Origin: an uncultured Lachnospiraceae bacterium
GTDB lineage: Bacteria > Bacillota > Clostridia > Lachnospirales > Lachnospiraceae
DNA length: 40,573 nucleotides
Direction: 5' to 3'
Assembly: GCA_945827805.1 (NCBI GenBank)
Contig: CALZOU010000008.1
Coordinates: 1 to 40,573, forward strand
Shown piece after piece: positions 1-40,573 of the stretch. How positions within the stretch are numbered: the first letter of the stretch is position 1; every line of letters begins with the position of its first letter. The position numbers and the translations under genes are program-made. The notes beneath the pieces were generated by a model, which worked only from the letters and a program-made list of their open reading frames with translations, was not told where the DNA came from and did no database searches.

Positions 1-44
1 ATCTAGTACGGTCTCGTGGGCTCGGAGATGTGTATAAGAGACAG
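1..44 (+). other. Illumina Nextera library sequence: end of P7 (AT), i7 index CTAGTACG, read-2 transposon adapter with Tn5 mosaic end
   Basis: Bases 11-44 are GTCTCGTGGGCTCGGAGATGTGTATAAGAGACAG (Nextera read-2 adapter); 26-44 is the 19-bp mosaic end; 3-10 CTAGTACG matches the Nextera N702 primer index. Confidence 0.98.
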
Positions 45-173
45 ATGTCGGCCAGAGGCAAAAAAACATCGGAAACAGATGAAAAAATGTCGGAAAAAAG
101 ACCCGCCAGTCTGTTTGAAAAGGCTGCACTTGCAGGAAACAGGGATGAAAAATCCTTAGAAACAGAAGAATAG
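45..173 (+). CDS. 3' end of a truncated upstream CDS (...ARGKKTSETDEKMSEKRPASLFEKAALAGNRDEKSLETEE*), product unknown
   Basis: Open frame from the adapter junction to TAG at 171-173; charged C-terminal tail; real start is outside the contig. Confidence 0.45.
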   Translation: MSARGKKTSETDEKMSEKRPASLFEKAALAGNRDEKSLETEE

Positions 174-310
174 ATGAATTTTATAAAAATACCATAAAAA
201 TTATAAAAGAATAAAAAATGTCGGTTTTCGAGTAATATATAACATGGTATTAAGAACAGATCTTCGATATGATATCCCTATCAAAAAAATGAAAAAAAGG
301 AGATATTGTA

Positions 311-1768
311 ATGAGCGAGCAAACTAAGAAAAAAGGCCTCAGCAAAGCGTTTGTCTGGTCACATGCTACTTCCGTAAATGGCGGTGCAATGCTGATCGCG
401 GCAACGATTGCAAGCTACTTTTCCCTGTACGCGCAGGAAACCATTGGTATTACAGCAGCACAGCTGTCCATCATTCTTCTGATCTGCTCCCTTTGGGATG
501 CTATCAATGATCCGATCATGGGTGTTATCTGTGATACCTACAAACCGAGATGGGGACGTTATCGTACCTGGTTCTTATTCACACCGGTTCTTCTGGTGAT
601 CGATATGTTCCTTCTGTTCTCCAATCCGTCCTTTATTCAGGACAATGTAATGGCAAAATGTATCTGGGTATGTGCAACATACATGCTGTATGGTATGATC
701 GTTACCGCATACACCATGCCGCAGATGGCTATTCTGCCGGCTATGACACTGGATGATCAGGAGAGAAACAGTGTTATTTCCAAAGGTGCCGGTGTCTGCG
801 CCCTTGCGTTCACCATCGCATCTACATTTAACACACAGCTGGTTAATATCTTTGGTGGAACTGAGGCGGGACAGCACGGTTATCGTAACCTGATGTGTCT
901 GTACTCTGTACTTGCTGTTGTATCCTTCTGGATGCTGTATAAGACATCAGAAGAAAGATACATTGCACCTAAGACAGACAAAGGTGGTCTGAAACAGCTG
1001 ATCTATGTATTCCGTCATAAAGAAGTATGGCCGGTTATGGTTGCCTGGTGTCTGGCTTCCGTTTCCTACGGATTTATGTTTACTTCTTCAGTTTACTATG
1101 CACAGTACATTCTGGCTCCGGCCCGTATCGATATGGCGAAGGTAGCAGAACTGGGTGAAGGTGCCATTGAGTATATCGGCGGAACTATTGGCGGAACTAT
1201 TTCTACATACATGGGTTTTGTTTCCATGGGTGCTCTGGTTTCCATGGTTGTCCTGATGCCGATCTTTCTTAAGGTTCTCAAGACCGGATATATGGCAATG
1301 ATCATTTCTCAGCTTCTGACTGTCATCTGCTATGTGATCCTGTTCTTCACAGGTAAGATGAACTTTATGTATTGCTGCGTACTGTCCTTTATTGCAACAG
1401 CTGTAGGTGCAATGGTAAATGCTCTGGTTAACGTATTTGTTAATGATACAATTGACTTTATCATGCTGAAAGAAGGAAAACAGCTGAATGGTATCATTGC
1501 TTCCGTTAAAGGTTTCGCACAGAAATGCGGTAACACAATCACAAACTCCGGTATGCTGGCTATTCTCGCTCTGTGTGGATTCGATGCACAGGCTGGCCCG
1601 CTGGGACAGACTGAAACAGCTATCATGGGAACAAACGTTGTACGTTTCGCAGTTCCGGCAGCTGTTTCCGCAGTTATTCTTCTGATCTGTATTTTCTATC
1701 CGCTGAAGAAATACTTCCCGGAGATCGCGCAGATGAAAGAAAAAATGGCAGCAGAACACGCTGAATAA
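311..1768 (+). CDS. GPH/MFS_2-family sugar:cation symporter
   Basis: 485 aa, many TM segments, motif WDAINDPIMGVICDTYKPRWGRYRTW typical of glycoside-pentoside-hexuronide symporters; RBS aaaaggagatattgta. Confidence 0.9.
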   Translation: MSEQTKKKGLSKAFVWSHATSVNGGAMLIAATIASYFSLYAQETIGITAAQLSIILLICSLWDAINDPIMGVICDTYKPRWGRYRTWFLFTPVLLVIDMFLLFSNPSFIQDNVMAKCIWVCATYMLYGMIVTAYTMPQMAILPAMTLDDQERNSVISKGAGVCALAFTIASTFNTQLVNIFGGTEAGQHGYRNLMCLYSVLAVVSFWMLYKTSEERYIAPKTDKGGLKQLIYVFRHKEVWPVMVAWCLASVSYGFMFTSSVYYAQYILAPARIDMAKVAELGEGAIEYIGGTIGGTISTYMGFVSMGALVSMVVLMPIFLKVLKTGYMAMIISQLLTVICYVILFFTGKMNFMYCCVLSFIATAVGAMVNALVNVFVNDTIDFIMLKEGKQLNGIIASVKGFAQKCGNTITNSGMLAILALCGFDAQAGPLGQTETAIMGTNVVRFAVPAAVSAVILLICIFYPLKKYFPEIAQMKEKMAAEHAE

Positions 1769-1810
1769 TATATTCAATAATACACTCATAGGAAAGAGCC
1801 TCCCATAAAT

Positions 1811-1857
1811 AAAAAACAGGAACTGTCCAGCATAAGATACTGACAGTTCCTGTTTTT
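1811..1857. terminator. Bidirectional rho-independent terminator
   Basis: aaaaaacaggaactgtc...gacagttcctgttttt between convergent genes. Confidence 0.85.
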
Positions 1858-1930
1858 ATTACTTTGTATACGAAAAATTCACTGTATAATGATACCGATT
1901 CATAGAGGACAATTTTTAACGGAGATAAAA

Positions 1931-3061
1931 CTATTCTTTTTGACTAAAGGGAATAAATTCATCTTCATCCGTATGATGCATTTTCCGGTATTCCTGCGGA
2001 GACATTTTGTATTCAGAACGAAATACCCGGGAAAAATGATCAGCAGAATTATAACCCACTCGCAGAGCAATATCGTTGATCTTTAAATTCGTGTTCGTCA
2101 AAAGCGTCACCGCATCACTCAATTTTAGCTGTTTGATGAGATTCGTAAAGTTGTATCCGGTATTCTGTTTGATCAGAGTACACAGATGAGGTTCACTGTA
2201 ATGGAAAAACTCCGCCAGAGAAGACAGTGTCAGCGTCTGGTAATTGTGCTGAATGTACTGCAGTACCAGCGTAAAATCCGAACCCATCTGATAATTGTAA
2301 AACTGCAGGGTTTTGCTGTAATTACGCAGAAGATTAGAAAACATCAGCGTGATCCAGCTGATACAGCTGGCATTGGAGTATGTATCATTTTTGTAGCATT
2401 CTCCCATGGCGTTGTGAAGAATGGTTTTCATCCACTCATCATTGTCTGTGTAAAACAGAAGATAGTTGGCAGCGTTGTTTCCTTGAAGCATATTCCGGAA
2501 AAAATGAGCCAGAAGGTCATTCTGGGAGAGTACGGAATAAAAACTGCGATTAAAGGTGCTTTTCCGGATCATGATACAGAAAACGGTGGTGTCATCGTCG
2601 TTGATCTGAAGGTCATGCATGGAATTGGGAGCAATAATACAGAGCTCTCCCGTTTTTAACGTATGTTTTTCTTTTTCAAAAAACAGATGGCATTGACCCG
2701 TTGCTACGAAATTGATCTCAAAGTAGTTGTGAGAGTGCATCAGATGTCTCGTATAACGGGGATGGCGGATGATGAATACATCCCTTTCTTTGGGTATGAT
2801 GTCGTCTTCCTCTACTTCTGTGGACAGAACTTGTGAGGGGGTCAAAGTCAGGACCAGATTGTTAATGATTTCCTCAAATTCCTCATCTGACATACGATTA
2901 AACATGGATTTGGGGGATACGGTTGAAGGTCGTTCCGTGGATAATTCACCCCGCTTCCAAAGCATCTCAACCATCTCCGGAAATTGAAGCCGGCTGCCGG
3001 TGGCTAAATAGTATTCTTTCATTCTTTGCTGGAATTGTCCATAAGTAATATAGTAAGCCAT
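1931..3061 (-). CDS. AraC-family transcriptional regulator
   Basis: Cupin-like sensor region plus C-terminal HTH (INDIALRVGYNSADHFSRVFRSEYKMSPQEYRKM); start set at MAYYITYGQFQQ (ATG at 3061) after RBS aaaaaggagcatt rather than the longer ORF start. Confidence 0.88.
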   Translation of the reverse strand: MAYYITYGQFQQRMKEYYLATGSRLQFPEMVEMLWKRGELSTERPSTVSPKSMFNRMSDEEFEEIINNLVLTLTPSQVLSTEVEEDDIIPKERDVFIIRHPRYTRHLMHSHNYFEINFVATGQCHLFFEKEKHTLKTGELCIIAPNSMHDLQINDDDTTVFCIMIRKSTFNRSFYSVLSQNDLLAHFFRNMLQGNNAANYLLFYTDNDEWMKTILHNAMGECYKNDTYSNASCISWITLMFSNLLRNYSKTLQFYNYQMGSDFTLVLQYIQHNYQTLTLSSLAEFFHYSEPHLCTLIKQNTGYNFTNLIKQLKLSDAVTLLTNTNLKINDIALRVGYNSADHFSRVFRSEYKMSPQEYRKMHHTDEDEFIPFSQKE

Positions 3062-3132
3062 AATGCTCCTTTTTCTGAAAATATGCAGGAAAATCTCTGC
3101 ATAATAATCGTAATTAGAAAATGTGATGTAAC

Positions 3133-3263
3133 GTAACTGTTCAGAACAGGCCGGATCACCTGATGATGAGACCGTAAAAACATGATTCAGGCATAAACAA
3201 ATCCCTGTTGCACAGCTGATTTTTATAGGTTTGCGGATCATGTCTGAGAAGTTACAGAACAGA
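3133..3263 (+). repeat. Interspersed intergenic element, copy A (about 130 bp)
   Basis: GTAACTGTTCAGAACAGGCCGGATCA...GATGAGACCGTAA...GATTCAGG...CAAATCC...CAGCTGATTTTTATAGGTTTGCGGATC...CAGAACAGATAT; shares blocks with copies B-F. Confidence 0.7.
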
Positions 3264-3423
3264 TATGATGTACAAAGTATAACAAAAGACGCAGGACATT
3301 GCAAGAAAACCAAATGGTATGAAAATACGTCGGATGGAAGGGAAAAATCTACATTGTATCAGACGTCTCTTTTTTTTAAAATAAATAAAAATGACAGTAT
3401 AGAATTGCAGAAAGGATGGCGTA

Positions 3424-6207
3424 ATGAAGATAACGAATATTCGTATCAACGGTATTGTAAATCCGGTCGGATTTTCTTTTGACAGAATTTCCTGTTCCTG
3501 GTGTGTTGTAGGCACAGAAAGTAAAAAACAGAGTTTTGCCCGTATTGAAGTAAGTAAAAACGATGATTTTTCAGAGCTTACGTATGTGAAAGAGGGCAAA
3601 GATCTATGCCAGCAGTGGGAAGTTCTCTTATTCGCGCTGGAACCGAGAACCAGATATTACTACAGGATTCAGGTGACGGGAGATCAGGGAGACACTGCTG
3701 TCAGTGAGACCGCTTACTGGGAAACCGGAAAAATGTCGGAAAAGTGGGAGGCAGACTGGATCGCGCCCCAAAAAGAGGACAGTTTTCACCCCGTACTGCA
3801 CAAAGAGTATTCGGTTAAGGCTCCGGTAAAATGCGCCCGCCTCTATGCTACCGGTGTGGGCATGTTTGAAGCATGGATGGATAATAAGAAACTGGGACAG
3901 GAATATTTGATGCCCTGTGTTAATAATTACGAGAAAAATATCCAGACCATGACATTTCCCCTGGAAAACCTTGAGCCGGGAACACATTCTCTGGATCTGC
4001 TTTTAGGCAAGGGATGGTATATGGGAGTTTTCGGTCTGGAATTACAGAAAGAGAACTACGGTAATCGTATGGCCGCCATTGCGGAACTGCATCTGGAATA
4101 TGAGGATGGTACAAAAGAAACCGTATTGACAGATGATACCTGGACATATTGCGGATCCTGCATTGAGGACAGCGGTATCTATGACGGTGAAGTATATAAC
4201 GAACTGCTTTGGGAGAATAAAGATAATCCCAAAAAGCAGGTCGAGGTCATTGTTGATCCTGCCGGTGATGAGGGCACAAAAAATCTGGTTAAAGAACACC
4301 TGATGGATCGTCTGAGTCTTCCGGTGCTGATAAAAGAAACTCTGCCGGTACAGGAGATCATTTATACACCAGACGGAGATACGGTGCTGGATTTCGGGCA
4401 GAATTTTGCCGGATTTGTATCTTTTTCTTCTCGTCTGCCCCGTGGAACAAAAATCACTCTTGAGTGTGCGGAGATTCTGCAGGAGGGTAATTTCTATCAT
4501 GGGAATTATCGTGATGCGGCATCAACCTTTGTCTACATCTCTGACGGACAGGAGAAAACGGTGCGGCCGCATTTTACCTTCTTCGGTTTTCGCTACATTC
4601 GTGTGACAGGATGGCCGGGAGAGATCAATAAAGAAGATTTCACAGGAAATGTTCTCTATTCCGATATTACCAGAACGGGATATATCCATACCTGCAATGA
4701 AAAAATAAACAGATTGTATGAGAATACGCTCTGGGGATTAAAGAGCAATTTTATCGATATGCCGACGGATTGCCCGCAGAGAAGTGAGCGCCTGGGGTGG
4801 ACAGGTGATGCGCAGGTTTTTGCTCCTACAGCCAGCTATCATATGGATACACGGGCATTTTTCCATAAGTTTATGAAGGATCTTCGTGACGAACAGGAGT
4901 TTCTGGACGGCGGTATTCCCAATTATGTGCCAAACATTGGACATAAGGATGACTGCGGCAGTGTATGGGGGGATATCGGCACAATGCTGCCGGATGTGTA
5001 TTATACATACTACGGAGATCTCGGTGAAATTGAAAAACAGTACCCGATGATGAAAGACTGGGTGGATTATATTGACCGTCAGGATGCGGCCCGGGGAAGA
5101 AAGTATCTTTATGATACGGGCTTTCAGTTTGGAGACTGGCTGGCCTTGGACGGTGCTACACCCACCAGTTTTAAAGGAAGTACAGATGATGCCTATATCG
5201 GTTCTGTTTATTATTACCATTCCGCACAGATCGTCCGTAAAATGGCTGAGCGTCTGAATAAAACAGAAGACGCAGAGCACTATCGTGCACTGGAGGAGCA
5301 CATCCGAAAAGCCGTGCTGGCAGAGTTTTTCACACCGAACGGACGCCTGGCGGTGGATACACAGGCCGGCTACGTCGCAGCGCTGAAATTCGGGCTCTAT
5401 GTGGACAGGGACAAGCTGATCGAGCAGTTTATCGTGCGCCTGACAAAAGATATGAAGCAGATCAAGTGCGGATTTGTGGGGGCGCCGCTTCTGTGCACTG
5501 TGCTGGCGGAAGCCGGACTATATGAACTGGCCTATGATTTTCTTTTGAAAGAGGGATTCCCCAGCTGGCTTTACAGTGTAAACCTGGGTGCGACCACTGT
5601 CTGGGAGCGTTGGAATTCTGTAGGAGAGGACGGCGTGATCAGCGATACAGGTATGAATTCCCTGAATCATTATTCCTATGGATCTGTCATGGAATTCGTA
5701 TATGCCTACGCCGGCGGTATTCGTCCGATGGAACCGGGATTTAAAAAGGCTATCATTGATCCCCATCCTGATATCCGTTTGCCAAAACTGGAATGCCGGT
5801 ATGATTCTGTATCGGGTACTTATGTATGTAACTGGGAAATCTGCAGGGACGGTATGCTGCGTGTGCATGTGGAGATTCCGTTTAACTGTGAGGCATATGT
5901 GACATTGCCGGATCATGAGCCGATGACACTGGGCGCCGGTTCTTATGATTTTGCCTACATGCCCGCAAAAGATCTTCGCAAACCTTACAGCAGAAAGAGC
6001 ACATTGCTTCGTGTGGCAGCAGATCCGAAAGCTGTGGGTATACTGTTTGCTCATACGCCGGCTCTTGGCGGTATCGGTATGTCCGGCAATCAGGAGTTGG
6101 GCACAAAGACGCTAGAGGCTCTTTCTCATGACACGTTCCTTCCCTTTGATCCGCAGGAACTTGAGATCGCTATGAAGGAACTGGAAGATGTGATCGTTGA
6201 TTTATAA
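3424..6207 (+). CDS. GH78 alpha-L-rhamnosidase (apparently cytoplasmic)
   Basis: 927 aa; DMPTDCPQRSERLGWTGDAQVFAPTASYHMDTRAFFHKFMKDLRDEQ and GATTVWERWNS motifs of bacterial alpha-L-rhamnosidases; no signal peptide. Confidence 0.92.
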   Translation: MKITNIRINGIVNPVGFSFDRISCSWCVVGTESKKQSFARIEVSKNDDFSELTYVKEGKDLCQQWEVLLFALEPRTRYYYRIQVTGDQGDTAVSETAYWETGKMSEKWEADWIAPQKEDSFHPVLHKEYSVKAPVKCARLYATGVGMFEAWMDNKKLGQEYLMPCVNNYEKNIQTMTFPLENLEPGTHSLDLLLGKGWYMGVFGLELQKENYGNRMAAIAELHLEYEDGTKETVLTDDTWTYCGSCIEDSGIYDGEVYNELLWENKDNPKKQVEVIVDPAGDEGTKNLVKEHLMDRLSLPVLIKETLPVQEIIYTPDGDTVLDFGQNFAGFVSFSSRLPRGTKITLECAEILQEGNFYHGNYRDAASTFVYISDGQEKTVRPHFTFFGFRYIRVTGWPGEINKEDFTGNVLYSDITRTGYIHTCNEKINRLYENTLWGLKSNFIDMPTDCPQRSERLGWTGDAQVFAPTASYHMDTRAFFHKFMKDLRDEQEFLDGGIPNYVPNIGHKDDCGSVWGDIGTMLPDVYYTYYGDLGEIEKQYPMMKDWVDYIDRQDAARGRKYLYDTGFQFGDWLALDGATPTSFKGSTDDAYIGSVYYYHSAQIVRKMAERLNKTEDAEHYRALEEHIRKAVLAEFFTPNGRLAVDTQAGYVAALKFGLYVDRDKLIEQFIVRLTKDMKQIKCGFVGAPLLCTVLAEAGLYELAYDFLLKEGFPSWLYSVNLGATTVWERWNSVGEDGVISDTGMNSLNHYSYGSVMEFVYAYAGGIRPMEPGFKKAIIDPHPDIRLPKLECRYDSVSGTYVCNWEICRDGMLRVHVEIPFNCEAYVTLPDHEPMTLGAGSYDFAYMPAKDLRKPYSRKSTLLRVAADPKAVGILFAHTPALGGIGMSGNQELGTKTLEALSHDTFLPFDPQELEIAMKELEDVIVDL

Positions 6208-6294
6208 TTACAATATGTTTATGGTATAGATTACAATTGCAGAAGATGTAATTTTGGAAAATATGATTATAGAAAAATTAAAGGAGATAAGTAT

Positions 6295-8004
6295 ATGATC
6301 GATTTAAAAGCAAATCCGTTTTTCCTGAGCGATGAGCAGATCAACTGGGTTGAAAAGACTCTGGCCGGAATGTCACAGGAAGAAAAAATCGGACAGATGT
6401 TCTGCCCCATCGGCGGAAATACAGATCCCAAATTCTTAAAAAGATTCGTTGAGGAATTCCACCCCGGTGCTATGATGTATCGACCTATGCCGGCAGCAGA
6501 GGTGCAAAGGACCCACCGCACTTTGCAGCATGCATCCAGAATTCCGCTGCTGTTTGCGGCAAATCTGGAGTCAGGAGGAAATGGCATATGCGCTGACGGT
6601 ACATATTTTTCCCGTCCCATGGGCGTGGCGGCTTCGGATCATGAGGAAAATGCATGGCGTCTTGGCGATATCGCAGGAAAGGAAGCAAAAGCCGTAGGCT
6701 GTAACTGGGCTTTTGCGCCGATCTGTGACCTGGATATGAACTGGAGAAATCCCATCATGAATGTGCGTACCTTTGGTACGGATCAGGAGAAAGTCATTTC
6801 CTATACACTGCAGCAGCTGAAAGGACTCAAAGCCAATGGAGTGGAAGCGGCAACAAAGCATTTCCCCGGTGATGGTGTGGATGAAAGAGACCAGCATCTG
6901 CTGGCATCCGTCAACAGTCTGTCTGTAGAAGAATATGATGCTACCTATGGAAAAATATGGCAGGCAGTTGTGGATGCAGGTTCTATGTCTATTATGGTCG
7001 GACACATTCTGCAGCCGGCATATGCAAAGCATTTTAATCCTGAGCTGAAGGATGAAGAGATTCTTCCGGCTACTCTTTCTAAAGAGATCCTGCAGGGACT
7101 TTTACGCGGCAAACTTGGCTTTAACGGCATGATCGTTACGGATGCGACACCCATGGTCGGATTTAATGTCAACATGCCCCGTAAGAAGGCTATCGCTGCA
7201 TCGATCAGTGCCGGATGCGACATGATCCTGTTTAACAAAGATATCCATGAGGATTATCAGGCTGTTCGTGACGCGATCGCAGAGGGCACGCTGACTATGG
7301 AACGTGTGGACGAAGCCGTGACAAGAATTCTGGCAATGAAAGCCGCCATGGGGCTTCATGATGCACAGGCCGAGGGTACACTGGTGCCGGAAGAAGATGC
7401 CCTTTCTGTTGTAGGGTGCAAAGCACATAAAGAAATGACGGCAGAGTGTGCGAAACAGGCAGTAACTCTGGTAAAAGATACACAGAAACTTTTGCCCATC
7501 TCGCCGGAGAAAACGAAAAGGATCCGTCTGTACATTCTGGAAGACAGAGTGGGCGGCGGATTTAAAGACGGCGACGGAGCAGTCAGTCTGTTCAAAGAGA
7601 AACTTGAAAAAGAAGGCTTTGAAGTCAGCCTGTTCGATTACGGAAAACCGGACTTCTTTGAAATGTTTGAAGGCGGTGTGGATTATGCGAAAAATAAATT
7701 TGATCTGGCCATTTATGTGGCTTGTATTGATACCGCCAGCAATCAATCGGTGCGAAGAATCGATTGGGTGCATCTGATGGCTGCAGACGCTCCGTGGTTT
7801 GTGGCAGATATTCCGGCGCTGTTTATTTCGCTTGCTAATCCATATCACCTTGTAGATGTGCCCATGGTCAAGACATTTGTTAATGCCTACACACCTACAG
7901 AAGAGGTGATCGATGCTGTGGTTGAAAAGATCATGGGACGTGAAGAGTTTACCGGTGTTAATCCGGTGGATCCGTTCTGCGGTATCTGGGGGGCGAAGTT
8001 TTAA
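6295..8004 (+). CDS. GH3, NagZ-type (Asp-His dyad) beta-glycosidase/phosphorylase
   Basis: KHFPGDGVDERDQHL (dyad D199/H201) and GMIVTDATPMVGF nucleophile region; RBS aaaggagataagtat. Confidence 0.85.
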   Translation: MIDLKANPFFLSDEQINWVEKTLAGMSQEEKIGQMFCPIGGNTDPKFLKRFVEEFHPGAMMYRPMPAAEVQRTHRTLQHASRIPLLFAANLESGGNGICADGTYFSRPMGVAASDHEENAWRLGDIAGKEAKAVGCNWAFAPICDLDMNWRNPIMNVRTFGTDQEKVISYTLQQLKGLKANGVEAATKHFPGDGVDERDQHLLASVNSLSVEEYDATYGKIWQAVVDAGSMSIMVGHILQPAYAKHFNPELKDEEILPATLSKEILQGLLRGKLGFNGMIVTDATPMVGFNVNMPRKKAIAASISAGCDMILFNKDIHEDYQAVRDAIAEGTLTMERVDEAVTRILAMKAAMGLHDAQAEGTLVPEEDALSVVGCKAHKEMTAECAKQAVTLVKDTQKLLPISPEKTKRIRLYILEDRVGGGFKDGDGAVSLFKEKLEKEGFEVSLFDYGKPDFFEMFEGGVDYAKNKFDLAIYVACIDTASNQSVRRIDWVHLMAADAPWFVADIPALFISLANPYHLVDVPMVKTFVNAYTPTEEVIDAVVEKIMGREEFTGVNPVDPFCGIWGAKF

Positions 8005-8021
8005 CCGTTGATTATTTGAGA

Positions 8022-8049
8022 AACTACCGGCAGTATCAGGCCGGTAGTT
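8022..8049 (+). other. Intercistronic hairpin without U-tract
   Basis: aactaccggc-agtatcag-gccggtagtt, perfect 10-bp stem between GH3 and pgmB. Confidence 0.7.
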
Positions 8050-8109
8050 CATCGTAGTTTATGAAAAATGGGAGCTTTATCATGGCTCCGGCAAAAGGAG
8101 AATACTATT

Positions 8110-8745
8110 ATGAAATTTAAGGGAATTATTTTTGATCTGGATGGTGTGATCTGTTTTACCGATAAATATCACTATCAGGCATGGAAACAGATGGCAGATA
8201 AAGAAGGTATCTATTTTGACGAGATCATCAACAACCGTCTTCGCGGCGTAAGCCGTATGGCCAGCCTTGAGATCATTCTGGAACGCGCCGATAAAGCCTA
8301 CACAGAAGAAGAAAAAGAGCAGATGGCATATGAAAAAAATGAGACATACAAAAAACTGCTCTACAACATGACCACACAAGACCTGAGCCAGGAAGTAAAG
8401 GATACCCTGAACGCACTCCGCGCAAAAGGCTGTAAACTGGCCATTGGTTCTTCCAGCCGTAATACGAAACTGATTCTGGGACAGCTGGGGCTGGCTGATT
8501 ACTTCGATGCCATCAGCGACGGAACCAATATAACGAGATCCAAACCGGATCCCGAGGTATTCCTGAAAGCAGCCGATTTCCTCGGCCTTCAGCCTGAAGA
8601 CTGCCTCGTAGTAGAGGACGCCGTAGCAGGTATCGACGCAGCCTGCGCAGGCGGTTTCGAAAGCGCAGGTCTCGGTGAAGCGGCAGAATATGAGAAATGC
8701 ACATATCCGATGAGGAGCTTTGGAGATTTGGTTAATATAGGATAA
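8110..8745 (+). CDS. pgmB: Beta-phosphoglucomutase
   Basis: MKFKGIIFDLDGVICFTDKYHYQAWKQMADKEGI; NNRLRGVSRMASLEIIL; IGSSSRNTKLIL; start at MKFKG rather than ORF start 8068. Confidence 0.9.
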   Translation: MKFKGIIFDLDGVICFTDKYHYQAWKQMADKEGIYFDEIINNRLRGVSRMASLEIILERADKAYTEEEKEQMAYEKNETYKKLLYNMTTQDLSQEVKDTLNALRAKGCKLAIGSSSRNTKLILGQLGLADYFDAISDGTNITRSKPDPEVFLKAADFLGLQPEDCLVVEDAVAGIDAACAGGFESAGLGEAAEYEKCTYPMRSFGDLVNIG

Positions 8746-8777
8746 GACAGTGGCCCTTAACAAAGGAAGGATAAAAA

Positions 8778-9743
8778 ATGAAGAGTGAAGTGATAACATT
8801 ATTAAAAGATCGTGAGGATGTCACACTGACAACCTATATTCTGGAGGATTCTCCGGAAATGCTGAATGTTAATAAACGACCGGCAGTGATTGTGTGTCCG
8901 GGTGGTGCTTACCTGAGCTGCTCTGACCGGGAAGGGGAGCCTGTTGCCCTTGCATTTACCCGTATGGGATATCATGCATTTGTGCTTCGCTACTCAGTTG
9001 CATTAAATCCGGGAGAAAACGGATTTGAAACAGATCTGATGGCAATTGAGCCAAAGGCAGAGCGCATGCATCCACAGCCCATGAGGGACATTGCAGAGGC
9101 ATTTATGTGTATTCATGCTCATGCGGATGAGTGGAAGGTGGATACAGGTAGGATCGCGATCTGTGGTTTTTCGGCGGGAGCTCATAACTGCGCAATGTAT
9201 TCCACTCACTGGGCAAAGCCGGTGATTACAGAATATGCCGGTGCAGATAAAGAACAGCTTCGCCCGGCAGCATGTATTCTTGGATATCCTCTGACGGATT
9301 ATGTATTTATGAAAGAAAATGCGTCCAAAGATCCCGGCAATTTTGCCTTTTTTAATGGATCTAACACACAGTTTCTGGGAAGAGACTGGGATCAGGAGGA
9401 ACCTATGGTGGATGCAAGCCCGGCAAGACTTGTGGATGAGAATACACCGCCGACTTTTATATGGTCTACGGCAGCTGATAAGCTGGTTCCTGTTCAGCAC
9501 TCGGCTCTTTATGCATTTGCTCTGGCAGAGAAAAACATTCCGTTTGAGATCCATATTTTCCAGGATTGTGATCACGGACTGGCCATGGCAGATCAGTCCA
9601 GTGCATCTGCAATGAGTCAGATCAGTTCTGATGCAAGAAAATGGGTGGATCTGTGTGAAGCGTGGCTTTATAAATATTTTGCGATTAAGCTTCCGGAGAA
9701 GACGGCATGGGAGTCCATGGTGGCTCAGGAAATCGGTAAGTGA
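8778..9743 (+). CDS. Alpha/beta hydrolase, acetyl-esterase-like
   Basis: RPAVIVCPGGAYLSCSDREGEPVALAFTRMGYHAFVLRYSV; nucleophile elbow CGFSAGAH; DHGL near the C-terminus. Confidence 0.85.
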   Translation: MKSEVITLLKDREDVTLTTYILEDSPEMLNVNKRPAVIVCPGGAYLSCSDREGEPVALAFTRMGYHAFVLRYSVALNPGENGFETDLMAIEPKAERMHPQPMRDIAEAFMCIHAHADEWKVDTGRIAICGFSAGAHNCAMYSTHWAKPVITEYAGADKEQLRPAACILGYPLTDYVFMKENASKDPGNFAFFNGSNTQFLGRDWDQEEPMVDASPARLVDENTPPTFIWSTAADKLVPVQHSALYAFALAEKNIPFEIHIFQDCDHGLAMADQSSASAMSQISSDARKWVDLCEAWLYKYFAIKLPEKTAWESMVAQEIGK

Positions 9744-10885
9744 GTTTTTTGGAAGGCACCGTCCCCATTGACGTCGCTCTGTCGATATCGCATAGGCGAG
9801 ATTCCGTAAACCTTTCGAAACATATAAGAAAAATGATCACCACTGTTATATCCCACAAGCTCAGCGATGTGCTCAATGGATTCACGAGTATTCAAAAGAA
9901 GATCCCTGGCTTCGGTCAATCGAAAATTTGTGACAATATCAGAGAATGTGCGTCCTGTCGCAAGGCGAATCTGCTTGCTCATATATGAAGATTCATAGTG
10001 GAAAAGTTCAGCCAGAGAATCCAGGGTTACCGTGTGGTAATTTTTCTGGATGTACTGCAGGATGGACGGCATCATTTCCATGACGGTCAGGCGTCTTGTG
10101 TCAGCAATGGTCAGAACCATCTGTTCTAGGCTTCGGATAATGTGGATGTAGAGAATCTGAAGGTAATCGTTGAAAGCGATTTTTGACAGTGCATCTCTCT
10201 TTACAAATTCTGCAAATAAATGTTGGATCAGACTGCGTATTTCCGGACTTGCCGGCAGCTGAAAGTAGACAGGATCGCTCTGCAATTCAAAAAGTGATTT
10301 TCTGAAAAAAGCAGAGAGCGGATTATTCTGATAAATCAGAGCATGAAAATTTTTCTGAAATAAATTTGAGGGCGAGATAATCGTTATCACTAAATCTTCT
10401 GGCGTATTTTGAACACAGTACGGCAGACCCGGGGGGAGTATGAAAAGCTCTCCCCTTTTCATTTCCCTCTCAGATCTTTTCGTGATAAGACGACAGGTAC
10501 CCTTCATACAGTAGATGAGACAGAAATAGTCGACCGTGATCAGAGCCCCATCACTGTAGCAGGATTCTCTGTTTATCTGTATTAAATTGTGGGTGGATAA
10601 ACTGGTAACATTTTCTTGTCTGGTTCGTCTGACAAGGGAAATTTCAGATATCGGAATGGAAATCTGATCGATCAATTCCATAAGCTTATGGTCTGTTCTC
10701 AGATTCCATGACAAAAAATCAGGTGCAGAAGAAACACCGTGCTGAACCTGATCATGCGCTATTAGCTGTTGGATGGCATCGGTAAATGATAAACCTCGGC
10801 CTGTATTACGATAATGTTGTATTTTTTCTTGCTGTATCTGTCCAAACGTGATATATTCGGTAAAATCAGACGACATGATGTACAC
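9725..10885 (-). CDS. AraC-family transcriptional regulator with a repeat-derived C-terminal tail
   Basis: HTH IEHIAELVGYNSGDHFSYMFRKVYGISPMRYRQ followed by SDVNGDGAFQKTHLPIS; start could be 10876. Confidence 0.85.
   Translation of the reverse strand: MYIMSSDFTEYITFGQIQQEKIQHYRNTGRGLSFTDAIQQLIAHDQVQHGVSSAPDFLSWNLRTDHKLMELIDQISIPISEISLVRRTRQENVTSLSTHNLIQINRESCYSDGALITVDYFCLIYCMKGTCRLITKRSEREMKRGELFILPPGLPYCVQNTPEDLVITIISPSNLFQKNFHALIYQNNPLSAFFRKSLFELQSDPVYFQLPASPEIRSLIQHLFAEFVKRDALSKIAFNDYLQILYIHIIRSLEQMVLTIADTRRLTVMEMMPSILQYIQKNYHTVTLDSLAELFHYESSYMSKQIRLATGRTFSDIVTNFRLTEARDLLLNTRESIEHIAELVGYNSGDHFSYMFRKVYGISPMRYRQSDVNGDGAFQKTHLPIS
9757..9772 (-). repeat. Solo copy of the palindrome end sequence GTCAATGGGGACGGTG
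   Basis: 16 nt identical (inverted) to 13762-13777. Confidence 0.85.
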
Positions 10886-10944
10886 TTTTCATAAATATAG
10901 TATTTTGAAATTGCCAGATGACATAATGATAACAAAATATCTCG

Positions 10945-11713
10945 GATTTGTACACGAAGATTGCTGAAAGAAAGCGGTTATAATGCAATTCGAACAAGCC
11001 ACAATCCTATGAGCACTGCTTTGCTGGATGCCTGTGATAAATATGGCATGCTTGTAATGGATGAACTTTTTGATTGCTGGAGAGCCAAGAAGAATCCAGG
11101 GGATTATCATTTGTATTTTGAACATTGCTGGAAGGAAGATACAGCATCCGTGATACTTCGTGATCGTAATCATCCTTCGGTGGTCATGTACAGCATTGGC
11201 AATGAAATTGGTGAACGCGATGGCAGTGGACACGGGGCACAGATATCCCATGATCTGGCAGCCTATGTTCGAACACTGGACAATACCCGTGCGATCACAA
11301 ATGGTGTATGCATGATCTTTCTGGATGCAGGGGAATTCGGCGGGATTCTGGCAAATATATTCGGCAGTGGCGAAGAAATTGATTTTAAAGCGCTGCCAAA
11401 GGAAATTACAGAACTTCTGGCCAAAGGCGATCATTTGAAATGCGAACGTATTCAGGAATGTGAGCAGGATGTGGAAATTTATGAAATAAAGATGGTGGAT
11501 GCGCAGGGAAATCGTGTAGTCTGGTTCCAGGGTAAAATAAAGGCAGATATTCCCCAGGGAACAAAACTTATGGGCTTAGGTACAGGAAATCCCGTATCGG
11601 AAGAAGACTATTTCTCAGATACGTGCAGTTTATATGAAGGACGTGCATTGCTGGTGATTCGCAGAGATACTGTCTCTGCCGAGGTTCCTGTTGTTCGCCT
11701 TGCGGAAGAATAA
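10945..11713 (+). pseudogene. GH2 beta-galactosidase/glucuronidase remnant (5' truncated, internal in-frame deletion)
   Basis: LLKESGYNAIRTSHNPMSTALLDACDKYGMLVMDELFD...HPSVVMYSIGNEIGE aligns with the intact GH2 at 17747-20173, but the N-terminal domains and nucleophile region are absent; frame begins mid-domain with no RBS. Confidence 0.85.
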
Positions 11714-11745
11714 ATACTTGACTGGGAATAAATGGAGGAAGGATA

Positions 11746-13755
11746 ATGGTTTTTTATGTTGATGCAAATACAATAAAAGAAGGAGATGGTTCTAGAAACA
11801 ATCCGTTTCGGAGGATTCAGCAGGCAGCAGATATTGCACAGGCAGGGGATACCGTATATGTAATGCCGGGTATCTATCGTGAAAATGTGAATCCGGCGAA
11901 TGCGGGAAAAGAGGATGCAAGAATCACATATATCTCTGTGGAACCACTTGCAGCTGTGATCAAAGGTTCAGAGCGGGTGAAAAACTGGAAACAGTTAGAA
12001 GATCATGTGTGGAAGATATCTGTTCCGAACGGCATGTTTACAGAGCGCAATCCATTTACGACGCTGATCAGCGGAGACTGGTATATGGCCAATTGTATCG
12101 CACACACCGGTGATGTATATCTGAATGGAAAGTCAATGTATGAAGTTACGGATCTTCAAAAAGTTTATCAGCCGGAAATGTCAAAGGGCTCATGGGATCC
12201 TGATTTTTCATTATTTACATGGTATACCTGTCAGGATGAAGCTGCGGATATGACAGTTATCTATGCAAACTTCCGGGGAATGGATCCAAATCAGGAGGAA
12301 GTGGAAATATCCTGTCGTCAGGCCTGCTTTTATCCGAAAGAAGAAGGAAGAAACTTTATTACTTTTTCAGGATTTAAGGTAACGCAGGCGGCAACACAGT
12401 GGGCACCTCCTACGGCTTTGCAGGAGGGAATGATCGGTCCCCATTGGTCCATGGGATGGATCATTGAAGATTGTGATATTTCAGAATCCAAGTGCAGCGG
12501 TATTTCACTGGGCAAATATTATCAACCGGAAAATGATAATAAATGGCTTCATAAAAAATATAAAGACGGAACGCAGACAGAGCGCGACTGTATCTGTCAG
12601 GCACTTCGTGAAGGATGGTCAAAGTATAGAATAGGTCATCATATTGTACGACATTGCAATATTCACGATTGTGGTCAGACGGGTATAGTCGGACACTTGG
12701 GTGGTGTTTTTTCTTTGATAGAAGATAATCATATCCATCATATTAACAATAAACAGAATCTTGCAGGGGCAGAGATCGGCGGTATCAAGATGCATGCGGC
12801 CATCGATGTTATATATCGCAGAAATCATATTCACCATTGTACCAGAGGAATCTGGCTGGATTGGCAGGCACAGGGTACACGATTGACACAGAATTTCTTC
12901 CATCATAACACTTTGCCATATTTACGTGAGGATGCGCAACCCGGACTGGAACTGTTTCAGGCTCTGGGGGAGGATGTCTTTATCGAAGTGTCACACGGAC
13001 CAACACTTCTGGACAATAATATATTTCTGTCAGCCCGAGCACTTAAACTGGCTGCACAGGGAGTTGCCTGCGTTCATAATCTGATCGGAGGATCTATTGC
13101 AGCGATAGGAACAGGAACAGACAATGGTGCGCCGAACAAACCTTCACCGCGTTATACACCATATCATGTACCGCATCAGACCGAACTTGCAGGATTTATG
13201 ACGATACTTCACGGTGATGACCGATTCTACAACAATATTTTTGTCCAGCAGGATGTTAAACCGGCGCTTCGTATGGTAGAAAAACTTATGAGCAGCGACG
13301 GAAACATGTGGGATGACGGCTGTGTTACCGTCGGACTTGATCGTTTGAATGAATTTCCGACATTCGAAGAATGGGATCGGCAGTTTGAAGGATACTGTGG
13401 AATGGGAGTCCCGGAAAGTGATAAATACTATGATTATTTACCGGTATGGGCTGCGGGAAATATATATTTCAATGGGGCAAAGCCGTGGAAAAATGAATCC
13501 GATGCCTTACTCATGGAGCAGGAGCATATTGAAATAGCTGTGACAGAACAGGACGGCACCTGTACAATAAAAACAAACCTGTGGGATCATTTGCCGAAAG
13601 GAACATGCAAAAGAATGAACACCGAGTCACTGGGAATGGCATTTGAACCGGAACAGTATTTCGAAAATCCGGATGGGACAGCCATTATCTTTGATGTGGA
13701 CTATGACGGACGGGTGAGAGGCGAGAATACTACTGCCGGTCCGTGGGAAGTATAG
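11746..13755 (+). CDS. GH120-like beta-xylosidase (right-handed parallel beta-helix)
   Basis: YANFRGMDPNQEEVEISCRQACFYP; QAATQWAPPTALQEGMIGPHWSMGWIIEDCDI; GQTGIVGHLGGVFS; GIKMHAAIDVIYRRNHIHHCTRGIWLDWQAQGTRLTQN, matching recalled GH120 (XylC-type) sequence. Confidence 0.82.
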   Translation: MVFYVDANTIKEGDGSRNNPFRRIQQAADIAQAGDTVYVMPGIYRENVNPANAGKEDARITYISVEPLAAVIKGSERVKNWKQLEDHVWKISVPNGMFTERNPFTTLISGDWYMANCIAHTGDVYLNGKSMYEVTDLQKVYQPEMSKGSWDPDFSLFTWYTCQDEAADMTVIYANFRGMDPNQEEVEISCRQACFYPKEEGRNFITFSGFKVTQAATQWAPPTALQEGMIGPHWSMGWIIEDCDISESKCSGISLGKYYQPENDNKWLHKKYKDGTQTERDCICQALREGWSKYRIGHHIVRHCNIHDCGQTGIVGHLGGVFSLIEDNHIHHINNKQNLAGAEIGGIKMHAAIDVIYRRNHIHHCTRGIWLDWQAQGTRLTQNFFHHNTLPYLREDAQPGLELFQALGEDVFIEVSHGPTLLDNNIFLSARALKLAAQGVACVHNLIGGSIAAIGTGTDNGAPNKPSPRYTPYHVPHQTELAGFMTILHGDDRFYNNIFVQQDVKPALRMVEKLMSSDGNMWDDGCVTVGLDRLNEFPTFEEWDRQFEGYCGMGVPESDKYYDYLPVWAAGNIYFNGAKPWKNESDALLMEQEHIEIAVTEQDGTCTIKTNLWDHLPKGTCKRMNTESLGMAFEPEQYFENPDGTAIIFDVDYDGRVRGENTTAGPWEV

Positions 13756-13763
13756 AATAATGT

Positions 13764-13858
13764 CAATGGGGACGGTGTTTTCCGGCTTTTTTAGTGTCCC
13801 ATGTGGTCATAGATTCCACATGGGACACTAAAAAAGTCGGAAAACACCGTCCCCATTG
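13764..13858. repeat. Near-perfect palindrome, 43-nt arms, 9-nt loop (REP/REPIN-like)
   Basis: Arms 13764-13806 and 13816-13858 differ at one position (a G.T wobble); loop tcatagatt. Confidence 0.95.
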
Positions 13859-13872
13859 GCTTACCCATTGAC

Positions 13873-16131
13873 TTACAGTCTGTTCAGCTCGTCCAGTCTG
13901 GCTGAAAGCTCATCTTTGGAAACGAGACCGAAAGTAAGCACATTCCGAAGCGGCATGGAAGCTACCATAGCCATACTCATGTCATCGGATACAGCTTCAT
14001 CAGAATCACCATTTCCAGCGCCGAAAAATGCATCGAGACGGCGTTTCATCTCAAGACCGAAATCGCGGGATCGCGGATCCGAAATGAGTTCGCCCAACGT
14101 AGAGTTGGCATGCAGCTTCAGAGGCAGCAGGGGAGCGCCTGAAAGCTGGACGGATACTGTCTGACGGATGTCTCTGGAAGACGCTCCGACCATGATCTGA
14201 TAGGTTCCGTCAGCGGCATACCAGTCGTGGAGGTCTGTACAGTACCAGGAAAAGCTGCGGCGATCCAGATTAAAAGTAACAGTTTTGGTTTCGCCCGGTT
14301 CCAGAGATACTTTTTCAAAACCTTTCAGCTCCTTTAAGGGGCGGCGGCATGCTTTGGTGCAGTCCTGAACATAGAGCTGTACGATTTCTTTGCCCAAACG
14401 GTCACCGGTGTTGGTGACATCTACAGTAACCTGCATGATTCCGTCGGAAGCAAAGTCACTGTCATCGACCTTGAGATGATCGTAGGAAAAAGACGTATAG
14501 GAAAGGCCATGGCCAAAGGGGAAAGCAACATCCATTTCTTTGGCATCGTAATAACGGTATCCTACGAAAATACCTTCTGCGTAATTCACATGTTCGCCGT
14601 CACCAAAATTCAGATAAGAAGGATTGTCGGAGAGTTTAAGAGGCAGAGTTTCTGCCAGCTTTCCGGAAGGATTAACTTTGCCATAAAGAATATTGATTTC
14701 GGCTTCACCGACAGCCTGCCCTCCCAGATATGCTTCAAGAATCGCAGGCACCTGATCTTTCCAGGGCATTTCCACCGGAGCACCGTTATGCAGTACGATG
14801 ATTACATTGGACTGCACTTTTAAAATTTCCCGGATCAACAGATTCTGGCAGGCAGGAAGCTGCATATGAGCACGGTCATAGCCTTCGGATTCAAAGCTTT
14901 CTGGAAGTCCGGCAAAAATTACAACTTTGTCAGCTTCCGCTGCGGCAGATACTGCCTGACGGGCAAGCTCATCCTGATATACATCTTCTGTATTGGAAAA
15001 ACCTTCAATGTAAGTGATCTCTGCTACATCTTTTACAGCCTCCAGAGCACTTGACACTTTATAACTGTTGATATGAGAGCTTCCGCCTCCCTGATAACGC
15101 GGATGAGCGGCAAATCCACCGATGAACACAACTTTTTCTTCGGGGGACAGCGGAAGTATCTGATCTTCATTTTTAAGAAGAACCATAGAGTTTTCTGCAA
15201 TTTTTTGTGCCATCTCATGATCTTTATCCAATGTAAAATTCTGAGTTTCTCTGTGATCTGTCCAGTCAAAGACAACATTCAGGATGCGTTCAACGGCCTG
15301 ATCCAGTATTTCCATGGACAATTCTCCGTTATTAACTGCACGAACGATCTCAGCATCATTAATACCATTAGAAGAAGGCATTTCCAGTTCAAGGCCGGCT
15401 TTCAGAGCTTCCACACGGTCATTTACCGCACCCCAGTCAGACATGACATAGCCTTCAAAGTTCCATTCATCCCTCAAAACTTCGGTGAGGAGCCATGGGT
15501 TTTCAGAGGCGAAAACTCCATTGACGCGGTTATAGGAACACATAACGGTTTTTGGCTGGGCCTCTTTGACAGCAGTTTCAAATCCCGGTAGATAGATTTC
15601 GCGAAGCGTTCGTTCATCCACATCTGAGGAGGCACTCATACGGTTAAATTCCTGATTGTTTGCTGCAAAATGTTTGATGGATGTACCTACATGATGCTTT
15701 TGTACACCTTTGATAAAAGCTGCAGCAGTTTCACCGGTCAGATAAGGATCCTCCGAATAATATTCAAAGTTGCGTCCACAAAGGGGGGAGCGCTTGATAT
15801 TGACAGCCGGTCCAAGAACTACAGATACATCGTTAGCCTGTGCTTCTTTACCTATGGCATCACCGAAATCTTCCATCAGTTTTCTGTCGAAAGAGCAGGC
15901 AGACAGTACCGCCGGTGGAAAGCAGACAGCTTTAATACTTTCGTTAATGCCGAGATGATCTCCTTTTTCATCCTGCTTACGCAATCCATGAGGGCCATCA
16001 CAGACCATCACGCTGGGGATACCCAGACGATCCACAGCCTTGGTATGCCAGAAATCAAGTCCGGAACAAAGCCCGGCTTTCTCTTCCAGGGTCATCTGCT
16101 GGATAAGGGTTTTCAGATCTCTTTTCATCAT
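13873..16131 (-). CDS. GH3 beta-glucosidase/xylosidase, canonical with C-terminal FnIII-like domain
   Basis: GYVMSDWGAV nucleophile motif, KHFAANNQE, CDGPHGLR; start at MMKRDLKTL after ggagacctt. Confidence 0.92.
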   Translation of the reverse strand: MMKRDLKTLIQQMTLEEKAGLCSGLDFWHTKAVDRLGIPSVMVCDGPHGLRKQDEKGDHLGINESIKAVCFPPAVLSACSFDRKLMEDFGDAIGKEAQANDVSVVLGPAVNIKRSPLCGRNFEYYSEDPYLTGETAAAFIKGVQKHHVGTSIKHFAANNQEFNRMSASSDVDERTLREIYLPGFETAVKEAQPKTVMCSYNRVNGVFASENPWLLTEVLRDEWNFEGYVMSDWGAVNDRVEALKAGLELEMPSSNGINDAEIVRAVNNGELSMEILDQAVERILNVVFDWTDHRETQNFTLDKDHEMAQKIAENSMVLLKNEDQILPLSPEEKVVFIGGFAAHPRYQGGGSSHINSYKVSSALEAVKDVAEITYIEGFSNTEDVYQDELARQAVSAAAEADKVVIFAGLPESFESEGYDRAHMQLPACQNLLIREILKVQSNVIIVLHNGAPVEMPWKDQVPAILEAYLGGQAVGEAEINILYGKVNPSGKLAETLPLKLSDNPSYLNFGDGEHVNYAEGIFVGYRYYDAKEMDVAFPFGHGLSYTSFSYDHLKVDDSDFASDGIMQVTVDVTNTGDRLGKEIVQLYVQDCTKACRRPLKELKGFEKVSLEPGETKTVTFNLDRRSFSWYCTDLHDWYAADGTYQIMVGASSRDIRQTVSVQLSGAPLLPLKLHANSTLGELISDPRSRDFGLEMKRRLDAFFGAGNGDSDEAVSDDMSMAMVASMPLRNVLTFGLVSKDELSARLDELNRL

Positions 16132-16377
16132 AAGGTCTCCTTTGATTATGATAATTTTTGTAATCAGATATGCGAACAGGATTCGCAATTTCCTGATGTT
16201 ATCGCTATATTTATTTTACTGGAGAATAATGAAAAGTTCCATGTCATATCTTTTTTGAAACACGACCTTTTTTATTCCTCTGGTCTCTTGTGTTAGATTT
16301 CTTAAGTAAGTGAGCGAGGCAAAACTACGAACAGAAATTCCAAACCAGCATATCCAAACGTAGAGATCAAGGCCCAT

Positions 16378-17190
16378 CTACGAACAAAACTCCCCATTCT
16401 CTTTCAGCATCTTCCTGTATTCCCGCGGCGGCATACGGTAGCGCTCTTTGAACACACGATTAAAAGTGCGCTGGCTGTCAAAGCCTGAGCTGTAGCAGAT
16501 ATCGGTAAGGGATTCAGAGGTATACTGCATCATACCAACTGCGTAGTCCAGCCGCATTCTGTTAATAAACTGATTGAAGTTAACGTGAAAGGTTCCGGAA
16601 AAAACCCGGGAGACCTGGAACGGACTGTATCCGAGCGCTTTACCTATGATTTCCAGAGACAGATTTTCACGATAATGGTCGGCGATATAGGAAACCGTGC
16701 GGTAAATAATATCGTCACTGCCAACGCTTTCTTTGTCGGCCATAGTCAGATGTGGAATAGCACGGGCAAGGATCAGCTGAATAAAGCAGAGATTGATCGT
16801 ACCGGCTTCTTCCTCAGCCGGATCATCAATAAGAGCCCTCAGGGCATAGGCGATGTCCGGATGGACATTTTCAGCTGGAATGACCGGATCTGTGGGACAA
16901 AGATGTGTCAGAGTGTCCTGATACACTCCTGCCAGAGTAGTTTTTGCCAACAGAGAGATAACCCGGTTTCTGTCTTGACTAAACACCTGATAATGATGGA
17001 TCAGATGGGGAAAGATAAGAGCAACATCTCCACTGTGCAGTTCAAAAAGTTGTTCACCGACACCTACGATCATGGATCCTTCCAGCATATACAGGATTTC
17101 CAGGTCAGGATGTACGTGAGGTGGAATATGCTGTGGCTCTCTGCGGCGTATGCGCAGTTCTTCCTCTGTCTGAATAAAATGAAGATGCAT
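16378..17190 (-). CDS. AraC-family transcriptional regulator with N-terminal cupin
   Basis: HVHPDLEILYMLEGSMIVGVGEQLFELHSGDVALIFP; HTH DICYSSGFDSQRTFNRVFKERYRMPPREYRKM. Confidence 0.9.
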   Translation of the reverse strand: MHLHFIQTEEELRIRRREPQHIPPHVHPDLEILYMLEGSMIVGVGEQLFELHSGDVALIFPHLIHHYQVFSQDRNRVISLLAKTTLAGVYQDTLTHLCPTDPVIPAENVHPDIAYALRALIDDPAEEEAGTINLCFIQLILARAIPHLTMADKESVGSDDIIYRTVSYIADHYRENLSLEIIGKALGYSPFQVSRVFSGTFHVNFNQFINRMRLDYAVGMMQYTSESLTDICYSSGFDSQRTFNRVFKERYRMPPREYRKMLKENGEFCS

Positions 17191-17284
17191 AATAAAACTC
17201 CTTTTTGCAAGATTTGGCTAATAAATAATGGATTTTGACAAGAAGTATACTGCTCATCGGAATATAATGCAACTGTAAACAAAA

Positions 17285-17356
17285 GTAACTGTTCAGAACA
17301 GACCGAATCACATGCTGCGAGGGTCGCAGTCATATCTTTGAAGGTACTGAACAGAT
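17285..17356 (+). repeat. Interspersed intergenic element, copy B (short, TIR-bounded)
   Basis: GTAACTGTTCAGAACAGACCGAATCAC...GGTACTGAACAGATAC; ends are imperfect inverted repeats. Confidence 0.65.
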
Positions 17357-17393
17357 ACAATCAAAAATACAAAGAAAGCATGAGGTAAGAATT

Positions 17394-17477
17394 ATGTTAA
17401 AGAAAATCAGAAAATATTTTGAAGAGAGTATGCTGGAACTTGGTAAACTTATGAGCTACTCTAATATTTATCGTTAA
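17394..17477 (+). CDS. Small 27-aa ORF, MLKKIRKYFEESMLELGKLMSYSNIYR
   Basis: ATG preceded by gaggtaagaatt (SD); below the length limit of the ORF track. Confidence 0.4.
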   Translation: MLKKIRKYFEESMLELGKLMSYSNIYR

Positions 17478-17536
17478 TTTGTTTCAAACTTTGACTAGTG
17501 TAAAGATATGCAGAAGAGGATTGAACAAATAAAATG

Positions 17537-17571
17537 AAGGTCATCACGCTAATTGGCTGTGATGACCTTTC
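17537..17571 (+). terminator. Terminator-like hairpin after the small ORF
   Basis: aaggtcatcac gctaattggct gtgatgacctt tctc; weak T-tract. Confidence 0.55.
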
Positions 17572-17746
17572 TCAATTTACAAGAGAAATAAGAACACAAG
17601 GATCAGGATGCATGATTCTTGTCCCTGAATCTGTGCCTGGCTCTTCTGATAAATAAAAAGAAAAGTCGGATTCTTCCCAAAATATGCCGTGGTATTTTCG
17701 GCTTTTTTTTAATATGATTATCCAAACAATACAGGAGGAGAATGAG

Positions 17747-20173
17747 ATGAAACATACTTTATATAACGAACAATGGAAATACTGGTTAGATAAAGATTCC
17801 TTTGCTCTGGTTTGGGATGTGCCGGAGGGAGCCAGAGAGATCACGCTGCCTCACGACGCTATGATTGAAAAGCCGGCTCATGGGGAGAGCCTGAATGGCG
17901 GGAACACCGGTTTCAGAGACGGGGATATCTATGTATATGTGAAGCAGATTTATGTGCCGGAAAGTGCCAGACAAAAGAAAATGGTCTTAAAGTTTGAAGG
18001 CGTCTACATGAACGCTTTTGTCTATGTAAATGGACAGCTGGCGGCAAAGAGTCCTTTTGGCTACACTACATTTTATGCGCCTCTGAACGACTATCTGAAG
18101 TATGATGCCGAAAATGAGATCCGTGTACAGGTTAGAAACGGTGCCATGTCAAACAGCCGCTGGTACTCCGGTGGTGGAATATACCGTGATGTCTATCTGC
18201 TGGAATCCGGTTTTGTTTATCTTAAGCCGGAAGGGGTGCAGATCAGTACAGAAAATGCAGATGAAGAGATGGCTGTACTGTCTGTGAAAACGGAGATAGC
18301 CAATGAACAGACTTCGGCGCAGGAGATGATCCTTTCACAGGAAATCTACGATCCGGACGGAAAACTGGCAGCCTGCGAGAAAACTTCTCTCGCGCTGAGA
18401 CAGCAGACTTCCAGAACTGTGACAAAACGTGTGACAGTGGAGGATCCTGATTTGTGGGACGTGGAGTCACCGGCTCTGTATACCTGTGTGTCCCGTCTCT
18501 TATCAGCGGATGAAAAAGAATGCTTTGATGAGGATACGGTGCAGTTTGGAATCCGCACATTGGCGGTAGACGCTAAGAGAGGTTTACGTATTAACGGCAA
18601 AAGCGTAAAGCTTCGTGGTGCCTGCATTCACCACGACAGTGGACTTCTGGGAGCGGCTACTTATGAAGATGCCCATCGCCGTCAGGTACGCATTTTAAAG
18701 GATGCCGGATTTAATGCGATCCGTATGTCCCATCATCCGGCTGCTCCGGCATTGCTCCGCGCATGTGATGAACTGGGAATGATGGTGATGGATGAGACTT
18801 TTGATATGTGGAATCGACCGAAATCCGGTTATGATTATGGCCTTTTCTTCAGCGAATGGTGGGAAAAGGATGTCGAAGCCATGGTGCGCAAGGATTATAA
18901 TCATCCTTCGGTGATCCTTTATTCCATCGGCAACGAGATTCCGGAGATCGGTACAACGCAGGGCGCTGAAGTTGCTCACAGTATTTCCTCTAAAGTAAAA
19001 GAGCTGGATAACAGTCGTTTTACACTGGCATCCATCAATGGAGTGTTTGCTGCCGGAGACTCTGTGGATCAGATCGTTGCGGATGTGGCAAAAAAGGTCG
19101 GCAAGGTAGACGGCAATGTCAATAATTTCATGACTCTGATGGACGGTCACATGGATGATATCGTGGTGCATCCGGCAATCTCAGCGCGTCTTGAGAAAGC
19201 CTGTGCCTCTGTAGATATCGCAGGCTATAACTATATGACAGCCAGATATGAGCCTGATGGAGAAAACTATCCCAACCGTGTGATCGTGGGAAGTGAGACT
19301 TATCCTCCGGAAATCGCCAGAAACTGGGAATTGGTGAAAAAGCTTCCGCATGTGATCGGAGACTTCACCTGGACCGGCTGGGACTATATCGGTGAGGCCG
19401 GCGTGGGTATTCCTGCCTACCAGTGGGGTGAGGGTGGCTTTGGCGCCGGATTCCCGGCACAGCTGGCCTACGCAGGTGATGTGGATATTACAGGTTTCAG
19501 AAGACCTGCGTCCTATTACAGAGAAGCTGTTTTTGGCCTTAGAAAGACACCATATATTGCGGTGCAGAACCCGCATAAATACGGAGAATTTCTGATCAAG
19601 ACCCCATGGGTGATCAGTGACAGTGTATCCAGCTGGACATGGACAGGCTGTGAAGGGAAAACGGCTGTGGTAGAAGTGTATGCCGGGGGCGCAGAGGTTG
19701 AGTTATTTGTTAATGAACAATCTGTTGGCAGAAAACCCTCCGGTGAGGCAGCAGGTTACAGAACACTGTTTGAGGTGACCTATGAACCGGGAACAGTAAA
19801 AGCAGTGGCTTATGAGGCGGATGGAACAGAGATCGGAAGCTTTGCATTGGTAACCGCAAAACCGAATGTCAAACTTACTGCAGCAGTAGAACCGGACGCT
19901 AACAGCCGGTTGATCTATATCGACATAGCTTTAGTGGATGAATATGGTACGGTGAATACTGAGAAGGTGGAAAAGCTCACGCTCACCGTGGAAGGAGCGG
20001 CAAAGGCAGAGGGATTTGGCAGCGGAAATCCCAAACCGTCGTATAACTTTAATGAAAATGCCACGGAAACCTTCAACGGACGCGCTCAGGCGATATTGAA
20101 AAGAGTTGGAGAGGGTAGTATTACAGCTGTTATACAGTCAGAGACTGCAGGCACTGTGACGATAAAACTGTAA
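17747..20173 (+). CDS. GH2 beta-galactosidase/glucuronidase-like, intact
   Basis: MKHTLYNEQWKYW start with RBS acaggaggagaatgag; GFNAIRMSHHP, HPSVILYSIGNEI, VIVGSETYPPEIARNWELV, FTWTGWDYIGE. Confidence 0.9.
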   Translation: MKHTLYNEQWKYWLDKDSFALVWDVPEGAREITLPHDAMIEKPAHGESLNGGNTGFRDGDIYVYVKQIYVPESARQKKMVLKFEGVYMNAFVYVNGQLAAKSPFGYTTFYAPLNDYLKYDAENEIRVQVRNGAMSNSRWYSGGGIYRDVYLLESGFVYLKPEGVQISTENADEEMAVLSVKTEIANEQTSAQEMILSQEIYDPDGKLAACEKTSLALRQQTSRTVTKRVTVEDPDLWDVESPALYTCVSRLLSADEKECFDEDTVQFGIRTLAVDAKRGLRINGKSVKLRGACIHHDSGLLGAATYEDAHRRQVRILKDAGFNAIRMSHHPAAPALLRACDELGMMVMDETFDMWNRPKSGYDYGLFFSEWWEKDVEAMVRKDYNHPSVILYSIGNEIPEIGTTQGAEVAHSISSKVKELDNSRFTLASINGVFAAGDSVDQIVADVAKKVGKVDGNVNNFMTLMDGHMDDIVVHPAISARLEKACASVDIAGYNYMTARYEPDGENYPNRVIVGSETYPPEIARNWELVKKLPHVIGDFTWTGWDYIGEAGVGIPAYQWGEGGFGAGFPAQLAYAGDVDITGFRRPASYYREAVFGLRKTPYIAVQNPHKYGEFLIKTPWVISDSVSSWTWTGCEGKTAVVEVYAGGAEVELFVNEQSVGRKPSGEAAGYRTLFEVTYEPGTVKAVAYEADGTEIGSFALVTAKPNVKLTAAVEPDANSRLIYIDIALVDEYGTVNTEKVEKLTLTVEGAAKAEGFGSGNPKPSYNFNENATETFNGRAQAILKRVGEGSITAVIQSETAGTVTIKL

Positions 20174-20191
20174 ATCTCAAAAAAGAAGAAT

Positions 20192-20220
20192 TTGACAAGC
20201 ATTCATCATTACTCTATAAT
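20192..20220 (+). promoter_or_regulatory. Consensus sigma-A promoter
   Basis: TTGACA (20192-20197), 17-nt spacer, TATAAT (20215-20220). Confidence 0.9.
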
Positions 20221-20226
20221 ATGATT

Positions 20227-20330
20227 AACAAGACAGCCGATAAGGAAGGTTACAGCTTCCCGTTCCGGCGATCATAAGTTAAATGTAAAGCTGCTTATCT
20301 TTCCGGGACAGAGCGGCTTTACTTATTTTT
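20227..20330 (+). ncRNA. Putative antitoxin RNA, type I TA-like
   Basis: Starts just after the consensus promoter; ends at hairpin gtaaagctgct...agcggctttac-ttattttt, which overlaps the 3' end of an oppositely oriented peptide ORF. Confidence 0.6.
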
Positions 20331-20399
20331 CAGATTCAGAATAGAAACAATCAATCCAGCAATAGCTAAGATAATCATAAGTTCTTCATATGTACTCAT
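20319..20399 (-). CDS. Small hydrophobic peptide MSTYEELMIILAIAGLIVSILNLKNK, holin-like type I toxin family (TxpA/BsrE-like)
   Basis: 26 aa, SD gaaaggggaatgctt before ATG, MSTYE.LM + single TM + Lys-rich tail as in Bacillus TxpA/BsrG/BsrE-type toxins; absent from the ORF track because of size. Confidence 0.75.
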   Translation of the reverse strand: MSTYEELMIILAIAGLIVSILNLKNK

Positions 20400-20659
20400 A
20401 AGCATTCCCCTTTCCGCAAGACTCGGAACGGGTGTATAGTCGCCCTATCGGCTGCCTGATTAATCATACTATATTGTCAAGGATCTTATACATTATTCTT
20501 GATAGGAGAATATTGTTTATATACTATATACAAAGTTTTGCGTTAAATAATATATCATCCGGTGGATTGAAAATCAATAGAATTGTAAAATGAAATATTT
20601 TCTGAATTGGAAAACTAATAGCTTACCGCATATCTGATAGCTTATTTGGCATTTATATT

Positions 20660-20720
20660 TCAACGTAAAAAATCCCTGAAAACGCTACGTTTTTTTAATG
20701 AACGCAGTATTTTCAAGGGT
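20660..20720 (-). terminator. Terminator downstream of tRNA-Pro
   Basis: Minus strand: CCCTTGAAAATACTGCGTTC...AACGTAGCGTTTTCAGGGATTTTTT. Confidence 0.65.
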
Positions 20721-20739
20721 TTTCGTTAGGCATAAAAAA

Positions 20740-20814
20740 TCGGGGTAACAGGATTCGAACCTGCGACCTCACGGCCCCCAGCCGTGCGCTCTAGCCAAAC
20801 TGAGCCATACCCCG
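20740..20814 (-). tRNA. tRNA-Pro (anticodon GGG)
   Basis: CGGGGTATGGCTCAGTTTGGCTAGAGCGCACGG-CTGGGGG-CCGTGAGGTCGCAGGTTCGAATCCTGTTACCCCGA; cloverleaf with 7-bp acceptor and GGTTCGAATCC T-arm; CCA not encoded. Confidence 0.95.
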
Positions 20815-20992
20815 CAACAAAGATGATTATATCAGCTTATATTCCCATATGCAAGAAAAAATTAAATATTTTTTAAAACTTTTTTAGATCGGACGGATAC
20901 CCCTGATAAAATCAGAAATAAAAGACGTATTTGTCATGTATTTGATAAAATATACAGCATGATATGCAATATTATAAATAAGCCTGTGAACG

Positions 20993-21024
20993 TAACTGTT
21001 TTCTGAATTGCCAGTGGACAGTAA
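20993..21024. repeat. 32-bp palindromic repeat, copy 1
   Basis: TAACTGTT-TTCTGAATTGCCAGTG-GACAGTAA. Confidence 0.65.
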
Positions 21025-21157
21025 GAATGATCAGATGATGTGTTCAGCGATGACTTGCCATTCCGATGAAAAAATGCCGGACTACACTTAAGAAACTACA
21101 TTTAAGAAAATTCCAAAAACTCGTATAATGAAGGTACAAAACAAAGGAGAATTCACT

Positions 21158-22957
21158 ATGAAATATTTCTGTAATCCACTGAATGTGCCCTATCACTATC
21201 AGTTCACGAAACACATGTTTGATGACGGTATCGATATCAACAGAGAGGCAGCGGATCCGTCACTTATTTTGTTCCATGGAAAATATTATCTGTTTGCGTC
21301 CATGAATTTATCCGTGTGGGTATCCGAAAATCTTGCAGAATGGAAAAGTGTAAGGCTGCCGGATGACCTTCCTTTATATGATTATGCTCCGGATGTAAGG
21401 GTGATCGGTGAGTACGTATATTTTTCTGCTTCTAGAAGAGATATTATCTGTGATTTTTATCGGACAAAGGATGTGGAAAATGGTCCCTATGAGCGGATCG
21501 AGGGTACCTTTGATTTCTGGGATCCCAATATTTTCGAAGATGACGACGGCAGGATATATTTCTACTGGGGCTGTTCCTGTCAGACACCGGTCTGGGGTGT
21601 AGAACTGGATCCAAAGACATTGCGGCCACTCTATGAGAGAAAAATTCTCATTACAGGAGACCCTTTTGAGAAAGGATATGAGCGTGTCGGCGAGGATCAT
21701 TCCAGAAATCCATTGACGGAAGAAGAAATAGATATTGGTTATGAGCAATTCCTGAAAGAAACGGGAAGAAAAAAAGAAGAGGTTGCACCTCTTGAGGAGG
21801 GATTTATCCGGGGCGGCATTATCGGAAACAGACCTTTTATAGAGGGGGCCTGGATGACGAAGCATAATGGCCTGTATTATCTGCAGTATGCGGCCACCGG
21901 CGCAGAGTATAATGTTTATTGTGACGGCTGTTATGTGTCTGAATATCCGCTGGGACCGTTTCGGTTGGCAAAAAATAATCCCTATTCCTACAAGCCGGGC
22001 GGATTTCTGCCGGGGGCTGGACATGGTTCCACGCTGGAAGATCTGTCCGGTAATTACTGGCATGCTTCTACTATGCGTATCAGCATAAACAATTCTATGG
22101 AAAGAAGGGTAGGATTGTGGCCCGCAGGATTTGATGCGGAAGGAAATCTGTTTTGTAACCAGAACTATGGCGACTGGCCGATGGCGATACCGGAAGGTGA
22201 GTTTGATCCGTGGAAAGAGCCGGAGTGGTTCCTTCTGAATTACAGGAAAAAAATGTATGCTTCTTCCTGGGAAGAAGGAAAAGAACCGGAAAAAGCTGCG
22301 GACGAAAATGTACAGACCTGGTGGCGGGCTGCCTCCAATCAGGAAGGAGAATGGCTGGTCTGCGATCTTGGCGAGGTCATGGATATCCGGGCAGTGCAGA
22401 TTAATTTTGCAGATGGTAAGATCAGTATGTCGGTTCCCGGGGAATTCGGCGGTGTAGAAAAACAGCGTTATATTGACGATAGTTTCCATGCTACGCGCTG
22501 GCTGCTGGAAGGTTCAGTAGACGGAGAAACATATAGCATTATTGAGGATAAGAGACAGGCTGATACGGACCTTACCCATGATCTGGTGGTGAGAGAAAAC
22601 GGTGTTTGTTACCGTTTCATTCGTCTGACAATCTATGAGACTGCTTTTCATCTGAAACCCTGCATATCAGGCCTCAGAATCTTCGGAAGAGGAAATGGCA
22701 GCGCACCGGAAATTCCGGAATTTTCCGCTATGAGAGCGGGAAATAATGATATGAAGATTTCTCTTTCGAAAACCAGCGGCGCTGTCGGCTGGAATATTCT
22801 CTGGGGAGAAGAAGAGGATAAGTTATATCATTCCTGCCTTACCTTTGAGCCTGAAAAGAATATCGGGGCTCTGGTCAGAAACCGGGAATATTTTGTCAGG
22901 GTAGATGCATTTAATGAAAACGGAATTACCCATGGCAATACGGTGAAATTAGCATGA
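21158..22957 (+). CDS. GH43-family glycoside hydrolase with F5/8-type C (discoidin) and FnIII-like C-terminal domains
   Basis: REAADPSLILFHGKYYLFASM, DFWDPNIFEDDDGRIYFYWG, FIEGAWMTKHNGLYYLQYAA; DENVQTWWRAASNQEGEWLVCDLGEV discoidin motif. Confidence 0.88.
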   Translation: MKYFCNPLNVPYHYQFTKHMFDDGIDINREAADPSLILFHGKYYLFASMNLSVWVSENLAEWKSVRLPDDLPLYDYAPDVRVIGEYVYFSASRRDIICDFYRTKDVENGPYERIEGTFDFWDPNIFEDDDGRIYFYWGCSCQTPVWGVELDPKTLRPLYERKILITGDPFEKGYERVGEDHSRNPLTEEEIDIGYEQFLKETGRKKEEVAPLEEGFIRGGIIGNRPFIEGAWMTKHNGLYYLQYAATGAEYNVYCDGCYVSEYPLGPFRLAKNNPYSYKPGGFLPGAGHGSTLEDLSGNYWHASTMRISINNSMERRVGLWPAGFDAEGNLFCNQNYGDWPMAIPEGEFDPWKEPEWFLLNYRKKMYASSWEEGKEPEKAADENVQTWWRAASNQEGEWLVCDLGEVMDIRAVQINFADGKISMSVPGEFGGVEKQRYIDDSFHATRWLLEGSVDGETYSIIEDKRQADTDLTHDLVVRENGVCYRFIRLTIYETAFHLKPCISGLRIFGRGNGSAPEIPEFSAMRAGNNDMKISLSKTSGAVGWNILWGEEEDKLYHSCLTFEPEKNIGALVRNREYFVRVDAFNENGITHGNTVKLA

Positions 22958-22968
22958 GAAACAATAGA

Positions 22969-23000
22969 TAACTGTTTACTGACTTTCCAGAGAACAGTTA
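22969..23000. repeat. 32-bp palindromic repeat, copy 2
   Basis: TAACTGTT-TACTGACTTTCCAGAG-AACAGTTA. Confidence 0.75.
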
Positions 23001-23002
23001 CA

Positions 23003-23046
23003 ACAAAGATCTGCGGCATTTGAAAGTTGCCGCAGATCTTTTGTTT
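23003..23046 (+). terminator. Rho-independent terminator
   Basis: acaaagatctgcggca tttgaaagt tgccgcagatcttttgtttt. Confidence 0.85.
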
Positions 23047-23095
23047 TCCAGGAAAATCAATGTGTGGTACAATACTGCATATATCAAAGAATATA

Positions 23096-23216
23096 GGGAA
23101 CTGCCTGGAGCAGTCTGAATCACTTGCAGATGAGGCCGTAAGATCAGATTTAATGTGTGAGCAAATCCCATTAGAGCAGCTGATTTTTATGAGTTTGCGA
23201 ATAGTACTGTGAACGG
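23096..23216 (+). repeat. Interspersed intergenic element, copy C
   Basis: AACTGCCTGGAGCAGTCTGAATCACTTGCAGATGAGGCCGTAAGATCAGATT..TGTGAGCAAATCCCATTAGAGCAGCTGATTTTTATGAGTTTGCGAATAGTACTGTGAAC. Confidence 0.7.
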
Positions 23217-23230
23217 AAGGAGGAATTCAC

Positions 23231-23971
23231 ATGTCAACACCCCACAATAGCGCAGAAAAAGGAGACATCGCCCAAACCGTACTGATGCCGGGAGATCCGC
23301 TACGGGCGAAATGGATCGCTGAGACATATCTGGAAAATGCAGAGCTGGTCAGTGATGTACGAAATGTATACTGTTACACCGGTATCTATAAAGGAAAACA
23401 GCTGTCCGTCATGGCTTCGGGAATGGGGATGCCGTCCATGGGCATTTATTCCTATGAATTATACAAGTTTTATGATGTAGAGAATATCATCCGCATCGGA
23501 TCCGCAGGAGCCTATACAAAAAAGCTGAACCTCATGGATGTGGTGCTGGCGGACGCAGCCTGGAGCGAGTCCGCCTATGGTTATGCGCAGTGTCTGGAGG
23601 ATTCAGAATGGAAATACCCATCGAAAGAGCTAAATACCGTCATTCTCTCCACAGCGGAAAAAAACGGCAAAAGCCTGCAGACGGGGCCAATCCATTCCAG
23701 TGATGTTTTTTACCATGAGAACAATGCTTCGGATAAGCTACAGGAGATGATCGACAAAGAGAGGCTGCTGTGCGTGGAGATGGAGTCCTTTGCACTTTTT
23801 CACAACGCTGCGCTCCTTGGAAAAAAGGCTGCCTGTCTGCTCACCATTTCGGATTCTCTGGTGACGGGAGAGGAGCTGGATGCAAAAGCAAGACAGCTGG
23901 CTTTTTCAGATATGGTGGAACTTGCCCTTGAAGCAGCCCTTACTGTTAACTTGCAAGCCGGTAAACAGTAA
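23231..23971 (+). CDS. deoD: Purine-nucleoside phosphorylase, DeoD type
   Basis: MSTPHNSAEKGDIAQTVLMPGDPLRAKWIAE, ASGMGMPSMGIYSYELY, IRIGSAGAY, CVEMESFALF, SDSLVTGE. Confidence 0.95.
   Translation: MSTPHNSAEKGDIAQTVLMPGDPLRAKWIAETYLENAELVSDVRNVYCYTGIYKGKQLSVMASGMGMPSMGIYSYELYKFYDVENIIRIGSAGAYTKKLNLMDVVLADAAWSESAYGYAQCLEDSEWKYPSKELNTVILSTAEKNGKSLQTGPIHSSDVFYHENNASDKLQEMIDKERLLCVEMESFALFHNAALLGKKAACLLTISDSLVTGEELDAKARQLAFSDMVELALEAALTVNLQAGKQ
23940..23971. repeat. 32-bp palindromic repeat, copy 3 (overlaps the deoD 3' end)
   Basis: TTACTGTT-AACTTGCAAGCCGGTA-AACAGTAA. Confidence 0.75.
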
Positions 23972-24044
23972 CAGGCAGCCTCATATGTATGATTCACAGC
24001 ATTTCATCAGCTTTACAATCAGAATAATACTGAGTATAATGTTT

Positions 24045-24099
24045 GGGACAGGCCAAATTATTTGCTGATGAGGCCGTAAGAATATGATTCAGGGGGGAT
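24045..24099 (+). repeat. Interspersed intergenic element, copy D (partial)
   Basis: GGGACAGGCCAAATTATTTGCTGATGAGGCCGTAAGAATATGATTCAGGGG. Confidence 0.65.
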
Positions 24100-24104
24100 G
24101 TGCA

Positions 24105-24299
24105 ATGGATATTAAAGATGTCGTAACGATGGGTATTCAGAAAGCAAAAGAATATGTGGCAGAAAAACATCTCATGCCGGGAGAGAAAGACAGATATATC
24201 GCTTCTCTCGAAGCAGATCTGGAAAAGAAAGAAAAAGAGATCGCCAGTCTGAAACGAAGCCGCCGTAGAAGAAACTGGCGTCAGTATTCGGCAAAATAA
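24105..24299 (+). CDS. Small coiled-coil/basic-tail protein of unknown function
   Basis: MDIKDVVTMGIQKAKEYVAEKHLMPGEKDRYIASLEADLEKKEKEIASLKRSRRRRNWRQYSAK; RBS aggggggatgtgca. Confidence 0.65.
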   Translation: MDIKDVVTMGIQKAKEYVAEKHLMPGEKDRYIASLEADLEKKEKEIASLKRSRRRRNWRQYSAK

Positions 24300-24321
24300 A
24301 AGGACAGCAGGAGGATAACCA

Positions 24322-24825
24322 ATGTTTACAAAGAAAGATGTCTATGAGCTTGATCAGAACGTGTTTCAGGAGATCGGCAAAAACTGGGTGCTGATCTCAG
24401 CAAAAAATCCGGAAGGAAAGGTCAATACCATGACGGCCAGCTGGGGTGCTATGGGTGTTTTATGGGGGATGGAAACCATCACCGTTTACATTCGCCAGAC
24501 CAGATATACGAAGGAATTTGTGGATTCACAGGAGTATTTTACCGTGAGTCTGTTTGACGGATACAAGAAAGAACTGGGAATTCTGGGTTCCAAATCCGGC
24601 CGTGACGGTGACAAGATCGGTGAAGCCGGTTTTACCCTGGAAATGATAGAGGATCAGCCTGCTTTTCAGCAGAGCAAATGTGTGTTTATCTGCAAAAAAC
24701 TGTATCAGGATGATATTCCCATGGATGCTATGCCTGAGGATGTGCGGGAAAGATGGTATGCCGATGGCAATTACCATACTATGTACATAGCACAGATTGT
24801 GGGTTGTTATGTAAATGAGCAGTAA
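24322..24825 (+). CDS. Flavin reductase-like (FMN-binding split-barrel) protein
   Basis: NWVLISAKNPEGKVNTMTASWGAMGVLWGMETITVYIRQTRYTKEFVDSQEYFTVSLF. Confidence 0.88.
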   Translation: MFTKKDVYELDQNVFQEIGKNWVLISAKNPEGKVNTMTASWGAMGVLWGMETITVYIRQTRYTKEFVDSQEYFTVSLFDGYKKELGILGSKSGRDGDKIGEAGFTLEMIEDQPAFQQSKCVFICKKLYQDDIPMDAMPEDVRERWYADGNYHTMYIAQIVGCYVNEQ

Positions 24826-24870
24826 TTGTTTAAAATGATTTTTTTATGTATTTTTATCCCCCTGGGGAGC

Positions 24871-24926
24871 TTGTGAAAGGTTTGTCAGGAGTGCTATGAT
24901 AAGTGCAGTTGATAATTATCATGCAC
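24871..24926 (+). promoter_or_regulatory. Promoter with overlapping palindromic operator upstream of the Ni/Co transporter
   Basis: TTGTGA-18-TATGAT (24871-24900), then TGATAATTATCA (24910-24921) flanked by GTGCA/TGCAC. Confidence 0.55.
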
Positions 24927-24968
24927 TAATTCATAAAGCCACTTGAAAACACCAGGAGGGAAAATATT

Positions 24969-25964
24969 ATGCATATGGCTGACGCACTTGTCGCACCGGC
25001 AGTGGCCGGAACCATGTATGTCTGTTCCGCAGCTGCGGCGGCATATTCTGTAAAAAAAGTCAGATTGGAAAATGATCCGAAAAAGATTCCGGTCATGGGG
25101 ATCATGGGTGCCTTTGTCTTTGCTGCCCAGATGATCAACTTTACGATCCCGGGGACCGGGTCAAGCGGACATCTTTGCGGAGGTATGCTTTTGACCGCAT
25201 TGCTTGGACCGTATGCAGGATTTTTGACAATGATCGGTGTGCTGCTGATCCAGTGCCTGCTGTTTGCGGACGGCGGTATTCTGGCACTGGGATGCAATAT
25301 CTGGAACATGGCATTTTACGGCTGTTTTCTCGGAGCGCTGCTGATCTGGAAACCCATGATGAAAAAAGGAATGTCCAGAGGTAAGATCATTCTGGCTTCC
25401 ATTCTCGGCTGTGTACTGACTTTACAGCTGGGGGCTTTCAGCGTGACAGTGGAAACACTGGCCTCCGGCATCACGGCTCTTCCTTTTGTTACCTTTGTGG
25501 CCACCATGCAGCCTATCCATCTGGCCATTGGTTTTGTGGAAGGTCTGATCACGGCAGCTGTGCTGGTATTTGTCTATGAGGCAAGACCGGAGATCCTGTT
25601 TGCCAGTGAGACGGTAAAAGAAGAAAAGGCCAGATTTTCTTTCAAAAAGACCATGGTTATTCTGGCAGTTGCAGCGGTGGTAATCGCCGGAGCCATGTCA
25701 TTGGTGGCTTCTTCCAACCCGGACGGTCTGGAGTGGTCCATTGAAAAGATCACCGGTTCCACCGAAGTGGAGAATGAGGGCAGTGTTTACGATACCGCAG
25801 AAGCTATTCAGGAAACGACGGCTGTTCTTCCGGATTACGCGTTCAAAAATTCAGATTCGGCGCTGGGAACATCTTTTTCCGGTATCATTGGCGGACTGGT
25901 GGTTGTGGGTGTCTGTGTCGGTGCCTGCTATGCCTTTAAATTTTTCAAAAAGAAAGAATCATAA
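24969..25964 (+). CDS. cbiM: Ni/Co ECF-type transporter, CbiM fused to a PDGLE (NikN-like) domain
   Basis: MHMADALVAPAVAGTMYV; AGMLLTALLGPYAGFLTM-like CbiM core; SNPDGLEWSIEKITG. Confidence 0.88.
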   Translation: MHMADALVAPAVAGTMYVCSAAAAAYSVKKVRLENDPKKIPVMGIMGAFVFAAQMINFTIPGTGSSGHLCGGMLLTALLGPYAGFLTMIGVLLIQCLLFADGGILALGCNIWNMAFYGCFLGALLIWKPMMKKGMSRGKIILASILGCVLTLQLGAFSVTVETLASGITALPFVTFVATMQPIHLAIGFVEGLITAAVLVFVYEARPEILFASETVKEEKARFSFKKTMVILAVAAVVIAGAMSLVASSNPDGLEWSIEKITGSTEVENEGSVYDTAEAIQETTAVLPDYAFKNSDSALGTSFSGIIGGLVVVGVCVGACYAFKFFKKKES

Positions 25965-25967
25965 CTT

Positions 25968-26780
25968 ATGAGTAAAATCGGAAATGCCATACATGAGATC
26001 CACCATATGGATCTTATCGCGGAACGTGATCAGTGGGTGAATGCTATTCATCCACTGATTAAGTTCGTTATAACGATAGTCTATATTGCCGTCGTTGTTT
26101 CTTTTTATAAATATGATATTCTGGGACTTGCGGGGATGGTGTTGTATCCTCTGGCAGGTTTTATTCTTGCGGATTTGTCCTTTAAGGATTCTCTGAAACG
26201 TCTTCGCATTGTGCTGCCGCTGGTCTGCTTTATCGGTATTTTCAATCCTTTCTTTGACAGAATACCCGTGGAGATCCTGGGCATCCGGATGAATGCCGGT
26301 GTTATTTCCATGATTACACTGATGATGAAAGGTGTTTTTACGGTGCTGGCATCTTATCTTTTGATCGCCACTACTACGATTGAAAAGCTCTGTTATGCTT
26401 TTCGGCTTCTTCATGTGCCAAAAATTCTGGTGACACAGATCCTTTTGACTTACCGCTATATTACGGTGCTTCTGGAGGAAGTCAACCGGGTAACTCAGGC
26501 CTATGCGCTGCGGGCTCCGAAACAGAAGGGAGTCCACTTTAAAGTTTGGGGATCACTGACAGGACAGCTTCTCTTAAGAAGTATGGACAGAGCCGGTGTG
26601 GTATACGAAAGTATGCTTCTCCGGGGATATAAAGGATCGTTTGATTATATCGGCAGCAAAGCGAAAGTCAGACCACAGGATATCGTTTATCTTTTGTTCT
26701 GGATAGCGATATTTGCCCTTTGCAGAAAAGTGCCGATCCTTGTGGTGGTGGGAAATATGGTTGGAGGACTGTTTGTATGA
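25968..26780 (+). CDS. cbiQ: ECF transporter T component, CbiQ
   Basis: HPLIKFVITIVYIAVV; MLLRGYKG; follows cbiM directly. Confidence 0.88.
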   Translation: MSKIGNAIHEIHHMDLIAERDQWVNAIHPLIKFVITIVYIAVVVSFYKYDILGLAGMVLYPLAGFILADLSFKDSLKRLRIVLPLVCFIGIFNPFFDRIPVEILGIRMNAGVISMITLMMKGVFTVLASYLLIATTTIEKLCYAFRLLHVPKILVTQILLTYRYITVLLEEVNRVTQAYALRAPKQKGVHFKVWGSLTGQLLLRSMDRAGVVYESMLLRGYKGSFDYIGSKAKVRPQDIVYLLFWIAIFALCRKVPILVVVGNMVGGLFV

Positions 26781-27520
26781 GTCATATACATATTGATGTG
26801 CAGAATGTGAGCTTCGGTTACGAAAAAGGAAAGGAGATTCTGAAGGATATTTCTTTTCACGGCGGAGAAAATGACGCCATCGGTCTGGTAGGGGCAAACG
26901 GCGTGGGTAAATCCACATTGCTCAAGCTGCTGGTTGGATTAAATACCGAGTATACCGGCAGTATTCGGGTAGAAGAGATCCCTGTAGAAAAGGATATGCT
27001 TCCCCAGATCCGGGAGAAGATCGGCTATGTTTTCCAGGATTCAGACAGTCAGCTGTTTATGTCCACAGCTTATCAGGATATCGCTTTTGCACCGCGAAAT
27101 TATGGATTCCCGGAGGAAGAAGTTGAGAGAAGGGTGCAGCATGCGCTGGAAATGACAGGAATTACCCATTTAAAGGATAAGCAGATCTTCAAGATGTCCG
27201 GCGGTGAGAAAAAACTGGTGTCTATTGCCACGATCCTTTCCATGACACCGGATATCATTCTGATGGACGAGCCCTCAATAGCGCTGGATCCGAGAAACCG
27301 GAGAAATCTGATTCATATTTTAAATTCGTTTGATCATTTAAAGATCATTGCCTCCCATGATCTGGATATGATCCTGGAGACCTGCAACCGAACGATTTTG
27401 ATGGCAGATGGCAAGATCATCTGTGACGGTCCGACAAAGGAGATCCTGACGGACAAAATACTTCTGGAGGAAAATGGCCTGGAGCTGCCGATGTGTATGC
27501 AGCATCCCGTCATTCGCTAA
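26777..27520 (+). CDS. cbiO: ECF transporter ATPase, CbiO
   Basis: Walker A GANGVGKSTLL, QDSDSQLFMST, MSGGEKKLVSIATILSMTPDIILMDEPS; ATGA overlap with cbiQ; start at MSHIHIDV. Confidence 0.92.
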   Translation: MSHIHIDVQNVSFGYEKGKEILKDISFHGGENDAIGLVGANGVGKSTLLKLLVGLNTEYTGSIRVEEIPVEKDMLPQIREKIGYVFQDSDSQLFMSTAYQDIAFAPRNYGFPEEEVERRVQHALEMTGITHLKDKQIFKMSGGEKKLVSIATILSMTPDIILMDEPSIALDPRNRRNLIHILNSFDHLKIIASHDLDMILETCNRTILMADGKIICDGPTKEILTDKILLEENGLELPMCMQHPVIR

Positions 27521-27549
27521 AATGCAGATGAAATAAGGAAACACAATAT

Positions 27550-27676
27550 CGTATCTGTTCAGTACCTGCACAGATAGGATTCGCAAACCTATGAAAATCG
27601 GCTGCGCCGAAGGGAGTTGCTCCACCAGGAGCATATTCCTGGTTACTGTTGACTGGCTTGCCAGTGAACAGTAACC
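27550..27676 (-). repeat. Interspersed intergenic element, copy E (reverse), including 32-bp palindrome copy 4 (27643-27674)
   Basis: Minus strand: GTTACTGTTCACTGGCAAGCCAGTCAACAGTAACC...GGAGCAACTCCC..GCAGCCGATTTTCATAGGTTTGCGAATCCTATC..GGTACTGAACAGATAC. Confidence 0.75.
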
Positions 27677-27716
27677 CTCTATTAAAAATTCCTGCATTAA
27701 ATTCTCACGGATAAGG

Positions 27717-28068
27717 TTGACATTTTCAAGAGAACATGGTATTTTGGACAAAGATAAAAAGAAAAAGCGTTGAAGAGGAGTAGTACCTGTTCATCCGGAG
27801 TTCAGAAAGCTGTTGGCTGATGTGAAACAGCGGAAGGAGAGCTGGGAACTGACCTTGGAGTGGCTGCCCGAAATTCTTTGGAAAAGTAGACGCAGACGGA
27901 GCCCAACCGTTACAGTGGGAGAGATATCGAAGTAACATTCCGTATCTTGTTGAGCGTATGATTTCGATCATAAACCAGAGTGGTACCGCGAGGACATCCT
28001 TAGTCTTTCGTCTCTGCAGGCAGTATGCCTGAAGGAGCACGGAAGGCTTTTTCTTTTTGTTGTATATA
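27717..28068 (+). promoter_or_regulatory. T-box leader (probably Leu-tRNA responsive) with promoter and terminator/antiterminator
   Basis: TTGACA-17-TATTTT at 27717-27745; AGAGTGGTACCGCG T-box bulge sequence (27977-27990); terminator agtctttcgtctct...aggagcacggaaggctttttc; candidate CTT specifier in gaCCTTggagtgg. Confidence 0.88.
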
Positions 28069-28095
28069 ATATTAGAAAACAGGAGGAACAACAGT

Positions 28096-29766
28096 ATGAT
28101 GAATCACAGAAAGTATACAAGACAGTATTTTATGCCGCCGGAAGTCTGCATGGACTGGACCAAAAAGGAATATGTAGAAAAAGCGCCAAAGTGGTGCAGC
28201 GTTGACCTGCGTGACGGAAACCAGGCGCTGGTTATCCCCATGAGCCTTGATCAGAAAGTGGCTTTCTTTAAATTGCTCTGCAAAGTAGGATTTAAGGAGA
28301 TCGAGGTTGGTTTCCCGGCTGCTTCTGATACAGAGTTTATCTTTCTTCGTACGCTGATCGAGCAGGATCTGATTCCGGACGATGTGACGATCCAGGTACT
28401 GACTCAGGCCCGTGAGCATATCATCAAGAGAACCTTCGAAGGTCTGAAAGGCTGCAAAAATGCCATTGTACATGTATATAATTCCACTTCTCTTGCACAG
28501 CGCGAGCAGGTGTTCAGAAAAGATAAAGAAGAGATCCTGAAGATCGCTGTAGAAGGCGCAAAGCTTCTGAAAGAGCTGACCGAGGAAGCAGGAGCCAACT
28601 ATCGTTTTGAGTACAGCCCGGAAAGCTTTACCGGTACAGAGCCGGAATACGCTCTGGAGGTATGTAACGCAGTGCTTGACGTATGGCAGCCCACACTGGA
28701 CAGAAAGGCTATCATCAATCTGCCGGTAACTGTAGAGCTTTCCATGCCCCACGTATATGCCAGCCAGATCGAGTACATGAGCAAACACATGCATTACCGT
28801 GACTGTGTGGAGATTTCTCAGCATCCGCACAATGACCGTGGCTGCGGCGTTGCAGATACTGAAATGGGTATGCTGGCCGGCGCAGACCGTGTGGAAGGTA
28901 CACTGTTCGGAAACGGTGAGCGCACCGGTAACGTGGATATCATTACTCTGGCCATGAATATGTATATGCAGGGTGTGGATCCAGAACTTGACCTTTCCGA
29001 TATGCCGGGTATCGTTGAAGAATATGAGAAATATACCGGTATGAAGGTCAATGAGCGTTCTCCGTACAGCGGCGAGCTTGTATTTGCCGCATTCTCCGGT
29101 TCTCATCAGGATGCTATCGCCAAGGGTATGAAGTGGATCGAGGAAAAGAATCCGGAGCACTGGACTGTACCGTATCTGCCCATCGATCCCCACGATGTGG
29201 GCCGCAACTACGACGCAGACGTTATCCGTATCAACAGCCAGTCCGGAAAAGGCGGCGTAGGCTATATCCTGGAGACAAAATTCGGTCTCTGTCTGCCGGC
29301 AAAGATGCGGGAGGCCATGGGATATGCGGCCAAAGGCGTATCCGATGTCAACCACAAAGAGCTGCAGCCGGAGGAAATCTTCGAAATCTACAAGAAGACC
29401 TTCGAGCATATCGCAGGACCGCTTAAGATCGAAGCCATCCATTACCGTCAGGAAGCAAACGGCGGTATGACAGCTATGGTGGATTCTCTGTATAATGGCA
29501 AGCCGAATCATACAGAGTGTGCCGGTAACGGTCGTCTGAACGCTGTAAGTAATGCACTGAAAGCAGCTTACGGCCTTAAATACAATCTGGTGACTTATCA
29601 GGAACACGCTCTGGAGAGAAGCTCATCCTCCCGTGCCATCGCATATGTAGGAATCGAGGATGAAAACAAGAAGCTGTTCTGGGGCAGCGGTGTAGATGCC
29701 GATATCATCCGTGCGTCTGTAGATGCGCTGATCAATGCCATCAATAATGCATTGCTTGCCGAGTAA
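28096..29766 (+). CDS. leuA: 2-isopropylmalate synthase
   Basis: WCSVDLRDGNQALVIPMSLDQKVAFFKLLCKVGFKEIEVGFPAASDTEF; ISQHPHNDRGCGVADTEMGMLAGADRVEGTLFGNGERTGNVD. Confidence 0.95.
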   Translation: MMNHRKYTRQYFMPPEVCMDWTKKEYVEKAPKWCSVDLRDGNQALVIPMSLDQKVAFFKLLCKVGFKEIEVGFPAASDTEFIFLRTLIEQDLIPDDVTIQVLTQAREHIIKRTFEGLKGCKNAIVHVYNSTSLAQREQVFRKDKEEILKIAVEGAKLLKELTEEAGANYRFEYSPESFTGTEPEYALEVCNAVLDVWQPTLDRKAIINLPVTVELSMPHVYASQIEYMSKHMHYRDCVEISQHPHNDRGCGVADTEMGMLAGADRVEGTLFGNGERTGNVDIITLAMNMYMQGVDPELDLSDMPGIVEEYEKYTGMKVNERSPYSGELVFAAFSGSHQDAIAKGMKWIEEKNPEHWTVPYLPIDPHDVGRNYDADVIRINSQSGKGGVGYILETKFGLCLPAKMREAMGYAAKGVSDVNHKELQPEEIFEIYKKTFEHIAGPLKIEAIHYRQEANGGMTAMVDSLYNGKPNHTECAGNGRLNAVSNALKAAYGLKYNLVTYQEHALERSSSSRAIAYVGIEDENKKLFWGSGVDADIIRASVDALINAINNALLAE

Positions 29767-29807
29767 TAGAATAATGTCTGTTGAATACTGAACAGATTAG
29801 TGTATGT

Positions 29808-29863
29808 TCAGCCGCTGAAAACTGTCGAAGAATATAACGGTTTCCGGCGGCTGATTCTTTTAT
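29808..29863 (+). terminator. leuA terminator
   Basis: cagccgctgaaaactgt...acggtttccggcggctg-attctttta. Confidence 0.75.
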
Positions 29864-30001
29864 TGTATTTCAGAAGTTAAGGACAGTTTTTCGTTGCTGC
29901 GCATATGAAAAAAGTCCTGTGGTTCTATTTTGAGTGTTGTCACAGGAAAAACGATTCTGCGAAATGTTTTTGGGCTTTTTTGCGAAAAAAGGCAAAAACG
30001 A

Positions 30002-30030
30002 TTGCAAACTGCGAGTAAAACAGATACAAT
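30002..30030 (+). promoter_or_regulatory. thrC promoter
   Basis: TTGCAA, 17-nt spacer, TACAAT. Confidence 0.6.
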
Positions 30031-30083
30031 AGTACGCAAATGCGAATTTACTATGCTAACGTAAAAAAGAGGAGATTGTTGTT

Positions 30084-31574
30084 ATGGAAATCTTGTATAA
30101 AAGCACCAGAGGCAACGGAGAGACAGTCACTGCTTCTCAGGCTATCTTAAAGGGTCTGGCTGACGATGGCGGTCTGTTTGTCCCCACACAGGTTCCGGCA
30201 CTGGATGTGCCCATGGAAAAACTCGCAGAAATGTCCTATCAGGAAGTGGCCTATGAGGTCATGAGCCGTTTCTTCAGCGATTTTACAGAGGAAGAGTTAA
30301 AGCACTGCATCAATTCTGCTTACGATTCCAAGTTTGATACAAAGGAGATCGCACCTATCCGTGAAGCGGACGGCGCATTTTATCTGGAACTGTTCCACGG
30401 CGCTACCATTGCCTTTAAAGATATGGCACTGTCAATCCTGCCCCATCTGATGATCACTTCCGCCAGAAAGAATCAGATTAAGAATGATATCGTCATCCTG
30501 ACGGCTACTTCCGGTGATACCGGAAAGGCAGCTCTGGCAGGTTTTGCGGATGTACCTGGTACAAAGATCATCGTATTTTTCCCGAAGGATGGCGTAAGCC
30601 CCATCCAGAAGGCACAGATGGTGACTCAGAGAGGCGCCAATACTCACGTGGTTGCCATCAACGGCAATTTCGACGACGCTCAGACCGGTGTCAAGAAAAT
30701 GTTTAACGATAAAGCCCTGGCAGCAGAGCTTGCCGAGGCCGGATATCAGTTCTCATCTGCCAATTCCATTAACATCGGCCGTCTGATCCCGCAGGTTGCC
30801 TACTATGTATATGCCTACGCTCAGATGGTGAAAAAGGGTGAGCTGAAAGTCGGCGATCCGATGCGTGTAGTTGTTCCGACAGGTAACTTCGGCAACATTC
30901 TGGCAGCTTACTATGCAAAACAGATGGGTGTGTCTATAGAAAAGCTGATCTGCGCATCCAATGAGAACAAGGTACTGTTTGATTTCTTTACCACAGGTAC
31001 ATATGACAGAAAACGTGAGTTTATCTTGACCACTTCTCCGTCTATGGATATTCTGATCTCCAGTAATCTGGAGCGTCTGATCTATCAGATCGCCGGCTCT
31101 GATGAGGCTAAGAACAGAGAACTGATGAGAGAACTGTCTGAAGCTGGTTCTTATACAATTACTGAAGAGATGAAAGCACAGCTTAAGGATTTTGCCGGCG
31201 GCTACGCTACTGAGGAGCAGACGGCACAGACGATCCATGATCTGTACGAAAAGACCGGTTACGTGATCGATACCCATACCGCTGTGGCTGCTACTGTATG
31301 TAATGCTTACAATGCTGAACACGCAGACGGCGTAAAGACATTGATCGCGTCTACCGCCAGCCCCTATAAGTTTACCAGAAGCGTTATGAACGCTATTGAT
31401 CCCAAGTATGACGATATGACGGACTTCGAGCTGATCGATGAGCTGTCTGCACTGTCAAAGACAAAGATCCCGCAGGCCATCGAGGATATCCGCAGTGCTC
31501 CGGTGCTTCATAAGACCGTAGCCGAGGTAGATGGCATGGAAGCGGCAGTCAAGGCATTTTTACAGGTAAAATAA
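30084..31574 (+). CDS. thrC: Threonine synthase
   Basis: MEILYKSTRGNGETVTASQAILKGLADDGGLFVPTQVP; LFHGATIAFKDMALSILPHL; LTATSGDTGKAAL. Confidence 0.95.
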   Translation: MEILYKSTRGNGETVTASQAILKGLADDGGLFVPTQVPALDVPMEKLAEMSYQEVAYEVMSRFFSDFTEEELKHCINSAYDSKFDTKEIAPIREADGAFYLELFHGATIAFKDMALSILPHLMITSARKNQIKNDIVILTATSGDTGKAALAGFADVPGTKIIVFFPKDGVSPIQKAQMVTQRGANTHVVAINGNFDDAQTGVKKMFNDKALAAELAEAGYQFSSANSINIGRLIPQVAYYVYAYAQMVKKGELKVGDPMRVVVPTGNFGNILAAYYAKQMGVSIEKLICASNENKVLFDFFTTGTYDRKREFILTTSPSMDILISSNLERLIYQIAGSDEAKNRELMRELSEAGSYTITEEMKAQLKDFAGGYATEEQTAQTIHDLYEKTGYVIDTHTAVAATVCNAYNAEHADGVKTLIASTASPYKFTRSVMNAIDPKYDDMTDFELIDELSALSKTKIPQAIEDIRSAPVLHKTVAEVDGMEAAVKAFLQVK

Positions 31575-31586
31575 ACCGCGAAAGAC

Positions 31587-33005
31587 ATGAACTGGACAAA
31601 ATTACTATCAAAGAAACGCGCCGGAGTATACCCGGCGCGTAGTAAGTTAAAAACAAATATTGATCTTCGCAGCGAGTTTGAGAAGGATTACCACCGTATC
31701 ATCGGCAGCGCTTCTTTTCGGCGTCTGCAAGATAAAACTCAGGTTTTTCCTCTGGATAAGAGTGATTTTATCCGTACAAGGCTGACGCATTCGCTGGAGG
31801 TATCATCTCTGGCCAAATCCCTGGGGCAGAATATTGCGGAATATATCCTGCAGAAGAATATGGATCCGGAATTTACGTATCCTATGAAGGATGATATATG
31901 CAATATCCTGATGTGTGCGGGACTGATCCACGATATCGGTAATCCGCCGTTTGGACATTTTGGTGAAGATTCCATCCGGGAATGGTTTCAGAAACATCTG
32001 TCTTCCTACTATTTCAAAGGACAAAGGATCACAGACATACTGGACGAACAGATGGTCAGGGATTTTTATCTGTTTGAAGGTAACGCCCAGGCCCTTCGTG
32101 TGGTAACCCGGCTTCATTTCCTGACCGGGGAGCACGGTATGAATCTGACCTATGCGCTGCTGGCAGCGATCCTGAAATATCCGGCCACATCCCTTGAAGT
32201 AGACGAAAATGTGGAAGATATCAGCCGACGCAAGGTAGGGATCTTTCACAGCGAAGAGGAAATATTTCATGAAATCATGAAAGAAACAGGAATGAACGGC
32301 AGCCGTCATCCTCTGTCTTTTATTCTGGAAGCAGCCGATGATATCGCGTATCTTACAGCAGATATCGAAGATGCCTACAAAAAGGACTGTATCAATTATG
32401 ATCTGCTGGTGCGGGAACTTTACGATGAGCTGCAGCCCTACGGTGAGAACGAAGATTTCAATGCAGCTGAGGTGCTGGAGCATCAGTACCGCAAGGCAAG
32501 AAAGCGCGGTGTCAAGGAACCGAAATTATATGCCGTGCAGAACTGGCTGGTGAAGGTGCAGAGTTATATGATGTCCTGTGCTACCCGTGGGTTTATAGAG
32601 CATTATGATGAGATCATGGCAGGAGAGTGGAAACAGGATATTTTTGCGGGAACAGGTGCTGAGGGCATTCGGTCGGCACTTCATAATATAGCTTTTCGCA
32701 ATGCTTTTGAGTCTATGCCTATCCTTCGCATCGAGTTAGGGGCCGGCAAGATGATGGATGATATCCTGGAAAGATTTGTTCCGGCATTTATTGTGTATGA
32801 CACGGATGAGAAGATGGGAATGATCGAGCATAAGATCACCCAGCTGGTATCAGAGAATTATAAGCAGGTGTACCACAGCTGCGCCGAAGGAAAATCAGAA
32901 GCAGAAAAACTGTATCTGAGACTTCACCTGGTGACGGATTACGTCAGCGGCATGACGGACAGCTTTGCCCGGGATCTGTATCAGGAAGTGAATGGTATAT
33001 TGTAA
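31587..33005 (+). CDS. dgt: dGTPase (deoxyguanosinetriphosphate triphosphohydrolase), HD superfamily
   Basis: FRRLQDKTQVFPL..RTRLTHSLEVS; AGLIHDIGNPPFGHFGEDSIREWF; EAADDIAYLTADIEDAYK. Confidence 0.92.
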   Translation: MNWTKLLSKKRAGVYPARSKLKTNIDLRSEFEKDYHRIIGSASFRRLQDKTQVFPLDKSDFIRTRLTHSLEVSSLAKSLGQNIAEYILQKNMDPEFTYPMKDDICNILMCAGLIHDIGNPPFGHFGEDSIREWFQKHLSSYYFKGQRITDILDEQMVRDFYLFEGNAQALRVVTRLHFLTGEHGMNLTYALLAAILKYPATSLEVDENVEDISRRKVGIFHSEEEIFHEIMKETGMNGSRHPLSFILEAADDIAYLTADIEDAYKKDCINYDLLVRELYDELQPYGENEDFNAAEVLEHQYRKARKRGVKEPKLYAVQNWLVKVQSYMMSCATRGFIEHYDEIMAGEWKQDIFAGTGAEGIRSALHNIAFRNAFESMPILRIELGAGKMMDDILERFVPAFIVYDTDEKMGMIEHKITQLVSENYKQVYHSCAEGKSEAEKLYLRLHLVTDYVSGMTDSFARDLYQEVNGIL

Positions 33006-33129
33006 TGAGTGCCCGGACGGCGCTGCCGGTTTTGCAGGATTTTTACGTTGAGCTTGCATAAAACATATAATACAAAATTTATTTCATATTCAGTTTTGAA
33101 AAATGTAATAAAAATTCTGCTGAAATTTG

Positions 33130-33185
33130 TTGATTTTTTTTTGTGATAATGTATAATTACAACTGTGTGAGCGACAAGTGCTCAC
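33130..33185 (+). promoter_or_regulatory. pckA promoter with inverted repeat at the start of the transcript
   Basis: TTGATT-16-TATAAT (33130-33157); GTGAGC-gacaagt-GCTCAC (33167-33185). Confidence 0.55.
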
Positions 33186-33272
33186 TGCTGTGAATGAATA
33201 AGTTATGCAGAGTATGCGTCATTTCATTCTTTTATATGGTTAAGGAAATTTTTAAATGGAGGTTCATGTAAA

Positions 33273-34877
33273 ATGGCAGAAATCAATTTAAGCAAGTATG
33301 GCATTACCGGAACTACTGAGATTGTATACAATCCGTCCTTCGAGCAGTTGTTCGAAGAAGAGACCAAACCGGGCCTGGAAGGATTCGAAGTTGGTCAGGA
33401 GAGCGAACTGGGTGCAGTTAATGTTATGACTGGTATCTACACCGGACGTTCCCCGAAAGATAAATACATCGTTATGGATGAGAACTCCAAAGATACCGTA
33501 TGGTGGACAACAGACGAGTACAAGAATGATAACCATCCGATGTCCGAGGAAACCTGGGCTGTATTAAAAGATATCGCACAGAAAGAGCTGTCCAACAAGA
33601 GACTGTTCGTAGTTGACGCATTCTGCGGCGCTAACAAAGATACCCGTATGGCTATCCGCTTCATCGTAGAAGTAGCTTGGCAGGCACACTTTGTAAAGAA
33701 CATGTTCATCATCCCGACAGAGGAAGAACTGAAAGATTTCGAGCCGGATTTCATCGTTTACAATGCTTCCAAAGCAAAAGTTGAGAACTATAAAGAACTG
33801 GGCCTGAACTCCGAGACAGCTGTTGCTTTCAACATCACCAGCCGTGAGCAGGTTATCATCAACACATGGTACGGCGGAGAGATGAAGAAAGGTATGTTCT
33901 CCATGATGAACTACTATCTGCCGCTGAAGGGCATCGCTTCCATGCACTGCTCCGCAAACACTGACCTGAACGGCGAGAATACAGCTATCTTCTTCGGTCT
34001 GTCCGGTACAGGTAAGACCACACTTTCCACAGACCCGAAACGTCTTCTGATCGGTGATGACGAGCACGGCTGGGATGACAACGGCGTATTCAACTTCGAG
34101 GGTGGATGCTACGCTAAGGTTATCAATCTGGATAAAGAGTCTGAGCCGGATATCTACAATGCCATCAAGAGAAACGCTCTTCTGGAGAACGTAACTCTGG
34201 ACAAAGACGGAAAGATCGATTTCAACGATAAGAGCGTTACCGAGAATACCCGTGTATCTTATCCGATCGACCACATCGAGAATATCGTACGTCCGGTTTC
34301 CACAGCACCGGCTGCCAAGGATGTTATCTTTCTTTCCGCAGATGCTTTCGGCGTACTGCCGCCGGTATCTATCCTGACTCCGGAGCAGACACAGTACTAC
34401 TTCCTGTCCGGTTTCACCGCTAAACTGGCCGGTACAGAGCGTGGTATCACAGAGCCGACACCGACCTTCTCCGCTTGCTTCGGACAGGCTTTCCTCGAGC
34501 TGCATCCGACAAAATACGCAGAAGAGCTGGTTAAGAAGATGGAAGCTAACGGCGCTAAAGCTTACCTGGTTAACACAGGCTGGAACGGTACAGGCAAACG
34601 TATCTCCATCAAAGATACCCGTGGTATCATCGATGCTATCCTGAACGGTGACATCAATAAAGCTCCGACTAAGAAGATCCCGATGTTCAATCTGGAAGTT
34701 CCGACAGAACTGCCGGGCGTTGATACAGGTATCCTGGATCCGCGCGATACCTACGCTGATGCTTCCGAGTGGGAGAAGAGAGCAGAGGATCTGGCTGATA
34801 GATTCATCAAGAACTTCAAGAAATACGAAGGAAACGAAGCTGGTAAGGCACTGGTTGCTGCCGGTCCGCAGAAATAA
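33273..34877 (+). CDS. pckA: Phosphoenolpyruvate carboxykinase (ATP)
   Basis: [59 protein letters not shown]. Confidence 0.97.
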
Positions 34878-34892
34878 TTTAATACGTAATGT

Positions 34893-34929
34893 AAAAAACC
34901 GGGTGTGGAAGATCACACCCGGTTTTTTT
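34893..34929 (+). terminator. pckA terminator
   Basis: aaaaaaccgggtgtg gaagat cacacccggttttttt. Confidence 0.92.
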
Positions 34930-34941
34930 ATCTTTGTATTT

Positions 34942-34974
34942 CAACAAATGATTCGGCCTGTTCTGAACAGTTAC
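34942..34974 (-). repeat. Interspersed intergenic element, copy F (end fragment)
   Basis: Minus strand: GTAACTGTTCAGAACAGGCCGAATCATTTGTTG, nearly identical to the start of copies A and B. Confidence 0.65.
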
Positions 34975-35114
34975 AAATTAAGTTATATTATTCTGGTTCG
35001 AAAACATTGATTATAGATTGTTGAGATGCTATATTATTATTGGGTTTTTGTACAAATTTATGAAGACAGAATGATCATAGCAAAAGAAGAGATAAAGCAT
35101 TATTGAGGTGTAGT

Positions 35115-38100
35115 ATGAAGGATGGTAAACATAGACAATCCAGTCAGGAAAAAGCAGTCAAGCAGTTTTTGCGGGATTATCTGGATAAGGCGAAAGATGA
35201 GCAGACGCTGAACAGTATCCTGGAAAATATTGCAGGATATTATGATGCTGATCGTGCGTATATTTTTGAGATGGATCAGAAATCTGAAGTGTTCAATAAT
35301 ACTTTTGAGTGGTGTCGAGAAGGAATTTCTCCGGAGATTGACAATCTTCAGAACATTCCCTTTGATGGCCTGGATTGCTGGTTTGAGGCATTCGAAGAAG
35401 AGGGAGAGTTCTATATATCCTCCCTGTCTGAAGATTTTGTTCCCGGCTCAAAGACCTATGAGATCCTGAAACCCCAGGGCATTGAAAGCCTGATGGCATC
35501 TCCAATCATGGTAAATGGTGAGATAGTCGGTTTTTTTGGCGTTGATAATCCTCGTCAGAATACCGGTGATCTCCTGCTTTTGTCTGTAGCCGCCTCCACC
35601 TGTTACAGTGAAGTTGCTACAAAACGCATGATGAAGGAGCGGATGGAACAGACCAACAGAGAACTGGTGGATCGAATGAAGATCATCCAATCCATGAGTG
35701 AAATCTATACCTCTGTCTATTATATTGATATGATTACCGGACATTTCTCAGAGCTCTCTTCTTTGGATAAGGTTCATACACATATCGGTTCGAATGGTGA
35801 AGCACAGGAACGGCTGAATTATTTCTGCCATTATATGATGTTGCCTGCATATACAGAAGAAATGCTGGAATTCGTGGATCTATCTACCCTGGATCATCGT
35901 TTGCGTCACAGTCGGATCGTGAGCAGGCAGTATCAGAGTACAGTGATTTATCATCCTGAGCATGAGAACAGACCCGAATGGACGGAATGCTGCTTTATCG
36001 AAGGTGATCGTTTGGCTGATGGCAGATTGTCTCATGTCATTTTTGCAACGCGCTCCATCCACGATACCAAGATCAGGGAGCTGGAAGCACGGCAGAGACT
36101 CAAGGAAGAAATGGTAATATCCGGAGCATTGAGCCAGGAATACAGCAGTCTGTTTAAAATCGACGCAAAAACCGGGGAAATGTCCCTTTACAGGACAGAC
36201 GGACACGGAATGTCTCCTGAACTTCTGCAAAAACTGATGGAAAACGGAAATTATGAGACTGTTTTGGGCAGATACATCGATACATTTGTTATACCGGAGG
36301 ATCGTGAACGACTCAGAGAATCCAGCAAGCTGCAGGTCATGCTGGAGCAGGTTCCGGATGTTGGACTGTATAAGCAGGGATACAGAAGAATCCTTGACGG
36401 CATTGTCTCATATTATGAGATGAATGTAGTAAAAACGGCAGATGCAAAAGGGGATATTACCTTCATTCTGGCAATGCGGGATGTGGATGAGGAAATGCGC
36501 CGCCAGTTAAAACAGACCCGGGAGATGGAAGCGCAGCGTGAGATCATCGAAGGACTTGGCTCTGAATATTATTCAGTTCTTCTTGTGGATCCTGAAAGGG
36601 ATACGGTCACCACGTACCGTGCCGAGGAAGACGAAGGCAGGGCTGTAGCAGAGTATTTCCGCAGACACGATAATTGCTGGTCGAAGGGGCTGTACAGTTA
36701 TGCACAGGAACATCTCACGGAGAAAAGCCGTGAAGAATTTCTGGAAAAACTGTCCCTTGATTATATACGGGCAGACGGAAAGGACTATTCTCTGACTTAT
36801 GAGAAACTGACAGACAATGGTATCATCTATCTTCAGGTGAGAGTGGCATTCGTACATGACAAAGACGGCAAACTGGCCGTTGTGGTGGGTACCAGAAACG
36901 TAGATGACCTGATCAAGAAGGAACGTCAGCAGGAGATGGCACTGCAGGAGGCCTATGATGCGGCTGAAGCAGCCAGCAGGGCAAAAACCGACTTCCTCTC
37001 CAATATGTCCCACGACATCCGTACTCCAATGAATGGTATTATCGGAATGACGGCCATTGCGGTAGCGCACCTCGACGAGAAAGAACGTGTGCGGGACAGC
37101 CTGCAGAAGATTACGCAGGCCAGCAAGCATCTTCTCAGCCTCATCAACGAAACACTGGATATGAGTAAGATCGAATCCGGTAAGGTGGACTTATTGGAGG
37201 AAGAGTTTAATCTTTCGGATCTGGTGGATAATCTGTTGTCTATGACAAATTCCCAGATAGAGAAGCACCATCATTCCCTGAGTGTAAATATTTCCGGTGT
37301 ATCCCATGAGACCGTGATCGGCGATAGCCTCCGCATCCAGAAGGTGTTTACGAATCTGATGAGTAACGCTGTAAAATACACACCGGATGGGGGCAGTATC
37401 CAGCTGTCCATCACAGAAAAACCTTGCAATCAGGCAAAGGTGGGATGTTTTGAATTCGTTTTTGAAGATAATGGCATAGGTATGACGGATGAATTCCTGA
37501 AGAAGATTTTCGATCCATTTACCAGAGCTGAGGACGGCCGGGTGGATAAAATCCAGGGAACCGGATTGGGAATGCCCATCAGCCGGAATATTGTCCGCAT
37601 GATGGGCGGAGATATCAAGGTGGAAAGTAAGCTGGGCGTAGGTTCCCGTTTTACCGTCACCATGTACCTGAAACTCCAGGATGCCGAAGAACTCCACTAC
37701 GATAAGTTTGTTGATCTGGATGTTCTTGTGGCAGATGACGATGCACTGAGCCTGGAATCCTGCTGCAGTATGCTGAATGAGTTTGGCATGAAAGCAGAAG
37801 GTGTCAACACAGGAAACGAGGCAGTTGAACGTGTTGTACTGCACCATGAGCAGAAGAGGGATTACTTTGCGTGTATCATCGACTGGAAAATGCCGGATAT
37901 GGATGGTATCGCCACCACGAGGGCTATCCGGAAAGCAGTGGGAAATGATGTGCCGATCATCATCATTTCCGCCTACGACTGGTCGGATATTGAGCAGGAG
38001 GCCCGGGCCGCAGGAGCAAACGCCTTTATCAGCAAACCCCTGTTCCGGTCCAGACTGGCCAGGACTTTTTCCGCTCTTGTGGGCGAAGAGGAAAGGGAAG

Positions 38101-38522
38101 AACAGGAAGAACCACTGGTAGAGCTGGAAAACATGGATCTGACAGCGTACAGGGCATTGCTGGTAGAAGATAATGAATTGAATGCAGAGATCGCCACGGA
38201 GATCCTGGGAATGACGGGGATTGCTGTGGAGCTTGCTGCAGACGGAATAGAGGCAGTTGACCGGATCACGGAATGTCCTGACGGTTACTACGACATCATT
38301 TTTATGGACATCCAGATGCCGCGGATGAACGGCTACAATGCCACGAGAGCCATCCGTGCCATGGATCGCGGGTATTGTAAGCAGGTTCCCATTGTCGCCA
38401 TGACAGCTAACGCCTTTGCGGAAGATGTTCAGGCAGCCAAGACCGTAGGTATGAACGAGCATATCGCCAAGCCGCTGAACCTGAATGTGCTGGCAAAGAC
38501 GCTGCATCGGTGGCTGAGCTAG
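35115..38522 (+). CDS. Soluble hybrid sensor histidine kinase: GAF, PAS-like modules, HisKA, HATPase_c, two REC domains
   Basis: TDFLSNMSHDIRTPMNGIIG H-box; FEDNGIGM and GTGLGMPISRNIV; REC Asp motifs IIDWKMPDMDG and IIFMDIQMPRMNG; no TM segment. Confidence 0.92.
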   Translation: MKDGKHRQSSQEKAVKQFLRDYLDKAKDEQTLNSILENIAGYYDADRAYIFEMDQKSEVFNNTFEWCREGISPEIDNLQNIPFDGLDCWFEAFEEEGEFYISSLSEDFVPGSKTYEILKPQGIESLMASPIMVNGEIVGFFGVDNPRQNTGDLLLLSVAASTCYSEVATKRMMKERMEQTNRELVDRMKIIQSMSEIYTSVYYIDMITGHFSELSSLDKVHTHIGSNGEAQERLNYFCHYMMLPAYTEEMLEFVDLSTLDHRLRHSRIVSRQYQSTVIYHPEHENRPEWTECCFIEGDRLADGRLSHVIFATRSIHDTKIRELEARQRLKEEMVISGALSQEYSSLFKIDAKTGEMSLYRTDGHGMSPELLQKLMENGNYETVLGRYIDTFVIPEDRERLRESSKLQVMLEQVPDVGLYKQGYRRILDGIVSYYEMNVVKTADAKGDITFILAMRDVDEEMRRQLKQTREMEAQREIIEGLGSEYYSVLLVDPERDTVTTYRAEEDEGRAVAEYFRRHDNCWSKGLYSYAQEHLTEKSREEFLEKLSLDYIRADGKDYSLTYEKLTDNGIIYLQVRVAFVHDKDGKLAVVVGTRNVDDLIKKERQQEMALQEAYDAAEAASRAKTDFLSNMSHDIRTPMNGIIGMTAIAVAHLDEKERVRDSLQKITQASKHLLSLINETLDMSKIESGKVDLLEEEFNLSDLVDNLLSMTNSQIEKHHHSLSVNISGVSHETVIGDSLRIQKVFTNLMSNAVKYTPDGGSIQLSITEKPCNQAKVGCFEFVFEDNGIGMTDEFLKKIFDPFTRAEDGRVDKIQGTGLGMPISRNIVRMMGGDIKVESKLGVGSRFTVTMYLKLQDAEELHYDKFVDLDVLVADDDALSLESCCSMLNEFGMKAEGVNTGNEAVERVVLHHEQKRDYFACIIDWKMPDMDGIATTRAIRKAVGNDVPIIIISAYDWSDIEQEARAAGANAFISKPLFRSRLARTFSALVGEEEREEQEEPLVELENMDLTAYRALLVEDNELNAEIATEILGMTGIAVELAADGIEAVDRITECPDGYYDIIFMDIQMPRMNGYNATRAIRAMDRGYCKQVPIVAMTANAFAEDVQAAKTVGMNEHIAKPLNLNVLAKTLHRWLS

Positions 38523-38626
38523 ACAGTGGCATTCGGCAAAATATGAAGAAATATGAAGATTGGCTGTTTTGAAGAGAAAATTGATATAGTATTAGGCTAA
38601 GACTGAAGAAGAAAAAGGAATTCCCC

Positions 38627-39322
38627 ATGAAAATACTGGTTGTAGATGACGAAAAAGAAATAGCTGATCTTGTAGAAATCTATCTCTGCAATGAAGGCTT
38701 TGAGGTGCGCAAATTTTACCGGGCGGAAGGTGTCATGGACTGCATACGGACAGAGCAGATCGATCTGGCAATCCTGGATGTGATGCTGCCGGATATGGAC
38801 GGTTTTGAACTGTTAAGAAAAATTCGCGAGAAGTATTTTTTCCCTATCATCATGCTTACAGCCAAGATTCAGGATATGGACAAGCTGACGGGATTGACGC
38901 TTGGTGCGGATGATTACATGACCAAGCCATTTAATCCGCTGGAACTCATTGCCCGGGTCAAGACCCAGATTCGGCGATCTGTCAAATACAATCCAAGAGT
39001 GCAGAAGGATGAGGCGGATACTTCGGATGAAATCGTGATCCGGGGGCTTACCATAGATAAGGAAACGCACAAATGCGTGTTAAACGGCAGCGAGCTGAAT
39101 CTGACGCCCATCGAATTCAGCATACTTTTGTATCTCTGCGAAAGAAAGGGGAAAGTGGTTTCCTCTGAGGAACTTTTTGAGCATGTCTGGGGCGAAAAAT
39201 ATATGGACAGCAATAATACGGTGATGGCACATATTGCCAGACTCAGGGGCAAGATGAAAGAATCATCCCGGCATCCGAAATATGTAAAGACTGTCTGGGG
39301 AGTGGGGTATACCATTGAGTAA
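38627..39322 (+). CDS. OmpR/VanR-like response regulator
   Basis: MKILVVDDEKEIADLVEIYL; LAILDVMLPDMDGFELL; winged helix SSEELFEHVWGEKYMDSNNTVMAHIARLRGKM. Confidence 0.93.
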   Translation: MKILVVDDEKEIADLVEIYLCNEGFEVRKFYRAEGVMDCIRTEQIDLAILDVMLPDMDGFELLRKIREKYFFPIIMLTAKIQDMDKLTGLTLGADDYMTKPFNPLELIARVKTQIRRSVKYNPRVQKDEADTSDEIVIRGLTIDKETHKCVLNGSELNLTPIEFSILLYLCERKGKVVSSEELFEHVWGEKYMDSNNTVMAHIARLRGKMKESSRHPKYVKTVWGVGYTIE

Positions 39323-40421
39323 AAAAAAGAAGATATCGAAGATCCGCACACAGCTCAGCAGAAAAATGGCCCGGCAGTATCTGGTGAGGGCGGTGGTTTT
39401 TTCAGCGTTGGTGGTGTACTGGCTCGTATTTTTTAACGATGTGATCTGGCCGTACTGTTCGGAATACAGCGGAGGTTATGTGGCGATTCCCGAGGGGATT
39501 CTGCAGATCATTGCCATTCTGGTTCCGGTGATCGTCTGGATCATCTATACCATCCGCTTTTTTCAGAAACCTCTCCGATATCTGGACGAGCTGATACAGG
39601 CATCCGAGCAGCTGGCCATGCACAGGGAACAGCCCATACAGCTGTCAGGATTTTTGAAGGAAGCCCAGGAAGAATTAAATGAGGTCCGTCTGACGGCTAT
39701 TCAGAATGAACATAAGCTGCAGGAAGCAGATCAGAAGAAAAACGACCTGATCATGTATCTGGCTCATGACCTGAAAACACCGCTGACCAGCGTGATCGGA
39801 TATCTGACACTTCTGTACGAAAATCCTGAGCTGAATCAGGTACAGAGAGTGAAATACACCGGTATTGCTCTGGACAAGGCACAGCGGCTGGAAGAGCTGA
39901 TCAATGAATTCTTTGACATCAGCCGGCTGACACTGACGTCCATGACACTTCGCAGAGAAAAAAGAAATATGACTCGGATGCTGGAACAGATCGTTTCCGA
40001 GTCCACACCCCTTCTGGAAGAAAAAAAGATCAGCTGGAGAACGAAGATCGATCCCAATGTGGAATTTCTCTTTGATGCGGATAAAATGCAGCGGGTGTTC
40101 GACAACCTGATCCGTAATGCCATCAGCTACAGCTATCCCCATACCACTCTGGATCTTCTGATGAAGCAGGAGAATGGAGAAGTGCAGATCTGGCTGCGCA
40201 ATTACGGACCGACCATACCGGAGGACAAGCTGCAGCATCTGTTTGAGCAGTTCTACCGGCTTGATGAGTCAAGAAGCTCGGCTTCGGGAGGTGCAGGATT
40301 GGGGCTGGCCATTGCCAAAGAAATCGTGGAGCTGCATCAGGGAACCATAACTGCTATGAGTAAAGATGAGAGCATTTTGTTTCACATAAAGCTGCCGATG
40401 CTGACCGTAAGAAAATCGTAA
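39315..40421 (+). CDS. VanS-like membrane sensor histidine kinase
   Basis: TTG start overlapping the regulator stop; two TM segments; LIMYLAHDLKTPLTSVIGYL; DNLIRNAISYS; ASGGAGLGLAIAKEIVELH. Confidence 0.93.
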   Translation: MSKKKKISKIRTQLSRKMARQYLVRAVVFSALVVYWLVFFNDVIWPYCSEYSGGYVAIPEGILQIIAILVPVIVWIIYTIRFFQKPLRYLDELIQASEQLAMHREQPIQLSGFLKEAQEELNEVRLTAIQNEHKLQEADQKKNDLIMYLAHDLKTPLTSVIGYLTLLYENPELNQVQRVKYTGIALDKAQRLEELINEFFDISRLTLTSMTLRREKRNMTRMLEQIVSESTPLLEEKKISWRTKIDPNVEFLFDADKMQRVFDNLIRNAISYSYPHTTLDLLMKQENGEVQIWLRNYGPTIPEDKLQHLFEQFYRLDESRSSASGGAGLGLAIAKEIVELHQGTITAMSKDESILFHIKLPMLTVRKS

Positions 40422-40474
40422 GAAATGCGTCAGAAAATCACAAGGCGTCCGAAATGCTGTGAGAATAAATAAAG

Positions 40475-40521
40475 CCTCCTCTTTTGATAGACTAAAGCTA
40501 TCGAAAGAGGAGGTATTTTTT
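40475..40521 (+). terminator. Strong hairpin with U-rich tail containing the SD of the next ORF
   Basis: cctcctcttttgatag (40475-40490) / ctatcgaaagaggagg (40498-40513), 16-bp stem with one G.U, then tatttttt and ATG at 40522. Confidence 0.85.
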
Positions 40522-40573
40522 ATGAATCAGACAGAAGTATTATGGTATGAAGATCTGGAACACAGTACAGGCA
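40522..40573 (+). CDS. 5' end of a CDS cut by the window (MNQTEVLWYEDLEHSTG...)
   Basis: ATG with aggaggtatttttt upstream; runs off the window. Confidence 0.6.
   Translation, partial: MNQTEVLWYEDLEHSTG

What the first reader, a model, noticed from the sequence alone, without database searches (positions are those of the whole stretch)
3424..9743. Candidate rhamnosyl-glucoside pathway in which a GH3 phosphorylase may feed beta-phosphoglucomutase
Seen: GH78 rhamnosidase, NagZ-type GH3, beta-PGM and an esterase in tandem, behind a GPH symporter and an AraC regulator, with no obvious signal peptides. The GH3 has the Asp-His dyad motif (KHFPGDGVDERDQHL, D199/H201) and not only the canonical SDW-type arrangement. 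Known: beta-PGM uses beta-glucose 1-phosphate, and some NagZ-type GH3 enzymes with this His acid/base are retaining phosphorylases. No GH65 or GH94 phosphorylase is visible in the window to supply beta-PGM. Inference: imported rhamnosyl-beta-glucosides (rutinose- or neohesperidose-type, perhaps plant glycosides) lose rhamnose via GH78, then the beta-glucoside is phosphorolysed to beta-G1P, which PgmB converts to G6P.
Basis: partly seen in the sequence, partly recalled or inferred. Interest (0 to 1): 0.78.

Follow-up and report, generated by a model that had tools for sequence, protein, structure and literature searches.

The report
Phosphate-using route for rhamnosyl-glucosides
This gut-type bacterium carries a gene set that probably imports plant-type sugar conjugates, trims off rhamnose, and then splits off the glucose with phosphate instead of water, so the glucose comes out already phosphorylated; the same partnership recurs in dozens of other bacteria but I found no published description of it.

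Summary
At 3424-9743 lie GH78, a NagZ-type GH3, beta-phosphoglucomutase (beta-PGM) and an esterase, all on one strand and without signal peptides. The GH3 is a full-length homologue of BglP/BglX (PDB 5VQD/5VQE), a characterised GH3 beta-glucoside phosphorylase: 540 bits against 177 for the next hit, Foldseek TM 0.93, same D-Q-H motif. The window's genome (an 86%-complete MAG) has one beta-PGM and no GH65, the usual source of beta-glucose 1-phosphate. In 250 genomes of the family, all 20 with a BglP-clade GH3 have beta-PGM, against 21 of 230 others (p=1.6e-18). Among GH65-negative genomes it is 10/10 against 3/206. Of 53 named loci with full context, 42 have beta-PGM and 31 a GH78 within 10 kb, in several gene orders; the sister GH3 clades have 1/41 and 3/41. 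Two fusions were found: GH78-betaPGM beside the GH3, and GH3-betaPGM. GH3 phosphorolysis feeding beta-PGM is therefore very likely. Rhamnosyl-beta-glucosides are a good but unproven substrate guess; linkage type and the order of GH78 and GH3 action are untested.

The parts
311..1768 (+). GPH/MFS_2-type sugar:cation symporter, probable importer
   Evidence: Pfam PF13347 7e-54; TIGR00792 209 bits, just under its cut-off of 231; homologues sit with the same gene set in L040, L043, L044
1931..3061 (-). AraC-family regulator, divergent from GH78 (start at the ATG complement 3059-3061)
   Evidence: Pfam HTH_18 and AraC_binding; start read; related AraC genes in 10 clade loci
3424..6207 (+). GH78 alpha-L-rhamnosidase, 927 aa, no signal peptide, catalytic Glu455/Glu728 kept
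   Evidence: PF17389 5e-106 and four further GH78 domains; PDB 3W5M 446 bits
6295..8004 (+). GH3 beta-glucoside phosphorylase (BglP type), 569 aa; D199/Q200/H201 motif, nucleophile D283
   Evidence: 5VQD 540 bits full length; AlphaFold model pLDDT 91, TM 0.93 to 5VQE; tree clade with BglP
8021..8049 (+). 9-10 bp perfect hairpin between GH3 and beta-PGM (ACTACCGGC...GCCGGTAGT); role unknown
   Evidence: sequence; RNA fold z = -3.3 for 8000-8115
8110..8745 (+). beta-phosphoglucomutase PgmB, 211 aa (the mechanical ORF starts at 8068)
   Evidence: TIGR01990 over cut-off, 241 bits; PDB 3NAS/4GIB beta-PGM about 150 bits; only one over cut-off in the genome
8778..9743 (+). alpha/beta-hydrolase esterase, GFSAG at 130, lp_1002-arylesterase-like (below that model's cut-off)
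   Evidence: PF20434 4e-21; NF052620 188 bits against cut-off 300; 56% identical homologues in the same gene set in L043 and L044
9725..10885 (-). second AraC-family regulator, convergent with the esterase; possibly belongs to the next cluster

Best explanation
The locus is an intracellular phosphorolytic route for beta-glucosides, most often rhamnose-capped ones. A symporter brings in the glycoside (inferred), GH78 removes terminal alpha-L-rhamnose (family-level inference), and the GH3 cleaves the beta-glucosidic bond with phosphate through a covalent glucosyl-enzyme on D283, with H201/D199 as the acid/base dyad, releasing beta-glucose 1-phosphate and the aglycone or shorter sugar. PgmB then isomerises beta-glucose 1-phosphate to glucose 6-phosphate, which saves one ATP per glucose compared with hydrolysis plus glucokinase. 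Rhamnose goes to the RhaA pathway encoded elsewhere. The esterase may remove acyl groups such as hydroxycinnamoyl or acetyl from the glycoside (weak inference). Shown here: gene identities, active-site residues, predicted fold, and conserved linkage. Inferred: catalytic activity, substrate, reaction order, co-transcription.
For: Closest solved relative by far is the beta-glucoside phosphorylase BglX/BglP; the review PMC8950772 reports it as a retaining GH3 phosphorylase with beta-Glc1P as donor in reverse. Q200, the residue where NagZ has Ser, is conserved with BglP. One beta-PGM and no GH65 in the genome. Genome co-occurrence is 20/20 against 21/230, while other GH3s of the same superfamily show none (4/24 against 37/226). 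Beta-PGM lies within 10 kb in 42/53 full-context named loci from Lachnospiraceae, Bacillus, Neobacillus, Vibrio, Treponema and others, adjacent upstream, adjacent downstream or with GH78 between; against the sister clades 18/25 versus 1/41 for beta-PGM and 14/25 versus 3/41 for GH78. GH78-betaPGM fusion next to the GH3 (L046) and GH3-betaPGM fusion (L104). Melissococcus plutonius plasmid operon annotated beta-hexosamidase A / rhamnosidase / beta-PGM / beta-xylosidase. RhaA present in the genome.
Against: No assay. His-dyad GH3s can be plain hydrolases (RmNag3 in PMC6987092, which also cites H. seropedicae NagZ). About 40% of the full-context GH3 loci lack a GH78 nearby, so rhamnose is not a universal part of the substrate. 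The two nearest relatives (G231, G192) carry a GH65 beside the GH3, intact in one and broken in the other, so beta-PGM may have another supplier there. The MAG is 86% complete. Both fusions were each seen once, in single genomes.
Confidence: 0.78

Rival explanations
1. The phosphorolytic GH3-PgmB core is right, but the substrate is not a rhamnosyl-beta-glucoside: the GH3 works on cello-oligosaccharides or on beta-glucosyl-rhamnose structures (glucose outermost, GH3 first, GH78 second), or the GH78 serves a different substrate imported by the same transporter.
For: BglP is reported to phosphorolyse beta-1,4 cello-oligosaccharides (PMC8950772); 22 of 53 full-context loci have no GH78; both enzymes are exo-acting, so order cannot be read from the genes.
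Against: GH78 is a common extra hydrolase here (31/53 named loci; 14/25 against 3/41 in the sister clades), it is physically fused to beta-PGM in L046, and the window has no beta-glucanase in this cluster.
Confidence: 0.35
2. The GH3 is an ordinary hydrolase (beta-glucosidase or beta-N-acetylglucosaminidase, as database names such as beta-hexosaminidase A suggest) and PgmB serves another enzyme.
For: Some His-dyad GH3 enzymes show no phosphate effect; annotation names homologues hexosaminidase.
Against: Full-length match to BglP, D-Q-H rather than D-S-H, no GH65 in the genome, and 10/10 against 3/206 association in GH65-negative genomes.
Confidence: 0.08
3. The association is inherited neighbourhood: beta-PGM was brought in with a GH65 (as in G231) and simply remained after GH65 was lost.
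For: G231 has GH65 between GH78 and beta-PGM, and G192 has a broken GH65.
Against: GH65 is in only 1 of 53 full-context loci; linkage recurs across distant genera in several gene orders and on a plasmid; at least 8 state changes on the tree.
Confidence: 0.06

Closest known systems
BglP/BglX GH3 beta-glucoside phosphorylase (uncultured bacterium, PDB 5VQD/5VQE; Macdonald et al. 2018 J Biol Chem, as cited in PMC8950772)
   Same: Full-length homology (46% identity in the structural alignment, TM 0.93), D-x-H dyad, Gln between them, same clade
   Different: BglP came from an activity screen; I could not read that paper, and no beta-PGM/GH78 context for it was found in the library searched
Nag3 of Cellulomonas fimi, GH3 N-acetylglucosaminide phosphorylase (Macdonald et al. 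2015, cited in PMC8950772)
   Same: NagZ-type GH3 with His acid/base and phosphorolysis
   Different: Makes GlcNAc-1-phosphate in peptidoglycan recycling; no beta-PGM partner is expected
GH65 maltose phosphorylase plus beta-PGM operons (e.g. the maltose PUL of Lactobacillus, PMC8208680)
   Same: Phosphorylase gives beta-Glc1P, PgmB converts it to Glc6P, clustered genes
   Different: GH65 is inverting and cleaves alpha-glucosides; here a retaining GH3 cleaves beta-glucosides
Rhamnosidase + beta-glucosidase deglycosylation of flavonoid rutinosides (lactobacilli, naringinase)
   Same: GH78 first, then removal of beta-glucose
   Different: Glucose is released by hydrolysis and must be phosphorylated with ATP or PEP

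Membership tests
GH3 beta-glucoside phosphorylase (BglP type) | Asp-His dyad as acid/base in the NagZ-type loop | tested here: met
   D199/H201, invariant in 31 homologues
GH3 beta-glucoside phosphorylase (BglP type) | Gln at the position where GlcNAc enzymes have Ser (role of Gln recalled from the 2018 abstract; its mapping to Q200 is my inference) | tested here: met
   Q200 in the window and BglP, S in YbbD
GH3 beta-glucoside phosphorylase (BglP type) | Same fold and overall architecture as 5VQD/5VQE | tested here: met
   TM 0.93, whole length
GH3 beta-glucoside phosphorylase (BglP type) | Phosphate-dependent turnover yielding beta-glucose 1-phosphate | not testable with these tools
   Needs an enzyme assay; genomic proxy (beta-PGM linkage) met
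beta-phosphoglucomutase (TIGR01990) | Score over the curated equivalog cut-off | tested here: met
   241 against 189.4 bits
GH78 alpha-L-rhamnosidase | Catalytic (alpha/alpha)6 domain with both catalytic Glu residues | tested here: met
   PF17389 355 bits; E455 and E728
GH78 alpha-L-rhamnosidase | Activity on rhamnosyl-glucosides such as rutinosides | not testable with these tools
   Needs an enzyme assay
GH65-type beta-Glc1P supply | A GH65 in the genome | tested here: not met
   None in the held genome, which is 86% complete
   GH94 present on C24, but GH94 enzymes are listed with alpha-Glc1P as donor (PMC8950772)

The most novel reading that the evidence does not exclude
A widespread, undescribed phosphorolytic pathway for plant rhamnosyl-beta-glucosides (GH78 + retaining GH3 phosphorylase + PgmB) operates in gut and soil Firmicutes and beyond, giving GH3 beta-glucoside phosphorylases a physiological role. 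Sister clades of the same GH3 group (Ala or Gln at position 200), almost never with beta-PGM but paired with an uncharacterised HAD protein, often in glucuronate-catabolism loci, would be a second phosphorylase class, possibly acting on beta-glucuronides.
Probability: 0.55. Interest if true: 0.72.

Novelty: new variant of a known kind. Interest (0 to 1): 0.62.

Why it matters
Gut bacteria that deglycosylate flavonoid and other plant glycosides are generally taken to use hydrolases. A phosphorolytic branch would change the energy yield, would mean that genes now named beta-hexosaminidase are misannotated, and would provide a large set of retaining beta-glucoside phosphorylases for synthesis. 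It would also say what the enzyme class founded on BglP is for.

Tried and rejected
Searched for GH65 and GH94 in the genome: GH65 absent, GH94 present but gives alpha-Glc1P. Tested whether the association is a property of all NagZ-like GH3s: it is not; the sister clades show no beta-PGM enrichment. Apparent 845-aa open frame over GH3 and beta-PGM in the window: rejected as a fusion, three stops lie between the genes. Searched 392 genomes for more copies of the GH3-betaPGM fusion: the full-length query was swamped by beta-PGM hits, and the GH3 part alone gave nothing at E<=1e-90. The primary BglP and Nag3 papers are not held. Ten literature searches found no description of a GH3/beta-PGM/GH78 pathway; the library lacks most subscription journals.

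Full report
OBSERVATION. The four tandem genes are real: GH78 3424-6207, GH3 6295-8004, beta-PGM (likely start 8110) and esterase 8778-9743, all on +. Gaps are 87, 105 and 32 bases, each with a plausible ribosome site; the terminator scan shows no T-tailed terminator in these gaps, though a 9-10 bp hairpin without a T-run stands at 8021-8049. Co-transcription is inferred. The GPH symporter is upstream on + but is separated from GH78 by an AraC gene on - that diverges from GH78.

GH3 IDENTITY. Against PDB sequences the first hit is the beta-glucoside phosphorylase BglX/BglP (5VQD/5VQE) at 540 bits over residues 5-568; the next, B. subtilis YbbD, has 177 bits over part of the protein. An AlphaFold model built from the window and 30 named homologues (pLDDT 91) matches 5VQE at TM 0.93, r.m.s.d. 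2.2 A, 46% identity, against 0.79 for YbbD. D199, Q200, H201 and nucleophile D283 are invariant in those 31 sequences. YbbD has Ser at the Q200 position. From memory, the 2018 BglP abstract says a Gln in the active site sets glucoside versus GlcNAc specificity and that Gln-to-Ser swaps it; I could not open the paper and its mapping to Q200 is my inference. The open review PMC8950772 confirms BglP as a retaining GH3 phosphorylase and lists GH65 enzymes with beta-Glc1P and GH94 enzymes with alpha-Glc1P. Caution: the His dyad alone does not prove phosphorolysis (RmNag3, PMC6987092).

WHO FEEDS PgmB. The window's genome (MAG, 2.39 Mb, 85.6% complete) has one beta-PGM over the TIGR01990 cut-off, one such GH3, no GH65, and a GH94 that cannot feed beta-PGM. 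RhaA for rhamnose use is present.

CO-OCCURRENCE. In 250 family genomes (249 genera) I searched for the GH3, beta-PGM and GH65. A tree of 65 GH3 homologues with BglP and YbbD puts the window and BglP in one set of 25 rows (support 87). All 20 genomes with a member of that set have beta-PGM, against 21 of 230 others (p=1.6e-18); the remaining GH3-bearing genomes show no enrichment (4/24). Of 13 genomes with beta-PGM but no GH65, 10 have a BglP-clade GH3 and an eleventh (G198) a more distant GH3 of the group; in GH65-negative genomes the table is 10/0 against 3/203 (p=6e-15). One of the other two, G161, turned out to carry a GH3-betaPGM fusion. Limits: candidates per genome were capped in the search, so beta-PGM counts are lower bounds; some contigs are short; genomes are related, so the p-values overstate independence.

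LINKAGE. Within about 10 kb, 18 of 25 clade loci have beta-PGM and 14 a GH78, against 1 and 3 of 41 loci of the other GH3 clades (p=1e-9 and 2e-5). In an independent scan of GTDB species genomes (the 80 best matches, so biased to close homologues) 57 of 80 loci have beta-PGM; of 53 with at least 5 kb on both sides, 42 have beta-PGM, 31 a GH78, 1 a GH65. In 73 of 75 linked loci from both sets the nearest beta-PGM is on the same strand as the GH3. The order varies among the named loci: adjacent downstream (29), downstream with GH78 between (11), adjacent upstream (9), others apart. L043 and L044 carry the window's whole set GPH/GH78/GH3/beta-PGM/esterase in other orders; many others use a CUT2-type ABC importer instead. 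Hosts include Lachnospiraceae, Bacillus, Neobacillus, Vibrio, Treponema and Erysipelotrichaceae. A Melissococcus plutonius plasmid has it annotated as beta-hexosamidase A / rhamnosidase / beta-phosphoglucomutase / beta-xylosidase.

FUSIONS. L046:6850-8976(-) is one 709-aa frame, short GH78 plus beta-PGM (TIGR01990 235 bits), directly beside the GH3. L104:7991-10267(-) is one frame of about 760 aa, NagZ-type GH3 (motif KHYPGFG...DSH) plus beta-PGM (230 bits), in a genome without GH65. Each was seen once. The second is striking because its motif is D-S-H, so phosphorolysis coupled to beta-PGM may have arisen in another GH3 branch too.

MECHANISM. Most likely: import, GH78 trimming, GH3 phosphorolysis to beta-Glc1P, PgmB to Glc6P. 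The GH3-PgmB coupling I put at about 0.9; rhamnosyl-beta-glucosides as the substrate class at about 0.6; the order GH78-then-GH3 is unproven. The esterase recurs in only a few loci, so acyl-ester removal is a weak inference.

NOVELTY. BglP-type GH3 phosphorylases and GH65/PgmB operons are known separately. Their combination with GH78 was not found in any of ten literature searches, limited to an open-licence library. I rate it a new variant of a known kind.

Noticed in passing
L104:7991-10267 (-), genome G161 of the same family: Single frame of about 760 aa fusing a NagZ-type GH3 (DSH motif) to a beta-phosphoglucomutase, beside glucuronate isomerase and a short-chain dehydrogenase; the genome has no GH65. 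No second copy found in 392 genomes of the order.
   Followed up: partly
L046:6850-8976 (-), genome G077: Natural fusion of a short GH78 (PF21104 type) with beta-PGM next to a BglP-type GH3; another genus (L047) has the same GH78 unfused.
   Followed up: partly
L086-L101 and other sister-clade loci, e.g. L094:8126-8977 (+): Sister clades of the BglP-type GH3 (position 200 Ala in 13, Gln in most others) nearly all lack beta-PGM, but 29 loci have an uncharacterised HAD protein of about 284 aa (DSDGCAMDT motif, no NCBIfam or PDB hit), usually close to the GH3, often with UxaC, UxuA, an UxuB-like reductase, a PfkB kinase, KDPG aldolase and a beta-glucuronidase-like GH2: possibly a glucuronide phosphorylase pathway.
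   Followed up: partly
L224:5195-7549 (-), genome G565: 785-aa frame fusing beta-PGM (N-terminal) to a GH13 alpha-amylase-type enzyme, next to a GH65.
   Followed up: no
window 8021-8049: Strong 9-10 bp hairpin (ACTACCGGC/GCCGGTAGT) between GH3 and beta-PGM without a T-run; RNA fold z = -3.3 for the surrounding 116 nt. Could be an mRNA processing or stability element.
   Followed up: partly
window 10961-11713: GH2 remnant of 250 aa: part of the TIM barrel of a GalB-like enzyme joined to a C-terminal domain, lacking the N-terminal part and the rest of the barrel; looks like a decayed gene.
   Followed up: no
L040:3720-8033 and L041:8071-8930: Closest relatives (77-78% identical GH3) have GH65 genes beside the GH3, one intact in G231 and broken into pieces in G192, whereas the window has none.
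   Followed up: partly
L239, L241 (plasmids of L. plantarum and Enterococcus innesii): BglP-type GH3 in a PTS EIIC / GH1 / GH2 operon with a MurR/RpiR regulator on plasmids, without beta-PGM or GH78 nearby: a different use of the same GH3.
   Followed up: no
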